Positions 1 through 64,000 of a DNA stretch of 64,000 nt are shown here, piece after piece. The position numbers and the translations under genes were made by a program. Numbering within the stretch: position 1 is the first letter of the stretch; every line of letters starts with the position of its first letter. The stretch comes from Arthrobacter sp. EM1 (GTDB lineage Bacteria > Actinomycetota > Actinomycetes > Actinomycetales > Micrococcaceae). The notes beneath the pieces were generated by a model that saw only the letters and a list, made by a program, of their open reading frames with translations, had not been told where the DNA came from and ran no database searches. The DNA is taken from the NCBI RefSeq assembly GCF_029964055.1, contig NZ_CP124836.1, forward strand, positions 3,534,001-3,598,000, written 5' to 3'.

Positions 1-616
1 AACGCCGGTGCCTCGCGCTCCAGTCTGCGGTGAAGGACTGACAATAGAAAACCCGAGGAAAATACGGCAAACTCTGCCACAGGGGGACCGTGATACCCCC
101 CCGCCGCCGAGAGGACTGCACCGTAGATGGAGAGGTCCACTGGGCGCTCTCTCTTCCGCCGGGCGAGAACGCCTGCAAGGACCGGCTGGAATGCCCGGCC
201 GAACCATCCCTAGCGACATCATTTTGCCATTTGGCCGCCGTGGATCTCTTGGGAGGGCCCACGGATTAAGCGGTATCGTCCAGCCCGCGTTCTGCTGCAT
301 CAGCCAACTGATACCCAGCCTTCAGCGGAACCCTTTGGTGCGGGCCTCCAATGTCACTTCGGACACCCTAGAACGTACCTCGACAGGGGTCGCCAGATCA
401 CGATGGTCCGGGCATCCGATGGGGGAGGCTGAGGGAAGCAGGCCTAGCCGATACCTCCCCACTTCTCTTGTTGCCCTCGAAGAATGGGCTGTGCCGCAGC
501 GACCGGGATTTGGCCCAGCGCTTCCCGAATCCAGTGTGCCCTGGCGGCACGCGGATGGTGATGCAGGGAGGCGGACTAAGACTGCCGATCATACCCAATA
601 GCCCCAAACCGGGTAG

Positions 617-662
617 ATTCCCACAGCCTTCTCCACAGAGGTTACTCACAGGGTTATCCACA
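617..662 (+). repeat. Array of four DnaA-box-like 9-mers, about 12-bp spacing
   Basis: 9-mers related to the DnaA box TTATCCACA start at 617 (ATTCCCACA), 629 (TTCTCCACA), 642 (TTACTCACA) and 654 (TTATCCACA, perfect), with steps of 12, 13 and 12 bp. Same-strand boxes separated by about 3 bp are what a DnaA filament or low-affinity array would need. Only the last box is a perfect match; the first has three mismatches, so the array call rests on the spacing. Confidence 0.55.
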
Positions 663-898
663 GGGGATGAGGGACTGATCACACGGTCGAAGCGTCGGCG
701 CCCAGAGAGCCATTTGACGTTAACTCGGTTCGCGCCATTGCCCGTGATTCGAGGCCGTCCCTGGTCATCGACCCACGTACAGATTGTGGCTTGCATCAAC
801 AGCACCTTGTCTGAATATTCGTGGAAAATTAACCAGCTGCAGTGGATTAAGTAAGCACAGCCTAGCGTTTTCGGTGCCGCCAAAATAGCGTCGCCGGA

Positions 899-914
899 TG
901 TTTCACGTGAAACG
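899..914. promoter_or_regulatory. parS: parS centromere site
   Basis: The 16-mer TGTTTCACGTGAAACG matches the consensus parS palindrome TGTTTCACGTGAAACA at 15 of 16 positions. ParB, encoded at 2588-3751, should load here. It lies between the two left-hand DnaA-box arrays. Confidence 0.93.
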
Positions 915-1007
915 CTACGGGAGTCCTAACGCCCGGTTGGAAGCAGCTCGCAGCTGGCGCTCCAACGGCCCTGGCAGCAGCGTCGCGGCCCTGACCTGTG
1001 TGTCGAG

Positions 1008-1052
1008 TAATCCACAGCTTTATCCACAGCACTATCCACCGGGTTATCCACC
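1008..1052 (+). repeat. Array of four DnaA boxes at exact 12-bp spacing
   Basis: Boxes start at 1008 (TAATCCACA), 1020 (TTATCCACA, perfect), 1032 (CTATCCACC) and 1044 (TTATCCACC), exactly 12 bp apart and all on the plus strand. The repeat unit is a 9-bp box plus a 3-bp spacer. The same 12-bp step occurs beside dnaA (8598 to 8610) and in the dnaA-dnaN gap (10154, 10166, 10178). The strict phasing makes chance unlikely. The function is inferred to be DnaA binding. Confidence 0.7.
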
Positions 1053-1662
1053 GCCGACCACAACAGCCCAGGGAAGCCTCCGGGTACGCGGTCCCAATCT
1101 TCACCATCACCCGCCGAGCTGGAGGCATCCGTTATCGGCCCATGTCTGGCGTCCGCCACCCCGTCCAGCAGCCGTGGCAGCACGGATAAACGTGACGGTA
1201 CCCCGCGATCAAAAGAGCACTCGCTCACGTCCGTGACGGCCGGGACAACTACTGTGAATAGCCACTACACACGATTGGGCTGCAGCGACCCTCAAAGCTC
1301 CACACGGGGGGCTCGTCGATTTCCGTCACTCGAAGCCCCATACGATCGGACGGCCACCCGAAGCTTGCAGACCCCCAGCCGCGCCCCGTCATCGCCAAAC
1401 TCACACTGATGTCTGTCGCTTGGCGCGAGCATAAAGAACCGGTCTACCACCGTGCCACCCGCTGTGCCGGGTAAGGCCCGCGACGAAACAGCACGGCAAC
1501 GAAGGTCGCCCACAGGGTGTGGGCAGAAAGGAGCTGTGGGCACGCTGCCGGCTCATGGGGGGCGCGCCCGCATGCCTGTCTAGGGCTTGTGCACGGCCTC
1601 CAGGCGTACATAGAGCGGTGCGGAGTGCAGTTGTCGAGAACCGAGACGCAAGGGGTCCAGAG

Positions 1663-1688
1663 AGCGGCCTAGGGGCCCCTAGACCGCT
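1663..1688. repeat. 26-bp near-perfect palindrome
   Basis: The core CTAGGGGCCCCTAG (1669-1682) is a perfect 14-bp palindrome. It is extended on both sides by AGCGG/CCGCT-type arms, with one mismatch pair (1668/1683). There is no loop, so it looks more like a dimeric protein site or cruciform than a transcription terminator, and no gene abuts it. Confidence 0.45.
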
Positions 1689-2201
1689 GCGAATTGCACC
1701 TGTCCTTGATCTGCGGCCAAGACCTGCCAGCCTAGCGCCCTGCAATTGTGAGTCATGGCGATCACCGCCCGGCGATGCCAGGCGTGTTGGTCATGCCCTG
1801 GGTTCGCTGCAATGAGACGCGGATCCAGCGGGGTTATGTGAATGTCCGGCACCCGGGCCTACCGCCGTCTACCGTACCCCAGTCCGTGCCATACCCCATC
1901 AACCGAGACAAGGAAGGATCCGACCGCCAGCTGAATGCAGACTCGATGCCGGGCCGCCAGCGTGCGGAGGCACAGTCTCCACTTTCGGGAATTGTCGAAG
2001 CAACAACCAGCTGACTGCGGCGATAGCCCAATAGTTAGTATTGGCGTCTGGCCGGGTAGCCCGCGGCAGCACGTGCTTTTGTGTTGGGCCAGCAGGAATT
2101 TGCCATTTCCAGCCGTGACTTCGGTGAACGGGCGCCTTTTGCTGCTTCAGCCGACAGGGCATCACCAGCAGGTGCAGCACCTTCGTGAGAATTGACGTCC
2201 A

Positions 2202-2217
2202 TGTTTCACGTGAAACG
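2202..2217. promoter_or_regulatory. parS: parS centromere site
   Basis: TGTTTCACGTGAAACG is identical to the site at 899-914 and matches 15 of 16 consensus parS positions. It lies in gene-free DNA about 370 bp downstream of the parB stop codon. Confidence 0.93.
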
Positions 2218-2536
2218 TGTGTTCAGCGCGGGCGCAAATCTTCCGTGCAAACACCGTGGATCAATGAATGGGCACCGAAAACTGCCGCTGGCATGTCCTC
2301 TTATCTCCAGTTCGTCCATGGTCGTTGGGGGGGCATTTGGCATGCGTGCCAGCTCCGTCCCTTGACTGCAGGACAGCCTTGCTATTGCACCATAGGCACT
2401 TGAACGACTGAGCGGGTTCCAAGCGTGGCCCGGCAGCTGAGTCCGCAGAATTTGGACTGCATAGCAGGAGCCACCAAACGACCAACGGGTCCGCGCAGAC
2501 CTTGCTGGCGTTGGAACCGCCACCGCTACCAATAGA

Positions 2537-2568
2537 AAGGGGCCTGTTTCACGTGAAACAGGCCCCTT
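2537..2568. promoter_or_regulatory. parS: parS inside a 32-bp perfect palindrome (parS plus likely parB terminator)
   Basis: A perfect consensus parS (TGTTTCACGTGAAACA, 2545-2560) is extended by eight further paired bases on each side (AAGGGGCC/GGCCCCTT), giving a 32-bp perfect palindrome. It begins 20 bp downstream of the parB stop codon, so in RNA it would fold into a long GC-rich hairpin. It may act both as the strongest ParB-loading site and as the parB transcription terminator. The parS call is firm; the terminator role is inferred. Confidence 0.9.
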
Positions 2569-2587
2569 CCAGTGTGTCGTTGATGCG

Positions 2588-3751
2588 CTATCCTGCCGCT
2601 CCCGGCGTCAAGACATCCATGATGCGGTTTAGATCCTCCACGCTTGCGAATTCAATACTGACACGACCCTTTCGCGCCCCCAACGAGATCTTGACGTTGG
2701 TATCAAGGCGGTCAGAAAGTGAAGACGCCAGATAGTCCAGGCGCTCGTGCCGTGCACCGGGCCGCGGAATGTTGTTTTTCGGTGTCGCTGTCGGGTTCTG
2801 ATACAGCGTTACAGCTTCCTCCGTCGCGCGGACGGACATACCCTCGGCAACGATCTTTTGGGCCATTCTTTCCATCGCGGGGGCGTCGGGGAGGGCGAGC
2901 AGCGCGCGGGCATGACCGGCAGAGATAACACCGGCAGCTACGCGGCGCTGAACCAGTGGAGGCAGCTTGAGCAGACGCAGTGTGTTGGACACCTGGGGCC
3001 GGGATCGCCCAATACGGTCCGCCAGTTGTTCATGTGTGGTGCCAAAATCTTCCAGCAGCTGCTGGTATGCCGCGGCCTCTTCCAGCGGGTTCAGCTGACT
3101 GCGGTGGAGGTTCTCCAAGAGGGCGTCGCGAAGCAGGTCATCATCCGTCGTATCCCGCACGATGGCCGGAATGGTTTCGAGCCCAGCAGCCTGTACAGCC
3201 CGCCAACGACGCTCGCCCATAACAAGCTCGTAGGGTTCTCCACCTATTTCGGTTGAAGTACGAACAACAATTGGCTGGAGGACGCCGATTTCACGAACTG
3301 AATGCACCAGCTCTGCCATATCGTCCTCGTCGAAGACCGAACGGGGCTGTTTCCGGTTGGGATGGATGTCGGTGACCGGAATCTCCGCAAACCGGACCCC
3401 GGGAACTTCGACGAGCTCCACGTCCTGGCCCTGCCTTTGGGAACCAGTCTCAGCATCCGGCGCCTTGCGGACCGGCGCCTTCCTGGTTTCGGAAGCAGGC
3501 TTCGAGGACGTATGCGCCGACCCATCAATGTTTGCCGCTGCCGGCGAAGACGTCTCCGCCGGCGCCGCCACCATGTCCTCGGCGGGGACTAATTCACCAG
3601 CTGCTGCACCTGCATCGGGTGTTCGCTTTCGGCCTTCCGGAAAGAAGAGATCCACGGGGCGGGACGGCGCGGAACCACTGCCTGAAGCCGCAGCGGAACT
3701 TGGAATGAGTGCCCCAAGTCCACGGCCGAGGCCGCGTCGCTTATCGCTCAT
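2588..3751 (-). CDS. parB: Chromosome partitioning protein ParB
   Basis: CTP-dependent DNA clamp that loads at parS, spreads, and recruits SMC and ParA to move the origin. At 387 aa it is somewhat longer than many chromosomal ParBs because of a low-complexity Ala/Pro/Ser linker (about residues 20-110). The N-terminus GRGLGALIP (about 9-17) is the usual ParA-contacting peptide. The CTP-binding domain carries GERRWRA at 179-185 and ENLHR at 213-217, the parS-reading helix-turn-helix lies at about 239-264, and the C-terminal dimer domain follows. The ATG start has GGAGGG upstream. parA lies immediately upstream, and four parS sites are in the window, one beginning 28 bp past its stop. Confidence 0.97.
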
Positions 3752-3819
3752 GGATAAATCCCTCCATTGGAAGAGTCGGTCAGCACCGGACTCTAGCTAG
3801 TGCAATTCTCGAAAAGATA

Positions 3820-4887
3820 CTAACGTTGTGCGATTTCGGCTGCGGCTTCAAGATAGGACAGCGCCCCGCTGGACGAGGGATCGTACGTCATCACGGTCTG
3901 CTGGTAGCTGGGGGCTTCAGAAATCCGTACCGATCGCGGCACCACAGCCCCGAGTACCTGTTCCGGGAAGTGTTCGCGAACCTCTGCAGCCACTTGGGCA
4001 GCGAGATTGGTGCGGCCGTCGTACATCGTCAGAAGAATCGTAGAGACGACCAGATCCGCATTTAGGTGCTTCTGGATCATTTCGATGTTTTTCAGCAGCT
4101 GGCTGAGTCCCTCCAGTGCGTAGTACTCGCATTGAATCGGAATCAAAACCTCATTGGCAGCACAAAACGCGTTGACTGTCAGCAAGCCTAGGCTTGGGGG
4201 ACAATCGATGAAGATGTAATCCAGGCGTTCCTCACCATTCTTGGCGCGTTCCTGGGCATACACATCAATCGCCCGCCGGAGCCGCTGCTCGCGGGCAACG
4301 AGGCTGACCAGCTCGATCTCCGCCCCGGCGAGGTGGATGGTGGCTGGCGCACAGATCAGCTTGGCAATGTCGGGGCAGGGAGCTACAACGTCCCGCAAGG
4401 GAAAGTCATTGATGAGCACGTCGTAAATGCTGTCGACTTCGGCGTGGTGTTCAATTCCCAACGCTGTCGACGCATTCCCCTGGGGATCGATGTCGATAAC
4501 CAGGACGTTCAAGCCAGCGGCGGCCAGGGCGGCAGCAATATTGACCGTTGTGGTCGTCTTGCCCACTCCGCCCTTCTGATTGGAGACGGTAAAAATTCTG
4601 GTCTTCGCGGGCTTCGGGAGTTCACGGCCAAGAAGACGTTCACGCCGTTTGTTCTCATGGGCGAGTTCCCGGGCAATCGGACTGGAGTCGTCAAGGGAAT
4701 CAAGCACATTTCCATTGGCAACTACCGAGGTTTCACGTGAAACACCAGCCATACCGCTGGCCTTTGCAACCGATACCGGACGATTACCAGTTTTCCGATG
4801 AACGACGGGGGGCACAACCGTGGCCCGTGCGGACCCCAGGGACACAAACGGGGGAATCCGCTGTGTGGAGGCTTCGCTACTGGTCAC
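3820..4887 (-). CDS. parA: Chromosome partitioning ATPase ParA (Soj family)
   Basis: Walker-type ATPase that binds DNA non-specifically and moves ParB-parS complexes. The deviant Walker A motif KGGVGKTTTT is at about 105-114, and the core ends in the usual family helices. An approximately 95-residue N-terminal extension precedes the core. Part of it (VSRET, 49-53) is encoded by a parS site at 4729-4744, so protein and centromere sequence are read from the same DNA. The start is GTG; a shorter start inside the extension is possible. The gene follows rsmG and precedes parB by 68 bp. Confidence 0.95.
   Translation of the reverse strand: MTSSEASTQRIPPFVSLGSARATVVPPVVHRKTGNRPVSVAKASGMAGVSRETSVVANGNVLDSLDDSSPIARELAHENKRRERLLGRELPKPAKTRIFTVSNQKGGVGKTTTTVNIAAALAAAGLNVLVIDIDPQGNASTALGIEHHAEVDSIYDVLINDFPLRDVVAPCPDIAKLICAPATIHLAGAEIELVSLVAREQRLRRAIDVYAQERAKNGEERLDYIFIDCPPSLGLLTVNAFCAANEVLIPIQCEYYALEGLSQLLKNIEMIQKHLNADLVVSTILLTMYDGRTNLAAQVAAEVREHFPEQVLGAVVPRSVRISEAPSYQQTVMTYDPSSSGALSYLEAAAEIAQR
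4729..4744. promoter_or_regulatory. parS: parS site inside the parA coding sequence
   Basis: GGTTTCACGTGAAACA matches consensus parS at 15 of 16 positions. It is translated in the parA frame as VSRET. parS sites inside the early codons of parA or soj are known in other bacteria, so this is an expected but useful placement. Confidence 0.9.
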
Positions 4888-4973
4888 TGTGACACACTCA
4901 CTCTCGTTCGGCTCTTGCTGCCGGTTACTAGCCTAACCTCTTACCCAAGGGGACAGAGGGCACCGGGCGGACG

Positions 4974-5642
4974 CTAGGCTTTCTTTTGAGGCTTATTCAC
5001 AACGATACGGACAACCGTTGTGGGTTCTTCGAGGAGTCCTTCACCCACAAGCAAAACAGTGGTCTGCGTGCCACCAAGCTTGCGGATCACCTTGGCTGCC
5101 TTTTCGACTTCCTCGCCGGCGCTTCGTCCCTTGATCGCGATAACTTCACCTTTGCCCGCCAACAGCGGAATTGTGAGGCCGGCAAGGTTCGAGAGTGCTG
5201 TGACGGCCCGGGCCGTCACGACGTCGGCCTTCACCATCCCAACCGCCAGCTCTGCCCGGCTGCGCATCACCGTTACATTAATAAGGCCCAGGTCATCAAC
5301 GACCTCCTGAAGCCAAACCACGCGGCGTTCGAGGGGCTCAATCAGGGTCAGTTCAAGGTCCGGGCGGGCAATGGCCAGACACAGGCCAGGCAATCCGGCC
5401 CCGCTGCCGACATCCGCCACGTGGCTTCCCTCGGCAATCTGACTCTCAATTACGGCACAGTTCAGCACGTGCCGGCTCCACAACCGGGGAACTTCGCGGG
5501 GACCGATGAGGCCCCGTTCCGTGCCCGAGGTGGCCAGATGCTCCACATACCGCTTTGCCAGGTTCAGGCGGTCCCCAAAGATCGTCTGTGCTGCCTGCAA
5601 TTCAGCGTCGGTTATCTCAACCATCAAGGTATCCGCCGGCAT
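4974..5642 (-). CDS. rsmG: 16S rRNA (guanine527-N7)-methyltransferase RsmG
   Basis: SAM-dependent methyltransferase that makes m7G527 in 16S rRNA (formerly GidB). The SAM-binding motif DVGSGAGLPG is at 77-86, preceded by the family segment LWSRHVLN (54-61). At 222 aa the length is normal. The ATG overlaps the jag stop codon by one base (TGATG), implying translational coupling. Met7 is an alternative start. It sits in the classic yidC-jag-rsmG-parA-parB order. In other bacteria loss of RsmG gives low-level streptomycin resistance. Confidence 0.95.
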   Translation of the reverse strand: MPADTLMVEITDAELQAAQTIFGDRLNLAKRYVEHLATSGTERGLIGPREVPRLWSRHVLNCAVIESQIAEGSHVADVGSGAGLPGLCLAIARPDLELTLIEPLERRVVWLQEVVDDLGLINVTVMRSRAELAVGMVKADVVTARAVTALSNLAGLTIPLLAGKGEVIAIKGRSAGEEVEKAAKVIRKLGGTQTTVLLVGEGLLEEPTTVVRIVVNKPQKKA

Positions 5643-6253
5643 CAGTCTGCAGAAACGACGATGTGACGTTCGGCGCCTTCGCCTTCAGACTCGCTGACGA
5701 GTCCCAGATCGGCAACGGCGTCGTGCACAATTTTGCGCTCATAGGCGCTCATCGGAGCAAGAGCAACGGCTTTACCGGACTCCTTAACGGAGGCAACGGC
5801 GGCGTCTGCAATCTTTTGCAGTTCGCCGGAACGCTCGGAACGGTAGCCGTTGATATCCAGAACCAACCGCGAGCGGTTTTCGGTCGCGGACAACACCGCC
5901 AGCCGGGTCAGTTCCTGAAGGGCTTCGAGTACCTCCCCGTCCGCACCAACCAGATTTTCCAGACCGGCTGATTCTTCCTCGGTAACGATTGAAATGTACG
6001 TGCGACCATTACGCACTTCGATGTCAATATCGCCGTCAATGTCGGCGATGTCCAGAAGTTCCTCGAGGTAGTCCGCGGCCACGTCGCCTTCTTCTTCCAG
6101 CCGACCGGCGGATGAACCCTTGCCCTCGTCAGCTGCCGATTCTTCGGTACCTTCATCAGTGGTCCGGTCAGCATCGTGGGTTCCGCTCAGGGCCTCGCCC
6201 TGCTCATCAATGGCTTCAGCGGAAATAGCGTGTTCGGTGCTCTCGGCGGACAT
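5642..6253 (-). CDS. jag: Jag/KhpB-type KH-R3H RNA-binding protein
   Basis: Protein of 203 aa with an acidic, low-complexity N-terminus (about 1-60), a KH-like domain, and a C-terminal R3H domain containing SAYERKIVHDAVADLG. The family binds RNA and in Firmicutes affects cell elongation and division; its role in actinobacteria is less clear. It lacks the N-terminal Jag_N domain of the Bacillus protein. The start overlaps the yidC stop by one base (TAATG) and the stop overlaps the rsmG start, placing it inside a tightly coupled operon. Confidence 0.93.
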   Translation of the reverse strand: MSAESTEHAISAEAIDEQGEALSGTHDADRTTDEGTEESAADEGKGSSAGRLEEEGDVAADYLEELLDIADIDGDIDIEVRNGRTYISIVTEEESAGLENLVGADGEVLEALQELTRLAVLSATENRSRLVLDINGYRSERSGELQKIADAAVASVKESGKAVALAPMSAYERKIVHDAVADLGLVSESEGEGAERHIVVSAD

Positions 6254-7233
6254 TACTTCCTCTTCCTGTTCTTGCGTTGTGGCTGGACACGCTGGCTCTT
6301 AGCCGCCAGGGCCGCAGCGGCCGCAGCCTCCGCGGATTCGGCCTCGGCCTTCTTGGCACTAGTCAACGGCAAGGCAGGCAGGCCCTTGGCAGCACGACGC
6401 TCAGCCAGCGCCTTGGCGGCGGGGGATCCCGGCGTCGGCATACGGCGAATAACAAAGAACTGCTGACCCATGGTCCACAGGTTTGTGGTGGTCCAGTAGA
6501 TCAGGACACCGATGGGGAAGTTGATCCCGCCGACGCCGAAGACCAGCGGCAGGATGTACAGCATCATCTTCTGCTGGCGCATAAACGGACTCGCCATGGC
6601 TTCCTCGGACATATTCTTCGCCATGATCTGCTTCTGGGTGATGAACTGTGAGGCCGTCATCGCCAGAATCATCACAATCGAGAGAATCCACACCGCAACG
6701 ACGTTGCCGCCGGCCGGCGTACCGTGCAGCAGGGTGGCAGAGAGCGGGGCACCAAAAATGCTCGACTCATCGAACTGCAGGACCTGTTCGTGACTCATCG
6801 CGCCGATGCCGACACCGCTGGTCGCCGCCGACGTAATCCCGGAAAGGACCTGGAAGAGCGCAAAGAAGAACGGCATCTGGATCAGCATGGGAAGGCACGC
6901 CGAGAATGGGTTGGTGCCGTGCTTCTTGTACATGGCCATCTGTTCCTGGGCCATGGCCTGGCGGGACAGCTGATCAGTTTTGCCCTTGTACTTGTCCTGC
7001 AGCTTCTTCAGGTCCGGCTGCAGGAGCTGCATCCCGCGCTGGGCCTTGATCTGTTTGACGAATACGGGAATAAGCGCCGCGCGGATCACCAGCACCAGCC
7101 CGATGATGGATAGGGTCCACGTCCAGCCATTGGCGGCAGGCAACCCGATGACGCTCAGGCCATCGTGGAAGACCAACATAATGGCGGACACAAGCCACTT
7201 GAAAGGAAACATGATTGTTCCAAAGAAATCCAT
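6253..7233 (-). CDS. yidC: Membrane protein insertase YidC/Oxa1
   Basis: Inserts and folds inner-membrane proteins, alone or with SecYEG. The 326-aa protein has an N-terminal segment, then the 60KD_IMP core beginning around IRAALIPVFVKQIKAQRGM with its basic cytoplasmic loop, about five hydrophobic segments, and a Lys/Arg-rich tail ending KNRKRK that likely contacts ribosomes. It lacks the large periplasmic domain of Gram-negative YidC, as expected for Gram-positives. It lies 16 bp downstream of yidD. Confidence 0.96.
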   Translation of the reverse strand: MDFFGTIMFPFKWLVSAIMLVFHDGLSVIGLPAANGWTWTLSIIGLVLVIRAALIPVFVKQIKAQRGMQLLQPDLKKLQDKYKGKTDQLSRQAMAQEQMAMYKKHGTNPFSACLPMLIQMPFFFALFQVLSGITSAATSGVGIGAMSHEQVLQFDESSIFGAPLSATLLHGTPAGGNVVAVWILSIVMILAMTASQFITQKQIMAKNMSEEAMASPFMRQQKMMLYILPLVFGVGGINFPIGVLIYWTTTNLWTMGQQFFVIRRMPTPGSPAAKALAERRAAKGLPALPLTSAKKAEAESAEAAAAAALAAKSQRVQPQRKNRKRK

Positions 7234-7249
7234 ACGATATCCCTATTCG

Positions 7250-7645
7250 TCAGGCCGCAGAGCGGCCTTCTCCATCAGTCCGAGCAGCCAGATACTTGTC
7301 CGGATTGTTCATCACAACAATTGTGGGGGTGTGGTCTGCGGGCCATTCGCATTTACCGGCGGGGACATGGTCCACACCACCGGCATTCCAGGGGTGGCAG
7401 CGCACCAGGCGCTTGGCCGCCAGCCAGCTTCCCTTAACCGCGCCGTGCACGGTGACCGCTTCAAGGGCATAGGCCGAGCAGCTCGGGAAGAAACGGCAGA
7501 CCTGGCCGTACAGCGGCGAAATCACCTTGCGGTATGCCAGGAGCAGCAGGATGAGGATATTGCGGGGCGCATTCCAGACTGCCCGGCCCAACCATTCCGC
7601 TGCGAACTTTGCAGGAGGGACGACGGCGGCAGTTAAGTTACGCAC
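7250..7645 (-). CDS. yidD: Membrane insertion efficiency factor YidD
   Basis: Small membrane-associated protein that assists YidC-dependent insertion. The 131-aa sequence carries the family signature: SPLYGQVCRFFPSCSAYALE, then a short segment ending HGAVKG, then RCHPWNAGGVDHVP. The first part has an N-terminal hydrophobic amphipathic helix. It begins with GTG and overlaps the end of rnpA by 8 bp, so translation is probably coupled. Confidence 0.95.
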   Translation of the reverse strand: MRNLTAAVVPPAKFAAEWLGRAVWNAPRNILILLLLAYRKVISPLYGQVCRFFPSCSAYALEAVTVHGAVKGSWLAAKRLVRCHPWNAGGVDHVPAGKCEWPADHTPTIVVMNNPDKYLAARTDGEGRSAA

Positions 7646-8048
7646 GCGAGGTCCCTTCCTGTGTTGTCTCGTAAGAAACTGACGAAGCAGCCTTAGGAAG
7701 GCGGCTGCCCAGCCGTTTCATGTTGTTTTCCAGTGCGGCGTCATAGTCCGATCGCAGTTGGTCCCAACTGGCTCCCGCCGCGGCGGGCAAGGCCCGAACC
7801 ACGATCGCGAACCCGCTGCCGTATTTCTGCAAGGACAAGGCGCCGACTTCTCTCAGTCTCCTCTTAACGAGGTTCCTGGCAACAGCGTTCCCGACACTCT
7901 TGGAAACGATGAATCCGATCCGGCTTGGTTCACCGGCAGCCAAGGCTGCCGTATATAACACTACGTTCCGGCGTCCATTGCGGACACCGGAACGTACAGT
8001 TGTTGAAAAATCGGTTGATGTCCTCAGACGGTTGCGGGTGGCCAGCAC
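7638..8048 (-). CDS. rnpA: Ribonuclease P protein component
   Basis: Basic cofactor of the RNase P ribozyme, which matures tRNA 5' ends. The 136-aa protein contains the RNR signature in RNLVKRRLREV (about 59-69), preceded by GFIVSKSVGNAV. The start is GTG. It follows rpmH by 41 bp, the near-universal rpmH-rnpA pairing, and is overlapped at its end by yidD. Confidence 0.96.
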   Translation of the reverse strand: MLATRNRLRTSTDFSTTVRSGVRNGRRNVVLYTAALAAGEPSRIGFIVSKSVGNAVARNLVKRRLREVGALSLQKYGSGFAIVVRALPAAAGASWDQLRSDYDAALENNMKRLGSRLPKAASSVSYETTQEGTSRA

Positions 8049-8089
8049 CGTTAAACTCGCACAGGGATGTGGACCGACGAGTCAGTTAT

Positions 8090-8227
8090 TTAGGCCGACA
8101 GCTCGGTGCGACCCTTGCCACGACGGGCTGCCAGGATGGCACGGCCGGCACGGGTACGCATACGAAGGCGGAAGCCGTGCTTCTTGGCTCGACGGCGGTT
8201 ATTCGGCTGAAAAGTCCGCTTGCTCAC
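8090..8227 (-). CDS. rpmH: 50S ribosomal protein L34
   Basis: A 45-codon gene. It reads [20 protein letters not shown] followed by the rest of the L34 signature (LRMRTRAGR) and ends KGRTELSA. The start is GTG with GGAG upstream. L34 is a small basic ribosomal protein always found beside rnpA and next to the origin. It is the first gene of the leftward operon running to parB. Confidence 0.97.
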
Positions 8228-8692
8228 GTTAGTTACTCCAGTGGGATCAAAGGTGCGCCCACCCGATCAAGGGGAAGAACTGGTCGACGCTAAGTTTTGT
8301 ATGTGCCGCTTACCTCAACTCGCAAGACGCGCGGGGCGCCGGGAAAGATTCAAATGAGGCTTAAAGCGTACACATGGGACTTCACAACGTTAGGGCTTGC
8401 CGCCCTCCAGAGTCAAACCGGGCGTCGCGCCGCAGAGTTTCCCCAGCTGTGGCTAACTCCCTTCCCGGCCTGTGGATGACGAGTGCCAAAGGGTCCCAAT
8501 TCGAACTACAGCAGTGTGATTATCCACAGGACAGAACCCAGCTATCTTCTGCCCATTTGATCCCCTAGAGTGTCCCAGTAGCCGATTATCCACGGACTGT
8601 GCATAACCCTGTGGATTAAGCCGGGGCCAGCGCACTGGTTCGGGCCATGTGGCTGCCGGCAATTTAGGCAAGCAAGTTTGAGGAACTGATTG
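8228..8692. other. oriC, left part: rpmH-dnaA intergenic region with DnaA boxes
   Basis: Divergent intergenic region between rpmH and dnaA. Boxes found by eye: TGTGGCTAA 8448, TGTGGATGA 8471, TTATCCACA 8520 (perfect), TTATCCACG 8586, TGTGCATAA 8598 and TGTGGATTA 8610, the last two 12 bp apart. All but 8520 have one mismatch. The boxes near 8586-8618 sit about 75-107 bp before the dnaA start, consistent with autorepression by DnaA. A possible rpmH promoter on the minus strand is TTGTGA (8387-8382) and TTTAAG (8365-8360) with a 16-bp spacer; this is weak. Confidence 0.75.
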
Positions 8693-10114
8693 ATGACAGT
8701 AGACGAAGCCAACCAAGCCAACACTGTCGGAAGTTCCTGGCGGCGGGTAGTAAGCCTGCTGGAGAACGATCACCGGGTATCACCCCGGCAGCGCGGCTTC
8801 GTCATCCTCGCCCAAGCCCAGGGGCTCATCGGTTCAACCCTGCTGGTGGCGGTCCCCAATGAACTCACCCGTGAGGTACTCCAGACACAGGTGAAGGAAG
8901 CCCTCGACGACGCCCTCCGGAGCGTCTTCTCCGACGAAATCCGTTGTGCAATCGACGTCGACACCGATCTGGTCCCGCTGCACCCGGAACCCGAACCCGC
9001 CGTCGAATTGTCTCTCGTGGCCGATCCTTCCGTCGAACTAAAACCACAACCCATGCTGCCGAGCACGTCGCATGAATTTGGCCGCCTCAATCCGAAGTAT
9101 GTCTTCGACACCTTTGTGATTGGTTCCTCCAACCGTTTCGCCCATGCTGCGGCGGTGGCCGTCGCTGAAGCGCCGGCCAAGGCCTACAACCCGCTCTTCA
9201 TCTATGGCGATTCCGGTCTGGGCAAGACTCATCTGCTCCATGCGATCGGCCACTATGCCCGCAGGCTGTACAGCGGAATCCGGGTCCGCTACGTGAACTC
9301 CGAGGAATTCACCAACGACTTCATCAACTCCATCCGCGACGATGAAGGCACCAGCTTCAAAACGACGTACCGCAACGTGGATGTCCTCCTGATCGATGAC
9401 ATCCAGTTCCTGGCCGGCAAGGACCGGACGCTGGAGGAGTTCTTCCACACCTTCAACGCCCTGCACAACAACAACAAGCAGGTGGTCATCACCTCCGACC
9501 AACCACCCAAACTGCTCGCTGGCTTCGAGGACCGGATGAAGTCCCGCTTCGAATGGGGCCTGCTGACCGACATCCAGCCGCCGGAACTCGAGACCCGGAT
9601 CGCAATCCTGCGCAAGAAGGCCCTCAGCGAGGGCCTCTCGGCACCGGACGACGCCCTGGAATACATCGCGTCGAAGATCTCCAGCAACATCCGCGAACTG
9701 GAGGGGGCACTGATCCGGGTCACGGCCTTCGCCAGCCTCAACCGCCAACCGGTGGACGTTGCCTTGGCAGAGATGGTGCTCAAGGACCTCATCACCGATG
9801 ACGGGGCCCAGGAAATCACCTCCGCGCAGATCCTCACCCAGACCGCCGACTACTTCAAGCTCAGCATGGAGGAGCTCTGCAGTAAGTCGCGGACCAGGAC
9901 CCTGGTCACCGCCCGGCAGATCGCCATGTATTTGTGCCGTGAACTCACGGATATGTCCCTTCCCAAGATCGGGCAGGAACTCGGCGGCCGCGACCACACC
10001 ACGGTCATCCATGCAGACCGCAAGATCCGTGAGTTGATGGCGGAGCGCCGAGTGATCTACAACCAGGTCACCGAACTGACCAACAGGATCAAGCAGCAGC
10101 AGCGTAATTCCTAG
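8693..10114 (+). CDS. dnaA: Replication initiator DnaA
   Basis: AAA+ ATPase that binds DnaA boxes and melts oriC. The 473-aa protein has domain I at about 1-90, an unusually short linker domain II (about 90-130), AAA+ domain III with Walker A GDSGLGKT at 172-179 and Walker B LLIDD at 232-236, and DNA-binding domain IV with the signature GGRDHTTVIHA at about 431-441. The ATG at 8693 follows GAGGAA with good spacing; a TTG three bases earlier is possible. DnaA boxes lie on both sides and also in distant clusters at 617-1052 and 25978-26643. Confidence 0.98.
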   Translation: MTVDEANQANTVGSSWRRVVSLLENDHRVSPRQRGFVILAQAQGLIGSTLLVAVPNELTREVLQTQVKEALDDALRSVFSDEIRCAIDVDTDLVPLHPEPEPAVELSLVADPSVELKPQPMLPSTSHEFGRLNPKYVFDTFVIGSSNRFAHAAAVAVAEAPAKAYNPLFIYGDSGLGKTHLLHAIGHYARRLYSGIRVRYVNSEEFTNDFINSIRDDEGTSFKTTYRNVDVLLIDDIQFLAGKDRTLEEFFHTFNALHNNNKQVVITSDQPPKLLAGFEDRMKSRFEWGLLTDIQPPELETRIAILRKKALSEGLSAPDDALEYIASKISSNIRELEGALIRVTAFASLNRQPVDVALAEMVLKDLITDDGAQEITSAQILTQTADYFKLSMEELCSKSRTRTLVTARQIAMYLCRELTDMSLPKIGQELGGRDHTTVIHADRKIRELMAERRVIYNQVTELTNRIKQQQRNS

Positions 10115-10634
10115 GCAGTCGCGCCAAGCACTCTTACCTTATTAACAGACGCCTGTGGACAACCCTGTGGATAGTTAAGGGGACAACTGCGGTTAATGGG
10201 CTTAAAACCCTTAAGGCGCCTGTGGATCACGGGCAGCGGCGAAAACGTTATCCCCATCCACACCCTGTTTAAAACCTACTCCGCCCACAGTCCATGAACA
10301 GGCGTTAACCGCGGGAACGCACCGTCAAACGGGGTTATCCACAGTATCCACAGCAGTTATTAACACTACTAATCCCTCAATAATGAAATTCCCTCAAATA
10401 ACAATCTCCGTCCCACCCAGGAACACGGCCAGGAACGAGCCGGCCGTCGGCAGAACCCGGGCACCGGAGCCGCCCGGACAATCTGCCCGGTTCCAACTCG
10501 GAGATGGGAGAATCACACTTCATGCGGCTAAGCTGTCTGCAGTATGTCCGTCCTGGACATCTTTTGTGATTCCTTGCCGGGCCGGTGGCCCGGCCATCAG
10601 TGATGACAGCAGCAATGAAAGGCGGCACCCTTCC
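10115..10634. other. oriC, right part: dnaA-dnaN intergenic region
   Basis: A 520-bp gap rich in DnaA boxes. Minus-strand boxes at 10154 (TGTGGACAA), 10166 (TGTGGATAG) and 10178 (AGGGGACAA) step by 12 bp. Others are TGTGGATCA 10221, TTATCCCCA 10248, TTATCCACA 10335 (perfect) and GTATCCACA 10344. An AT-rich stretch follows at about 10353-10395. This is the standard actinobacterial oriC position. An open frame reaching back to 10383 in the dnaN frame is not thought to be coding. Confidence 0.85.
10335..10371 (+). other. Probable oriC unwinding element (DnaA boxes plus DnaA-trio-like repeat)
   Basis: Two abutting boxes, TTATCCACA (10335-10343) and GTATCCACA (10344-10352), are followed by GCAG and then TTA TTA ACA CTA CTA (10357-10371). 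On the opposite strand this reads as 3'-GAT/AAT trinucleotides. The arrangement matches the basal unwinding system described for Bacillus oriC, in which DnaA moves from tandem boxes onto single-stranded DnaA-trios. The match is by eye. Confidence 0.6.
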
Positions 10635-11759
10635 GTGAAGTTCAGAGTCGAACGGGACGTCCTGGCAGAAGCCGTGACCTGGACCGCCCGGTCGTTGTCT
10701 CCGCGGCCGCCAGTACCCGTCCTTTCCGGTCTGCTACTGAAGGCTGAAGCCGGTACGGTGAGCCTCTCGAGCTTTGACTACGAGACCTCGGCAAGGCTCG
10801 AGATCGCTGCTGACATCACCACCGAGGGCACGATTCTGGTATCGGGACGGCTGCTCGCCGAGATATGCCGCAGCCTCCCTTCGGCGCCGGTCGACGTTGA
10901 GACCGACGGCAACAAAGTCACATTGACCTGCCGGCGCAGCAGCTTCCATCTCGCCACCATGCCCGAGGCCGAATACCCTCCGCTGCCTGCTCTGCCCGCA
11001 ATCAGCGGCACAGTACCCGGCGACGCCTTCGCCCAGGCTGTCTCCCAGGTGATCATCGCAGCGAGCAAAGATGACACCCTGCCCATCCTCACCGGCGTCC
11101 GGATGGAAATCGAGGACGACCTGATCACCTTGCTGGCCACCGACCGTTACCGTCTGGCCATGCGCGAGGTTCCGTGGAAACCGGTCACTCCGGGCATCTC
11201 CACAAGCGCACTCGTCAAGGCCAAGACCCTCAATGAAGTTGCCAAGACTCTCGGCGGCAGCGGTGACATCCACCTCGCCCTCGCTGATGACGACAGTCGG
11301 CTCATTGGCTTTGAAAGCGGCGGCCGCACCACCACGTCCCTCCTCGTTGACGGCGACTACCCCAAGATTCGATCACTTTTTCCCGAGTCCACGCCGATCC
11401 ATGCCACCGTGCAGACCTCGGAACTCGTCGAGGCCGTCCGTCGTGTCTCGCTCGTTGCGGAACGGAACACTCCGGTCCGGCTCGCGTTCACCCAAGGCCA
11501 GCTGCACCTCGATGCCGGCACCGGCGAAGATGCACAGGCATCAGAAGAGCTCGAGGCCCAGCTCACGGGCGAAGACATCACCGTCGCGTTCAACCCGCAT
11601 TACCTGATTGAGGGCCTGAGCGTCATCGAGACCAAGTTTGTCCGGTTCTCCTTCACCAGTGCGCCCAAGCCGGCCATGATTACGGCCCAAAACGATGCCG
11701 ACGGAGAAGACCAGGGCGACTACCGTTACCTGGTTATGCCGGTGCGGTTGCCCAACTAA
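10635..11759 (+). CDS. dnaN: DNA polymerase III beta sliding clamp
   Basis: Ring-shaped processivity clamp for DNA polymerase III. At 374 aa from the GTG at 10635 it has the usual three clamp folds and starts in the typical way (KFRVERDVLAEAV), with VLSGLLLKAE and the C-terminal YLVMPVRLPN. The frame is open back to 10383, but that extension lies in oriC and has no family match, so the GTG is preferred. A strong hairpin follows the stop. Confidence 0.97.
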   Translation: MKFRVERDVLAEAVTWTARSLSPRPPVPVLSGLLLKAEAGTVSLSSFDYETSARLEIAADITTEGTILVSGRLLAEICRSLPSAPVDVETDGNKVTLTCRRSSFHLATMPEAEYPPLPALPAISGTVPGDAFAQAVSQVIIAASKDDTLPILTGVRMEIEDDLITLLATDRYRLAMREVPWKPVTPGISTSALVKAKTLNEVAKTLGGSGDIHLALADDDSRLIGFESGGRTTTSLLVDGDYPKIRSLFPESTPIHATVQTSELVEAVRRVSLVAERNTPVRLAFTQGQLHLDAGTGEDAQASEELEAQLTGEDITVAFNPHYLIEGLSVIETKFVRFSFTSAPKPAMITAQNDADGEDQGDYRYLVMPVRLPN

Positions 11760-11767
11760 CCCGCAGT

Positions 11768-11799
11768 TGAGGCCGTTTTGAGGGATCAAAACGGCCTCA
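11768..11799. terminator. Hairpin terminator after dnaN
   Basis: A 14-bp perfect stem (TGAGGCCGTTTTGA / TCAAAACGGCCTCA) with a GGGA loop begins 8 bp after the dnaN stop. No clear T-run follows, so it may terminate only partly or protect the 3' end. Confidence 0.7.
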
Positions 11800-11864
11800 G
11801 CTGCCAGTCAGTTGGGTAGACGCCATTACCCGAAACACCCCAGCGCAGAAAAGAGTTCATCTAA

Positions 11865-12749
11865 GTGCACATTGGACTGATCGGCCTTGGAAAAATGGGT
11901 TTCAACATGCGCGAACGGCTGCGCGCGGGTGCAATTGACGTTACCGGTTTCGACCGCAACCCTGCGGTCACCGACGTCGCCAGCGTGGATGACCTGATCG
12001 CCGCCGTCCCGGCGCCGCGCGTGATCTGGGTGATGGTTCCCTCCGGCGGGATCACCGACGCCGTCATTACCGAACTTGGCACTAAACTCGACGCCGGTGA
12101 CCTGGTCATCGACGGCGGCAATTCCCGCTTCACCGAGGACCAGAAACACGGCGCCGCACTGGCCGAAGTGGGCATCCAATTTGCCGACTGCGGTGTGTCC
12201 GGCGGCGTATGGGGCCTGCAGAACGGTTACGGATTGATGGCCGGCGGGGATGTGGTGGATATTGAGCGCGCCATGCCCGTCTTCGACGCACTTCGTCCCG
12301 AGGGCGAACGGGCCGACAGCTTCGTTCACGTCGGCGGGGTTGGAGCCGGCCACTACGCCAAGATGGTTCACAACGGCGTCGAATACGGCCTGATGCAGGC
12401 TTATGCCGAGGGGTATGAACTCCTCGCCGCTAAGGACATTGTGACCGATCTTCCCGGTACTTTCCGCGCCTGGCAGAAGGGGACTGTGGTCCGCTCGTGG
12501 CTGCTGGACCTGATGGTGAAGGCTCTCGATGAGGATCCCGGCCTGGAATCGATCGATGACTATGTTGAAGATTCCGGCGAGGGGCGTTGGACCGTGGAGG
12601 AAGCGATCGCCAACGCCGTGCCGGCCCCAGCCATCACGGCAGCCCTCTTTGCCCGCTTTTCATCGCGCGAGGACAACTCACCCGCCATGAAGATGGTTTC
12701 CGCACTGCGGCATCAATTCGGCGGCCACGCAACCCGTCCGGCAAAATAG
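11865..12749 (+). CDS. gnd: 6-phosphogluconate dehydrogenase, short decarboxylating type
   Basis: Oxidises 6-phosphogluconate to ribulose 5-phosphate and CO2 in the pentose phosphate pathway. At 294 aa it is the short (GndA/YqeC-type) form rather than the approximately 470-aa form. The N-terminal nucleotide motif GLIGLGKMG is at 4-12, the substrate segment DGGNSRF follows, and GVSGGVWGLQNGYGLMAGG and HVGGVGAGHYAKMVHNGVEY are typical. The start is GTG. Its place between dnaN and recF is common in actinobacteria and has no known link to replication. Confidence 0.95.
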   Translation: MHIGLIGLGKMGFNMRERLRAGAIDVTGFDRNPAVTDVASVDDLIAAVPAPRVIWVMVPSGGITDAVITELGTKLDAGDLVIDGGNSRFTEDQKHGAALAEVGIQFADCGVSGGVWGLQNGYGLMAGGDVVDIERAMPVFDALRPEGERADSFVHVGGVGAGHYAKMVHNGVEYGLMQAYAEGYELLAAKDIVTDLPGTFRAWQKGTVVRSWLLDLMVKALDEDPGLESIDDYVEDSGEGRWTVEEAIANAVPAPAITAALFARFSSREDNSPAMKMVSALRHQFGGHATRPAK

Positions 12750-12774
12750 TCCTGCCCCGAAATCCTGACCCGGC

Positions 12775-13995
12775 GTGTACCTAGAACAACTTTCGCTCAC
12801 GGACTTCCGCAGCTATGCCCAGGTAGAGCTGAGCCTGGAGCCGGGTGTCACCGTGTTGGTAGGGTCAAACGGCATCGGCAAAACCAACCTGATGGAAGCC
12901 ATCGGCTATTTGGCCTCACTCAGTTCGCACCGGGTCAGTTCCGATGCGCCGCTGCTGCGGTTTGGAACCGATCGGGCGATGATTCGTGCCAAGCTGGTCC
13001 GCGGCGAGCAGTCCACGGTGCTCGAACTCGAAATCAACGCCGCGCGCGCCAACCGCGCGCGGATCAACCGCAGCAACCCGGTCCGGGCCCGGGACATCTT
13101 GGGTATTTGCCAGACCGTTTTGTTTGCACCGGAGGATCTTGCCCTGGTCAAGGGTGACCCGTCCAGCCGGCGCCGTTTCCTCGATGAGCTCCTGGTCAGT
13201 CTCATCCCGAGGCATGCTGCCACCCGCAGCGACTATGACCGGGTGCTGAAACAGCGCAACGCGCTGTTGAAGTCCGCCCGGTCAGGAAAATTCAGTCCGG
13301 GACACGAATCCACCCTGGATGTCTGGGATCAGCACATGGCCCGGGCGGGAGCGGAGTTGCTGCATGCACGACTCGAATTGGTGGAAAGGCTTGGGCCGCA
13401 TCTCAAAAGCGCCTATGCCCAGCTCACCGACGGGTCCAAGGAAGCAGGCGCGATCTACCGTTCCACCCTGCAGGGTGTTGTGGACGATGACGGCGCTGTG
13501 CCGGCCGAAGCCTTGGTGGCCGTTCCGGGTGCCAGCGGGCAAGTTCCGGGACCCGGGGATTTGCGGCTTCTCTCGATTGAACAGCTAACCGAACGCTACG
13601 TCCAGGCTTTCGCCTCGTCTCGGCGCAGGGAATTGGAACGCGGGATCTCCCTGGTTGGCCCGCACCGTGACGAACTCGAACTGGTGCTCGGTTCCGTCCC
13701 CGCCAAAGGCTATGCCTCGCATGGTGAAACGTGGTCCATGTGTCTGTCCCTCCGCCTGGCTTCGTACTATGTCATGCTCGATGATGCCCGCACGGGCGGA
13801 TCAGCTCCCATCCTGATTCTGGACGATGTGTTCGCGGAGCTTGATGTCCAGCGCCGGCGTAAACTGGCCGCGATAGTATCCGGTGCCGAGCAGGTGCTCG
13901 TGACCGCCGCCGTCGAGGACGATATCCCCACGGAACTGGCCGGACGGCGGGTGAGGGTAGTCCCGGGAGGAATCGATGTGCGGGAAGATCGATGA
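12775..13995 (+). CDS. recF: DNA replication and repair protein RecF
   Basis: SMC-like ATPase that helps load RecA at gaps and stalled forks. The 406-aa protein has Walker A GSNGIGKT at 30-37, the ABC-type signature region near LVGPHRDELEL, and Walker B LILDDVFAELD. The start is GTG. Its stop overlaps the ATG of the DciA-family gene by 4 bp (ATGA). It lies in the conserved dnaA-dnaN-recF-gyrB block. Confidence 0.97.
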   Translation: MYLEQLSLTDFRSYAQVELSLEPGVTVLVGSNGIGKTNLMEAIGYLASLSSHRVSSDAPLLRFGTDRAMIRAKLVRGEQSTVLELEINAARANRARINRSNPVRARDILGICQTVLFAPEDLALVKGDPSSRRRFLDELLVSLIPRHAATRSDYDRVLKQRNALLKSARSGKFSPGHESTLDVWDQHMARAGAELLHARLELVERLGPHLKSAYAQLTDGSKEAGAIYRSTLQGVVDDDGAVPAEALVAVPGASGQVPGPGDLRLLSIEQLTERYVQAFASSRRRELERGISLVGPHRDELELVLGSVPAKGYASHGETWSMCLSLRLASYYVMLDDARTGGSAPILILDDVFAELDVQRRRKLAAIVSGAEQVLVTAAVEDDIPTELAGRRVRVVPGGIDVREDR

Positions 13996-14555
13996 ATAAG
14001 GATACCGACGGCGGGCTGCAGCCGGGACGTGATCCGGACGATATCGATGCCGCGCAGTCGGCATTAAACAGAATGCGTGAGGCAGCCGCGGCCCGTGGCG
14101 AAATACGGCGCAAAGCCCCACCACGCCTCGGAACGGCTCCGCAAAAGCCTGGCCGCAGCTCCAGCAGCACCCGTGGCTTCGGACAATTCCACGGTACCGG
14201 CAGGGACCCGATGGGGCTGGGCAAAGTGGTGGGCCGCCTTGTTGCCGAGCGTGGTTGGAGCTCTCCTGTGGCCGTGGGATCGGTGATGGCCGAATGGTCA
14301 ACGCTTGTGGGACCGGAAATATCCGCGCACTGCACGCCGGAGAGTTTCACCGATACCACTTTGCATGTCCGTTGCGATTCCACCGCCTGGGCAACGCAAT
14401 TGCGCCTGCTCAGCATCAGCCTGCTGGAGAAATTCCGCACCGAACTTGGTGAAGGTGTGGTGACCAAGATCCAGGTCCTCGGACCTGCGGCGCCGAGCTG
14501 GCGCAAGGGTGGCCGGACGGTCAACGGGCGCGGACCGCGGGATACCTACGGATAG
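13992..14555 (+). CDS. dciA: DciA-family (DUF721) helicase-associated protein
   Basis: The family is the common bacterial partner of the replicative helicase DnaB where DnaC/DnaI loaders are absent. The 187-aa protein has a disordered, basic N-terminal half (about 1-75) and a C-terminal DUF721 domain starting near GLGKVVGRLVAERGW and including VRCDSTAWATQLRLL. It overlaps recF by 4 bp and precedes gyrB, the standard actinobacterial position. The helicase role is inferred from the family. Confidence 0.92.
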   Translation: MNKDTDGGLQPGRDPDDIDAAQSALNRMREAAAARGEIRRKAPPRLGTAPQKPGRSSSSTRGFGQFHGTGRDPMGLGKVVGRLVAERGWSSPVAVGSVMAEWSTLVGPEISAHCTPESFTDTTLHVRCDSTAWATQLRLLSISLLEKFRTELGEGVVTKIQVLGPAAPSWRKGGRTVNGRGPRDTYG

Positions 14556-14968
14556 CGTTCAGCCTGCTGGTACGACAGGTCTGAAGCACTCCTTGCAAAA
14601 ACTCTTGAAAATTCCGCAAACGGCGTGTAGGGCGCTCAGACGTACCGGAGTCGTATAGTCACCCGCATCCGGTACTCCCGGAGCCTTGCAGGTGGAGTCT
14701 GTGGCCTCCCAGCGGCACTTTCCTTCCCGTTTGGCGCGATGGAATGCGGGATTCACCCCTATAACACGGTAGAATCGGGGGAGATAACTGGGCGCCGGTG
14801 AAACGTTGACTGAGTCCGTTTCCGACGCAATTTTCGCGTGCGGTTAACGGATCCTCGAGTCGGCAGGACAACCGGTGTCATCAGTGCCGTGCCCGTTGGC
14901 AGAAGCTGTTTCCTCCGGGAAGGGGCGACGGCTGGCCTTTAACGAAAAAAGAGGAGTCGAAAGCGCCT
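14556..14968. other. Gene-free region upstream of gyrB
   Basis: A 413-bp gap expected to carry the gyrB-gyrA promoter and leader. Candidate -10 boxes are TATAGT (14654-14659) and TAGAAT (14770-14775), but neither has a good -35 at 16-18 bp, so I do not assign a promoter. A clear ribosome site (GAGGAG, 14951-14956) serves the gyrB GTG. No gene or repeat was seen. Confidence 0.5.
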
Positions 14969-17050
14969 GTGGCTAACGACAATGCAGAGATCCCGGCAGT
15001 GGAACCAGCAGTGGTAGCGGCGGATACCCCGCCGGAAGCCGCAATTGCCCACGGCTACGGCGCCAGCGACATTACGGTGCTCGAAGGCCTGGAGGCCGTC
15101 CGGAAACGTCCCGGCATGTACATCGGTTCCACCGGACCGCGCGGATTGCACCACCTGGTCTATGAAGTCGTGGATAACTCCGTCGATGAGGCCCTGGCCG
15201 GGTACTGCACCCACATTGAAATTGTGCTGCAGGCCGACGGCGGGGTCAAGGTGGTTGACAACGGCCGCGGCATCCCGGTGGACATGCACCCAACGGAGCA
15301 CAAGCCCACGGTGGAGGTCGTGATGACCATCCTGCACGCTGGCGGCAAGTTCGGCGGCGGAGGTTACGCCGTCTCCGGCGGCCTGCACGGGGTGGGCATC
15401 TCAGTCGTCAACGCGCTCTCCAGCCGGGTCGATACCGAGGTCCGCCGCCAGGGCCATGTTTGGCGGATGTCCTTCGCGGACGGCGGCAAACCCCAGGGCG
15501 GACTTGTCCAGGGCGAGGAAGCCAGCGAGACCGGCACCACCCAGACGTTCTACCCGGATGCCGGTATTTTTGAATCGACGGAGTTCGATTTCGAAACACT
15601 GCGCGCCCGCTTCCAGCAGATGGCGTTCCTGAACAAGGGACTGCGGATCACGCTGACCGATGAGAGGCGCGCTGCCGAGGAGCCGACCGAGGACGCTGAC
15701 CTCGATCTCGACGCCGTTGCAGTCGACGGTGAAGTCCCGGCGGAGTTCCACACCGTTGTGTACCAATACGATGACGGGTTGCTGGACTACGTCAAGCACC
15801 TGAACTCCGGCAAAAAGGTCGACGTCGTCCATGAGGATGTCATCGCCTTTGAAACCGAGGATACCGAACGTCACATTGCGCTGGAAATGGCGATGCAGTG
15901 GACCAACGCGTACTCCGAGAGTGTCCACACCTATGCCAACACCATTAATACCCACGAGGGTGGCACCCACGAAGAGGGATTCCGCGCTGCGATGACCTCG
16001 CTCATCAACCGCTATGCGCGGGAAAAGAGCATCATCAAGGAAAAGGATGACAACCTTACCGGCGACGACATTCGTGAAGGACTGACGGCAGTCATTTCGG
16101 TCAAGCTGGCCGAGCCCCAGTTTGAAGGCCAAACCAAGACCAAGCTCGGCAACTCCGAGGTGAAGGGATTCGTCCAGCGAGTCGTCACAGACGGCCTTGG
16201 CGACTGGCTGGAAAGGAATCCCGGCCCGGCCCGCGACGTTATCCGCAAGGCCATCTCCGCGGCCCAGGCCCGGATGGCAGCCCGCAAGGCCCGCGACAAC
16301 GCCCGCCGGAAGAGCCCGCTGGAATCTTTCGGGATGCCTGGCAAGCTCTCGGACTGCTCTTCCAAGAATCCGGAAAAGTGTGAGGTCTACATCGTCGAGG
16401 GCGACTCCGCCGGTGGTTCCGCCAAGCGCGGACGCAACCCGGAAACCCAGGCCATCCTCCCGCTGCGTGGAAAAATCCTCAACGTTGAACGGGCTCGGCT
16501 GGACAAGGCACTGGGCAACGCCGAGGTCCAGTCCATGATTACCGCCTTCGGTACGGGGATTGGCGAAGACTTCGACCTGAGCAAACTCCGGTACCACAAG
16601 ATTGTCCTGATGGCGGATGCCGACGTCGACGGCCAGCACATCACCACCTTGCTGATGACCTTGTTGTTCCGCTACATGCGCCCGCTGATAGAAAACGGCT
16701 ACGTCTATCTGGCGCAGCCTCCGCTGTACCGGATCAAGTGGTCCAACGCTCCGCACGACTACGTCTATAGCGACCGGGAGCGCGATGCGCGCCTGCTGTC
16801 CGGCCAGGCGGCCGGCCGCCGCATTCCCAAGGACAACGGCATCCAGCGCTACAAGGGCTTGGGTGAAATGGACTATACGGAACTGTGGGACACCACCATG
16901 GACCCCGATCACCGCACACTGTTGCAGGTCACGATGGACGATGCCCTGGCCGCGGACCAAACTTTCTCCACCCTGATGGGTGAGGACGTTGAATCCCGTC
17001 GAAACTTCATTCAGCAGAACGCCAAGGACGTTCGGTTCCTGGACATCTAG
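14969..17050 (+). CDS. gyrB: DNA gyrase subunit B
   Basis: ATPase subunit of DNA gyrase, which introduces negative supercoils. The 693-aa protein begins with a variable acidic tail of about 30 residues, then the GHKL ATPase domain ([14 protein letters not shown] around 65-78, DNGRGIPVD), the transducer domain, and the TOPRIM domain with EGDSAGG at 477-483 and the metal-binding DADVDG. It ends in the usual AKDVRFLDI. The start is GTG. gyrA follows after 59 bp. Confidence 0.98.
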
Positions 17051-17109
17051 GGTACTCAAGCCCTACATATCCCTGGACCGATATATACCTGAAACGGAAA
17101 ATATAGACT

Positions 17110-19833
17110 ATGAGTGACGAAACACCAGAAGTTCCGGCCGGCGCGGCCGACGCTGAGCCCGTTATTGAGGGCACCGTCCTTGGTACCGACGTGCTGACCG
17201 ACCGTGTTGAACAGGTTGACCTGCAGACCGAAATGCAGCGATCCTACCTTGACTACGCGATGGCCGTGATTGTGGGGCGTGCCCTCCCGGACGTCCGCGA
17301 CGGCCTCAAGCCGGTCCACCGCCGCGTGCTCTACGCCATGTTCGACGGCGGCTACCGACCGGAGCGCTCCTTCAATAAGTGCGCCCGTGTGGTCGGCGAA
17401 GTTATGGGCCAGTACCACCCGCACGGCGACACCGCCATCTACGATGCCCTGGTGCGCCTGATCCAGGACTGGACGATGCGCTACCCGCTGGCGCTGGGCC
17501 AGGGTAACTTCGGCTCTCCCGGCAATGACGGCGCGGCGGCACCCCGATACACCGAAACGAAGATGGCGCAGCTGGCCATGGAAATGGTCCGCGACATCGA
17601 CGAGGAAACTGTCGATTTCCAGGACAACTACGACGGTAAAAACCAGGAACCCACCATCCTGCCGGCGCGGTTCCCGAACCTTTTGGTCAACGGATCCTCG
17701 GGCATTGCCGTTGGTATGGCAACCAACATTCCGCCGCACAACCTCCGTGAGGTTGCCGACGGGGTGCAGTGGTATCTGGCCAACCCGACCGCCAGCCGGG
17801 AGGAACTGCTCGAAGAGCTGATCACACGCATCAAGGGGCCCGACTTCCCGACCGGGGCCACCATCCTGGGCCACCGGGGGATTGAGGATGCCTACCGTAC
17901 GGGCCGCGGCTCGATTACGATGCGGGCCGTTGTCAACGTCGAGGAACTCCAGGGCCGTACCTGCCTTGTGGTCACCGAGCTGCCCTATCAGGCCAACCCG
18001 GACAACCTGGCGATCAAGATTGCCGAGCTCGTTAAAGACGGCAAAATCTCGGGTATTGCCGACCTGAGGGATGAGACCTCGGGACGCACCGGACAGCGGC
18101 TCGTGATTGTGCTCAAACGCGACGCAGTTGCCAAGGTGGTGTTGAACAACCTCTACAAGCACACCCAGCTGCAGGACAATTTCGCCGCAAACATGCTGGC
18201 GATCGTTGATGGTGTGCCCCGCACCCTGAGCCTGGATGCCTTTATCCGGCACTGGGTGACCCACCAGCTCGACGTCATCGCCCGCCGGACCCGGTACCGG
18301 CTCCGCAAGGCCGAGGAGGAAGCGCACATCCTGCGTGCCCTGTTGAAGGCGCTCGATGCACTCGACGAAGTCATTGCACTGATCCGGGCCTCGAACACGA
18401 CCGAAGCGGCCCGCGATGGTCTGATGCAACTCTTGGACATTGACGAACTCCAGGCCCGGGCCATCCTCGACATGCAGCTGCGCCGGCTGGCGGCCCTGGA
18501 ACGGCAGAAGATCCAGGACCGCCACGCAGAACTCCAAGCCATGATCACCGAGTTCAACTCGATCCTGGCCTCGGAAGAACGCCAGCGTGGAATCATCAGC
18601 ACCGAGTTGGCCGAAATCGTAGCCAAACACGGCGATGACCGGCGTACCAAGGTCCTGCTGGGCTTCGACGGGGACATGTCGATGGAGGACCTGATCCCCG
18701 AAGAGGAAATGGTCGTCACGATCACCCGCGGCGGCTACGTCAAGCGCACCCGCAGCGACAACTACCGCTCGCAGCAGCGCGGCGGCAAGGGCATCAAGGG
18801 CGCACAGCTGCGTGGCGACGACGTCGTCGAACACTTCTTCGTCACCACCACCCACCACTGGCTGCTGTTCTTCACGAACCTTGGCCGGGTATACCGGGCG
18901 AAGGCGTACGAGCTCGTGGAAGCCGGGCGCGACGCCAAGGGCCAGCACGTGGCCAACCTGCTCGCGTTCCAGCCGGACGAACACATTGCCCAGGTGCTGG
19001 ACCTGCGGGACTACCAGCAATCGCCGTATCTGGTCCTCGCCACCAAGCGTGGCCTGGTGAAAAAGACCCGCCTCGAGGACTATGACACCAACCGCTCCGC
19101 AGGCGTCATCGCAATCAACCTTCGCGATGAAGATGAACTGGTCTCGGCACAGCTGGTTTCCGAAACGGATGACCTGATGCTGGTTTCCCGCATGGGCCAG
19201 TCGATTCGTTTCACCGCCACCGATGAAGCCCTGCGCCCGATGGGGCGGGCAACGTCCGGCGTTACCGGCATGAAATTCCGCGAGGACGACGAACTTCTGG
19301 CCGCCGACGTGGTTACGGAGGGCTCCTTCGTCTTTGTCGTCACGGAGGGCGGCTACGCCAAGCGCACCGCCGTGGAGGAATACCGCCTCCAGGGCCGTGG
19401 CGGCCTCGGCATCAAGGTGGGCAAGTACCAGGAAGAGCGCGGCCATCTGGTGGGCGCCCTGATTGTCCAGGCCGAAGATGAGGTCCTGGTGGTTATGGAA
19501 GGCGGAAAGGTGGTCCGTTCCTCGGTGGCCGGAGTGCCGGCCAAGGGGCGCGACACCATGGGCGTTATCTTCGCCAAACCCGACAAGAACGACCGCATCA
19601 TCGAGGTGGCACGCAACAGCGAGCGTGGACTGGAAACCGACGAGGTGGTCGAAGACGAAGATGCAGTCGATGCTGCCGAAAGTCAGGCATCGGCGACGGA
19701 TGACGTAACGTTGGCTGAAGATACCGGATCACACGAGGGGTCCGCAGCGGAAGAATCAGCACCGGCCCCGGAGTCAGATGAGTCATCAGGCAATGCCGAG
19801 CTGGACGAAGACAACACCGGAGGTAACGCGTGA
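17110..19833 (+). CDS. gyrA: DNA gyrase subunit A
   Basis: DNA-cleaving subunit of gyrase. In 907 aa it has an N-terminal extension of about 35 residues, the breakage-reunion domain with catalytic Tyr147 in APRYTETKM, a coiled-coil arm, and a beta-pinwheel C-terminal domain carrying the GyrA box QRGGKGIKG. It ends in an acidic Ser/Glu-rich tail. In the quinolone-resistance region ([10 protein letters not shown], 103-112) the position equal to E. coli Ser83 is Thr108 and the Asp87 equivalent is Asp112. Its stop overlaps the GTG of the next gene (GTGA). Confidence 0.98.
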
Positions 19834-20525
19834 GTAATTCCGACTCATATCCCAAGCCGAACAGCGGCGTACCCGGCGGGGTGCGGCAGCCCGCCTCCGC
19901 ACCGCGGGTAGGTGCGCCGTCGCGTCCCGAGCAAAGTCCGGGAGCTTCGGGTGCGGCTGCTGGCTCGGCCCAGCGGCCGCAGGCCCCCGGGCAGCGTCCC
20001 GCACAGGGACGACCCGCTGCTGCCGGGCAGCGCCCGGCCACCCCCGGACAGGGCCCGGGGCAGAACCGCCCGGGGCAGACCAGTCCTGGGCAGACCCGTC
20101 CGGGACAAAACCGTCCGGGACAAAACACAGCCGGACTGATTAAGCCGGCGCCCAAGGCCAAGGTCCGCCGGGCGCGCCTGTTGGTGAGCAAGGTTGACCC
20201 TTGGTCCGTGTTGAAGATGGCATTCCTGCTCTCCGTGGCACTGGGCATCGTGACGGTCGTGGCAGCCATTGTGCTCTGGACGGTCTTGGACCTGACCGGA
20301 ATCTTCGACCAGGTCGATGGCCTCCTCGGCACGCTGGCCGGCTCCGAAGGCGGCGGCTTCGAGTTGAAAAAGGTCGCCTCATTGGGGCAAGTGGCATCGT
20401 TCGCTACCATCATTGCCGTCATCAACGTTGTGCTGCTGACGGCGCTGTCCATGCTCTCGGCCGTGCTGTACAACATCTCCGCCACCCTGGTAGGCGGCAT
20501 CGGCGTCACCCTCACGGACGACTAA
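19830..20525 (+). CDS. DUF3566 membrane protein
   Basis: Conserved actinobacterial partner of gyrA, of unknown function. In 231 aa, the first 110 residues are Pro/Gly/Gln-rich and include imperfect five-residue repeats of the type [10 protein letters not shown] (around 20050-20130). The C-terminal half is the DUF3566 domain with two membrane segments, about residues 128-152 and 190-220. It starts with GTG four bases inside gyrA, so it is translationally coupled. A weak hairpin (20527-20553) follows. Confidence 0.9.
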
Positions 20526-20567
20526 ACCCGCGGTTTTCCCCGAAAAATCGCGGGAAAATGCCTCGAT

Positions 20568-20597
20568 TTGAGATCGGGCCGGGATGTGCTGTAAAGT
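20568..20597 (+). promoter_or_regulatory. Likely promoter of tRNA-Ile
   Basis: TTGAGA (20568-20573) and TAAAGT (20592-20597) with an 18-bp spacer resemble a housekeeping sigma promoter. The predicted start would be about 20 bp before the tRNA 5' end. Confidence 0.5.
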
Positions 20598-20622
20598 CGT
20601 ATCTCGGCCCGATGAGGCATCG

Positions 20623-20696
20623 GGGCGTATAGCTCAGGCGGTTAGAGCGCTTCGCTGATAACGAAGAGGTCCCAGGTTCAAGTCCTGGTACGCCCA
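20623..20696 (+). tRNA. tRNA-Ile (anticodon GAT)
   Basis: 74 nt. The acceptor stem GGGCGTA/TACGCCC, the D-arm, the anticodon arm with GAT at 20657-20659, and the T-arm with GGTTCAAGTCC all pair. The 3' CCA is not encoded. It sits downstream of gyrA, the usual site in actinobacteria, paired with tRNA-Ala. Confidence 0.98.
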
Positions 20697-20764
20697 CGGA
20701 ATCTGTACAGATTCAAGTGGAGGGTCGGTGGTAGTACTTACCACTGAACCGGAACGGGGTGCAT

Positions 20765-20881
20765 GTGAAGAAGTTGCTGGTTTTTATAGCCACGATCGCA
20801 GGCGTCCTGCTCTACAAGAAAGTGCAGGAATCCGAGGCCCGGAAAACAGTCTGGAGCAGATCGACCGACACGGTTGATTAG
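20765..20881 (+). CDS. DLW-39 family micro-protein
   Basis: A 38-residue protein, MKKLLVFIATIAGVLLYKK followed by VQESEARKTVWSRSTDTVD, starting at GTG and ending at TAG. The short hydrophobic N-terminus, the QESEA segment and the W-x(5)-D-x-VD tail match the DLW-39 family of tiny actinobacterial proteins that sit beside this tRNA pair. The N-terminal helix suggests membrane association. The function is unknown. It is too short for many gene callers. Confidence 0.85.
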   Translation: MKKLLVFIATIAGVLLYKKVQESEARKTVWSRSTDTVD

Positions 20882-20898
20882 CCCAGATCCCAGGCGCA

Positions 20899-20917
20899 GG
20901 AGCTGGAAAACAGCTCC
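20899..20917. terminator. Small hairpin after the DLW-39 gene
   Basis: A perfect 7-bp stem, GGAGCTG/CAGCTCC, with a GAAAA loop lies 17 bp past the stop codon. There is no T-run, so it may be a weak terminator or a processing site ahead of tRNA-Ala. Confidence 0.4.
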
Positions 20918-20952
20918 ACGAACTGGGGTATGATTGTCGGGTTGCTTCTTAT

Positions 20953-21028
20953 GGGGGCATGGCGCAATTGGTAGCGCACCTGCTTTGCAAGCAGGGGGTT
21001 CGGGGTTCGAGTCCCCGTGCCTCCACCA
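20953..21028 (+). tRNA. tRNA-Ala (anticodon TGC)
   Basis: 76 nt including an encoded CCA (21026-21028). The acceptor GGGGGCA/TGCCTCC has one G-T pair. The anticodon loop TTTGCAA carries TGC at 20986-20988, and the T-arm is GGGGTTCGAGTCCCC. A strong terminator follows. Confidence 0.98.
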
Positions 21029-21035
21029 TAGGAGA

Positions 21036-21071
21036 GGCCCCGGCCCGCGGAAACGCGGACCGGGGCCTTTT
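21036..21071 (+). terminator. Rho-independent terminator after tRNA-Ala
   Basis: The outer stem GGCCCCGG/CCGGGGCC (21036-21043 and 21060-21067) with the inner stem CCGCG/CGCGG and a GAAA loop is followed by TTTT. It ends the tRNA transcript. Confidence 0.9.
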
Positions 21072-21168
21072 GCATTCCCGCTGACGTGCAGGCCAGCGCT
21101 GGGACCCTCGTTTCACTCCGGACGCACACGGTTAAGTGCAGCCTTTCCGCGCCCATTACTCTTAGACC

Positions 21169-22083
21169 GTGAACTTCTTCCTAGCCGCCCTGGGCGTCCT
21201 TGGCGTGGCTTCCTCCGGGCCGCTTATAGCAGCGACGCTGGGGGCCACCTCGGTCAGTGCACTGGCGATCGCCTTTTGGCGTAATGCCATCGGGTCGGTT
21301 GTGATGGCTGGCCCCGTCCTGGTCCGGGGCCCGCGTCAGTTCGGCAGGGTCACCGGCAGCGAGTTCCGTTGGTCACTGGCGGCTGCAGTTGCCCTGGCGC
21401 TGCACTTTGCGTGCTTTATTACCTCTTTGCAGTTGACCTCGGTCGCGGCAGCCACTGCCCTCGTCTGCCTGCAGTCCGGCTGGATAGCCATCTTCCAGCT
21501 CTTCCGCGGCGTCCGGCACCGCTGGCCCGTCCTGGCCGGCCTGGGCCTCGCGTTTGTTGGGGTTATTGCCATCACGGGATTCGACATGGGAGCTTCCCAG
21601 GGTGCCCTGCTGGGCGACCTCCTGGCGGTGGTAGGCGGCGCCCTGGCGGGAATCTATACCATGGCCGGCGGCAAGGCGCGCCAGAGCCTGGGGACGGGCG
21701 TCTACACCACGCTGTGCTACGGGATGTGTGCGGCCGTCGTTGCGCTGCTGGCGCTGTTCTCGCAGCAACCGCTGGCCGGCTTCGAAACAACCGGCTGGCT
21801 CGGCATCCTGGCCATCACAGTCTGCGCACAGCTCATCGGCCACACCGCCTTCAATCACCTGCTGGCCACCATGAGTCCGCTGCTGGTCTCGATGATCATC
21901 CTGCTGGAGATTCCTGGAGCCGCGCTGCTGGCTGCGGCGTTTCTGTCCGAGACCTTGCCGGCCGGAACCTACGCGGGTTTGGCGTTGATCCTGGTGGGTC
22001 TCGGCGTGGTGGTCCTGGGCCAGCGTGGTTCCCGCTCGGTGCAGGGTGCCGGGGCTCCGCTGGCGGAACTGGGGACGGACTGA
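21169..22083 (+). CDS. EamA/DMT-superfamily permease
   Basis: Integral membrane transporter of the drug/metabolite superfamily, 304 aa, with about ten hydrophobic segments arranged as two EamA repeats. The second repeat starts near GALLGDLLAVVGGALAGIYTM. Family members export or import small metabolites; the substrate cannot be read from sequence. It starts at GTG and is a single gene, convergent with the glycosyltransferase on the other strand. Confidence 0.88.
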   Translation: MNFFLAALGVLGVASSGPLIAATLGATSVSALAIAFWRNAIGSVVMAGPVLVRGPRQFGRVTGSEFRWSLAAAVALALHFACFITSLQLTSVAAATALVCLQSGWIAIFQLFRGVRHRWPVLAGLGLAFVGVIAITGFDMGASQGALLGDLLAVVGGALAGIYTMAGGKARQSLGTGVYTTLCYGMCAAVVALLALFSQQPLAGFETTGWLGILAITVCAQLIGHTAFNHLLATMSPLLVSMIILLEIPGAALLAAAFLSETLPAGTYAGLALILVGLGVVVLGQRGSRSVQGAGAPLAELGTD

Positions 22084-22122
22084 CGACGGCGGGACAGCGG
22101 CCCCGCGTCGCAGCGACGGGTG

Positions 22123-22998
22123 TTACTGGCCGCCGCGGCGGCCAGGCTGGGCGGTGTTGACAGTGTGGATGGCGCGGAGCAGCTTGGCAGGAAAGTAGAC
22201 GGAGAAGAAAACGACCATGGGGGCCTTGAGTGCCATCTTCTTGACGTTGTGGGCCTTGTACGTACGGTCGAAACGCGTCACGTAGTAGCGGTAGTCGCGG
22301 GGCGAGTCTTCCAGCCGGCGCGCGGACATCCCCGAGACCATCTGTGGCCAGTATTGGATCCGGAGTTCATGGTCGGCCAGGTGCAGGGACAAATCGATGT
22401 CCTCGTGCATCTCGTCCTTCTCATCCCGGCACGTCTCGCTCCGGATTATTTCCCAAGCTGAGCGGCGGAGGGCCATGTTTGACCCAAAGAGGAAGTGGTA
22501 CTGATGCTTGGCCAGCCTGAGCATCAGTTGTCGCATTTTGTCGTCTGCTTTCAGGCCAAAACGACGCATCGGCATGTCGTAATAGACGACCGGTCCGGTC
22601 GCGGCGTGCACCGCCTTGTCCCGGAAAGCCTTCTGCACCTGTTCGACCCAGTCGGGTTCGAGAACGGAGTCGGCGTCGATCCGGCCCAGGATGTCTCCGG
22701 TGGCGCGGTCCAAGCCAAAGTTGCGGGTCGGGATCAGTCCCTGGTCCCGGTCCTGGCTGAGCAGGATGATGGGGCTTTCCGGGTACTCCAACTGCATTTG
22801 CCGGACGATCTCACCCGTACGGTCCGTTGACATGTTGTCGACCACAATGATCTCGTGTGCCGGAACGGACTGGTACACGGCAGCAATCAGGCACTGCCGG
22901 ATAACACTTTCCTCGTTGTAGGCCGGAATCACGATCGAGACGTCGGGCGTCTGGACAGCATCGTCTAAGGCATCCTCAGAGGATTTTTCGGGTGACAT
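22123..22998 (-). CDS. Family 2 glycosyltransferase
   Basis: GT-A fold glycosyltransferase of 291 aa. The N-terminal signature VSIVIPAYNEESVIRQCL is followed by the donor-binding region and a DAD metal motif in RIDADSVLEPDW. A hydrophobic stretch near the C-terminus (APMVVFFSVYF) suggests membrane contact. Acceptor and sugar are unknown; a cell-envelope or glycolipid substrate is likely. I chose the ATG at 22998. The frame is open to a GTG at 23058, but the extra residues are not family-like. Confidence 0.85.
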   Translation of the reverse strand: MSPEKSSEDALDDAVQTPDVSIVIPAYNEESVIRQCLIAAVYQSVPAHEIIVVDNMSTDRTGEIVRQMQLEYPESPIILLSQDRDQGLIPTRNFGLDRATGDILGRIDADSVLEPDWVEQVQKAFRDKAVHAATGPVVYYDMPMRRFGLKADDKMRQLMLRLAKHQYHFLFGSNMALRRSAWEIIRSETCRDEKDEMHEDIDLSLHLADHELRIQYWPQMVSGMSARRLEDSPRDYRYYVTRFDRTYKAHNVKKMALKAPMVVFFSVYFPAKLLRAIHTVNTAQPGRRGGQ

Positions 22999-23076
22999 TC
23001 CCCCCAATTTAGCACCACCACGGTCTTTCCAGCCCGGCGCCGGGCAATACCGGGCCACGAACTGGTAAACATCGTG

Positions 23077-23120
23077 CGAAAAGAAGGGAAGGACCCCGCC
23101 CGCGGCGGAGTCCTTCCCTT
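23077..23120 (-). terminator. Rho-independent terminator (minus strand)
   Basis: An 11-bp stem, AAGGGAAGGAC/GTCCTTCCCTT (23084-23094 and 23110-23120), is followed on the minus strand by a T-rich CTTTTCG. It lies 31 bp past the stop of the repeat-rich membrane protein at 23152. Confidence 0.8.
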
Positions 23121-23151
23121 AACGACCGCCTGGTGACGGCCCTAGGCGTGC

Positions 23152-24186
23152 TTAGCTGCCGGTGTTCTTGTCCGTGCCGTTGTTGCGGCTCGCAGCGATG
23201 TTTCGGGCTGCGGTCTTCGCGTCCGTGGCGACCTTGGCGGAGGCGTCCTTGACGTCCTCGGCAAGGTCCGTGGCGACCTTGGCTGAGGTGTCCTTGACGT
23301 CCTCGGCAGCGTCCGTGACGACCTTGGCAGCGTGCTTGGCTTTGTCCGCGGCGTCGCCAGTGGACTTGGCAGCATCTGATGTGGCGTCGGCGGCAGCGTC
23401 TGCAGCGTCAACCGTTGCTGCGCCGGCCTGGCCAGCGGCTTCCTTAGCGGAATTCTTGACGTCGTTGACCGTAGTGGCCGGCACGGGAGCGGGGGTGACC
23501 GGTGCAGGCGTCTGCCAGGGATCTTCGACCGGCCTGGAAGCCTTCCACGCGGCCACACCGGCCGCGGCAGCGGCCGCGATGACGCCGAAGATCAGCAGCC
23601 CGCGGTGCTTGGGTTTCTGCGGTTTGGCCACCTCGACGCCAACGGCCTGGCCGGCCTTCTTGGCAGCGACCTTGACGTGCGTCCCTGCGGTCTTGGCCTG
23701 CTCCTGGACGGAGTGGATGATCCCCGCGTCGCCGAGGCGCTGGGCAACTGCATCGACATGGGCCGGCGCGTTCTGGAGTGATCGGTGTACGGCGTCGGAG
23801 GCCTGGCCGAGCTGGTCCGAGAGTTTCGGCAGATAGTCCACGACAACCCGGTCGCGGGCGTTGGCGAGGACCGGAGTTGCCTTGTCCAGCGCCTCCTGCA
23901 GGCGGGGGGTTGCTCCCTCAACGGCGTCATGGATCCGCGGCGCGAGATTGGCAAGCCCGTCCTGGAGGCGCGGGGTCACCGTAGCAACGCCGTCGGCGAG
24001 ATTGTGTGCCGCCGACTTGAGCCCCTCCTGGATCTTGGGGGAAGCTGAATCCAAGCCATGCTGCAGGCGCGGAACGGCCCAGCTGACTGCCGCTTCAACC
24101 CTTGGGGTCGCCCATTCCTTGGCGTTCTCGACCCCGGTGCTGACTGAATGCTCCAGCTCACGGGCAATTCGATCCGTTTTCTTCAC
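23152..24186 (-). CDS. Membrane-anchored 11-residue-repeat helical protein, unknown function
   Basis: A 344-aa protein I cannot assign. Residues 26-113 form eight consecutive 11-residue repeats of the type A-T-P-R-L-Q-x-G-L-x-x, which would make a long amphipathic helix kinked by regularly spaced prolines. A membrane segment lies at about 196-214 after a KPQKPKHR stop-transfer cluster. The C-terminal 110 residues are Ala/Asp/Lys-rich with imperfect repeats (AEDVKD and SAKVATD units) resembling LEA-type or histone-like tails. It starts at GTG with GGGAGG upstream. It is divergent from ppiA and followed by a terminator. Confidence 0.85.
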   Translation of the reverse strand: MKKTDRIARELEHSVSTGVENAKEWATPRVEAAVSWAVPRLQHGLDSASPKIQEGLKSAAHNLADGVATVTPRLQDGLANLAPRIHDAVEGATPRLQEALDKATPVLANARDRVVVDYLPKLSDQLGQASDAVHRSLQNAPAHVDAVAQRLGDAGIIHSVQEQAKTAGTHVKVAAKKAGQAVGVEVAKPQKPKHRGLLIFGVIAAAAAAGVAAWKASRPVEDPWQTPAPVTPAPVPATTVNDVKNSAKEAAGQAGAATVDAADAAADATSDAAKSTGDAADKAKHAAKVVTDAAEDVKDTSAKVATDLAEDVKDASAKVATDAKTAARNIAASRNNGTDKNTGS

Positions 24187-24342
24187 AACTACCTCCCGAT
24201 TAAATGTGACGGTTCTGGAGTTAGCCTACGTGTCCGGGACCCCACCGGCTATTCTTCAGGCCGATTCCGGGCGGATTTCACCCAGCGCGGAACTGGCGCA
24301 CCCGCCCCGCCTGCAGGGGTCGTTCGTGGAAGAATAGGGGCC

Positions 24343-24888
24343 ATGACTGCCATCGCAACTGCAAAAGCAACTATCCACACGAGCCTGGGCGACGTCGTTG
24401 TTAATCTCTTCGGCAACCATGCTCCCAAAACCGTCGAAAACTTCGTCGGCCTGGCGACCGGCGAGAAGGCCTGGACGCACCCGGAATCGGGCGATGACAA
24501 GACGGGGACGCCGCTGTATGACGGCACTATCTTCCACCGCATCATCAAGGACTTTATGATCCAGGCGGGCGATCCCCTGGGCCGTGGTGTTGGCGGACCC
24601 GGCTATAAGTTCGATGATGAAATCCACCCGGAGCTGACGTTCAACGAGCCCTACAAACTGGCCATGGCGAACGCCGGCATCCAGATGGGCCGCGGTACCA
24701 ACGGTTCGCAGTTCTTTATCACCACCATCCCCACCGGCTGGCTGCAGGGCAAACACAGCATCTTCGGCGAGGTGGCCGACGACGAGTCCAAGAAGGTTGT
24801 TGACGCCATTGAAGGTGTCCGCACCGGAATGGGCGACCGTCCGGTCGAGGACGTCACCATCAACAGCATTGATGTAGTGAAGCTCTAA
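24343..24888 (+). CDS. ppiA: Cyclophilin-type peptidyl-prolyl cis-trans isomerase
   Basis: Cytoplasmic proline isomerase, 181 aa, no signal peptide. It shows the cyclophilin core: NFVGLATGEK, FHRIIKDFMIQAGDP (the catalytic Arg of FHR), and GSQFFITTIPTGWLQGKHSIFGEV with the conserved Trp and His. The ATG at 24343 follows AGGGG. The frame is open upstream but without family match. It sits just before the rhomboid gene, a conserved pairing near actinobacterial origins. Confidence 0.95.
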   Translation: MTAIATAKATIHTSLGDVVVNLFGNHAPKTVENFVGLATGEKAWTHPESGDDKTGTPLYDGTIFHRIIKDFMIQAGDPLGRGVGGPGYKFDDEIHPELTFNEPYKLAMANAGIQMGRGTNGSQFFITTIPTGWLQGKHSIFGEVADDESKKVVDAIEGVRTGMGDRPVEDVTINSIDVVKL

Positions 24889-24897
24889 GCCCGGCTT

Positions 24898-25779
24898 ATG
24901 AGCTACGGAATTCCGGCGGCGGAGCCGTCCGCGCAGATCCCGGTGTGCCCCAGGCACCCGGATAGGGCCGCCTACGTGCGATGCCAGCGTTGCGGGCGCC
25001 CCGCCTGCCCCGACTGCCAGCGGGCGGCCGCCGTCGGATTCCAATGTGTTGATTGCGTCAACGAAACAAAACGTACGACGCCGGATGTCCGGACGGTCTA
25101 TGGCGGCGCGGTAACCACAGGCAAACCTGTGGCCACGCTTACCCTCATCGGCCTCTGTGTCCTGGTCTATGTTCTCCAGTGGCTGGTGCCGAATGACGAC
25201 ATCTACCAGAACTTCGCGTTCGCTACGGTTTATGCCACCCCGGAGTACGGGGTCTTCGAACCCTGGCGCATGGTGACGTCCGCCTTCCTCCATTCCCAGG
25301 GCTTCATCCTGCACATTGTGCTGAACATGTACATGCTCTGGGTGTTTGGTCAGGCGCTCGAGCCCCTTTTGGGTCGGATCCGCTTCCTTGCCGTCTATTT
25401 GTTGTCCGCCTTCGGCGGCTCGGTCGGCTACCTCGTGCTGACCCCCGGATACGTCCCGGGCCAACCGCTCAGCGGCGTTGTGGGTGCCTCGGGTGCCATT
25501 TTTGGACTTTTTGGCGCCATGCTTGTGGTCCAACGCCGCCGCGGCGGCGATACCAGGCAACTCTGGGTGCTCATCCTGATTAATGGTGTCATCGGCTTCC
25601 TGGTACCGACGATTGCCTGGCAGGCCCACCTGGGCGGGGCGGTAACCGGTGCCCTGTGCGCAGCCGTTGTTGCCTACACCCCGCGCGGACCGCGCCAGGG
25701 ACTAATGCAGGCAGGCGGCCTGGTCCTGGTACTGGCCTTGCTTGTCGGCATCTCCGTTTTCAGGGTTGCCACCGCCTGA
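24898..25779 (+). CDS. Rhomboid-family intramembrane serine protease
   Basis: Intramembrane protease of 293 aa. An N-terminal Cys/His cluster (CPRHP, CQRCGRPACPDCQ, CVDC; about residues 17-53) looks like a B-box-type zinc ribbon. About six membrane helices follow. The catalytic dyad is Ser198 in GASGAIFG and His244 in QAHLGG, and the conserved N-terminal-side HIVLNMYMLW is present. It starts 9 bp after ppiA, so the two are probably co-transcribed, and it is followed by a terminator. Substrates are unknown. Confidence 0.93.
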   Translation: MSYGIPAAEPSAQIPVCPRHPDRAAYVRCQRCGRPACPDCQRAAAVGFQCVDCVNETKRTTPDVRTVYGGAVTTGKPVATLTLIGLCVLVYVLQWLVPNDDIYQNFAFATVYATPEYGVFEPWRMVTSAFLHSQGFILHIVLNMYMLWVFGQALEPLLGRIRFLAVYLLSAFGGSVGYLVLTPGYVPGQPLSGVVGASGAIFGLFGAMLVVQRRRGGDTRQLWVLILINGVIGFLVPTIAWQAHLGGAVTGALCAAVVAYTPRGPRQGLMQAGGLVLVLALLVGISVFRVATA

Positions 25780-25893
25780 AGCCCGGCTGGCCGGTGATCC
25801 CTCCCCCACCCTGCCTGCGGCGGACTCTGTTCCCAGGGATTCCACTCCCGGCTTCCCGCGGCCTTTTTTGGAGCGTAAACGCCGTTTTAGCCA

Positions 25894-25918
25894 ACGCGCC
25901 CTGACGGGCGCGTTTTTT
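25894..25918 (+). terminator. Rho-independent terminator after the rhomboid gene
   Basis: The 8-bp stem ACGCGCCC/GGGCGCGT with loop TGAC is followed by a run of six T. It ends the ppiA-rhomboid transcript before the DnaA-box cluster. Confidence 0.9.
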
Positions 25919-25977
25919 GTGTTGCCACTCCTTGTCTGGCTGGGCCCGGCAGGCCCGGCGACAGTATCCCGCAGTAG

Positions 25978-26643
25978 TTCTCCACAGGGGTTATCCACAC
26001 TGTTGGTAACTTACACACGTGTAGTTCATCAGCCCACCATTGATCTGACGGCCACACCGGGGGATCTTGCGAAGCGGCGCCAAGCGATTTCCACAATTGT
26101 GGATAACCGCGGTGGGGAGGGCTGTGGTTAAGTGGACAACCCGGGTCCTGCTTGGGTTCGATCCGGTGCAGATGCCAAAGAAGTGACGATCGGTGCCCGG
26201 TACGGATGGCAAACTCCGGTCAGGTGGCCGTCTCGACGTTGATTTCAACAAGTTTTTGCACAGTGTTAATAACTTGTCGCTCCAAGTAAGGTAGCCAGGA
26301 TCGGCCCCACAGTGCGTTGGAGCGCCTCTAGCGGGACCCGACGGGCCAACTTATCCCCAACTGTGGATAAGTTGTGGGTACTGGGTTGTTATTAAGTGGA
26401 TAACTCGTGAGAAGGGGCACGGTTGAGCCCTTTTGCCGGTCATTTCCCGGCTAATAGTCCCACTGCGACGAAGAGCGTGCCGGACCGAATACTTATCCAC
26501 AGGCAATCCACACTGTTAATAACTACCGGGACTGTCAGAGTGTGCGTATCCCTCGCCGGACGAGGCCCCTAAAGGCCAGCATCCGCGGGGAAGGCGGCGA
26601 CGAGAGCCAAAGACTGCCAGAAGTTATCCACACTGTGGATAAC
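25978..26643. repeat. DnaA-box cluster in the rhomboid-tag convergent gap
   Basis: Six perfect DnaA boxes: 25991 (+), 26098 (-), 26362 (-), 26493 (+), 26624 (+) and 26634 (-). One-mismatch boxes are at 25978, 26123, 26351 and 26395. Positions 26624-26642 form an inverted pair one base apart, TTATCCACA-C-TGTGGATAA. TCCACAATTGTGGA (26090-26103) is a 14-bp palindrome. AGTGTTAATAACT (26262-26274) and CTGTTAATAACT (26513-26524) resemble the AT-rich element of oriC at 10355-10367. Both flanking genes point in, so promoter control is unlikely. No gene was seen in 25780-26674. Confidence 0.85.
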
Positions 26644-26674
26644 TTAAACCATACTTGTTCACAGCCTGCTGTCC

Positions 26675-27280
26675 TTAGCGCGGCCAGATGCCCGAGCTTC
26701 CCCGACGGTGGCTGTCCATCAGATGCGTATCAACCATTCCGATGGCTTCCATCAAGGCGTACATGGTGGTGGGGCCGACAAAGGCGAAACCACGCTTGCG
26801 CAATGCTGTGGACAGGGCGATGGACTCCGTCGACGTTGTGGGGATGTCCGCATGCGTTCTCGGCAGGGGTGTAGAGGCGGGTTGGAAGGACCACACGAAG
26901 TCGACCAGCCCGCCGTCGGCCCGCAGGGCGATAGTGGCTTGGGCGTTGGTGACCGCTGCCCGGATCTTCAGCCGGTTGCGGACGATTCCGGCGTCCAGGA
27001 GGAGACGCTGAACATCCGCTTCGGTGAAGGCCGCTACCGTCTCGGGGCGGAAATTCCCGAAGGCGGCCCGGAACGCCGGACGCTTGCGGAGGATCGTGGC
27101 CCAGGACAGTCCGGCCTGGAACGCCTCCAGGCTGATGCGTTCGAACAGTCCCTGTTCGTCCCGCACCGGAAGTCCCCACTCCGTGTCGTAGTACTCGCGC
27201 AGCATCGGATCCACGGCCGCCCAGGGCGGCCTGGCGAGGCCGTCCTCCCCGAGGATCGGGCCGGCTACGTCCCGTACCAT
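26675..27280 (-). CDS. tag: DNA-3-methyladenine glycosylase I
   Basis: Base-excision repair glycosylase that removes 3-methyladenine. The 201-aa protein contains WAAVDPMLREYYDTEWGLPV, the substrate-pocket segment EAFQAGLSWATILRKRPAFR, and a C-terminal FAFVGPTTMYALMEAIGMVDTH with the zinc-binding His/Cys region only partly conserved at the very end (residues after SH are short). The ATG at 27280 has GAGGAA upstream; a longer frame to 27364 is not supported. It is convergent with the rhomboid gene across the DnaA-box cluster. Confidence 0.93.
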   Translation of the reverse strand: MVRDVAGPILGEDGLARPPWAAVDPMLREYYDTEWGLPVRDEQGLFERISLEAFQAGLSWATILRKRPAFRAAFGNFRPETVAAFTEADVQRLLLDAGIVRNRLKIRAAVTNAQATIALRADGGLVDFVWSFQPASTPLPRTHADIPTTSTESIALSTALRKRGFAFVGPTTMYALMEAIGMVDTHLMDSHRRGSSGIWPR

Positions 27281-27351
27281 CCGGGTTTCCTCACTCGCAC
27301 TATTCTCCGCTCCAGGCTGACGGGCCCGTGGGCTGCCGGGACAAATTGCGC

Positions 27352-27383
27352 AAAAGACCGGCACACGGGGTGTACCGGTCTTT
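27352..27383 (-). terminator. Terminator after crgA
   Basis: The inverted repeat AAAGACCGG (27353-27361) / CCGGTCTTT (27375-27383), with further pairing inside and a TTTTG tail on the minus strand, lies 18 bp after the crgA stop. Confidence 0.75.
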
Positions 27384-27400
27384 CGGTCGTTGCGACGGGC

Positions 27401-27655
27401 TTAGGACCGCCAGCGGGTGGTCATTAGGAAGCCGGCGATGGCGATTCCGAAACCAGCCATAATGTTCCCTGATCCCCAGGCGGCCACGGGAAGTGTGCCT
27501 TCGCTGATGTAGAAAGTGATGATCCACAGGAGGCCGAGGATCATCAGGCCAAACATTACGGGCTTAAACCAGACCGGGTTGGGTTTGTTGGCCTGCGCGG
27601 CGGAAGTCTGTGGCGTTGCCTCGATTGTGCGCTTGCGGCGTTTTGACTCGGGCAC
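27401..27655 (-). CDS. crgA: Cell division protein CrgA
   Basis: Small actinobacterial divisome protein, 84 aa, with a basic N-terminus (ESKRRKRTIE) and two membrane helices at about 28-48 and 60-78. The conserved turn WIITFYISEGTLPVAAWG is present. In Streptomyces it delays septation; in mycobacteria it tethers FtsZ, FtsI and CwsA. The GTG at 27655 follows a perfect AGGAGG; the longer open frame to 27721 is not used. It is divergent from sortase E. Confidence 0.95.
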   Translation of the reverse strand: MPESKRRKRTIEATPQTSAAQANKPNPVWFKPVMFGLMILGLLWIITFYISEGTLPVAAWGSGNIMAGFGIAIAGFLMTTRWRS

Positions 27656-27830
27656 GGGTCCTCCTGGGCGGCTGGAACAAAAGCGGGACCCCGGCTTGAT
27701 ATCCTGCAAGGAGGAATGCACCGGCGGTCAGCGCGCTTTTGGTCATGTTTGTGGTCGTATTCGGACCCAATTCTAGCTGTAGTTAACACCGCGGCGGTGT
27801 CCGCCGCGAACGTCCGGGAGGAGAAGCCAC

Positions 27831-28601
27831 GTGCTGCAACTGCAGGACAGCGCCGCACGCCGTTTCACCCGCGGCCCCCGAACATTCCGCCGGACTGTCC
27901 TGGTCCTGGGCGAGTTGCTCGTCACCGCGGGTTTCATCGTCTTCCTGTTTGTCCTCTGGCAGCTGTGGGGGACCAACATGGCAGCGGATGCCCGGCAGCG
28001 TGAGATGGTCAGGGAGTTCAGCCGGAATCTGGCGGACCCGGCCGCGGCGGTAGCGGCGCCCGCCGTCGTCGACGGCCGGCCGACTGTCGCCGCGGAGCCT
28101 GCCACCGGTACCACTCTCGGCGTTGTCTACATTCCCCGGTTCGGCGCTGACTATGCCAGACCCCTGGTCCAGGGTACCTCTCCGGCAATTCTGGATGCCC
28201 TCGGAATCGGCCACTACGAAGGCACGGCCATGCCTGGCGCGGTGGGAAACGTCGCGGTCGCCGGCCACCGGCAGACCCATGGGGCCGTTCTGGATAACAT
28301 CGATGAGCTGGTCCCCGGGGACCGGATCTACATTCAGACCAGGGACGGCTACTACGTGTACAGCTTCCGGAACAGCGAGGTCGTCCTCCCTGCCAGGACG
28401 GACGTCCTGCTGCCGGTGCCCGCACAACCCGACGCCGCAGCCACGGAACGCTACCTGACGATGACAAGTTGCAATCCCCGGTTCGGCTCCCAGGAACGGG
28501 TCATCGCCTACTCGGTGCTTGAGCGCTGGCAACCGGCATCGGCCGGTCCTCCACCGGCTGAGATCGCCGGCCAGGTCCAGCGTGCCGCCGGGGAGGACTG
28601 A
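27831..28601 (+). CDS. Class E sortase
   Basis: Membrane-bound transpeptidase that attaches surface proteins, usually with LAxTG signals, to peptidoglycan. In 256 aa it has an N-terminal membrane helix (about 22-45) and an extracellular sortase domain with catalytic His146 (VAGHRQTHG), Cys214 and Arg217 in TMTSCNPRFG. It starts at GTG after GGGAGGAG. The order crgA / sortase / small membrane protein / pabA / pknB is shared with other actinobacteria. No LAxTG-type substrate was recognised in this window. Confidence 0.93.
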   Translation: MLQLQDSAARRFTRGPRTFRRTVLVLGELLVTAGFIVFLFVLWQLWGTNMAADARQREMVREFSRNLADPAAAVAAPAVVDGRPTVAAEPATGTTLGVVYIPRFGADYARPLVQGTSPAILDALGIGHYEGTAMPGAVGNVAVAGHRQTHGAVLDNIDELVPGDRIYIQTRDGYYVYSFRNSEVVLPARTDVLLPVPAQPDAAATERYLTMTSCNPRFGSQERVIAYSVLERWQPASAGPPPAEIAGQVQRAAGED

Positions 28602-28604
28602 GGA

Positions 28605-28775
28605 GTGTACGCCTGGATCTTCCGGCATTTGCCGGGCCCCCGCTGGCTCCGCATTACGACTGCGCTGGTGTTGGTCGCCGGCGTGCTGGTAATGATGGTT
28701 CAGTTCCTTTTTCCCTGGATGGCACAATTCACCCAGTTCACTGATTCAACGATTGGTTCAGCAAGGCACCCATGA
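28605..28775 (+). CDS. Small membrane protein between sortase and pabA
   Basis: A 56-residue protein starting at GTG three bases after the sortase stop and ending in a TGA that overlaps the pabA ATG (ATGA). It begins MYAWIFRHLPGPRWLRI, followed by one clear membrane helix (about 19-38, TALVLVAGVLVMMVQFLFPW) and a short polar tail. The ribosome site (GAGGAG) overlaps the sortase stop. The coupling on both sides and the sensible topology argue that it is real. The function is unknown; it may help the sortase or simply couple translation. Confidence 0.8.
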   Translation: MYAWIFRHLPGPRWLRITTALVLVAGVLVMMVQFLFPWMAQFTQFTDSTIGSARHP

Positions 28776-29413
28776 GTACAACCAAGATTCTCGTCGTCGA
28801 TAACTATGACAGCTTTGTTTACACCCTGGTGGGTTACCTCCAGGAACTCGGTGCGGAGACGACAGTGGTCCGCAACGACGATGTCACCTTGGCTGAGGCG
28901 ATCGATCTCGCGGAGGCACGTGAGGGCGTCCTCATCTCGCCGGGACCCGGAAACCCTGCCGGTGCGGGAGTCTGCATCGAACTGATCAAGTGGTGCGGAA
29001 GCCACAACAAAGCCATGCTTGGGGTCTGCTTGGGCCACCAGGCACTGGCCGAGGCCTACGGGGGAACTGTCACCCACGCCCCGGAACTTATGCACGGCAA
29101 AACGTCCCTCGTGGAACACCACGGCGGCGGAGTGTTCGAGGGTCTGCCGTCGCCTTTCACGGCGACCCGATACCACTCCCTCGCCGCCGTCCGGGAGAGC
29201 ATACCCGAGGTCCTGGAGATCACGGCGGAAACGGGGACGGGCGTTGTTATGGGGCTGCAACACCGCACCGCGCCACTGTGTGGAGTGCAATTCCACCCCG
29301 AGTCCGTGCTCACCGAAGGCGGCTACCGAATGCTCGGGAACTGGCTTGAATCCCTTGGGATGGCCGGCGCCGCCCAGCGGGCTTCGGCGCTAAGCCCGCT
29401 GATCAAACACTAG
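28772..29413 (+). CDS. pabA: Aminodeoxychorismate/anthranilate synthase glutamine amidotransferase subunit
   Basis: Class I glutamine amidotransferase that supplies ammonia to a PabB or TrpE partner (not in the window). In 213 aa it has DNYDSFVYTL near the N-terminus, the oxyanion loop SPGPGNP, the nucleophile Cys86 in GVCLGHQ, and the catalytic His-Glu in FHPESVLTE. Origin-linked actinobacterial copies are usually called PabA (folate) although labelled TrpG in mycobacteria. The stop overlaps the pknB stop on the other strand within CTAG. Confidence 0.9.
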   Translation: MSTTKILVVDNYDSFVYTLVGYLQELGAETTVVRNDDVTLAEAIDLAEAREGVLISPGPGNPAGAGVCIELIKWCGSHNKAMLGVCLGHQALAEAYGGTVTHAPELMHGKTSLVEHHGGGVFEGLPSPFTATRYHSLAAVRESIPEVLEITAETGTGVVMGLQHRTAPLCGVQFHPESVLTEGGYRMLGNWLESLGMAGAAQRASALSPLIKH

Positions 29414-31398
29414 GCGGAAAACCCGCGCAGGGACGCCCCGCTTTCCTTGGTGCTCTTGGTTGCCTTGGGGGTAGGCGTGGGAGTGGGGCTTGGCGACGGC
29501 GCGGGCGGGGGCGCGGGAGCCTTGGCGACGGTAACGGTGACCGTTTTCCCCTGTTCCACGAGGGCGTCCGCCGGGTCGGCCTGTGCAGTGATCTTTCCCG
29601 GTTCAACCTGGGAGTTTTCGACTTCCGTGGCGCTCATGGCCAGGCCGAGCGCCTTGAGCGCCGCCTCCGCCTCGGCCCGGGGAAGTCCGACCAGTTGGGG
29701 AACCACAACCTTGCCGGTGGAGACGATAATTTCCACAGTGCTGCCGGCGGCCACATTCTGTCCGGGCGCAGGATTTGTCGTGATCACGAGCCCTGACGGC
29801 ACGGTGGGACTGTTGGCCATGGTGGTGCCGGGGGCACCGGCGAGTCCTTTCTGGCGCAGCACGTCGCGGGCGGCGGCCTCCGTGCGTCCGGGCAGGTCAG
29901 CGGGGATGGTGATAACGCTGGGGCCTTCGGAGATGTTGAGGGTGATATCTGAGTTCGGATCCAGGGGGCTGCCGACAGCCGGAACGGTGCCGATGGCAAT
30001 TCCCTTGGTGACGGTCTCGTTCTGCATGTGTTCCAGCTGGGGTTTCAGCCCGGCGTTGTACAGCTTCTGGAGGGCCTCAGTTTCGGTCAGCGAGGTAACC
30101 GACGGCACCAGGACCTTGGCGACGGGCGGCGGAGCCTGGTTCATCAGGTTGTACAGCCACAGGCCACCTCCCGCGAGTACCAGGACGGTGACGATCACCA
30201 AAGCCGTGATCCACGTCCGGCGGCGCGACTTCTGGTGCCGGGTGTGCTCCCGCTCGGGGGGAAGGACCAGCGGCAAACTGCCGGTGTCCGCGGCGCCATA
30301 GCTAACACCGGGTGCCATCGGAGCGCCGTCATCATATGCGGGCGATTCCAGGGCGGGCCGGAGCCTGCCGGTATGGGAGTCGTCCAGGAACCTCGCTCCG
30401 GTCACCGAGAAGGCAGCCGTCGGAGCGTTGTCCGGCGTCGGAATGGTGTCATTGGGATTGGTGGGCGCTTCGCTTGCCGGCGGTGCGGTGACCCCAACTC
30501 CGCTCCGGGCAGCCCGGAGGGCACGGCGGAAGGCTGCGGCATCCTGGAAGCGGTCCGCCCGGTTCTTTTGCAGTGCCTTCATCAGTACGCTGTCCAGTGC
30601 CTCGGAGACATCAGGATTCAGGCTGCTGGCCAGTTCCGGAATCTCCCGCACATGCTGGTAGGCAACAGAAACGGGGCTGTCGCCGATGAAAGGGGGCCGG
30701 CCGGCGAGCATCTCATAGAGCAGGCAGCCGGCAGAGTAGAGATCGCTGCGGGCATCAACGGTCTCGCCGCGTGCCTGTTCCGGGGAAAGGTACTGTGCGG
30801 TCCCCACGACGGCCTGTGTTTGCGTCATGGTCGCTGCCGAGTCCGCCATGGCGCGGGCAATCCCGAAATCCATCACTTTGACGCTGTTGGACTCCGGGCA
30901 GTACATCACATTGGCCGGTTTGATGTCGCGGTGCACAATTCCGGCCTTGTGGCTGTAGTCCAGGGCGGCGAGCACCCCCAGGGTGAAGTCAATCGCCTGG
31001 TCGATTCCGACGTCCTTGGACCGGATGAGGTCCCGGATCGTTTTTCCGGAAACGAACTCCATCACGATGTACGGCACCCGGACAGTGTCCTCGTGGTCGC
31101 CGGGGACGGAGTGGTCCCCGGTGTCGTAGATGGCCACGATTGAGGGATGGTTTAACGCGGCCACCGCCTGCGCTTCGCGTTTGAACCTGGCCTGGAACTG
31201 AGGGTCCCGGGCAAGGTCGGGGCGAAGCAGTTTGACCGCGACGGTGCGTCCCAATCGGGTGTCCACGCCGCGGAAAACGTCGGCCATGCCGCCGCGGCCG
31301 ATCAGTTCACCCAGCTCATAGCGCCCGCTGAGGACGCGCTGCGTGTTGACGGGGCCGCGGTCCTCCCGGTGCGATGGGGTGCGGGGTGAAGTGGACAT
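29410..31398 (-). CDS. pknB: Serine/threonine protein kinase PknB with PASTA domains
   Basis: Transmembrane kinase that senses muropeptides or lipid II and controls growth and division. In 662 aa the kinase domain has the GRGGMADVF loop (34-42), Lys56, HRDIKPANV, DFGIA and a threonine-rich activation loop (MTQTQAVVGTAQYLSPEQAR). The juxtamembrane linker is followed by a membrane helix at about 394-416 and three extracellular PASTA repeats, then a Pro/Thr tail. It is the last gene of the leftward kinase/cell-wall operon, 6 bp after pknA. Confidence 0.97.
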   Translation of the reverse strand: MSTSPRTPSHREDRGPVNTQRVLSGRYELGELIGRGGMADVFRGVDTRLGRTVAVKLLRPDLARDPQFQARFKREAQAVAALNHPSIVAIYDTGDHSVPGDHEDTVRVPYIVMEFVSGKTIRDLIRSKDVGIDQAIDFTLGVLAALDYSHKAGIVHRDIKPANVMYCPESNSVKVMDFGIARAMADSAATMTQTQAVVGTAQYLSPEQARGETVDARSDLYSAGCLLYEMLAGRPPFIGDSPVSVAYQHVREIPELASSLNPDVSEALDSVLMKALQKNRADRFQDAAAFRRALRAARSGVGVTAPPASEAPTNPNDTIPTPDNAPTAAFSVTGARFLDDSHTGRLRPALESPAYDDGAPMAPGVSYGAADTGSLPLVLPPEREHTRHQKSRRRTWITALVIVTVLVLAGGGLWLYNLMNQAPPPVAKVLVPSVTSLTETEALQKLYNAGLKPQLEHMQNETVTKGIAIGTVPAVGSPLDPNSDITLNISEGPSVITIPADLPGRTEAAARDVLRQKGLAGAPGTTMANSPTVPSGLVITTNPAPGQNVAAGSTVEIIVSTGKVVVPQLVGLPRAEAEAALKALGLAMSATEVENSQVEPGKITAQADPADALVEQGKTVTVTVAKAPAPPPAPSPSPTPTPTPKATKSTKESGASLRGFSA

Positions 31399-31404
31399 GA
31401 TGGC

Positions 31405-33213
31405 CTACGTTCCCGTCGGACTTGGGGTAGCTGCCGCGGGCGCTGCTTTGGCCAGGTGGTAGGTCACAAGTGAGCCGGCGGGGACGCTGGCGCCGGAGGC
31501 GGGCTCGGAGCTGACGAAAGTGCCGGGAGCCTGCGTCTTGGTGGCCGGAGCGAGGTCAGCCCCCTTGGCCCAACGCAGGCCCGCACTTTCGATGGCCTGC
31601 TGCACGGCGGCTTCGCTGGCACCGGGCTGCAGCGTCGGGACCGTGGCGGGCGCCGGGCCCTTGGAGTAGCTCACTGTTATGGTTGTGCCCGATTGGACCC
31701 GTCCGGCCGGGTCTATTTGGACCACCGTTCCGGGGGTGGAATCGTCAAATACCTCGGCTCCGGTCACCACAAGGCCCAGTCCGATGAGTTCGCTGCGGAC
31801 CTGGTTAAAGGGGCGGCCGAGATAGCTTTCCGGAATGAGGTTGATCCCGGCCGGAGTCGACTTTGTAGGCGTCGCGGGGCTGCTGGTGGGGCTCGCGCTT
31901 GAGGATGTGGGTGACGCGCTGGAGCTGCTCGGCTGCGCGCTGCTGCTGGTGGTGACCGCCGCGCTGCTGCTCGCCGGCGTCTTCGGGAACAGGATCCCGG
32001 CCTGGGTCAATACCACGCCCACCAAGGCGAACAGCACGAGCAGGATCAGCGCCACCAGCGGCCAGGTCCAGGGGCTGCGTCCGCGGTGCCCCGGTTCATC
32101 GACGGGATCGTCGTAGTCGTCGTCCTCCTGGTCCCAGGTGCGTTCCGCGGCGAGAGCATCGGCGCGTGAGAGTGTGCTTCGGGCCCCGGCGGCGTCGGAT
32201 CCGGCAGCAAACCCAGCTGCGGCACCGGCTGCGGCGGCGCCGACTACCGGCAGTGCCGAGGTGGCCGACGTCGTTCGGTCAGCCGCGCCGATGACACCCG
32301 TAGCTGCTGTGGGGACGTCTACCGGGGCGGTGATCGGGCCGGTCGCCGCCTCGAAGAGGAGCATGCCGGGAACCGCGGCGTGAGCTGCGGAAATGTCGCC
32401 GTTGCGGATGGCTTCGGCAGCCTCCGACAGCTTGAGCGCGTCGGCGGGACGGTTCTTGGGGTCCTTGGCCAGCATCGACATCAGCAGCGCGCGGACCGGC
32501 TTCGGCAAGGTCTCCGGAAGCGGCGGCGGCGCATCATTGACCTGGGCCAGTGCGATGGCGATCTGTGATTCGCCGGAGAACGGGCGGCGGCCGGTGAGGC
32601 ACTCGTAGCCGATCACGCCGAGGGCATAGATGTCCGAGGCTCCGGTCGCGAGTTGGCCGGTAGCCTGCTCGGGGGCCAGATACTGGGCCGTTCCCATCAC
32701 CTGTCCGGTCTGGGTGAGCGGGACCTGGTCTGCCAGCCGAGCGATGCCAAAGTCCGTGACCTTTACGCGCCCGTCCGGGGTGATGAGCAGGTTGCCCGGC
32801 TTGATATCGCGGTGCACCAGGCCCTGGGTGTGCGCCATCGAGAGGGCGCGGGCCGTCTGGGCAATCATGGAAAGGGTGCGGTCCGGGGAAAGCACCTGTT
32901 CGTGTTCAATGATGCTGCTCAGCGGTTGGCCCGGAACGAGCTCCATCACGAGGTAGGCGGAGCCTTCTTCCTCGCCGTAGTCAAAGACGTTGGCGATGCC
33001 CACGTGGTTCAGCAGCGCCGTGTGCCGGGCCTCGGCCCGGAAGCGCTGGAGGAAACCGGGGTCCCCGGTGTACTCCTCCTTGAGCACCTTGATAGCGACG
33101 ATGCGGCCAAGGATCAGATCTTTGGCTTTCCAGACTTCTCCCATGCCGCCGATCGCAATACGCGTCGTCAGCTGAAATCTGCCGCCGAGGGTGATTCCTG
33201 ATGAAGGCCTCAC
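31405..33213 (-). CDS. pknA: Serine/threonine protein kinase PknA with extracellular PASTA-like domain
   Basis: Second transmembrane kinase of the operon, 602 aa. The kinase domain carries [12 protein letters not shown] (about 19-30), Lys42, [10 protein letters not shown] and DFGIARLAD. An Ala/Thr-rich linker leads to a membrane helix at about 381-406. Outside, after a Ser/Thr-rich spacer, lie about two PASTA-like units (starting [18 protein letters not shown] and [16 protein letters not shown]). The M. tuberculosis PknA lacks PASTA repeats, so this is the longer form. It begins with GTG overlapping the pbpA stop (GTGA). Confidence 0.95.
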
Positions 33214-34667
33214 TTATTCAACACCGCCTCAAAGATCTTCTTCGCATTCGGACTGGTTAGCTGTGCGCCGGTGGTGATGTCTACGCCTTCCATCACGATA
33301 GTGACAGCCACCTGCGGGTCATTCGCCGGGGCAAACCCGGTAAACCATGAATTGTTCAGGCCGTTGCCAAGCTCAGCGGTACCGGTCTTGCCGGCCACCT
33401 GGACTCCGGGCACGGCGGCCGCGCGGGCAATGCCGTCGCTGACGACACTGACCATCCACTCATTGATCTGCCGGGCAATCTCCGATGAGGTGGAGGTGCG
33501 CAGCACCTGGGGTTTCGGCTCGCTCAATGGCCGCAGGTCCGGGGAACGCAAGGCCTTGATGAGGTTTGGTTGCATCTGTACCCCGCCGTTCGCGATCGCC
33601 GCTGTCATCTGGTTGATCTGAAGCGGAGTCGCCCGGACGTCCCGCTGGCCAATCGACGACTGCGCGAGGCTGGCGTCATCCAGTTTTTCCACTGGGAAGA
33701 AGCTGGGGGCGGAGTCCAGCTTCAGCTGGTCGCCAAATTCCTGCCCGAAACCGAATTTTTCGGCCTGGTCGACAATGGCTTGCTGGCCCAGGTCCAGGGC
33801 GATCTTGGCGAACGGGGTGTTGCAGGACTGCTGCAGTGCGAAGGCAAACGTGGCCGTGTCGCGGGAGTAGCAGTTGCCGCCGGCGTAGTTGGGCAACTTG
33901 TACTGGATGCCGGGAAAGGACATCTCAGCCGGATTCGGCAGAATGCTGTCCTTATTGTATTTTCCCGAGTTCAGGGCAGCCGCCGTGTCAACGATTTTGA
34001 ACACCGAGCCCGGTGCCAGCAAGGCCCCGGTGGGACCGCTGACGTTCTGGTTCAAGTTGATCCCGGGGACCTTGTTCAGCTCGGCCAAATTGGCTGCCTC
34101 GGCTGCCGGATCCTGGGTGGCGATCAGGTTCGGGTCGTAGGAGGGTTTGGAAACCATCGCTATGATCGCGCCGGTTTTCGGATTGGTCACCACAATCGAG
34201 CCGCGCTGTCCGTCCGGAATGAGGTCGTAGGCGAGCTTTTGGATGGCGGGATCCAGTGTGAGCTCAACGGAGGCGCCCTTGGGCTGGTTGCCCAGGAACA
34301 GTTGGCCGACACGGTCCAGGAACTGCTGGTCCGAGCTTCCAGCAAGCTCTTTGTTCATCGTTTTTTCCAACCCGGTCACGCCGAAGCTCCTGGAGAAGTA
34401 GCCGGTGATGCCGGCATACTGCGGCGGTTGGGTGTAGGTGCGCTGGAATTTGCAGCTCCCCGCCGTCTCGACTGACTCCGCCACCGGGGTGCCGCCCACG
34501 ATGATGGCGCCGCGGTCGTTGCAGTAATTCTGGAGCAGGGTGCGTTTGTTCCACGCATTGGCCTGCAATTCGTCCGCGCCGACGACCTGGACGTAGCTGA
34601 GGGCGCCGAAGATCAGGACGAACATCGCGATCGCCGCGATCCAGGAGCTGCGGATGGCTTGGTTCAC
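33210..34667 (-). CDS. pbpA: Class B penicillin-binding protein PbpA
   Basis: Transpeptidase that cross-links peptidoglycan, working with the SEDS protein encoded just upstream. In 485 aa there is an N-terminal membrane anchor (about 8-28), a dimerisation domain, and a transpeptidase domain with the catalytic motif SVFK (Ser221, Lys224), SCN (281-283) and KTGTA starting at Lys427. The GTG at 34667 overlaps the rodA stop by 4 bp. A much longer open frame to 34949 lies inside rodA and is rejected. Confidence 0.96.
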
Positions 34668-36115
34668 AGCTTCACCGCCGCGGTCGGTGTGTCCGGGCTG
34701 GTCCGTCCGGTACCGGGCGCGGCGGCCGGCTTCGAAGGCATGGCAGGGGTGACTTTCTGTTGGTCGGGTTGTTCGCCGGGGGCCAGCGGGGTCGTATCGA
34801 CCGGGCCGCGTGCCGTGTGCGAGATCATCAGCAACAGTCCAACGATGATCCAGTTGGCCAGCAGGGAAGAGCCGCCGGCGGCCAGGAAGGGCGTGGTGAG
34901 GCCGGTGAGGGGAATGAGCCGTGTGACGCCGCCAATGACGACGAAGCACTGCAGTGCAATCGCGAAGGACAGTCCGGTGGCCAGCAGCTTCCCGAACGCG
35001 TCCCTCGTCCCCAGCGCAGCGCGGAAGCCGCGGGTGAAGAGCAACAGGTACATCAGCACGATCGCGAACAGGCCGATGAGTCCCAGTTCCTCACCGAAGG
35101 ACGCGATAATCATGTCGCTGTTGGCGAATGGGACAAGATTGGGGCGTCCCTGGCCGAGGCCGGTGCCCACCAGGCCGCCGTTGGCCATACCGAACAAGCC
35201 CTCAACGATTTGCAGGCTGCCGCCAAACTCGCGGCCGTAGACCTCGTCTGTGAAGGCGTTGACCCAGCCGTCGATCCGCAGGGCCACGTGCGAGAAGACC
35301 CGGGACGCCACAAACCCGCCGGCAGCGAGCAGCCCGATCCCGATGATCACCCAGCTGATACGGCTCGTGGCGACATAGATCATCACGAGGAAAAGCCCGA
35401 AGAACAGGACTGAGGATCCCAGGTCCCGCTGAAAGATCAGCACGCCGATGCTCACGAGCCAGGCCGCCAGCATGGGGCCCATGTCCTTGAATCTGGGGAA
35501 TTGGATGGGGCCGACTTTCCGGCCGGCCAACAGGATGAGATCCCGGTTGGAGGAAAGGTACCCTGCAAAGAATATTGCGAGCGTGATCTTCGCGATTTCA
35601 CCGGGCTGGAAGGTCATCGAGCCAAATCTGATCCACACCCGGGCGCCCAGGATTTCACCGGCCGAGACGCCGGGAAGAAGCGGAAGGATCAACAGGAGCG
35701 CGCTGACGGCAAGCGAGATGTAGGTGAAACGGCGAAGGACCCGATGGTCCTTGAGGAACCAAATGACGGCGATTGAAACTGCCATGGCCACCAGCGTCCA
35801 GCGCAGCTGGTTGTTTCCCGTGTCTTCCCCGACCCGGTCGAGTCGGTGGATCATGGCGAGGCCGAGTCCATTCAGGGCGATCACCAGCGGAAGAATAACC
35901 GGATCGGCATATTTCGCGCGGAGGCGCAGCACGATGTGGAATACGAAGGCAGCGGCCGCCAACAGGCTGGACTGGAACCAGAACTCCGGGTCGAATGCCT
36001 TCTGCTGGTCCGCGCCGACCAGTACGTTGGCGCCGATGCCGACGGTGAGGGCCAGTACAAGCAGGACCAGTTCAACATTCCGCCGGGGCTTTGGCGTGGA
36101 CTCTATCGGTGTCAT
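34664..36115 (-). CDS. rodA: SEDS-family peptidoglycan glycosyltransferase (RodA/FtsW)
   Basis: Polytopic membrane glycosyltransferase polymerising lipid II, partner of PbpA. In 483 aa there are about ten membrane helices, with the family segments FGSMTFQPGEIAKI, IFQRDLGSSVLFFGLF and the C-terminal pattern GGVTRLIPLTGLTTPFLAAG. The cytoplasmic tail of about 45 residues is Pro/Thr-rich and may be phosphorylated by the neighbouring kinases. The ATG overlaps the pstP stop (ATGA). Confidence 0.96.
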   Translation of the reverse strand: MTPIESTPKPRRNVELVLLVLALTVGIGANVLVGADQQKAFDPEFWFQSSLLAAAAFVFHIVLRLRAKYADPVILPLVIALNGLGLAMIHRLDRVGEDTGNNQLRWTLVAMAVSIAVIWFLKDHRVLRRFTYISLAVSALLLILPLLPGVSAGEILGARVWIRFGSMTFQPGEIAKITLAIFFAGYLSSNRDLILLAGRKVGPIQFPRFKDMGPMLAAWLVSIGVLIFQRDLGSSVLFFGLFLVMIYVATSRISWVIIGIGLLAAGGFVASRVFSHVALRIDGWVNAFTDEVYGREFGGSLQIVEGLFGMANGGLVGTGLGQGRPNLVPFANSDMIIASFGEELGLIGLFAIVLMYLLLFTRGFRAALGTRDAFGKLLATGLSFAIALQCFVVIGGVTRLIPLTGLTTPFLAAGGSSLLANWIIVGLLLMISHTARGPVDTTPLAPGEQPDQQKVTPAMPSKPAAAPGTGRTSPDTPTAAVKL

Positions 36116-37773
36116 TTGGCACCCTCACAGCTCGGAGCGGTCGACGACGGCGCTGGCGTGGCGCTGCCGGCCCCGCCCGGACTCGCGGTATTTCCCGGAG
36201 CCGATGACGCACCTGGGCTAGCCGGCGCCGGAGATGGCGTGATGCACTCGTCTGCGGGGGCTGTGGTTCCGGTGCGCTCCAGGTTCTTGACGATCCGCTG
36301 GGCATCGTAGAGATCCCTGGCAGGCACAGTCTGTCGGACCCGCTGCTGGGAGAATTCCGGCAGAGCCGACATCCGGACCTCGGTCACCGTTTCGAGCCTG
36401 GATAACTGGATGGGTCCCAGGCGTTGGGAGACCCCGTTGAAGATGGCTACATGCTGGTCCTGCTCGCCAATGTAGTACCGGGTCTGGGTCCAGGCGTAGC
36501 CCAGCCACAGACCGACGGCGAGCAGTGCCAGGATGGCGGCGGCGATTGCGATCGTCACCCAGCGGCGCGGCCGTCCGTCCGGGCTGAACTCCTCGGCTTC
36601 TTCTTTGGCCTGTTCCGACTTGTGGGTCAGGACGGTCGCGGCCCGGCGCGCCATGGTGCGCCCGGCGATGGTGGGAATGGAGCCGGATTCGGCAGCGGTG
36701 GCTGCTGCCCCCACAAGCTCGTGCGGCCGGCCGGAGAGTTCCTCGCGGAGGACCTCCGCGGAAAGGTGCTCACCCAAGTGCGGATCGGTGGAGTTTTCCG
36801 GCTCTTCCTGCGGCCTGACCCTCTCTGCTGAGCTCGGTGCCCCGGCGGTGTCCTTCGGGGTACCCGGTGACGAGGCCGCGGATTTGGCCGCTGCGCCGAA
36901 GGTGCTCCCGGTGGCCTGCTCGGTCCTTTCGGACCCGCCGGAGGCCACGATGGGGCTCTCTGGAGCCGGAACAACATCGACGGCGGCCGTCCGGACGTCG
37001 TCGGCGGTCTGTTCGACGATCTCCAGCATCACGACCGTCACATTGTCCGGGGCGCCTGCTTCGAGCGTGAGATCGACCAGCAGTTCGGCGCATTCACGCA
37101 GATCCCTGGTCTCCCGGACCGTGCGTTCCACGACGTGGCCGGCCACGTAATTCAGTCCGTCTGAGCAGAGCAGCCAGCGTTCGCCCGGCTCCACTTCGAG
37201 GGTGTCCAGGTCCAGCTCCGGGCTCGCGTCGACGTCACCGAGGACGCGCATCAGGACATTTTTGTGTGGATGGGTTTCGGCCTCTTCGGGCCGGAGCCGC
37301 CCTTCGTCGATGAGGCGCTGGACGAAGGTGTGGTCCACACTTACCTGCTCGTATTCACCGTTTCGAAGCCGGTATGCGCGTGAGTCACCAATGTGGGCGA
37401 AGTGGAGTTTGCCTTCGGCCAGCAGGAGGGCAGTGACGGTGGTGCCCATACCGGCCAATTTGGGATCAATGTGAACGAGTTCGGAGAGCAGCGAGTTGGC
37501 AGTCTGGATCTCGTCCGCCAGTATGGTGCCCGCGTCGCCGTCGTAGTCGTCGCTATCCAGATGGATCATGTCCAGCACCGTTGCGGCAGAGGCGACATCA
37601 CCTCCGGCGTGTCCGCCCATACCGTCGGCAACGACGGCGAGGTGGCGGCCAACGTAGGCGGAGTCGTCGTTTTTTCCGCGCACCCTGCCGACGTCGGAAC
37701 GCGCGGCATAGCGCATGATCAGTGGCCGCTTTGAGGCGGGTGCCTTGCCTGCGGGAAGGTCGGTGGCAGCCAT
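36112..37773 (-). CDS. pstP: PP2C-family serine/threonine phosphatase PstP
   Basis: Removes phosphates placed by PknA and PknB. In 553 aa the N-terminal catalytic domain (about 18-255) has SDVGRVRGKNDDSAY, VADGMGGHAGGD, GDSRAYRLR, LCSDGLN and APDNVTVV, the metal-binding PP2C motifs. A long acidic low-complexity linker follows, then a membrane helix (about 425-447, beginning WVTIAIAAAILALLAV) and an extracellular domain with a Pro/Ala/Ser tail. It begins 2 bp after fhaB. Confidence 0.96.
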   Translation of the reverse strand: MAATDLPAGKAPASKRPLIMRYAARSDVGRVRGKNDDSAYVGRHLAVVADGMGGHAGGDVASAATVLDMIHLDSDDYDGDAGTILADEIQTANSLLSELVHIDPKLAGMGTTVTALLLAEGKLHFAHIGDSRAYRLRNGEYEQVSVDHTFVQRLIDEGRLRPEEAETHPHKNVLMRVLGDVDASPELDLDTLEVEPGERWLLCSDGLNYVAGHVVERTVRETRDLRECAELLVDLTLEAGAPDNVTVVMLEIVEQTADDVRTAAVDVVPAPESPIVASGGSERTEQATGSTFGAAAKSAASSPGTPKDTAGAPSSAERVRPQEEPENSTDPHLGEHLSAEVLREELSGRPHELVGAAATAAESGSIPTIAGRTMARRAATVLTHKSEQAKEEAEEFSPDGRPRRWVTIAIAAAILALLAVGLWLGYAWTQTRYYIGEQDQHVAIFNGVSQRLGPIQLSRLETVTEVRMSALPEFSQQRVRQTVPARDLYDAQRIVKNLERTGTTAPADECITPSPAPASPGASSAPGNTASPGGAGSATPAPSSTAPSCEGAK

Positions 37774-37775
37774 GG

Positions 37776-38255
37776 CTACGGCCTCAATTCAATGACCGTC
37801 TTGCCGATTCTCACGGGGACACCCAACTCGACGGGCAGGGCCCGGGTGAGCTGCTGATCGGCCAGATAGGTGCCGTTTGTCGAGCCAAGGTCTTCAATGA
37901 ACCAGCGGCTGCCCTGCGGGAACAAGCGCGCGTGGCGTCCCGAGGCGTAGTCATCCTCCAACACAAGAGTGGCTTCCTGGGCGCGGCCCAGCAGGATGGG
38001 GCTCGCCGCCAACTGGATCGTTGTGCCCTTGAGCGGACCCTCCGTGACGACCAGTTGGCGGGGCTGCTGTTTGGCGGGGGTGGCCGGCTCGGCCAGGGCC
38101 GGGTTTTTCCGCACCTGCCGCGCCGTCGGGGCGCCGGCCGCTGCCTTGCGGCCAATCATAAGATCGCGCCGCATGGCGGCAACGATGCTGAAGATCAGCA
38201 CCCAGAGGAGCAGGAGGAAACCGAAGCGCAGGGCGGTGATCGTCAGTTCGCTCAC
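37776..38255 (-). CDS. fhaB: FHA-domain protein FhaB (FipA type)
   Basis: Phosphothreonine-binding adaptor, 159 aa: an N-terminal membrane helix (about 7-28) and a C-terminal FHA domain (about 70-157) with the signature ILLGRAQEATLVL, YASGRHARLF and LGSTNGTYL. In mycobacteria FhaB/FipA links FtsZ and FtsQ and is a PknA substrate. It starts at GTG overlapping the fhaA stop by 4 bp. Confidence 0.94.
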   Translation of the reverse strand: MSELTITALRFGFLLLLWVLIFSIVAAMRRDLMIGRKAAAGAPTARQVRKNPALAEPATPAKQQPRQLVVTEGPLKGTTIQLAASPILLGRAQEATLVLEDDYASGRHARLFPQGSRWFIEDLGSTNGTYLADQQLTRALPVELGVPVRIGKTVIELRP

Positions 38256-38992
38256 CGGCGGCCACCCGGGTTGGCGGGCAAAAGGCGGAAGATGATTTTG
38301 GTCCGTCCCATAGTGATTGTGGTGCCGTCGGTGAGTTCCGAGGACCCCACGACCTTGTGGCCGTTGACGTAGCTGCCGTTGGTGGAGCCCAGATCGACGG
38401 CCTGGGCGGTCCCCTGCCCCGTCCGGATTTCCAGGTGGCGGCGGGAAACGCCGGTGTCGTCGATGAGGATGTCTGCTTCGGAAGAACGTCCCAAAACGAT
38501 TGACGGAGCGTTCAGCGAGTACCGCTGCCCATCGATGTCCAGAACCGGCTGCATCCGAGAGGGCTGGCGCGTCGGTGCGGCCGGCATGCCGCCATGCCCC
38601 GCCGGCTGCGGGGCGGAGGGGGTCTTTTCGGTCCGCGACGTGATTTCGAAGGCTCCGGCGCGGCGTTCCTCATCACGGCGGAAACTGATCCGGACCGGGC
38701 CCTGGAGGGTGTACCCCTGGCTGCGAACGTGGTTGATCACAACATCGCACAGTTCTTCCGCAAGGGGAGTGCCCCATTCCTGGGCCCGCTCGAAGTCGGA
38801 GTCACTGAGGAGGATGTCAAAGACGTTGGGAGCAAGGGTCCGCCCCGCCGCGATGGTGATGGCCTTGTTATCCACCTGGCGGCGGAGGTGGCTGGCAATC
38901 TCGACCGGCTCAACCTGGGCGCGGGAACCGGTGGAGAAGACCCCGCGGACGGCCTTTTCGATGCCGCGCTCGACTTTGTCCAGCAATCCCAT
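38252..38992 (-). CDS. fhaA: DUF3662/FHA-domain protein FhaA
   Basis: First gene of the kinase operon, 246 aa. It has an N-terminal DUF3662 domain (about 1-115, beginning MGLLDKVERGIEKAVRGVFS), a Pro/Ala linker, and a C-terminal FHA domain with IVLGRSSEADILI, VSRRHLEI and LGSTNGSYVNG. In mycobacteria FhaA binds the pseudokinase MviN to restrain peptidoglycan synthesis. The ATG has AAGGAGA upstream. The Mtb protein is about twice as long because of a longer linker. Confidence 0.94.
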   Translation of the reverse strand: MGLLDKVERGIEKAVRGVFSTGSRAQVEPVEIASHLRRQVDNKAITIAAGRTLAPNVFDILLSDSDFERAQEWGTPLAEELCDVVINHVRSQGYTLQGPVRISFRRDEERRAGAFEITSRTEKTPSAPQPAGHGGMPAAPTRQPSRMQPVLDIDGQRYSLNAPSIVLGRSSEADILIDDTGVSRRHLEIRTGQGTAQAVDLGSTNGSYVNGHKVVGSSELTDGTTITMGRTKIIFRLLPANPGGRR

Positions 38993-39432
38993 GGTCCTTC
39001 TCCTTTCGTGACGACTGCAGGGCAGAATTCTGTCCGGAACTCGGTTTCCCGCATCTGCGGGAGCCCGCTGGTAACGGGCACTCCTAATCAGATACTACTG
39101 GGCGAGTCTGGAAATGGCCTTAATGCGGGCCACCGCTGCGTGCCAGGGAAAATACCTCGGAGCCCTCCTGACGTGCGCTGACACCTGCTTAATCCGCCCG
39201 GCGCGAAGACCTCCGTTTCTCCGCGGCGGTCGCATCCCGGGTGCCGGCCGGAGCCGGATTCCGGGTGCGGCGGGTGGCTGAAGTCTTCCCCTGGCTGGCC
39301 CTTCGGCTCCGCCGGGGTCCCCCTCCGGGGGTCGATTGGCCTTTTCCCGCTCTTGTCCGTTATGCTTGATCTCGCTGCTTTCACGAGGTTGGCGGTCCGG
39401 ATTCCGGGCCCGGATTAAGTGGAAGAAGTTGC
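38993..39432. other. Gene-free region between fhaA and tRNA-Leu
   Basis: A 440-bp divergent gap that must carry the promoter of the fhaA-to-pknB operon (minus strand) and that of tRNA-Leu (plus strand). I see a possible minus-strand -10 (TAGTAT, 39097-39092) without a good -35, and a GC-rich hairpin (GGGGTCCCCCTCCGGGGG, around 39314-39331). There is no gene and no clear repeat. Confidence 0.5.
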
Positions 39433-39515
39433 GCGCGAGTGGCGGAACGGCAGACGCGCTGGCTTCAGGTGCCAGTGTCCGAAAGGGCGTGGGGGTTCAA
39501 ATCCCCCCTCGCGCA
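39433..39515 (+). tRNA. tRNA-Leu (anticodon CAG)
   Basis: 83 nt class II tRNA. The acceptor GCGCGAG/CTCGCGC, the long variable arm TGTCCGAAAGGGCG and the T-arm GGGGGTTCAAATCCCCC all pair. The anticodon CAG is at 39466-39468 and reads CTG, a favoured codon in high-GC genomes. CCA is not encoded. Confidence 0.98.
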
Positions 39516-39521
39516 CGCACT

Positions 39522-39554
39522 AGAACCCCGGTCTTCGGACCGGGGTTCTTTTTT
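39522..39554 (+). terminator. Rho-independent terminator after tRNA-Leu
   Basis: A 12-bp perfect stem, AGAACCCCGGTC/GACCGGGGTTCT, capped by a stable TTCG tetraloop, is followed by five T. It begins 7 bp after the tRNA. Confidence 0.95.
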
Positions 39555-39593
39555 GTGCGCTCCCGGGCCCTTCGGAGGGCCGGACCCGGACGG

Positions 39594-40283
39594 CTAGACC
39601 CGCAGCGCGCCGAAACCGGTGACAAGCGTGTCGAGTCCCAGCTCAAATGCGGCGTCGGCCTGATTCGCGTGCCCTTGCTCGGCCAGGCGAGCCACGGCTT
39701 CCGTGAAATTCGGTGTCGACGCAGCCATTCGGCCGGAGTCAAAAATGTCCGCGGGTGCAGTGACGTCATACGCCGAGCCGAAAATGAAGGATTCCAGGGC
39801 CACAATTGCGGAAATAATCCGCTCCTGCGGGAAACCGGCTCGGCCGAATCCGGCGCTGACGGCCTCGTACATGGCGAGGGTCTTGGGCGCGTCGGTGACC
39901 GGGAGCACTGCAATCACCGGGATCAGGGGGGTGTGCTGGGAGAACACGTTCCGGTAGCTCCAGGCCCACCTGCGCACGGCCTGGTCCCACGGTTCGGCGT
40001 CGAAGGCTGACACGTCAACGAAGGACGTGAGGTGGTCCTGGACCAGCACCAGTACGTCCTGTTTGGACGAGACGTGGTTGTACAAGGCCGACGGAGCGAC
40101 GTTGAGCGTCCGCGCCAATGCGGCCATCGTAAATCCGCCGTAGCCGCTCTTGCCGATGAGCTGAAGCGCCGCCACGGTGATGACGTCCTGATCGAGGATG
40201 GCGGCAGCAGGCCGGCCAGCCCTGCGGCGGGGTTTTGCGCCCTGGCGGTGCGGTTCTGCGGGGGCACTGGTTGATGCCGGCAT
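39594..40283 (-). CDS. TetR-family transcriptional regulator
   Basis: Probable repressor of the divergent putrescine genes. In 229 aa there is a basic Arg/Pro-rich N-terminal tail, a TetR helix-turn-helix (about 40-80, with FTMAALARTLNVAPSALYNHV), and a C-terminal ligand domain of the TetR_C type. I chose the ATG at 40283 after AAAGG; a longer frame to 40412 would run through the operator. It faces puo across 170 bp that contain a 23-bp palindrome. The inducer may be putrescine or an oxidation product; this is inferred from context. Confidence 0.9.
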   Translation of the reverse strand: MPASTSAPAEPHRQGAKPRRRAGRPAAAILDQDVITVAALQLIGKSGYGGFTMAALARTLNVAPSALYNHVSSKQDVLVLVQDHLTSFVDVSAFDAEPWDQAVRRWAWSYRNVFSQHTPLIPVIAVLPVTDAPKTLAMYEAVSAGFGRAGFPQERIISAIVALESFIFGSAYDVTAPADIFDSGRMAASTPNFTEAVARLAEQGHANQADAAFELGLDTLVTGFGALRV

Positions 40284-40393
40284 TCCTGGCCTTTCTGCTG
40301 TGGGGCGGTTCTCCCATTCTGCCCTTACTTTGCGTCCGAATTTTCTTCGCCTGAAGGTCTTCCCTAGCGCACCCGATGGGTCTATAGTCGAGT

Positions 40394-40416
40394 CTAAATG
40401 AATGGCATTCATTTAG
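40394..40416. promoter_or_regulatory. 23-bp palindromic operator between tetR and puo
   Basis: Perfect palindrome with 11-bp arms (CTAAATGAATG and its complement) around a central G. It lies 5 bp downstream of a possible -10 (TATAGT, 40383-40388; weak -35 TTCCCT at 40360) and 36 bp before the puo start, so a bound TetR dimer would block puo transcription. Its AT-rich sequence stands out from the surrounding GC-rich DNA. Confidence 0.75.
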
Positions 40417-40452
40417 TGGGCCGCATCACTTCGCGGCCACGGAGAGGACATC

Positions 40453-41844
40453 ATGCTGGAACTTGACCGCGACGTCGTTATTGTCGGAGCCGGGCCCGCC
40501 GGGCTGACCGCAGCCCGTGAACTGAAAAAGGCCGGCCTAAGCGTGGCCGTGCTGGAAGCGCGCGACCGCGTTGGCGGCCGCACCTGGACCGATACCATCG
40601 ATGGCGCCATGCTCGAAATCGGTGGCCAGTGGGTCTCCCCGGATCAGACCGAACTGCTGGCGCTCCTCGACGATCTGGGCCTCCACACCTATTCCCGCTA
40701 CCGCGACGGCGAGTCCGTCTATATCGGATCCAACGGTAAGCGCACGCTCTATTCGGGGGCTACCTTCCCGGTCAGCGAGAGGACCGCGACCGAAATGGAC
40801 AAGCTCACGGCGCTGCTGGACTCCCTCGCCGCCGAGATTGGCCCCACCGAGCCGTGGGCGCATCCCAAGGCCCGAGAGTTGGACACCATCTCCTTCCACC
40901 ACTGGCTGCGGGAGAACTCCACGGAGGAGGAAGCCTGCAACAATATCGGCCTCTTTATTGCAGGTGGCATGCTGACCAAGCCGGCCCACGCTTTTTCGGC
41001 CCTGCAGGCGGTGCTGATGGCTGCCTCCGCAGGATCCTTCAGCCACCTCACCGATGAGGACTTTATCCTCGACAAGCGCGTCGTTGGGGGAATGCAGCAG
41101 GTCTCGGTCCTGATGGCCGCCGAACTGGGGAACGACGTTGTATTGGACAGTCCGGTGCGCACCGTCAACTGGAGCGCGGACGCGGGCGGGGAGCAGCGTG
41201 TCACCGCCGTATCGGACCGTGCCACTGTGAACGCGCGGTTCGTTATTATGGCCGTCCCGCCCAACCTGTACTCCCGGGTCTCGTTCAATCCGCCGCTGCC
41301 GCGCCGCCAGCACCAGATGCACCAGCACCAGTCGCTGGGACTGGTGATCAAGGTCCATGCCGTCTACAGCACCCCGTTCTGGCGCGAGGACGGACTCTCC
41401 GGAACCTGCTTCGGCGCCGGCGCCCTGGTCCAGGAGGTCTACGACAACACCAACCACGAGGACCCCCGCGGCACCCTGGTCGGCTTTATCTCGGATGAGA
41501 AGGCCGACGCCATGTTCGAGCTCAGCGCCGAGGAACGCCGCCGCACCATCCTCGAATCGATCGCCGGCTTCCTGGGGGACAAAGCCCTCGAACCGGAGGT
41601 CTACTACGAGTCGGACTGGGGGTCCGAGGAGTGGACGCGCGGCGCCTATGCTTCCAGCTACGACCTGGGTGGACTGCATCGCTACGGAAAGGACCAGCAC
41701 GCACCCGTTGGTCCGATCTACTGGTCCTCCTCCGATCTCGCCGCTGAGGGCTACCAGCATGTCGACGGCGCAGTCCGGATGGGGCGCCACACGGCGGCCC
41801 GGATCGCCGCGGCGGCAGACCGCGCGTCTGTCTCCGCCAATTAG
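40453..41844 (+). CDS. puo: Putrescine oxidase (flavin amine oxidase)
   Basis: FAD enzyme converting putrescine to 4-aminobutanal, ammonia and hydrogen peroxide. In 463 aa the FAD-binding motif VGAGPAGLTAAREL starts at 11, followed by LEARDRVGGRTWTDT and the aromatic-rich EIGGQWVSP; the C-terminal FAD segment is VDGAVRMGRHTAARIA. The N-terminal 100 residues closely resemble, from memory, the Kocuria (Micrococcus) putrescine oxidase. The ATG follows GGAGAGG. It heads an operon with a stress protein and a permease, under the palindrome at 40394. Confidence 0.9.
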   Translation: MLELDRDVVIVGAGPAGLTAARELKKAGLSVAVLEARDRVGGRTWTDTIDGAMLEIGGQWVSPDQTELLALLDDLGLHTYSRYRDGESVYIGSNGKRTLYSGATFPVSERTATEMDKLTALLDSLAAEIGPTEPWAHPKARELDTISFHHWLRENSTEEEACNNIGLFIAGGMLTKPAHAFSALQAVLMAASAGSFSHLTDEDFILDKRVVGGMQQVSVLMAAELGNDVVLDSPVRTVNWSADAGGEQRVTAVSDRATVNARFVIMAVPPNLYSRVSFNPPLPRRQHQMHQHQSLGLVIKVHAVYSTPFWREDGLSGTCFGAGALVQEVYDNTNHEDPRGTLVGFISDEKADAMFELSAEERRRTILESIAGFLGDKALEPEVYYESDWGSEEWTRGAYASSYDLGGLHRYGKDQHAPVGPIYWSSSDLAAEGYQHVDGAVRMGRHTAARIAAAADRASVSAN

Positions 41845-41893
41845 CCCTTTTTTACGGCCCAGCCCGCGCAACCCTCCAGAAAGGACCGGCCAG

Positions 41894-42808
41894 ATGCGTT
41901 ATGTAGTGGGATATTCAGCCAATGCGAGAGGCCACGATGCCATTAACCTGGCCATCTCGCTGGCCCGGGGCCGCGGTGCCAGCCTGGATTTGGTGCTGGC
42001 AGTGCCCGAAATCCAGCAGGTAGCCGCCGCCCATGCACCCAAGGCCGGTTTCGAGACGCTGCTGAACGAGCAGGCACAACAATGGCTCGACGAGGCCCTT
42101 GCCCTCGTTCCGGCGGACGTCCCGGCGCGGGCCCATATCCGCAGCGGAGATTCCGACGCCCGGACACTGATCCAGGCGGCCGAGGAGCTGGGGGCCGACG
42201 TCCTCGTGATCGGGGCCACCAGCAACGGGCTTTTTAAGCGATTTACCATCGGGTCGGTAGCCAGCGCGCTGCTCCACGCATCGACCGTTCCGGTGGCCTT
42301 GGCCCCCCGCGGCTACCACCGGACGGAGGCCCTGGCCCGGATCAGTTGTGGACTCGGCACCCGGACGGGGGCGGAGAAGCTGCTCGACTTCGCCATCGGC
42401 ATGGCAGCGAACCGGTCCGTGCCGCTGCGGGTGGTGTCGTTGCTCGCTCTTGACGGCGGTGATTCGGCAGCGTCGGCCGAGGCCGCCCGCGAGTACGCCG
42501 AAAAGACTGTCGCGGACGCCGCGCCGGCCAGCCCTTCCGGTGACCCGCTCTCGGCCGCCACGGATGTGGTCGTTGCGCAGGGCCGGAGCATCGAAGAGGC
42601 CGTAGACGGCCTCGACTGGGAGGACGGGGAGATCCTGGTCATCGGCTCTAGCCGGCTGGCCCACCCGCGGTCCATATTTCTGGGAAGCACAGCGAACCGC
42701 ATCCTGCGCGCCCTTCCGGTGCCGATGTTTGTGGTACCCAGCGGCTACGAACTCAAGCACCAGAACCATTCAACGTTGAATGACACCTCCGGAGAGGCCC
42801 CATCATGA
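41894..42808 (+). CDS. Tandem-domain universal stress protein
   Basis: A 304-aa protein with two Usp domains (about 1-140 and 145-290), each ending in the ATP-binding pattern: GATSNGLFKRFTIGSVASALL in the first and GSSRLAHPRSIFLGSTANRIL in the second. It starts at ATG 41894; the frame is open far upstream into puo but that part has no match. Its stop overlaps the permease start by 4 bp (ATGA). A role in polyamine stress or in tuning the permease is inferred from the operon only. Confidence 0.88.
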   Translation: MRYVVGYSANARGHDAINLAISLARGRGASLDLVLAVPEIQQVAAAHAPKAGFETLLNEQAQQWLDEALALVPADVPARAHIRSGDSDARTLIQAAEELGADVLVIGATSNGLFKRFTIGSVASALLHASTVPVALAPRGYHRTEALARISCGLGTRTGAEKLLDFAIGMAANRSVPLRVVSLLALDGGDSAASAEAAREYAEKTVADAAPASPSGDPLSAATDVVVAQGRSIEEAVDGLDWEDGEILVIGSSRLAHPRSIFLGSTANRILRALPVPMFVVPSGYELKHQNHSTLNDTSGEAPS

Positions 42809-44328
42809 GCACCGAACACGCGACGGCCAAGACCGCGCACGATACCCACGCAGGACTCAGCGCCAAGGGCCTGAAAGCCGGATCGGTGGGACTGATCGGC
42901 GCCGTCGTTATTGGCGTTTCCTGTATTGCCCCGGCCTACACCCTGACCGCCGCCCTCGGGCCCACTGTCGCCGAGGTCGGAGTGCAGTTGCCGGCCATCT
43001 TCCTGGTGGGGTTCTTTCCGATGCTGCTCGTCGCATTCGGTTACCGGGAGCTGAACAACGCGATGCCCGACGCCGGCACATCCTTCACCTGGGCCTCGCG
43101 CGCCTTCGGTCCATGGATCGGTTGGATGGGCGGCTGGGGACTGATCGCCGCGACGATCATTGTGTTGTCCAACCTGGCGGCCGTCGCCGTTGACTTCTTC
43201 TACCTCATGCTGGCCCAGGTGTTCAGCAATCCCGATCTGGCTGACCTGACCCTGAACCTGCCCGTGAACATCGCCACCACGCTGGTGTTCATCGCGCTGG
43301 CCTGTTGGATCTCCTACCGCGGCATGGAAACGACGAAGGGTGTCCAGTACGTGCTCGTCGCGTTCCAGCTCTTTGTGCTCGGCTGGTTCGCCATCGCCGC
43401 TTTTAGCCACGTCGCCAACGGCACAGCCTTTGACGCCACGGCGATCACCCCCGACTGGTTCAACCCGTTTGCCGTTGGATCCTTCTCGGCTTTCGCCGCC
43501 GGCGTCTCGCTCTCGATCTTCATTTACTGGGGCTGGGACGTCACGTTGACCATGAACGAGGAAACCCGCAACCCGGAGAAGACCCCGGGCCGAGCGGCCA
43601 CCGTCACAGTGCTGGTCATCGTGATCATCTACATGACTGTGGCCCTTGCGACACTGTCTTTCGCCGGCGTCGGAGAGGAAGGCCTGGGTGCCGGAAACCC
43701 CGAGAACCAGGGAAGTATCTTCGCGGTCCTCGCCGGACCGGTGATGGGCCCGTTCGCGATCCTGATGTCCCTGTCCATCCTGAGCAGCTCGGCCGCGTCC
43801 TTGCAGTCGACGTTCGTTTCCCCGGCACGAACGCTGCTGGCGATGGGCCATTACCAGGCGCTGCCGGCGAAATTCGGCAAGATCAGTCCCACGTTCAAGT
43901 CTCCGAGCTACGCCACGATTGCCGCCGCCATCGCCGCCGCGGCGTTCTACGTGGTCACCCGGACCACCTCCGAGAATGCGTTGTGGGACACCATCACCGC
44001 CCTGGGCATGATGATCTGCTTCTACTACGGCATCACGGCTCTGGCCTGCGTCTGGTTCTTCCGGAGCGAGGCCTTCAAGGGGGCGCACTCGTTCTTCTTC
44101 AAATTCCTCTCCCCGCTGCTGGGCGGCATTATCCTTCTGGTGATGTTCCTCAAGACCGCGTATGACTCCATGGACCCGGCGTACGGTTCCGGTTCATCGG
44201 TCGGCGGAATCGGCCTCGTGTTCATCCTGGGCATGGGCGTGATCCTGCTGGGAGTGGTCCTGATGCTGGTTATGTACAAGCTCCGCCCGGAGTTCTTCAA
44301 GGGCAAGGTTCTGTCCAAGGGATACTGA
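42805..44328 (+). CDS. APC-superfamily amino acid/polyamine permease
   Basis: A 507-aa secondary transporter with about 12 membrane helices. The N-terminal GLIGAVVIGVSCIAPAYTLT is the APC substrate-binding helix 1 with its unwound glycine-rich part, and helix 6 (FIYWGWDVTLTMNEET) is also typical. Co-transcription with putrescine oxidase suggests uptake of putrescine or a related amine. Substrate cannot be read from sequence. Confidence 0.88.
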   Translation: MSTEHATAKTAHDTHAGLSAKGLKAGSVGLIGAVVIGVSCIAPAYTLTAALGPTVAEVGVQLPAIFLVGFFPMLLVAFGYRELNNAMPDAGTSFTWASRAFGPWIGWMGGWGLIAATIIVLSNLAAVAVDFFYLMLAQVFSNPDLADLTLNLPVNIATTLVFIALACWISYRGMETTKGVQYVLVAFQLFVLGWFAIAAFSHVANGTAFDATAITPDWFNPFAVGSFSAFAAGVSLSIFIYWGWDVTLTMNEETRNPEKTPGRAATVTVLVIVIIYMTVALATLSFAGVGEEGLGAGNPENQGSIFAVLAGPVMGPFAILMSLSILSSSAASLQSTFVSPARTLLAMGHYQALPAKFGKISPTFKSPSYATIAAAIAAAAFYVVTRTTSENALWDTITALGMMICFYYGITALACVWFFRSEAFKGAHSFFFKFLSPLLGGIILLVMFLKTAYDSMDPAYGSGSSVGGIGLVFILGMGVILLGVVLMLVMYKLRPEFFKGKVLSKGY

Positions 44329-44447
44329 GCCCGCAGTCAACACCGGGAAGGTCCTCCTGCCGGCAGTTGTTGATAAGTAAGCACACTTACCAATAGGCTG
44401 TCGGAAGGGGGACCTTCCCCCGTTCGGAACCTGAACGAGGTGACAGC

Positions 44448-44930
44448 ATGTCGGACGCAGCAAACATCAGCAAAGTTACGGACATCATCAACGATTCGCG
44501 GATCGGAATGTTCACCACAGTTAATAACGAGGGCGCATTGGTCAGCCGGCCGCTTGCCGTCCAGGACGTGTTGGAGGACGGGGATATGTGGTTCTTCACC
44601 TCCGCCACCACCTCCCAGGTAGCCCACGTCCGGGCCCATCCGGCCGTCAACGTCTCCTTCGGCAAAGGGACGGAATGGGTGTCCGTGGCCGGGACGGCGG
44701 AAGTTGTTACGGACCGCGCGAAGATCCGCGGGCTCTGGAACCCGATGGTCGAGGCTTGGTTCCCGGACGGTCCCGATACCCCCGACGTGGTGCTGCTGCA
44801 TGTCGATTCGGACTCTGCCGAGTACTGGACCAGCCCTGGCGGGACGGCCGCGACTGTGCTCCAGTGGGTTAAGTCCAAGGTTATGCACAACCGGATGAGC
44901 GTGGGCGAAAGCGGCACTGTGGAGCTGTAA
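44448..44930 (+). CDS. Pyridoxamine 5'-phosphate oxidase-family (split-barrel) protein
   Basis: A 160-aa flavin-binding split-barrel protein of the general-stress-protein-26 type. Typical segments are IGMFTTVNNEGALVSRPLAV, WFFTSATTSQVAHVRAHPAV and VSVAGTAEVVTDRAKI. The family binds FMN, FAD or F420; the cofactor and substrate here are unknown. It is monocistronic, 119 bp after the permease, and convergent with the next gene. Confidence 0.85.
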   Translation: MSDAANISKVTDIINDSRIGMFTTVNNEGALVSRPLAVQDVLEDGDMWFFTSATTSQVAHVRAHPAVNVSFGKGTEWVSVAGTAEVVTDRAKIRGLWNPMVEAWFPDGPDTPDVVLLHVDSDSAEYWTSPGGTAATVLQWVKSKVMHNRMSVGESGTVEL

Positions 44931-44984
44931 TGCTGGTCCGCTTGCGGCGGAGCGTTGCCGCGCGCGGGTGAGTTGCCGCCGGCG

Positions 44985-45614
44985 TCAGCCGAGCACGGGA
45001 TCCGCCGTCACCAAGGCCGCGGTGCGGACCGGGGCCTTGTGTTGCACCCCGGCGGCGCGTTCGGCCTCGGCGAGGGCTTGTTCCAGGCGGGCGACAGCCG
45101 GGGCGTAGCCGGGATCGGTTCCGCCCCGGAGCAGCTCTGCGGCCTTTATGGCCCGGATCAGCACCGCCGTCTCCGGTTGCCGCGGGTCACTCATGGCGGG
45201 GTAATCGATGCAATGCGCGGGGTCGAGTTCGTAGCGTTGCCATCGTGCCAGGGCGCTGCGGTGCCGGGCGGCTGCGAGTTCGTTGCGGCCAGCAGTCTCC
45301 CGGGCGAACCGGCGGGCCGCCGTCTTCTCGACGATCCCGGGCGTCCCCAGGTAGCTGGCGGCAGCCGCGGCGGCGGCGAGAATGGCGAGCAGGAGCCCGG
45401 CCCAAGGTGCCGCCAGGGCGGGGAGGATTACCGCCGGAACGGCGACGGCGAGCCCGGCGAAAGCATCCCAGAAAACGGCATCCGGCAGGCCATCCTCTGC
45501 GGCCTTGTGCTTGCGGACCAGGTAGACCGAGGCTCCCGCAGCGATCACCACAACGGCGGCCAGCGCCAGGAATTGCCATAACGCGAACGGGGCGGACAAG
45601 AACGGTGACGCCAT
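44985..45614 (-). CDS. Membrane protein, unknown function
   Basis: A 209-aa protein I do not recognise. About three hydrophobic helices occupy residues 12-95, followed by a cytoplasmic region with basic helices and a segment ALARWQRYELDPAHCIDYPA that looks conserved-domain-like, then an Ala/Glu-rich end. The ATG at 45614 has a near-perfect GGAGGTG ribosome site, so the 63-nt upstream extension is rejected. Confidence 0.75.
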   Translation of the reverse strand: MASPFLSAPFALWQFLALAAVVVIAAGASVYLVRKHKAAEDGLPDAVFWDAFAGLAVAVPAVILPALAAPWAGLLLAILAAAAAAASYLGTPGIVEKTAARRFARETAGRNELAAARHRSALARWQRYELDPAHCIDYPAMSDPRQPETAVLIRAIKAAELLRGGTDPGYAPAVARLEQALAEAERAAGVQHKAPVRTAALVTADPVLG

Positions 45615-45791
45615 TCCAACACCTCCAGGGATTCGGCCCGGTGCGGGCGCGGTTCCACTGATTCCATTGGAGTCCATGGACGGCGGGCCGTCAATGGTCA
45701 GCCGGGGGCCGAGGGTGTCAGTTATTCGATGTCGGTTGCGGGAACTTCATCCGGCCGCACCGGGACTGAGCTTGCCCGCCGCCTTCAGCGG

Positions 45792-46196
45792 CTATTCGGC
45801 CGAGTTGCGTTCGTTTTTGGTGTCCTTCTTCGCGGCTTCATCCTTGACCCGCTGGGCTTCGGCACGGACGGCGGCGTGGGTGGAGCGTTCGGCGACCAGC
45901 CAAGCCGGGGGCGCCTGCAGCAGCGCGGTGATCTCCGCCGTCGTCAGCGCCTCCTCGACGCCGCCGCGGGCCAGGCCGCTGATGGAGACGTTAAGCTTCT
46001 GGGCGACCACCGGGCGGGGATGCGGGCCGTTGCGGCGAAGTTCCGCGAGCCACTCCGGCGGGGTGGCCTGGAGCTCGGCGAAATCGGCGCGGCTGATAAC
46101 CGAATCCTGGAACTCCTGGGGTGTTGCGGGCAGGTAGATGCCAAGCTTCTTGGCAACGGTGGCCGGCTTCATGGACTGGGAGTTTGCAGAGGTCAT
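45792..46196 (-). CDS. DUF5997 family protein
   Basis: A 134-aa basic cytoplasmic protein beginning MTSANSQSMKPATVAKKLGI, which I recognise as the DUF5997 pattern of Micrococcaceae. The first half contains PATPQEFQDSVISRADFAEL and a tryptophan-containing PPEWLAELRRNGPHPR. The end is Lys/Glu-rich. The function is unknown. It is divergent from a LysR-type sensor-domain gene with which it may share a promoter region of 90 bp. Confidence 0.8.
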   Translation of the reverse strand: MTSANSQSMKPATVAKKLGIYLPATPQEFQDSVISRADFAELQATPPEWLAELRRNGPHPRPVVAQKLNVSISGLARGGVEEALTTAEITALLQAPPAWLVAERSTHAAVRAEAQRVKDEAAKKDTKNERNSAE

Positions 46197-46286
46197 GGTT
46201 CAAGGGTATCCGGCCAGAGCGGGAGCGGGCACCGGTACTGAACCCTAAGACCCGCCATGCGCCGGGCCGGGCGGTACTGTGAACAT

Positions 46287-47039
46287 GTGTCCGCAGCAGA
46301 AGAACCTCCCCAGACCCCAGATGAAGCCACCGCCGTCCCGGCCGAAGCAGCCGCCCGGGAGTTGCGTTTCGCGTACGTCGCCGGCGTAACGCCGGGCAAG
46401 TGGACGCGGCGCTGGGAAGAGCGGATGCCTGATGTTCCGCTACGTTCCTTTATGTCCGACGACGGCACCCAGCTCGCCGTGCTGCGCGACGGTTCCGCCG
46501 ACCTGAGCTTTGTCCGGCTGCCCGTGGAGCGCGAGGGCTTGAGCGTTATTGCCCTGTACGAGGAACAGCCAGTGGTGGTGGCGCCCAAGGGACATGAGAT
46601 CTCCGTGTTCGAGGAAGTGGCGCTGGCCGATCTCGCCACGGAGTCGTTCCTGGACGTCGCCGAACTTGGCGGCCCCGAAATGGCCCTGCAGGTGGTGGCG
46701 ACGGGGGCTGGCCTCGTTATCCTGCCCATGTCCGTGGCGCGCCACTTCAACGTCAAGGACACTGTGGCGCGCAAACTGACCGGGGCGCCCGCCACGGAGA
46801 TCGCAGTGGCGTGGCGCAGCGAAACCACTGATGAAGTGATCGAGGAGTTCATCGGAATTGTCCGCGGCCGCACTGCCGCGAGCTCCCGCCAGCCCTCTGC
46901 CAACCAGGAAAAGCCCAAAAAGGAACCGAAGCCTGACCGGCGCGGCCCTGCCGTAAAGAAGCCAAAGGTGGCTCAACGGTACGCCCCGAACCCGGATAAG
47001 GGCCGCGGGAAAGGTTCCAGGAAAAGAGGCAAGCGCTAA
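46287..47039 (+). CDS. LysR-type substrate-binding domain protein lacking the DNA-binding domain
   Basis: A 250-aa protein. After about 25 acidic residues comes a periplasmic-binding-like fold typical of LysR regulator effector domains (LRFAYVAGVTPGKWTRRW, DLSFVRLPVEREGLSVI, VATGAGLVILPMSVARHF). The N-terminal winged helix is absent; instead the protein ends in about 45 Lys/Arg/Pro-rich residues. I prefer the GTG at 46287, which lies 8 bp after TACTGT and could be leaderless; an ATG at 46257 is possible. The function is unknown. Confidence 0.82.
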   Translation: MSAAEEPPQTPDEATAVPAEAAARELRFAYVAGVTPGKWTRRWEERMPDVPLRSFMSDDGTQLAVLRDGSADLSFVRLPVEREGLSVIALYEEQPVVVAPKGHEISVFEEVALADLATESFLDVAELGGPEMALQVVATGAGLVILPMSVARHFNVKDTVARKLTGAPATEIAVAWRSETTDEVIEEFIGIVRGRTAASSRQPSANQEKPKKEPKPDRRGPAVKKPKVAQRYAPNPDKGRGKGSRKRGKR

Positions 47040-47057
47040 GGATCCGCTGCCCGGGAG

Positions 47058-47393
47058 CTACTTGGCGCAGGCGTCCTGGAGAGCCTGGACGGACTCGGCC
47101 GGCGCCTGATCCCCGGAGTCGGCGATCTGGCGCAGCGGAGTGACGATCTCCGCGGGAACTCCCGCTTTCTCCGCGCCGGAGACCAGGCTGCCGAGCACTT
47201 CCTTGTCCTTCACGCTGACCAAGCCGTCCGCCACGAGGGAGCACGCCTGCTTCTTGATTTCACTCCCGGCAGCTGTGGCAACCTGGGAGGCGCCGTCGCT
47301 GACGGCCTTGTTGGCGGCGTCCTGCACCTGCCCGCAGCCCGTCAGCGCGATCATCAGGGCAGCAGCGGACAGGGCGGCGAGGCGAAGTTTCAT
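47058..47393 (-). CDS. Small secreted lipoprotein
   Basis: A 111-aa protein with a lipoprotein signal peptide ending in the lipobox LTGC (Cys20). The mature part is alpha-helical and Ala/Val-rich, and has two cysteines (Cys51 and Cys109) that could form a disulphide. I do not recognise a family. It is convergent with the LysR-type gene. Confidence 0.78.
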   Translation of the reverse strand: MKLRLAALSAAALMIALTGCGQVQDAANKAVSDGASQVATAAGSEIKKQACSLVADGLVSVKDKEVLGSLVSGAEKAGVPAEIVTPLRQIADSGDQAPAESVQALQDACAK

Positions 47394-47448
47394 TCGTTCA
47401 CCCTAGCAAGGGCCGCTCGCCCGAAGCCGGCCGCCGGCGCTTCTCCCC

Positions 47449-47493
47449 GGTTCGATGGAAAACGGTTCGGTGGAAAACGGTTCGGTGGAAAAC
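47449..47493. repeat. Three 15-bp tandem repeats
   Basis: The unit GGTTCGRTGGAAAAC occurs three times head to tail; the first copy has A and the next two have G at position 7. The unit length is a multiple of three, but no convincing coding sequence covers it. Confidence 0.85.
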
Positions 47494-47825
47494 AGGGACG
47501 CTGCCGCCAGATCACGCGGTGCGGAAAAGCCACAACGAACGGCCCGTGTCACCGGAGGCCAGTGCTGTTGTGTTGGCGCCGGCAGGCTCCTGTGTGGCCA
47601 TAACGGCGGCGGCAGGACTCCCTTCGGCTGAAAAACTCCGGCGGAAACTGGCGGTGCACTTGCCCGGGCCGCGGCCCAGGGCGGGCAATGCCGATCAAGA
47701 TGCGCGGAATACTTGCGGACGCCGTAATCCGGTAGCGGCGGGAATTTACCGCGTCGCAGGGCTGAATGTGCGCCGCAGCTTGTTCTGCGCGTGGTCCCGC
47801 CCCGGCGCCGCAGCACCGGCTCGAA

Positions 47826-47842
47826 GAATTGTTGAACAATTC
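47826..47842. promoter_or_regulatory. 17-bp palindrome, possible GntR-type operator
   Basis: GAATTGTTGAACAATTC is a perfect palindrome with 8-bp arms, 51 bp before the pxpA start. It fits the loose T-N-G-T/A-C-N-A pattern of FadR-subfamily GntR operators. No GntR gene is in the window, so the regulator would be encoded elsewhere. Confidence 0.5.
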
Positions 47843-47893
47843 GTGTATTTAGTGCATCCTTATTAAAGAGCAGCAATGAGATGAGGATCACAA

Positions 47894-48652
47894 ATGGCAA
47901 GCATTGACCTGAACAGCGACGTTGGCGAGTCCTACGGGCGCTGGAGCCTGGGCGACGATACGGCGATGTTCGGCTCGGTCTCCAGCGCCAACGTGGCCTG
48001 CGGATTCCACGCCGGTGACCCCAGCGTCATCCGCCGGACCTGCCGCGAGGCGGTCGCCGCCGGCGTCGTGATCGGTGCCCACGTCGGCTACCGTGACCTC
48101 GCCGGTTTCGGCCGCCGCTTCCTGGACATCGACCCGATTGAACTGGCTGACGACGTCGTCTACCAGATCGGTGCGCTGCAGGCCCTGGCCGCGGCCGAGG
48201 GCGGCACTGTCACCTACGTCAAGCCGCATGGCGGCCTGTATAACGCAATTGTCGCGCACACGGCGCAAGCGAAAGCCGTGGTCGACGCCGTGAAGTCCGT
48301 GGATCCGAACCTGCCCATCCTGGGCCTGCCCGGATCCGAAGTGCTCCGTCTCGCAGAGGCTGCCGGGCTCCGTGCCGTGACCGAAGCCTTCGCGGACCGG
48401 GCCTACAATCCGGACGGCACCCTGGTGTCCCGAACGCTTCCCGGAGCCGTCCTCCACGACCATGCGGAGGTCACCGAGCATGTCCTCCGGATGGCCTCCG
48501 ATTCAACCGTCCGCACGATTGACGGCTCCATCCTGAAGATCCGCGCCGAGAGCATCTGCGTGCACGGCGACACCCCGGGCGCCGTCAGCATGGCGGCGGA
48601 GGTCCGCGCGGCCTTGTCCGCCGCGGGCATCAACACTGCCGCGTTCGTCTAG
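47894..48652 (+). CDS. pxpA: 5-oxoprolinase subunit A (LamB/YcsF family)
   Basis: With PxpB and PxpC it hydrolyses 5-oxoproline (pyroglutamate) to glutamate using ATP. In 252 aa the family pattern is clear: [46 protein letters not shown], and [12 protein letters not shown] near the end. The ATG at 47894 follows GATGAGG. The pxpBC fusion gene follows after 41 bp. Confidence 0.95.
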
Positions 48653-48693
48653 CCGCCGACGCGGTTCGGATCCAGTTCAAGGCACCGGCAACG

Positions 48694-50331
48694 ATGAAAG
48701 CAGCTATGGAAACCCTGGCAGTACAAAAGGTCCGCTTTGTGCGGGCGGTGGGAACCCGTGCGGTACTTGCCGAACTTACCGGAACCCAAGATGTGCTGGC
48801 CCTGCAGGGAATGCTGCTCGAGAACCCGTTGCCGGGCCAGTTGGACGTCCTCGCGGCAGCCGAAACTGTGCTGGTCATGGCTGACTCGCCCGGGTCCGCC
48901 CGGCGGATCGCCCGGCAACTGCTCCAGCTCGACCTCACCGCGCCCGTGCAGCGGGACGGCGAGCTCGTGGTCATCGAAACGGTGTACGACGGCGAGGACC
49001 TCGCCGAAGCCGGGGAACTGACCGGTCTTGGGGCCGACGGCGTGATCGCAGCCCATACCGGGCAAATCTGGACCGTGGCTTTCGCCGGGTTCGCCCCGGG
49101 CTTTGGCTACATGGTGGGGGAAAACCAGTCCCTCGAGGTCCCGCGGCGCAGCTCGCCGCGCACCGCCGTGCCGGCAGGTTCGGTGGCGCTGGCCGGCAAC
49201 TACTCGGCCGTCTATCCGCGCCGCTCACCCGGCGGGTGGCAGCTGATCGGCCGTACCGGCGCCGGCATGTGGGACCTGGACCGGGAACAGCCCGCCCTTG
49301 CCGCCCCCGGCCACCGGGTCCAGTTCCGCGCGGTCCGGGACGCAGTGGCGCTGGCCCCGAAACCCTCTGCCGGGGTTGCCGATGCCGGGGTGGAATCCGG
49401 CCTGCGGGTTGTTTCGCCGGGTCTGCAGAGCCTGATCCAGGACCTTGGCCGCCACGGGCACTCCGGTATGGGCGTCTCCGCCGCCGGGGCGCTGGACCGG
49501 GCTTCGCTGCGCCGGGCCAACCGCCTTGTCGGGAACGCGCCGTCGGCCGCCGCTGTCGAAACGGTCGCGGGAGGCCTTCGCGTGCAGGCAGTCGGCGACC
49601 AGGTCCTCGCGGTCGCCGGGGCGCCATCGGAACTGGCCATCGAATCGCTGCCCCCGGATGGCTGTGCGGCCGCCCGCCGGACTGTCCCAATGGCCACACC
49701 CTTCGCCCTGCTCGACGGCGAAACCCTGACCATCGGCGCGCCGGAACGTGGTTTCCGCAGTTACCTCGCCATTCGCGGCGGCGTAGACAGCTCCCCGGTG
49801 CTGGGCAGCCGCTCCACTGACACCATGTCCGGGATCGGCCCCGCACCGCTGGCCGCCGGCCAGCTCTTCGCCGCCGGCGGCGAAGCCGAATCCGGCGTCG
49901 TCGGGCATCCCGAACTGCAGCCGGACTTCCCGGGCGCCGGAGTGACGGTGCTCGACGTTGTCCCCGGTCCCCGTGCCGACTGGTTCGATGCCGCAGCCCT
50001 GGCGTCCTTCTGCGGCCAGGAGTGGGAAGTGAAACCACAGTCCAACCGGGTCGGCATGCGCCTGCAGGGATCTGCGCTGCAGCGCAGCCGGCAAGGCGAA
50101 CTCGCCAGCGAGGGCACAGTCGCCGGCGCCCTGCAGGTCCCGCCGGAAGGGCTTCCGGTCCTCTTCCTCGCCGACCATCCGATCACCGGCGGCTACCCCG
50201 TGATTGCCGTGGTGGTCGATTCCCAGCTGGATCTCGCCGCCCAGGTCCCTATCGGCGGCCGGATCCGCTTCCGCTGGGCGGAAAACCCGGCCACCGAACA
50301 CGCCACCCCCAAAGAAGAAGTGAGTAACTGA
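48694..50331 (+). CDS. pxpBC: Fused 5-oxoprolinase subunits B and C
   Basis: A single 545-aa protein joining PxpB (KipI type, about 10-215, with [13 protein letters not shown] and the conserved Arg/Pro-rich [19 protein letters not shown]) to PxpC (KipA type, about 225-530, with [18 protein letters not shown] and [20 protein letters not shown]). These domains are homologous to the carboxyltransferase half of urea carboxylase. Its stop overlaps the start of a biotin carboxylase gene by one base (TGATG). In E. coli and Bacillus, B and C are separate genes. Confidence 0.93.
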
Positions 50332-52085
50332 TGCGCAAGGTCCTGATCGCCAACCGCGGTGAAATAGCCGTCCGGATCATCCGGGCCTGTGACGACGCAC
50401 AGCTGGCCTCCGTCGCCGTGTACGCGGACATCGACGCCGACGCCCTGCACGTTTCCGTCGCCGACGAGGCCTATGCCCTGGGCGGGAATTCACCGGCCGA
50501 AACCTACCTGAATATCCCCAAGCTGCTGGCAGCAGCGGCCGAATCCGGCGCCGACGCCCTTCACCCCGGCTACGGCTTCCTCTCGGAGAACGCCGAATTC
50601 GCCCAGGCCGTCCTCGATGCCGGACTCACCTGGATTGGGCCGACCCCGGAGGCCATCCGGTTGCTCGGCAATAAGATCACTGCCCGCGAGGCGGCCGTGC
50701 GCGCCGGTGCCCCGCTTGTCGCAGGCAGTGCCGGCCCGGTCGAATCCGCTGCAGAGGCCCGCGCCTTCGCAGAACAGCACGGACTGCCGATCGCCATCAA
50801 GGCGGCCTTTGGCGGCGGCGGCCGCGGGATGAAGGTGGTCCGCGCCCTCGACGAAGTCGAGGAAGCCTTTGACTCGGCCGTCCGGGAAGCCGTCGCCGCG
50901 TTCGGCCGCGGCGACTGCTTTGTGGAGCGCTACCTGGACCGTCCGCGGCACGTCGAGGCACAGATCCTCGCGGATACGCACGGCAACGTCGTTGTCGTCG
51001 GAACCCGCGACTGCTCGCTTCAGCGCCGGCACCAGAAGCTCGTGGAGGAGGCCCCCGCGCCGTTCCTCAGCGAGGACCAGACGCTTCAGATCTACAACGG
51101 CGCGAAGGCCGTCTGCCGCGAAGCCCGCTACTCCGGCGCGGGCACTGTCGAATTCCTGGTTGCCGCGGACGGCACAGTGGCATTCCTCGAGGTAAACACC
51201 CGACTGCAGGTGGAGCATCCCATCACGGAGGAAACAACCGGGATCGACCTGGTGCAGGAGCAATTCCGAATCGCTGCGGGGGAGCGGTTGCGCCTCACGG
51301 CGGACCCGGCGCCGAGGGGGCACTCGTTCGAATTCCGGCTCAATGCCGAGGATGTTGGGCGCGGTTTCCTGCCATCGCCCGGCACGGTAGCGGAGTTCCA
51401 CGGCCCCACCGGCCCGGGGATCCGGCTCGACACCGGTGTCCGTTCCGGCTCCTTCGTTCCGCCGCAGTTTGACTCGCTGCTGGCAAAATTGATCGTCACC
51501 GGCGCCGACCGCCAGCAGGCCCTGCGCCGTGCCCGCCGTGCCCTCGCCGAAATCAGCATCACCGGGGTGGCCACCGTGCTGCCCTTCCACCGTGCCGTGC
51601 TGGAATCCCCGGACTTCACCTCTGAAGCCGGCCTGGGAATCCACACCCGCTGGATCGAAACCGACTTCGCGGACCGTGTCCCTGCCGACCCGGGCTACAG
51701 CACTTCGGTTCCCGACGGCGAACGCCGGACCATCACCGTCGAGGTGGACGGCCGCCGGATGGCAGTCGGGCTGCCGGCTGAACTGTTGGACGGCTGGGCA
51801 CGTTCCGGCGGCGCCCTCCCGGAGCGGATCACCCAGGCGGAGGCCTCCGGTGGCGGACCTGCCCCCGTTGACCCGGGAGAACTGCGGGCCGACATGGCCG
51901 GCACCGTAGTCAAGTGGCTTGTGGAACCGGGCACCGAAGTCGCGGCGGGGGACCCCGTTGTTGTGCTGGAAGCGATGAAAATGGAAACTCAGGTCTCCGC
52001 CCACCGCAACGGCACGCTGACCGGCGTCCGCGCGGAAGCCGGCGGCGTTGTCACTACTGGAGCGGTGCTGGCTCTGATTGGCTAG
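50331..52085 (+). CDS. Biotin carboxylase with C-terminal biotin carrier domain
   Basis: A 584-aa AccC-BCCP fusion. The biotin carboxylase part (about 1-450) begins [17 protein letters not shown], has the ATP-grasp glycine loop FGGGGRGMK, and the [10 protein letters not shown] and [11 protein letters not shown] segments. The last 75 residues are a lipoyl/biotinyl domain with the biotin-accepting Lys550 in EAMKMET. It overlaps pxpBC by one base, so it probably serves that system rather than fatty acid synthesis. No AccD-type carboxyltransferase is nearby. It runs 32 bp into the opposing regulator gene. Confidence 0.93.
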
Positions 52086-52971
52086 GCGCTGACTGCTGCG
52101 CCGGTGCCGGCTGAGCCTTTGGCTGCCCACTAGCGGCCCAAGTGGCCAGCAGCCGGACGGCATCCTCCGAGCTTGAACCGGGCTCGGCGGTATAAACAAG
52201 CAGCGACAGCCCGGCGTCGGCGGAGAGATCCAAGGCCTCGTACATCAGGTGGAGATCGCCCACCACGGGGTGGCGGAGATGCTTGCGCCCGGTGTAGTGC
52301 TGGCGTACATTGTGCGCCGCCCACCGGGTGCGGAACTCCTCGCTGCGGGTGGAAAGTTCCCCGACCAGGTCGGTCAGGCCGCGGTCGTAGGGGTCGCGGC
52401 CGGCCTCGGTGCGCAAGATCGCCACGGTGTCGTCAGCGGCCCGGTCCCAGTCCGGGTAGAAGCCGTACGCGCGGTTGTCCAGGAAGATGAACCGGGCATG
52501 GTTGGCCGGCCGGACAGGGCCGGCGAACATCTCCGAATACAGGGCGAAGCCGAGCTGGTTGGCCGCGAGGATGTCCAGTCGCCCGTTATGCACAAAAGCC
52601 GGTGCGTTCGCGATCGCGTCGAGCATCAACTGCACGCCGGCACGGACCGGCTGGGCGGCCGCGCGGCGGCGCTGGGGCCTGCGGCTGTTGCCCGCGGCCC
52701 TGGCCAGATCGAACAAGTGCGCCTGCTCTGCCGCGTCCAGCTGCAGGGCCCGCGCCAGCGCTTCCAGTACTCCCTCGGAGACTCCGGCGAGGTTCCCGCG
52801 TTCCAGCCGGGTGTAATACTCGACACTTACCCCGGCCAGCAGGGCAACCTCGCCGCGCCGCAGTCCCGGGACGCGGCGGTTGCCGCCGGAGACGGGCAAT
52901 CCCGCCTGTTCGGGGGTTATTTTCGCCCGCCGGGTGGCAAGGAAGTCCCGGGTCTCGCTCTGATTGTCCAT
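52054..52971 (-). CDS. XRE-family regulator with MmyB-like ligand domain
   Basis: A 305-aa regulator: an N-terminal helix-turn-helix (about 12-75, [29 protein letters not shown]) and a C-terminal MmyB-like domain (about 110-275) that in relatives binds fatty-acid-like ligands. It ends in a Gln/Pro/Ala tail that overlaps the biotin carboxylase gene by 32 bp. The ATG at 52971 follows GGAGG; the very long upstream frame is antisense to adh and rejected. Such regulators are usually divergent from a dehydrogenase they control, as here. Confidence 0.9.
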
Positions 52972-52996
52972 GCCTCCAACGTTAGAGGGTAAGGCG

Positions 52997-53032
52997 CTGC
53001 CAGGGAGGCCCTGCTGGTAGGGGTACTGGCAG
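52997..53032. promoter_or_regulatory. Inverted repeat between the XRE regulator and alcohol dehydrogenase
   Basis: CTGCCAG (52997-53003) and CTGGCAG (53026-53032) are inverted copies 22 bp apart in the divergent promoter region, a plausible two-half-site operator for the XRE regulator. It was identified by eye only. Confidence 0.35.
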
Positions 53033-53163
53033 TGACTCCCTGAACGGCAACGGGTTGGTGTTTGATGGAGAGTGCCCCCGATGACGTCCGGGCCGAAAGG
53101 CCGCACCGCACCGGTGCCGAACGCCGGGGCAAACTCCCCCTGAACCCCACAAACAGGAGACCC

Positions 53164-54207
53164 ATGCTTACCGTTAACGCTTATGCCGCCATCTCCGCGA
53201 CGGAACCCCTTGTTCCGACCACCATCGAACGCCGCGACGTTGGCGCGCACGACATCCTGATCGACATCAAGTTCGCCGGCATCTGCCACTCTGACATCCA
53301 TACCGTCCGCGGAGACTGGGGACCGCAGCAGTACCCGCTGTCCCCGGGACACGAAATCGCCGGCATCGTCAGCGAGGTCGGCTCCGCCGTCACGAAGCAC
53401 GCCGTCGGCGACCGGGTCGGCGTCGGCTGCATGGTCAACTCCTGCCGCGAATGCGTCAATTGCCTGAAGGGTGAAGAGCAGTTCTGCGTCAAGGGCAACA
53501 TCGGCACCTACGGCGCCGTGGACCGCGACGGAACGATCACACAGGGCGGCTACTCCACGCACGTTGTGGTCACCGAGGACTTTGTGGTCCGGATTCCGGA
53601 AAGCCTGGAACTCGACGTCGCCGCGCCGCTGCTCTGCGCAGGCATCACCACCTTCTCGCCGCTGAACCACTGGGGCGCCGGCCCCGGCAAAAAGGTCGCG
53701 GTTGTTGGCCTTGGCGGGCTGGGCCACGTCGCCGTCAAGATCGCACACGCGATGGGCGCTGACGTCACGGTGCTCTCGCAGTCCTTGAAGAAGCAGGAGG
53801 ACGGGCTGCGCCTGGGTGCGGACCACTACTTCGCCACCAGCGATCCGTCCACGTTCGAGCAGCTGGCCGGCTCCTTCGACCTGATCCTGAACACGGTCAG
53901 CGCGAAGATCGACCTGGACGCCTACCTGTCCCTGCTGGCCGTCGACGGCGCAATGGTCAACGTCGGCGCCCCGGCCGAACCGCTCTCGCTGAACGTCTTT
54001 TCGCTGATCGGTGGCCGCCGGTCCTTCGCCGGCTCGCTGATCGGCGGCATCCGGGAGACCCAGGAAATGCTGGACTTCTGCGCCGAGCACAAGCTCGGTG
54101 CCGAGATCGAGGTCATTGGGGCCGACAAGATCAACGAGGCCTACGAGCGGGTGCTGGCCTCAGATGTGCGGTACCGTTTTGTGATTGACACCGCCACGCT
54201 GGCCTAA
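53164..54207 (+). CDS. Zinc-dependent alcohol dehydrogenase (cinnamyl-alcohol/YahK type)
   Basis: A 347-aa medium-chain dehydrogenase acting on aldehydes and alcohols, probably with NADPH. The catalytic zinc ligands lie in GICHSD and GHE (in [10 protein letters not shown]), and the structural zinc cysteines in [15 protein letters not shown]. The nucleotide motif [15 protein letters not shown] and the family segment [12 protein letters not shown] follow. The ATG at 53164 follows AGGAGA; the longer frame is not used. The substrate is unknown. Confidence 0.92.
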
Positions 54208-54219
54208 TCCCGTCCGCGG

Positions 54220-54259
54220 AAAAGGGCTCGGCCGGCGTGAACCGGCCGGGCCCTTTTTT
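54220..54259 (+). terminator. Rho-independent terminator after alcohol dehydrogenase
   Basis: The stem AAAAGGGC/GCCCTTTT extended by CGGCCGG/CCGGCCG with a small bulge and a CGTGAA loop ends in a run of six T, 12 bp after the stop. Confidence 0.9.
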
Positions 54260-54339
54260 GGCTTCACCGGACCGCAGGCAGCGCCGCCCCGGGGCGCTGC
54301 TGTCGTGCGGATGTCCGGCCGAGGCTTAGGATTATCACA

Positions 54340-54720
54340 ATGATGCCTGAACGAACTCTCGCCGCGGAGGGTAAGAACTCCCTGAGTGTCCGCGGCGGGA
54401 TCATAGAATCCGTCTGGCGCCCCGGCTCCTTCGTTGACGTCCAGGACGCCAAGGATGCCATGCTGGCCGTGGAACGGATCACGGGCGGAATCCCGATGCC
54501 GATGCTCTCGGAAATGACCGATGTGGAAATCAGTGCCGCGGCCAGGCGCGAGTTTGCCCAGACCTCAGGCGTGCTGGCCATCGCGGTCCTCGGATCCAGT
54601 GCAGTGGACCGCGTGATCGCTGCCGCAATGACCAGGCACACCCGTTATCCGCACGAATTCTTCACCTCCAGGAACGCAGCCCTGACGTGGCTCGCGGAAA
54701 TCCTCAAGACCCGCACGTAG
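54340..54720 (+). CDS. Conserved small protein, unknown function (STAS/SpoIIAA-like)
   Basis: A 126-aa cytoplasmic protein. The overall pattern, an N-terminal beta region, a central VEISAAARREFAQTSGVLAIAVLG, and an end FTSRNAALTWLAEILK, resembles SpoIIAA/STAS-like small proteins in which the final helix begins with an aromatic-Ser-x-x-x-Ala-x-x-Trp-Leu pattern. I cannot name a family with confidence. The start is ATG 54340, or ATG 54343. Confidence 0.7.
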   Translation: MMPERTLAAEGKNSLSVRGGIIESVWRPGSFVDVQDAKDAMLAVERITGGIPMPMLSEMTDVEISAAARREFAQTSGVLAIAVLGSSAVDRVIAAAMTRHTRYPHEFFTSRNAALTWLAEILKTRT

Positions 54721-54811
54721 GGCCCGGACCCGATCGGAGGCACGTGCCGCCTCGCGCCAGCCGCCCGACCGCTGGACACCGCATGTACAACGATGTGTAA
54801 CGCGCCAATAT

Positions 54812-54858
54812 GATTACTAGTGATCGAAACGATTACTATTGAGTCATAATTGATCACT
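54812..54858. promoter_or_regulatory. Direct and inverted repeats upstream of nagB
   Basis: GATTACTA occurs at 54812-54819 and again at 54831-54838, 19 bp apart, overlapped by AGTGATC (54819-54825) and its inverted copy GATCACT (54852-54858). This AT-rich patch directly precedes nagB and is a plausible promoter and operator, perhaps for the RpiR-type regulator encoded convergently. Confidence 0.45.
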
Positions 54859-54876
54859 TCGAAGGGTGCGTGCGCG

Positions 54877-55662
54877 ATGGCCGAAGTCATTGTTGTTGAG
54901 AACGAGGATGCCGCGGGCGAACTCGTCGCCGGAGCTATCCGCGAGCTGATAGCGGCCAGGCCGGAGGCGGTATTGGGTCTCGCGACCGGTTCCACACCGC
55001 TTCCCGTGTATCGCGCCCTCGCCCGCTCGCTCGCCGCACGACCGCTCGACGTATCGCGGATGCGCGGTTTCTCGCTGGATGAGTACGTCGGCTTGCCGGA
55101 CGGGCACCGGGAAAGCTACCGCGCAGTTATTTCCCGTGACGTCGTGGCGCCCCTCGGGCTGACACCAGGCAGGATCCGGGTGCCCAGCGGGGACCCCGCC
55201 GGACTTCCCACCGCCGGCGCCGACTACGAGCAGGCGATCGTCGACGCCGGGGGTGTGGACCTGCAGCTACTGGGCATCGGACGCACCGGTCACCTGGGCT
55301 TCAACGAACCTGGCTCCTCGTTTGCATCACTGACCCGGGTGAAGACGCTCACCCCCCAGACGCGTGCCGACAACGCCCGCTTTTTCGACTCGCCCGCTGA
55401 GGTGCCCATACACTGCATCACCCAGGGGCTCGGCACGATCATGCGTGCCCGCCACCTGGTCCTGCTCGCCTTTGGGCACGGTAAGGCTGCGGCGATCGCC
55501 GCCGCCGTGGAAGGTCCGGTTACGTCCAGCCAGCCCGGCTCGGCGATCCAGTTGCACCCGCACGCCACTGTCGTCGTCGACGAGGCCGCGGCGGGCAGGC
55601 TTACGAACCTGGACTACTTCCGCTATGCCTGGGCTAACAAGCCGGCCTGGCAAGGGATCTAA
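54877..55662 (+). CDS. nagB: Glucosamine-6-phosphate deaminase
   Basis: Converts glucosamine 6-phosphate to fructose 6-phosphate and ammonia, the last step of amino-sugar breakdown. In 261 aa it has LGLATGSTPLPVYRAL, the catalytic Asp68 in SLDEYVGL, and LLGIGRTGHLGFNEPGSSF. The ATG at 54877 follows GAAGGG; the frame is open to 54850. Its stop overlaps the murR stop by 3 bp (CTAA), convergently. It completes the pathway fed by murQ and a GlcNAc-6-P deacetylase (nagA), which is not in this window. Confidence 0.94.
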   Translation: MAEVIVVENEDAAGELVAGAIRELIAARPEAVLGLATGSTPLPVYRALARSLAARPLDVSRMRGFSLDEYVGLPDGHRESYRAVISRDVVAPLGLTPGRIRVPSGDPAGLPTAGADYEQAIVDAGGVDLQLLGIGRTGHLGFNEPGSSFASLTRVKTLTPQTRADNARFFDSPAEVPIHCITQGLGTIMRARHLVLLAFGHGKAAAIAAAVEGPVTSSQPGSAIQLHPHATVVVDEAAAGRLTNLDYFRYAWANKPAWQGI

Positions 55663-56543
55663 TTCGCCGTTCCGACGTCCGGCCGCATCCGGTGGCTCTG
55701 AACGGCCTCATAGGTGAGCCGAAGTGACTCCGTCATATCGTCGTACATGGATTGGGCGATGCGCACAAAGAGAATGTCGACCAGGGCCAACTGGGCGATG
55801 CGGCTGGACATGGCGCCGGCGCGGTAGCGATTCTCCCTCGCCTGGGTAGTGAGCACAAAGTCACAGTGTTCGGCCAACGGTGAGTCGGCGGAATTGGTGA
55901 TTCCCACTGTTGTCGCCCCGGCGGCGCGGGCGATTTTCAATGCATTACTCGTCTCGCTGGTCAGGCCAGAATGGGAGATGGCGACGGCGACTCCGCCAGG
56001 GCGCTGAAGCGCCGCGGAAGCCCAGGCCAGGTGCATGTCGGAGAAGGAAGTGGCCGAAAGCCCGATTCGATACAGCTTCTGCTGCAGGTCCTGTGCGGTC
56101 AGGCCGCTGGAACCGAAGCCGTACACGTCAATGCGGGGCGAGGCCGAGATGGCGGTCACCACCCGGTCCAGTGTTGCGAGGTCAAGCGCCTTGGCCGTCT
56201 CCTCGATGGCCTGCACCTCCTGGTAGGCGATCTTGGCAACCACGTCTTCGGCGCTGTCGGTCCGGTTTATTTCGCCGTCGTCCACCTGGAAACGGTCGCG
56301 CTGTGCCTGCTCCCGGCCTGCCGCTGCCGCCACCTCGATGCGGAACTCCCGGTAGCCTGAGAAGCCTACTTTTTGGCAGAACCGCGCGACCGTGCCCGGG
56401 GAAGTTTTGCACAAAGTCGCAACCTCCGTGATCGTGCGGTCAAGGATGGTGGGGTTGTCGATGACGGCCCGGGCAATCCGGGAATCCGCGGTGCTGAGGC
56501 CGGGCAGTGCCTGCCGCAGCATCAGCAGGGCATTAGCGGCCAT
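55659..56543 (-). CDS. murR: RpiR/MurR-family transcriptional regulator
   Basis: A 294-aa regulator with an N-terminal RpiR helix-turn-helix (about 1-75, TEVATLCKTSPGTVARFCQK, VGFSGYREFRIEV) and a C-terminal SIS sugar-phosphate domain (about 125-270, DVYGFGSSGLTAQDLQQKL, AISHSGLTSET). In E. coli MurR senses MurNAc 6-phosphate. It is the last gene of the operon and overlaps the end of murQ by 11 bp, so it is likely to control its own operon and possibly nagB. Confidence 0.92.
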   Translation of the reverse strand: MAANALLMLRQALPGLSTADSRIARAVIDNPTILDRTITEVATLCKTSPGTVARFCQKVGFSGYREFRIEVAAAAGREQAQRDRFQVDDGEINRTDSAEDVVAKIAYQEVQAIEETAKALDLATLDRVVTAISASPRIDVYGFGSSGLTAQDLQQKLYRIGLSATSFSDMHLAWASAALQRPGGVAVAISHSGLTSETSNALKIARAAGATTVGITNSADSPLAEHCDFVLTTQARENRYRAGAMSSRIAQLALVDILFVRIAQSMYDDMTESLRLTYEAVQSHRMRPDVGTAN

Positions 56544-57507
56544 GCACCGCTCCTCCGTCAGTTAAGGCTGCGCCAATGGCCTCGTTGAGGAAACCCCGGT
56601 GTGCCGTGAGCAGCCGGAGGGCGGTTCCTGCGTCCAGATCAGTCAATAGCACCAAAATTGCCGCCTTCACGGAGCCGTCGACGGCATTGAGCGCACGCGC
56701 GGCCTCGACTGCGTTCGCCTGTGTCGCCAGCATAACGGTTCTCTCGGCGCGGGCCCGCAGTTTCTCGTTGGTGGCCTGCATGTCCACCATTAGGTTGCGG
56801 TAGGTCTTGCCCAGCCGCACCATCGTAATGGTGCTCAACATGTTCAGCACCATCTTCTGCGCGGTGCCTGCCTTGAGCCTGGTCGATCCGGTAAGGATTT
56901 CCGGGCCGACGACAACATCGATGGCGACGTCGGCCGCCCGCCCGAGTTCAGATTCCGGATTGCATGCCAGGCCGGCCGTGAACGCCCCAACCGACGACGC
57001 GTACTCGATGGCGCCGAGAACATACGGAGTGCGGCCCGACGCCGAAATGCCGATCACTGCGTCCTGGGCTGAAACGCCCACCGAGCGCAGGTCAACTGCT
57101 CCGGCGAGATCGTCATCCTCGGCGTTTTCAACGGCGGCGTGGATTGCGCCGGGTCCGCCGGCGATGACCCCGAGCACCCGGCCGGGGTCAGTGCCGAAGG
57201 TGGGCGGTGCTTCGCTGGCGTCCAGGATTCCCATCCGCCCGGCGGTGCCCGCGCCGATGTAAATCAGGCGCCCGCCTGCGCTCATCCGGTCCACGATGCC
57301 CTCAACTGCGGCAGTGATGGCTGAGCTCGCACCGGCGACGGCGGCGGCGACTGCGGCGTCCTCCTCGTTCATCGCGCGCACGAGCTCGGCAACCGAGAGC
57401 AGGTCCAGATCCGGATGCCTCTCGCTTACCTGCTCCGTGGCGAGCGTTGCTAGTGAATCGCGCAGATCGGCGTGGTCAGGGTGGTCTTGTCGCTGCGGCT
57501 TAGCCAC
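56533..57507 (-). CDS. murQ: N-acetylmuramic acid 6-phosphate etherase
   Basis: Cleaves the lactyl ether of MurNAc 6-phosphate to give GlcNAc 6-phosphate and D-lactate. In 324 aa it shows the SIS-domain pattern: ERHPDLDLLSVAELVRAMNEED, YIGAGTAGRMGILDASEAPP, the ENAEDD segment with the catalytic acid, ISASGRTPYV, and LKAGTAQKMVLNMLST. The GTG at 57507 overlaps the kinase stop by 8 bp; an ATG at 57525 is possible. Direct neighbours supply its substrate. Confidence 0.95.
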   Translation of the reverse strand: MAKPQRQDHPDHADLRDSLATLATEQVSERHPDLDLLSVAELVRAMNEEDAAVAAAVAGASSAITAAVEGIVDRMSAGGRLIYIGAGTAGRMGILDASEAPPTFGTDPGRVLGVIAGGPGAIHAAVENAEDDDLAGAVDLRSVGVSAQDAVIGISASGRTPYVLGAIEYASSVGAFTAGLACNPESELGRAADVAIDVVVGPEILTGSTRLKAGTAQKMVLNMLSTITMVRLGKTYRNLMVDMQATNEKLRARAERTVMLATQANAVEAARALNAVDGSVKAAILVLLTDLDAGTALRLLTAHRGFLNEAIGAALTDGGAVHGR

Positions 57508-58423
57508 GGATGATTCTCTTCTCATGGGGTAGTGCCCGGGAGTGGACGATGAGTGCGGCGCCGGCCAGTGCGTCTCCCCGCGGCGAAATGAGCGAGAGGC
57601 CGGCATCGGTCAGGGCAGCCTCGAGGGCGGCCCGGAAGTAGGGATGGGAGACAAGACCGCCAGTGACGCAGACGCGACCGCCGTCGGGTCGGGCCGCACT
57701 GCAGGCGAGTGCAAGCAGGGCGCACGCCTTCGCGACGATGGCCGTGGCTGCGCCGTCGCCGTCGCTGGCGTGGGTGATCACGGTGGGGGCAAAGGTGCCG
57801 ACGGTCCGGGCGGGACTTCCGGCCGCCGATACCCAGCCCGGCAACGCGGCGAGTCCGCCGGCAAGTCCGGCAGCGACCGGTCGCAGGGTGGTCTCCGGGC
57901 CACGGCCGTCACCGGCCCGGAGGGCTGCCTGCAGCCCCTGCTGGCCGATCCAGCGCCCGCTGCCTTCGTCGCCGAGCCACGGTCCGAGCCCGTCGACCTG
58001 GCGAATCAGCCCGCCGTCGTCGAGGGTAAAGACGACGGCTCCGGTGCCGGCGATGAGGACCGTGCCCGGTCCTCCGGCGAACGCGCCAACGTGCGCGCAG
58101 AGGCCGTCGCTGATGACGGCGACCGGGGCGTCGAAATCGGCCCGGAGCACCCTGATGAGCCGTTGCACCGCGTCCGGTGCCGCCACGGCGCCAGCCGCGC
58201 CGATTCCGATGCCGTCGAGGTCCGGGAGCATCCGCTGCACGTCGGGGTGAAGTCCAGCCAACGCGCCGAGGATAGCGTGGCGTGCCAGTTCGGCGCCATG
58301 GTCTTCGGCCAGGCCGGGTGAGCCTTGATGGGCTGCGTCGCCAAGTACCGCGGTGCCGCGGCTGAGGCGGACGCGGCAGGATGTCTTGCCGAGGTCGACG
58401 GCCAGCACGGTCGGCCCGCTCAC
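57500..58423 (-). CDS. BadF/BadG/BcrA/BcrD-family amino-sugar kinase
   Basis: A 307-aa ASKHA-fold kinase: phosphate-1 loop AVDLGKTSCRVRL (about 7-19), IGIGAAGAV, phosphate-2 VISDG, adenosine loop LIAGTGAVVF and GPWLGDEGSGRWIG. The family includes N-acetylglucosamine kinase and the MurNAc/GlcNAc kinase MurK of Clostridium. Placement between anmK and murQ makes a GlcNAc or MurNAc kinase most likely; which sugar cannot be read from the sequence. It starts at GTG, overlapping the anmK stop by 4 bp (GTGA). Confidence 0.88.
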   Translation of the reverse strand: MSGPTVLAVDLGKTSCRVRLSRGTAVLGDAAHQGSPGLAEDHGAELARHAILGALAGLHPDVQRMLPDLDGIGIGAAGAVAAPDAVQRLIRVLRADFDAPVAVISDGLCAHVGAFAGGPGTVLIAGTGAVVFTLDDGGLIRQVDGLGPWLGDEGSGRWIGQQGLQAALRAGDGRGPETTLRPVAAGLAGGLAALPGWVSAAGSPARTVGTFAPTVITHASDGDGAATAIVAKACALLALACSAARPDGGRVCVTGGLVSHPYFRAALEAALTDAGLSLISPRGDALAGAALIVHSRALPHEKRIIRG

Positions 58424-59682
58424 AGGATTGTCCCCGGGCCGGCCGGAGTGCGGTGCTGTGGCGCCAGCACGCGCAGGCCGCGGATCCCGTTCAGCGGCTC
58501 CGGCATGCGCAAGGGCTTCGGCCCGGCGGCGATGTGGCCTGCCACCCGGGCGCGGCCCGGCGAACTCGCGGGTAGTTCGCACGGGACGCCATGCCAGCTG
58601 AGGAATCCGAGCAGGGCGAACATCAGCGACTCCTTGAAATCGGGATCGATGCCACAGGTGTTTGAGGAGACCAGGTCACTGCCGTCGCGGACCAGTTCCG
58701 CGCCAAGCGCCGACATCAGCGACGGGTTGCGCACGCCGCCGCCCGACGCGATCAGGCGAGCCGGCTGTGCGGCCCCGCTGCTGCGCAGGGACGCAGCGAT
58801 CGAGCGGGCGGTCAGCCGGGTCAGGGTGGCCACAAGGTCCGCAAGCGCGATCGGCGAGTCTCTGCCGACCGACGCGAGGGCGGAATCCACGAAGGGCAGC
58901 CCGAAGGTCTCACGGCCGGTCGACTTGGGTGCCGGTCTGAGGAAGTAGGGATGCTGGAGAAGCGAGGCGAGTAGGCGGTCGTTGACCTTCCCCGCAGCCC
59001 CGAGCCGGCCGTCGGCGTCAAAGCCGTCCACGCCGTGGCTGGCTCGTGCAACGACCGCGTCGATGAGCACATTTCCGGGGCCGGAATCCCAGGCCATCAC
59101 CGTTCCGTCGGAGCTTACGACAGACAGGTTCGCGATTCCTCCCAAGTTGACGGTGGCCACCGAACCGCCGGTGTCCGCTGCGGCCGCGGCGAGCCAGGCC
59201 CGGTCGAAGACGCCCATTAGCGGAGCGCCCTCGCCTCCCGCGGCGATGTCGGCCGCCCGGAGGTTGCAGAGCACGGGCGCGGCAGCTGCTTCAGCGATCC
59301 AGGCGGCCTCGCCCAGTTGGAGTGTTCCGCGGGCGTGACCGCCGTCCACCCAGTGGAAAAGCGTTTGTCCGTGCGAAACAACCAGGTCCACGGACGTGCC
59401 AAGGTGCTTGATCGCGGCCGCCGCCGCCGAGGCGAACTCCTGGCCCATCCGGGTGTCCAGCCGGCATAGCTCGGCCGCGTCGATGCTGCCCCCGTCCGCC
59501 AAGGCCAGAACGCGCGTGCGCAACTCCGGGGTCCAGGCCACGGTGCGGGTGAGCAGCGGGCGCAGGGTCAGCCACGGGGTGCGGCAGGCATCGGGCCCCC
59601 GGCTGCCGTCCGCAGTGATGTCGACGATCGCAACGTCGATGCCGTCTGCGGACGTTCCGGACTGCAGCGAGAGGATCTTCAT
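58420..59682 (-). CDS. anmK: Anhydro-N-acetylmuramic acid kinase
   Basis: Opens and phosphorylates 1,6-anhydro-MurNAc to MurNAc 6-phosphate. The 420-aa protein starts MKILSLQSGTSADGIDVAIV, with the family segments VSHGQTLFHW, VNLGGIANLS, AWDSGPGNVLIDA and LIASGGGVRNPSL. Since 1,6-anhydro-MurNAc is made by lytic transglycosylases, this links the operon to self or foreign wall turnover. The start overlaps the nagZ stop (ATGA). Confidence 0.95.
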   Translation of the reverse strand: MKILSLQSGTSADGIDVAIVDITADGSRGPDACRTPWLTLRPLLTRTVAWTPELRTRVLALADGGSIDAAELCRLDTRMGQEFASAAAAAIKHLGTSVDLVVSHGQTLFHWVDGGHARGTLQLGEAAWIAEAAAAPVLCNLRAADIAAGGEGAPLMGVFDRAWLAAAAADTGGSVATVNLGGIANLSVVSSDGTVMAWDSGPGNVLIDAVVARASHGVDGFDADGRLGAAGKVNDRLLASLLQHPYFLRPAPKSTGRETFGLPFVDSALASVGRDSPIALADLVATLTRLTARSIAASLRSSGAAQPARLIASGGGVRNPSLMSALGAELVRDGSDLVSSNTCGIDPDFKESLMFALLGFLSWHGVPCELPASSPGRARVAGHIAAGPKPLRMPEPLNGIRGLRVLAPQHRTPAGPGTIL

Positions 59683-61193
59683 GGTCTTCCACCCTGCAGG
59701 ATGGCGCTGACGGTGTCCGCCGTGATCCTTGACGAACCCAAGGCATCGATGACGGCGAGCGGAAGGGTGGCAGCGGAGGGCAGCCCAGCGTTGATAACGA
59801 CGGCGTCGGGGCGCAGGCCGGCTATTCGGGCCAGGGCCTCCCGCTGCGCGCCCGCGGAAGCGATCCGGTCCACCAGCACTGCCAGGCCGCTGCCGGGTGG
59901 GACCGCAGCGACCGCTTTGGCCACCGCAGCCTCGTCCGTTCCTGGTGCAAAGCGGTCCAGCTTATATGCCCGTGAAAGGCTTGTGGTGAAGGTATCGGTG
60001 GTGGACGCAACGGCAAGGGTGGCCCGTGCCCTCACGTCGAGCAGCGCCAGCCGCTGCTGGACGAGGGACGCGGCGCCGCGCACTGTGATGGCCGAGCGCA
60101 CCATAAGCGCAGCGTCGATGGCCTGTTGTGCGGCGCTGGGGGCAGGGGCGCCGGGACGCCCATCGAGGTCGGCCGGCAGCCCAAGCCGTGCAGCCGACCG
60201 CCCGGCGCGCTCCAAAGTGCCCGGGGTAAGCACGCCGCCGTCGAGGGCGTCGAAGAGGGCTCCCCGCACCTGAAGGTAGTCGGCCTGGTCGGTGCTGCGG
60301 CCGCCGTTCGGTCCAAGATTGGACGGATTGCCGATGCACAGCAGCTCGGCTCCGGCGGCCAGGGCGAGCACGGCGCCCGGCCCGGCGCCGAAAGACGCCC
60401 GGATGGCCGCCATGTCGAGGGCGTCGGTGACGATCGTGCCGGCAAAGCCGGTCTCACGCAGCGCGGTGAGGATGCCCGGGTTGAGGGTTGCAGGAAGCTC
60501 GCCCCGTTCGGGCACCACGATGTGCGCCGTCATCACGGCCCGCACTCCGGCGGCGACTGCCGCATGGAACGGCGGCAGGTGGTCGCGCTCGATCTCGGCC
60601 CAGGAGAGATCGAGCCGGGGGAGCGAAAGGTGGGAATCGGTGTGCGTGTCCCCGTGCCCGGGGAAGTGCTTGACGCACGCGGCCACTCCGGAGTCCTGCA
60701 GGCCCTGGATGAAGGCGGCGACATGGCGCGCCACGAGGCCGGTGTCACGGCCGAACGCCCGCACGCCGATCACCGGGTTTGCCGGATTTGTGTTTACGTC
60801 GGCCACCGGGGCAAGCACGATGTTGGCACCGGCAGATGCGGCCCGGCGGCCGATCATCCGGCCGACGGCCTCGGTGGCCTCAGGGTCGTTGAGGCCACCG
60901 AGCTGGGCATGCCCGGGCAGGAGGGTCCCCCGCGAAGAGTCGAGCCGGGACACATTCCCGCCCTCTTCATCGATACCGATGAGTACCTCGGGCCGAATGC
61001 CCCGCAACTCGGCGGAGAGCCGTGCGGGCTGCTCGGCATCGTCCTCGTTAATGTTGTGGCCAAAGTAGACCACCCCGGCCAGGCCTTCGTCGAGTGCCCG
61101 GGCGAGCCATTCGGGGACGCGGAGGCCGGTGAAGCCTGGCCAGAGAACGCCGTTGACCAGCCGGCGCAGCGTGGGGTCCGTGGCCGCGGTCAT
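59679..61193 (-). CDS. nagZ: Family 3 beta-N-acetylglucosaminidase (NagZ-like)
   Basis: Releases GlcNAc from muropeptides or chito-oligosaccharides. In 504 aa the GH3 catalytic domain (about 1-330) shows GIDEEGGNVSRL, the His/Asp motif KHFPGHGDTHTDSHLSLP used by NagZ enzymes, and the nucleophile region TDALDM. A C-terminal domain of about 170 residues extends it beyond the short E. coli NagZ, as in Bacillus. There is no signal peptide, so it is probably cytoplasmic, acting on imported disaccharides. It overlaps both neighbours by 4 bp. Confidence 0.93.
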   Translation of the reverse strand: MTAATDPTLRRLVNGVLWPGFTGLRVPEWLARALDEGLAGVVYFGHNINEDDAEQPARLSAELRGIRPEVLIGIDEEGGNVSRLDSSRGTLLPGHAQLGGLNDPEATEAVGRMIGRRAASAGANIVLAPVADVNTNPANPVIGVRAFGRDTGLVARHVAAFIQGLQDSGVAACVKHFPGHGDTHTDSHLSLPRLDLSWAEIERDHLPPFHAAVAAGVRAVMTAHIVVPERGELPATLNPGILTALRETGFAGTIVTDALDMAAIRASFGAGPGAVLALAAGAELLCIGNPSNLGPNGGRSTDQADYLQVRGALFDALDGGVLTPGTLERAGRSAARLGLPADLDGRPGAPAPSAAQQAIDAALMVRSAITVRGAASLVQQRLALLDVRARATLAVASTTDTFTTSLSRAYKLDRFAPGTDEAAVAKAVAAVPPGSGLAVLVDRIASAGAQREALARIAGLRPDAVVINAGLPSAATLPLAVIDALGSSRITADTVSAILQGGRP

Positions 61194-62020
61194 CCCTTCA
61201 CGGCCCCGGCCACGAGACCACTGCTGAGCTTGCCCTGCACCAGGATGAAGAAGATCATGACCGGAATAGTGATGATGGTGGAGGCTGCCATGACCGGTCC
61301 CCAATCGTTGGAATGTACGCCGAAGAATTGTTTGAGGCCGATGGCCACTGTGTAGTTCTCGGCCGACCCGCCCAGAAGGGTCATCGCAAAGATGAACTCA
61401 TTCCAGGCAACAATGAACGAGAAGACGCTTGTCGCAACGAGCCCGGGCGCCACGAGTGGCAGCATCACCGAGCGGAACATACGCCCCCAGGTGGCGCCGT
61501 CGATGTAGGCTGCCTCTTCCAGCTCGACCGGGACGGCTGCGACGAAGCCGCGCAGCATCCAGATGGCGAAGGGCAGGGAGAACGCCAGGTAGACAACGAC
61601 GAGGCCCAGCAGCGAGTTGAGCATCTGCAGGTCGCGCACCTGCACAAACAGGGGAATGACCAGGGCCTCAAGCGGCACCATCTGCACGGTGAGCACCATG
61701 ATCAGGATGCCGGTGCGGAATTTGAAGCGGAAGCGCGCCACCGCGACGGCGGCCAGCAGGGCCACGATGCCCGAGATGGTCACCGTAAAAAAGGCGACGA
61801 TCGCCGAATTGCGGAGGAAGGTGCCGAATCCGCCTTCGGTGAGGACAAAATCGTAGTTGGCGAGAGTGAACTCCCGGGGCAGCAGGGACTGGCCGCCGCT
61901 GGAAGCCTTCGCGTCAAAGGAGCTGGAGATCATCCAGTACGCGGGGAACAGGGTAAAAACCAGGAGCAGGGCGACCAGGCTGGCCTTGACGAGCCTCCGG
62001 CCGAGTGAGGCTTGCCTCAT
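61190..62020 (-). CDS. Carbohydrate ABC transporter permease (MalG type)
   Basis: Second membrane subunit of the importer, 276 aa with six membrane helices and the EAA loop EEAAYIDGATWGRMFRSVML that docks the ATPase. It ends in SSGLVAGAVKG, typical of MalG-type CUT1 permeases. The ATG at 62020 overlaps the upstream permease stop, and its own stop overlaps nagZ. No ATP-binding subunit gene is in the cluster, so a shared MsiK-type ATPase elsewhere is likely. Confidence 0.93.
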   Translation of the reverse strand: MRQASLGRRLVKASLVALLLVFTLFPAYWMISSSFDAKASSGGQSLLPREFTLANYDFVLTEGGFGTFLRNSAIVAFFTVTISGIVALLAAVAVARFRFKFRTGILIMVLTVQMVPLEALVIPLFVQVRDLQMLNSLLGLVVVYLAFSLPFAIWMLRGFVAAVPVELEEAAYIDGATWGRMFRSVMLPLVAPGLVATSVFSFIVAWNEFIFAMTLLGGSAENYTVAIGLKQFFGVHSNDWGPVMAASTIITIPVMIFFILVQGKLSSGLVAGAVKG

Positions 62021-62997
62021 ACCTTTTCCTCCTTGAACAAGGTGCGCACATAGATGGCGGTGATGACCAGGAGCAGCACCGTGAGGAGGACGGCAATGGC
62101 TGCGCCGAAACCGTAGCGGTTTTGTCCGAACGATTCCACGTAGGACCAGACGCCCAGGTTGAGCACTTCCCGGTTGGAGCCTGAGCCGCCGGGCATCAGG
62201 TAGATCTGGGCGAAGACCTTGAAGTCCCAAATGGTCGAGAGGATGACCACCACCGAGAAAACCGGCTTGATGGTGGGGTAGGTGATCTGGAAGAAGCGCC
62301 GCACCGGGCCGGCACCGTCCATCTCGGCGGCCTCAAGCATCTCCTTCGGCACGCCGAGCAGGCCCGCAAGCACCGTGATCGCCACAAACGGGAAGCCGTG
62401 GTGGACGATGTTCAGGGCTACGATTCCGTAAAAGGTCACCGGGTTGGTGAACCAGTTGAAGGAATCACTCATCAGGCCGAGGCTTTTGAGGGTCTCGTTG
62501 ACAAGCCCCTGGTCAGCGTCGAAGATCCAGATCCAGACGTAGGTGCCGGTGACGGCCGGCATCGCCCAGGCGACCATAACGGCGCTGCCGACTATAGTGC
62601 GCCAGGACGGGCTGAGCGAGGCCATCAGCAAGGCGACCAATGTTCCGAAGATGACTGTCGAGGCGACCGCCACGATGGCGAAGCCGATCGTATTCGGCAG
62701 CACCACAGTCCACAGGGATGAGTCGCCGAAGATCTCGGCGTAGTTCTCCAGCCCGATGAAATTGGTCTTGCCGCTGACAATCTGGCGCAGGCCGTAATCC
62801 TGCAAGGAGAAGATAAAAACCCGCGCCAGCGGCCAGAGCAGCAACCCGGCCAACAGAATGAGTGCGGGGGCGAGCAGCAGCCACGGCCGGGCCTTAGCCA
62901 TGGTGAGGAGCCGCCGGCGTTTCGGCGCACGGCCGCCCGTGGACGATGGGAGCTTGCGTCCCTCGTTCACGGGCGGTTGCTGAAGCTTGACGGTCAT
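62017..62997 (-). CDS. Carbohydrate ABC transporter permease (MalF type)
   Basis: First membrane subunit, 326 aa, with a basic cytoplasmic N-terminus of about 35 residues, then six membrane helices. The EAA loop is EMLEAAEMDGAGPVRRFFQI. CUT1-family permeases import mono- to oligosaccharides. The start overlaps the binding-protein stop by 4 bp (ATGA). Together with nagZ and anmK downstream, the substrate is probably GlcNAc- or MurNAc-containing. Confidence 0.93.
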   Translation of the reverse strand: MTVKLQQPPVNEGRKLPSSTGGRAPKRRRLLTMAKARPWLLLAPALILLAGLLLWPLARVFIFSLQDYGLRQIVSGKTNFIGLENYAEIFGDSSLWTVVLPNTIGFAIVAVASTVIFGTLVALLMASLSPSWRTIVGSAVMVAWAMPAVTGTYVWIWIFDADQGLVNETLKSLGLMSDSFNWFTNPVTFYGIVALNIVHHGFPFVAITVLAGLLGVPKEMLEAAEMDGAGPVRRFFQITYPTIKPVFSVVVILSTIWDFKVFAQIYLMPGGSGSNREVLNLGVWSYVESFGQNRYGFGAAIAVLLTVLLLVITAIYVRTLFKEEKV

Positions 62998-64000
62998 GGA
63001 GTCGTGTTGCCGTTCATGATGTTGTCCATCTCCGCGGCGGCATCGGTTGTGGCGGCATCAACATTCTTCTGGCCGGACAGGATGGCCTGGATCATCGTGT
63101 TGGTGGTCTTTTTTGCCTGCACCGCACCGAACTTGGGAGTGACGGGAACGGATCCGCCGCCGTCGACCATCTGCTTGGCGAACGACTTCACCAGTGGGTC
63201 AGCCGACGCTATGGTCTCGTTCAGCATCGATTTGAGGCCCGGGAAGTATCCGCTCTGGTCGGCCCACTCCTGTGCAAACTTGCCGGTGCCCAACAACTTG
63301 ACGAACGCCCAGGCGAGGTCTTGATTCTTGGCCGTGTTGAAGACGCTCAGGTGTGAGCCGCCGAGGACCGAAGGGCTGATGCCGCCGTCCTTGCCGGGGA
63401 TGGGGATCGCGCCCAGCTTGCCCTTGAGCTCGGGAGCCTTCCCGACGATGCTGGCCGGAGTCCAGGATCCGGAGATCGCCATCGCGACCTTGCCCCTGGC
63501 GAAGTTGTCGAGCACGTCGGTTTCTTTCCAGGTGGTCGCGCCCGCAGTGGAGAAGCCGTGTTTGGTGGCCAGGCCCGTGTAGAACTGGATTCCCTCGCGG
63601 GCCTTGTCGCCGGCCAGTCCGGAAGCCCAGCTCCCGCCCTTCTGCACCGAGATGTCGCCGCCGGCACCCCAAACCCATGGATAAGCGAGCATCTCGGCAT
63701 CGCCGGGAACCGGAAAGGGGATCAGGTCGGGGCGCTTGGCCTTGATGACAGTTGCGACGTCGACCAGTTCCTGCCAGGTGGTGGGCGGGGTCAGTCCAAG
63801 CTCTTCGAACACGTCAGTTCGGTAGACGATCGAGCGCACCCCGGCGTACCAGGGCATACCGTAGAGTTCGCCGTCGTAAGTGCCGGATTCGAGCAGGCCT
63901 TTTACGAGGTCGTCGTTGATTCCGGCTTCCTTGACCTTGTCGCCGATCGGGGCGAGTGCGCCGGCGTCAGCGAACTCGGCCGTCCATGTATTCCCGGTCT
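62994..64000 (-). CDS. Extracellular solute-binding protein of the ABC importer (5' part cut by window edge)
   Basis: The frame is open to the right window edge (translation begins TGNTWTAEFADAGALAPIGD just inside it), so the N-terminus and signal peptide are missing. The visible 335 residues are a family 1 sugar-binding lipoprotein: GMPWYAGVRSIVYRTDVFEE, TWQELVDVATVIK, AMAISGSWTPASIVG, and GGSHLSVFNTAKNQDLAWAF. It captures the sugar for the two permeases encoded directly downstream. Confidence 0.92.
   Translation of the reverse strand, partial: TGNTWTAEFADAGALAPIGDKVKEAGINDDLVKGLLESGTYDGELYGMPWYAGVRSIVYRTDVFEELGLTPPTTWQELVDVATVIKAKRPDLIPFPVPGDAEMLAYPWVWGAGGDISVQKGGSWASGLAGDKAREGIQFYTGLATKHGFSTAGATTWKETDVLDNFARGKVAMAISGSWTPASIVGKAPELKGKLGAIPIPGKDGGISPSVLGGSHLSVFNTAKNQDLAWAFVKLLGTGKFAQEWADQSGYFPGLKSMLNETIASADPLVKSFAKQMVDGGGSVPVTPKFGAVQAKKTTNTMIQAILSGQKNVDAATTDAAAEMDNIMNGNTTP

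What the first reader, a model, noticed from the sequence alone, without database searches (positions are those of the whole stretch)
25978..26643. Dense DnaA-box cluster in a convergent gap 16 kb from oriC
Six perfect TTATCCACA boxes and at least four one-mismatch boxes lie within 670 bp. By eye I found only two perfect boxes around dnaA itself (8520 and 10335). Boxes occur in both orientations, including a head-to-head pair one base apart (26624-26642). Both flanking genes (rhomboid, tag) point inward and each has its own end, so transcription control is an unlikely role. Candidates are a DnaA-titration site like datA, a DnaA-reactivation site like DARS, or an accessory origin. A DnaA-box cluster near oriC has been reported in Streptomyces, but I know of none described at this locus in Micrococcaceae.
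Basis: partly seen in the sequence, partly recalled or inferred. Interest (0 to 1): 0.78.

Follow-up and report, generated by a model that had tools for sequence, protein, structure and literature searches.

The report
Conserved DnaA control site near oriC
A stretch of DNA near the replication origin of this bacterium carries an ordered set of binding sites for DnaA, the protein that starts chromosome copying; the core of that set, often with a mirror-image site that also stands in front of the regulator gene whiB, recurs beside the same genes in many Actinomycetes, at what appears to be the place of a published DnaA site in the tuberculosis bacterium.

Summary
The cluster is real: 6 of the genome's 27 perfect TTATCCACA boxes lie in this gap. 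It is ordered: six head-to-head pairs, with box positions 96.6% and other positions 50.0% identical among 13 close gaps. A DnaA box occurs in the rhomboid(or ppiA)-crgA gap in 118 of 121 further class loci with a definable gap. This appears to be the published M. tuberculosis DnaA site Rv0010c-Rv0011c (Rv0011c = crgA, recalled), whose authors saw no counterpart elsewhere (PMC7738170). The common core is a three-box unit (two tandem, one opposed) with the order, but not the spacing, of the E. coli DARS core. In 14 of 23 families a palindrome, TTACACNNGTGTAATT, follows it (147 of 189 gaps, 0 of 189 shuffled); 26 of 32 other copies that I fetched stand before a whiB gene. Best reading: an oriC-proximal site where DnaA and an unidentified partner form an ordered complex that controls DnaA. 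The sign (restraining or reactivating) is unresolved; I lean to restraint. Micrococcaceae carry an expanded version.

The parts
25978..25986 (+). DnaA box 1 of the three-box core, TTCTCCACA (1 mismatch)
25991..25999 (+). DnaA box 2 of the core, perfect TTATCCACA, 4 bp after box 1
26001..26009 (-). DnaA box 3 of the core, weak (2 mismatches) and head-to-head with box 2 (+ strand TGTTGGTAA), 1 bp spacer
   Evidence: in a conserved block
25978..26009 (+). Three-box core with spacers (4,1): the only match in the whole genome at up to 3 mismatches
26011..26026 (+). Palindrome TTACACACGTGTAGTT beside the core; at up to one mismatch the genome has one other place with it, 684133-684150, in front of whiB
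26087..26106 (.). Head-to-head dyad ATTTCCACA-at-TGTGGATAA; contains the perfect box 26098(-)
26123..26139 (-). Two further reverse boxes, TTAACCACA and TTGTCCACT, in a conserved block
26254..26272 (.). Weak dyad TTTTGCACA-g-TGTTAATAA, in a conserved block although both halves have two mismatches
26351..26370 (.). Dyad TTATCCCCA-ac-TGTGGATAA; contains the perfect box 26362(-)
26395..26403 (-). DnaA box TTATCCACT
26493..26501 (+). Perfect DnaA box
26504..26522 (.). Weak dyad CAATCCACA-c-TGTTAATAA
26624..26642 (.). Perfect dyad TTATCCACA-c-TGTGGATAA
26655..26663 (+). Box TTGTTCACA at the tag end of the cluster
24898..25779 (+). Rhomboid gene; in 8 of 19 Micrococcaceae loci examined because the core was not found just 3' of crgA, the core lies beside rhomboid
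26675..27364 (-). tag, DNA-3-methyladenine glycosylase, lying between the cluster and crgA
27401..27721 (-). crgA, cell division protein; the usual neighbour of the element in the class sample
8506..8528 (+). Related pair upstream of dnaA: palindrome-like CTACAGCAGTGTGA directly followed by the perfect box 8520-8528
   Evidence: 3 of 3 genus members tested, 0 of 18 others

Best explanation
The gap holds a non-coding DnaA-control element that acts on DnaA itself rather than on the neighbouring genes. Its ancient core is a unit of about 32 bp: a forward box and a reverse box usually 14 bp apart with a third box between them, so that two boxes are tandem and one is head-to-head. Directly on the crgA side, in 14 of 23 families sampled, lies a palindrome read by an unidentified partner that also sits on the whiB promoter. 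DnaA is proposed to build an ordered head-to-head complex there, gated by the partner. Because the site lies about 16 kb from dnaA it is copied soon after initiation, and the most likely effect is to draw off or inactivate DnaA so that oriC does not fire again early (datA-like logic). In the window the core has been extended to six dyads. Shown here: boxes, geometry, conservation, position, and sharing of the palindrome with whiB. Published for mycobacteria: DnaA binding and a phenotype. Inferred: DnaA binding in this species, the partner protein, the gating and the negative sign.
For: Density and uniqueness. Box in 118 of 121 class loci with a definable gap (115 of 118 after identical gaps are removed) and in 70 of 70 named Arthrobacter-type loci with a definable gap (de-duplication). 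Permuted-box control: 182 boxes against a mean of 3.1 and a maximum of 29 in 94 gaps of other families. Footprint 96.6% against 50.0%. Three-box order ++- at up to 5 mismatches in 86 of 94 gaps against 32, 17 and 21 for the other orders. Genome-wide core search: 115 of 394 class genomes, reversed control 0; of 36 genomes in which crgA could be compared, 35 have it within 1.5 kb of crgA. Distance to dnaA: median 15.4 kb, 28 of 30 within 35 kb. Palindrome. DnaA binding at the mycobacterial site in vitro and in vivo, longer cells in site mutants, and unchanged expression of both neighbours in dnaA mutants: PMC7738170. DnaA-box clusters near oriC in B. subtilis and S. coelicolor are said to repress untimely initiation: passages of PMC4585315 and PMC10950094. 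No Hda above cut-off in this genome.
Against: No binding or replication data exist for this species in what I saw. The mycobacterial paper reports an unchanged initiation rate with longer cells, which supports neither sign. Many families keep only one to three boxes, a poor sink. The strict order resembles the E. coli DARS core, which acts positively. Three loci have no box in the gap (L117, L177, L128). Of 14 Micrococcaceae loci without a definable gap, 10 have no box within 1 kb 3' of crgA. Twelve Micrococcaceae genomes had the core only elsewhere on the crgA contig and I did not trace it to rhomboid: six were fetched and it was not beside rhomboid, six were not fetched. The composite with palindrome was not found in f24 (0 of 14), f26 (0 of 10), f3 (0 of 5), f5 (0 of 2) or the single loci of f2, f6, f9, f14 and f28. 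In B. [quoted passage not shown]
Confidence: 0.45

Rival explanations
1. An actinobacterial DARS: ADP-DnaA assembles head-to-head on the three-box core, releases ADP and leaves as apo-DnaA ready to bind ATP, so the site promotes initiation.
For: The core has the DARS order, one box opposed to two tandem ones. Best matches to this order in E. coli stretches: DARS1 region 3 mismatches (1.5 kb searched), DARS2 region 5 (4 kb), datA region 7 (0.8 kb), oriC 9 (0.3 kb) (the stretches differ in length). Head-to-head contact is called a prominent feature of DARS (PMC5742627 section 18). Mycobacterial dnaA and site mutants have longer cells, likened to hypomorphic dnaA alleles.
Against: The convergent spacer is mostly 1-3 bp, against 5 in the E. 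coli units; only 2 of the 114 gaps passing the cut have (3,5). The position is oriC-proximal, whereas DARS sites lie between oriC and terC and moving DARS2 next to oriC impairs timing. The window's own oriC regions also hold ++- units at 3 mismatches. Initiation rate was unchanged in the mycobacterial mutants.
Confidence: 0.25
2. A local transcription site: DnaA and the palindrome factor act on rhomboid, tag or crgA, or on an unseen transcript.
For: The palindrome overlaps what looks like the -10 of the whiB promoter, so its reader is probably a transcription factor; DnaA is a transcription factor in other bacteria (text).
Against: Genes converge on the gap; no promoter-like match and no Rfam family. 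Neither neighbour is altered in M. tuberculosis dnaA mutants. In 8 of 19 loci examined the core is beside rhomboid although not just 3' of crgA.
Confidence: 0.1
3. A place where replication, segregation and division are tied together physically, for example a DnaA-dependent domain boundary or a nucleoid-occlusion-like mark, with the palindrome factor as the division arm.
For: The neighbour is crgA and the palindrome is shared with whiB, both tied to septation (recalled). The mycobacterial authors infer altered coordination of replication and division.
Against: No direct evidence for any such factor.
Confidence: 0.1
4. An accessory replication origin.
For: Many DnaA boxes and somewhat lower GC (49-62% in 100-bp windows).
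Against: No AT-rich tract stands out; DnaA boxes are present around dnaA as usual; many families have only one to three boxes in the gap.
Confidence: 0.03

Closest known systems
Rv0010c-Rv0011c DnaA interaction site, M. tuberculosis / M. smegmatis (PMC7738170)
   Same: Next to Rv0011c, which I recall to be crgA; oriC-proximal; a palindromic head-to-head pair of DnaA-like boxes; one of five most enriched DnaA sites in vitro, with homologous regions in M. smegmatis ChIP-seq. 22 of 23 f11 gaps show the same core and palindrome; an f11 CrgA matches the solved CrgA chains 9nm2 and 2mmu at about 1e-41 (2mmu being from M. tuberculosis is recalled).
   Different: One to three boxes at up to one mismatch in f11 gaps, against 12 here; tag lies between the cluster and crgA here; its drug phenotype has no counterpart tested here.
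E. coli DARS1 / DARS2
   Same: Three-box core with one box opposed to two tandem ones.
   Different: Spacers (3,5) there, (4,1) here; far from oriC there; ADP release untested here; IHF and Fis replaced, if by anything, by the palindrome reader.
E. coli datA
   Same: A box cluster on the oriC side; a second protein site beside the boxes (IHF there, the palindrome here).
   Different: The datA stretch searched does not show the ++- unit (7 mismatches at best).
Streptomyces DnaA-box clusters (Smulczyk-Krawczyszyn 2006; only the citation and other papers' summaries were seen; names H69, H24, D78 are recalled)
   Same: Clusters near oriC said to repress untimely initiation. Family f26, which I take for Streptomycetaceae on genome size only, has 3-6 boxes in the same gap in 10 of 10 loci; SCO3855 is a rhomboid (passages of PMC4467639).
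   Different: That H69 is this gap is my guess from the cosmid name; f26 lacks the palindrome.
B. subtilis oriC-proximal DnaA-box clusters (Okumura 2012, via other papers)
   Same: Clusters outside the origin; removal of six advances initiation, strongly only when all six are removed.
   Different: Several clusters there; geometry not compared.

Membership tests
Actinomycete crgA-linked DnaA site (type: Rv0010c-Rv0011c) | Position between the ppiA/rhomboid block and crgA, near oriC | tested here: met
   here with tag between the boxes and crgA
Actinomycete crgA-linked DnaA site (type: Rv0010c-Rv0011c) | Head-to-head pair of DnaA-like boxes | tested here: met
Actinomycete crgA-linked DnaA site (type: Rv0010c-Rv0011c) | DnaA binds it in vitro and in vivo | not testable with these tools
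   published for mycobacteria only
DARS | Three-box core, one box opposed to two tandem boxes | tested here: met
DARS | Spacing as in E. coli DARS, (3,5) in my scan | tested here: not met
   window (4,1); 2 of 114 gaps have (3,5)
DARS | Promotes ADP release from DnaA | not testable with these tools
   needs biochemistry
DARS | Location between oriC and terC, away from oriC | tested here: not met
   about 16 kb from dnaA
datA | Box arrangement of minimal datA with an IHF site | tested here: inconclusive
   the datA stretch lacks the ++- core; IHF-type sites were not searched
datA | Stimulates DnaA-ATP hydrolysis; deletion over-initiates | not testable with these tools
   needs experiment
oriC-proximal DnaA-box cluster (S. 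coelicolor / B. subtilis type) | Cluster of consensus boxes outside oriC but near it | tested here: met
oriC-proximal DnaA-box cluster (S. coelicolor / B. subtilis type) | Restrains initiation | not testable with these tools
   precedent only
Accessory origin | DNA unwinding element beside the boxes | tested here: inconclusive
   GC 49-62% and no AT-rich tract in 100-bp windows; unwinding motifs were not modelled

The most novel reading that the evidence does not exclude
Actinomycetes share a composite control element, a DARS-like three-box DnaA core fused to an operator that otherwise stands mainly in the whiB promoter. One unknown regulator thereby couples DnaA activation or inactivation to the septation programme. 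The tuberculosis site Rv0010c-Rv0011c and the Micrococcaceae cluster would be two states of this class-wide replication-division switch.
Probability: 0.35. Interest if true: 0.92.

Novelty: new variant of a known kind. Interest (0 to 1): 0.8.

Why it matters
How Actinomycetes limit initiation is poorly known (my judgement); this genome has no Hda above cut-off. A site conserved in position, box order and partner sequence gives a defined object to delete and a defined protein to hunt for. [quoted passage not shown]

Tried and rejected
Rejected: chance clustering. A general property of intergenic or AT-rich DNA: permuted 9-mers and reversed patterns do not reach it, nor do shuffled gaps. One result to set beside this: in the Arthrobacter-type group one permuted 9-mer reached 132 hits, against 797 for the box, and one occurred in every gap of that group, which shows that conserved non-box words exist there. 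A species oddity. A coding or RNA origin of the conservation: only mechanical ORFs listed and no Rfam match. Strict dependence on crgA: of 19 loci examined because the core was not just 3' of crgA, eight have it beside rhomboid (L218, L239, L241, L242, L245, L247, L248, L250), one upstream of dnaA (L246) and ten elsewhere.

Led nowhere or weak: the 2006 Streptomyces paper is not held, so H69 could not be placed. NCBIfam did not name the two WhiB proteins given; Pfam did. For L255 I first gave Pfam a wrong-frame ORF (no family); the right frame carries the same motif by eye and matched by tblastn. The palindrome beside a box upstream of dnaA holds only in the genus (3 of 21 regions). Triads near a gene that I read by eye as superoxide dismutase (L237, L238, L249, L252) were not pursued. 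Candidate readers of the palindrome from memory (BldD-like, FtsR/Rv1828-like) were not tested; BldD spacing, as recalled, does not fit.

Rows dropped: of 228 sequences (227 loci and the window) 36 had no definable gap: 10 named Arthrobacter-type without a crgA match and 26 others. Of the 26, two had no crgA match; 14 were Micrococcaceae, 10 of them with no box within 1 kb 3' of crgA; of the remaining 10, nine have at least one box there. The 121 loci include repeats: L099 and L223 are one genome, and L144 and L224 gave gaps identical to ones already held; with these three removed 118 distinct gaps remain. Genome-wide core places were compared with crgA only where the earlier, capped listing showed crgA (36 of 115 genomes) or where both lay on one contig (73 of 81).

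After the filing check I lowered the best explanation from 0.50 to 0.45, because the unchanged initiation rate in the mycobacterial mutants had been left out of the evidence against.

Full report
WHAT WAS CHECKED. Genome-wide, 27 perfect TTATCCACA boxes exist, 6 of them in this gap. At up to one mismatch the genome has 356 boxes against 170 for the reversed pattern. The gap lies between rhomboid (24898-25779, +) and tag (26675-27364, -), with crgA next. A scan of 25700-26750 found one terminator-like site just after rhomboid, no promoter-like match and no Rfam family.

ANATOMY. The boxes come as head-to-head pairs with 1-2 bp between: 25991/26001, 26087/26098, 26254/26264, 26351/26362, 26504/26514 and 26624/26634. 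Several partners are weak (TTATTAACA-like, TTACCAACA). At up to three mismatches per pair and spacer 0-5, the 64-kb window has six such pairs, four of them in this gap. In an alignment of 13 close gaps (reference L001, a nearly identical strain, itself one of the 13) box positions are 96.6% and other positions 50.0% identical to the reference; the weak halves lie in the same conserved blocks. So the weak halves are probably functional and the spacing matters.

NEAR RELATIVES. Of 80 named Arthrobacter-type loci, 79 have at least five boxes in an 800-bp stretch at or past the end of rhomboid; the 80th, L019, ends at rhomboid. In the 70 with a definable gap every gap has at least five boxes, and in family f1 27 of 27 have at least two.

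CLASS-WIDE. crgA (PF06781) was found in 385 of 394 class genomes. From the places listed (the listing is capped) I fetched loci, and in 121 (window and named loci excluded) a gap could be defined between rhomboid, or ppiA where no rhomboid was found, and crgA or tag. 118 have a box at up to one mismatch from TTRTCCACA, in 22 of 23 families; the misses are L117, L177 and L128. Without three repeated gaps the figure is 115 of 118. Background density beside the gap is 0-0.69 per kb by family, against 0.77-51 per kb inside, the empty f6 gap apart. Two hundred permuted boxes gave on average 3.1 hits (maximum 29) where the real box gave 182, in 94 gaps of other families.

THE CORE. Scanning all four orders of three boxes with spacers 0-5, the order ++- (or its reverse complement) won clearly: mean best mismatch 3.82 against 6.16, 6.74 and 6.49, mononucleotide shuffles 10.7, in 94 gaps of other families. 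Spacers are (4,1) in 57, (3,2) in 21 and (3,3) in 18 of the 114 f1 and other gaps at up to six mismatches. Read along the genome this is one architecture: a forward box and a reverse box, usually 14 bp apart, with a middle box on either strand. In this genome the (4,1) core at up to 3 mismatches occurs once, at 25978-26009. In 120 family genomes it occurs in 81, reversed control 0. Of the 73 with core and crgA on one contig, 54 have it within 6.5 kb 3' of crgA and none of those has one elsewhere; 19 have it only elsewhere. I examined 19 loci of genomes in which the core was not found just 3' of crgA: eight have the core beside rhomboid, one upstream of dnaA, ten elsewhere. In 394 class genomes 115 have it, control 0. 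Of 36 where crgA could be compared, 35 lie within 1.5 kb, 34 within 350 bp; G353 has it only on another contig. Distance from dnaA: median 15.4 kb in 30 genomes, largest 70 kb.

DARS COMPARISON. In E. coli K-12 DNA around the DARS1 position the best ++- unit is TAATACACA-tgg-TTATCCACA-ggaat-AGTGGATAA, spacers (3,5), 3 mismatches. The DARS2 region gives (3,5) units at 5 and 7 mismatches and a (1,5) unit at 5. The datA and oriC stretches give 7 and 9 at best. The stretches differ in length (1.5, 4.0, 0.8 and 0.3 kb), and I did not match the units to published box coordinates. The review (PMC5742627, section 18 read) describes DARS cores as three boxes, one opposed, with the same spacing at both sites and a prominent head-to-head contact. 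The window's own oriC regions also contain ++- units at 3 mismatches, so the order alone does not prove a DARS.

THE PALINDROME. On the crgA side of the core lies TNACA-N4-TGTNA, consensus TTACACNNGTGTAATT, 0-2 bp after the last box. The full composite is present in 147 of 189 distinct gaps (70 of 71 window plus named; 77 of 118 others; 14 of 23 families), and in 0 of 189 shuffled gaps. It was not found in f24 (0 of 14), f26 (0 of 10), f3 (0 of 5), f5 (0 of 2) and five families with one locus; in f3 and one f5 locus a palindrome lies near but outside the composite geometry. Genome-wide the palindrome at up to one mismatch is rare: 108 of 120 family genomes have it, with one to seven hits (overlapping hits on the two strands counted separately); the reversed control hits in 12 of 120 by my count. 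In the class 192 of 384 genomes have it. Both place listings are capped. From them I chose 32 sites away from crgA. 26 lie in front of a whiB-like gene, with CTTGAC 9-10 bp before the palindrome; Pfam names two of these proteins Whib. Six do not, and three of those six (L274, L275, L279) stand directly beside DnaA boxes. Upstream of dnaA a palindrome-like sequence abuts a perfect box in the window and in the two other genus members tested, and in none of 18 others. Hence a second protein probably works with DnaA here. It is unidentified.

WHAT IS PUBLISHED. In M. tuberculosis the region between Rv0010c and Rv0011c is one of five regions most enriched with DnaA in vitro, and homologous regions appear in M. 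smegmatis ChIP-seq. Recurrent changes fall in a palindrome of two DnaA-like boxes. Site mutants have longer cells and altered isoniazid susceptibility, as dnaA mutants do; initiation rate is reported unchanged. Expression of the two neighbours is not altered in dnaA mutants, and the authors leave titration or nucleotide exchange open (PMC7738170: abstract, passages and sections 7, 9, 12). They state that the site has no obvious counterpart in other species. That Rv0011c is crgA is recalled. Passages in PMC4585315 and PMC10950094 say that clusters near oriC in B. subtilis and S. coelicolor repress untimely initiation; passages in PMC5295017 add that in B. subtilis the effect was strong only when six clusters were removed. 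The 2006 Streptomyces paper and Okumura 2012 were not read. My ten paper searches in an open-licence library listed no paper that I recognised as reporting class-wide conservation, the three-box order or the palindrome; most listed papers were not opened and subscription journals were not covered.

HOW IT PROBABLY WORKS. DnaA binding here is inferred from perfect boxes and the mycobacterial data. Action on DnaA rather than on genes is inferred from convergent genes and the published expression result. The conserved geometry and weak halves argue for an ordered complex rather than a loose sponge. The near-oriC position and the precedents argue for restraint after initiation; the DARS-like order and the hypomorph-like mycobacterial phenotype argue for reactivation; the unchanged initiation rate there supports neither. 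I put about 0.45 on the first, with the partner as a gate, and 0.25 on the second.

LIMITS. No experiment exists in this species in what I saw. Taxon names for G genomes are unknown. Boxes with two mismatches may not bind. Sites fetched away from crgA were chosen by me from capped listings. Loci without a definable gap were left out of the gap counts and are described under Tried and rejected.

Noticed in passing
window 629-1052: A second, smaller DnaA-box group (five boxes at 0-1 mismatch, all forward, partly at 12-13 bp pitch) on both sides of a parS-like palindrome (about 900) in the stretch beyond parB; more parS-like sites may follow near 2200 and 2550 (by eye).
   Followed up: partly
L237 about 6819-7316, L238 about 6488-6964, L249 6132-6340, L252 6070-6316: In some Micrococcaceae genera a further DnaA-box cluster with the same three-box core lies within about 0.2-1.7 kb of a gene that I read by eye as superoxide dismutase.
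   Followed up: partly
L274:3858-3926 and L275:4000-4068: In family f27 a DnaA-box plus palindrome arrangement lies with no whiB match in the fetched 8 kb.
   Followed up: no
G000:C1:684135 (L255:4136): The whiB promoter of this genome carries a perfect TTACACNNGTGTAATT over what looks like its -10 position; its reader is unknown.
   Followed up: partly
G000:C1:3480783-3481088: Two perfect DnaA boxes about 300 bp apart, some 60 kb left of dnaA; possibly another DnaA site.
   Followed up: no
L111-L115, L158, L160, L167, L172: In f26 gaps a possible long hairpin (by eye) and conserved blocks such as GCAGGTCAG and TACCGGCGTCAA accompany the boxes.
   Followed up: no
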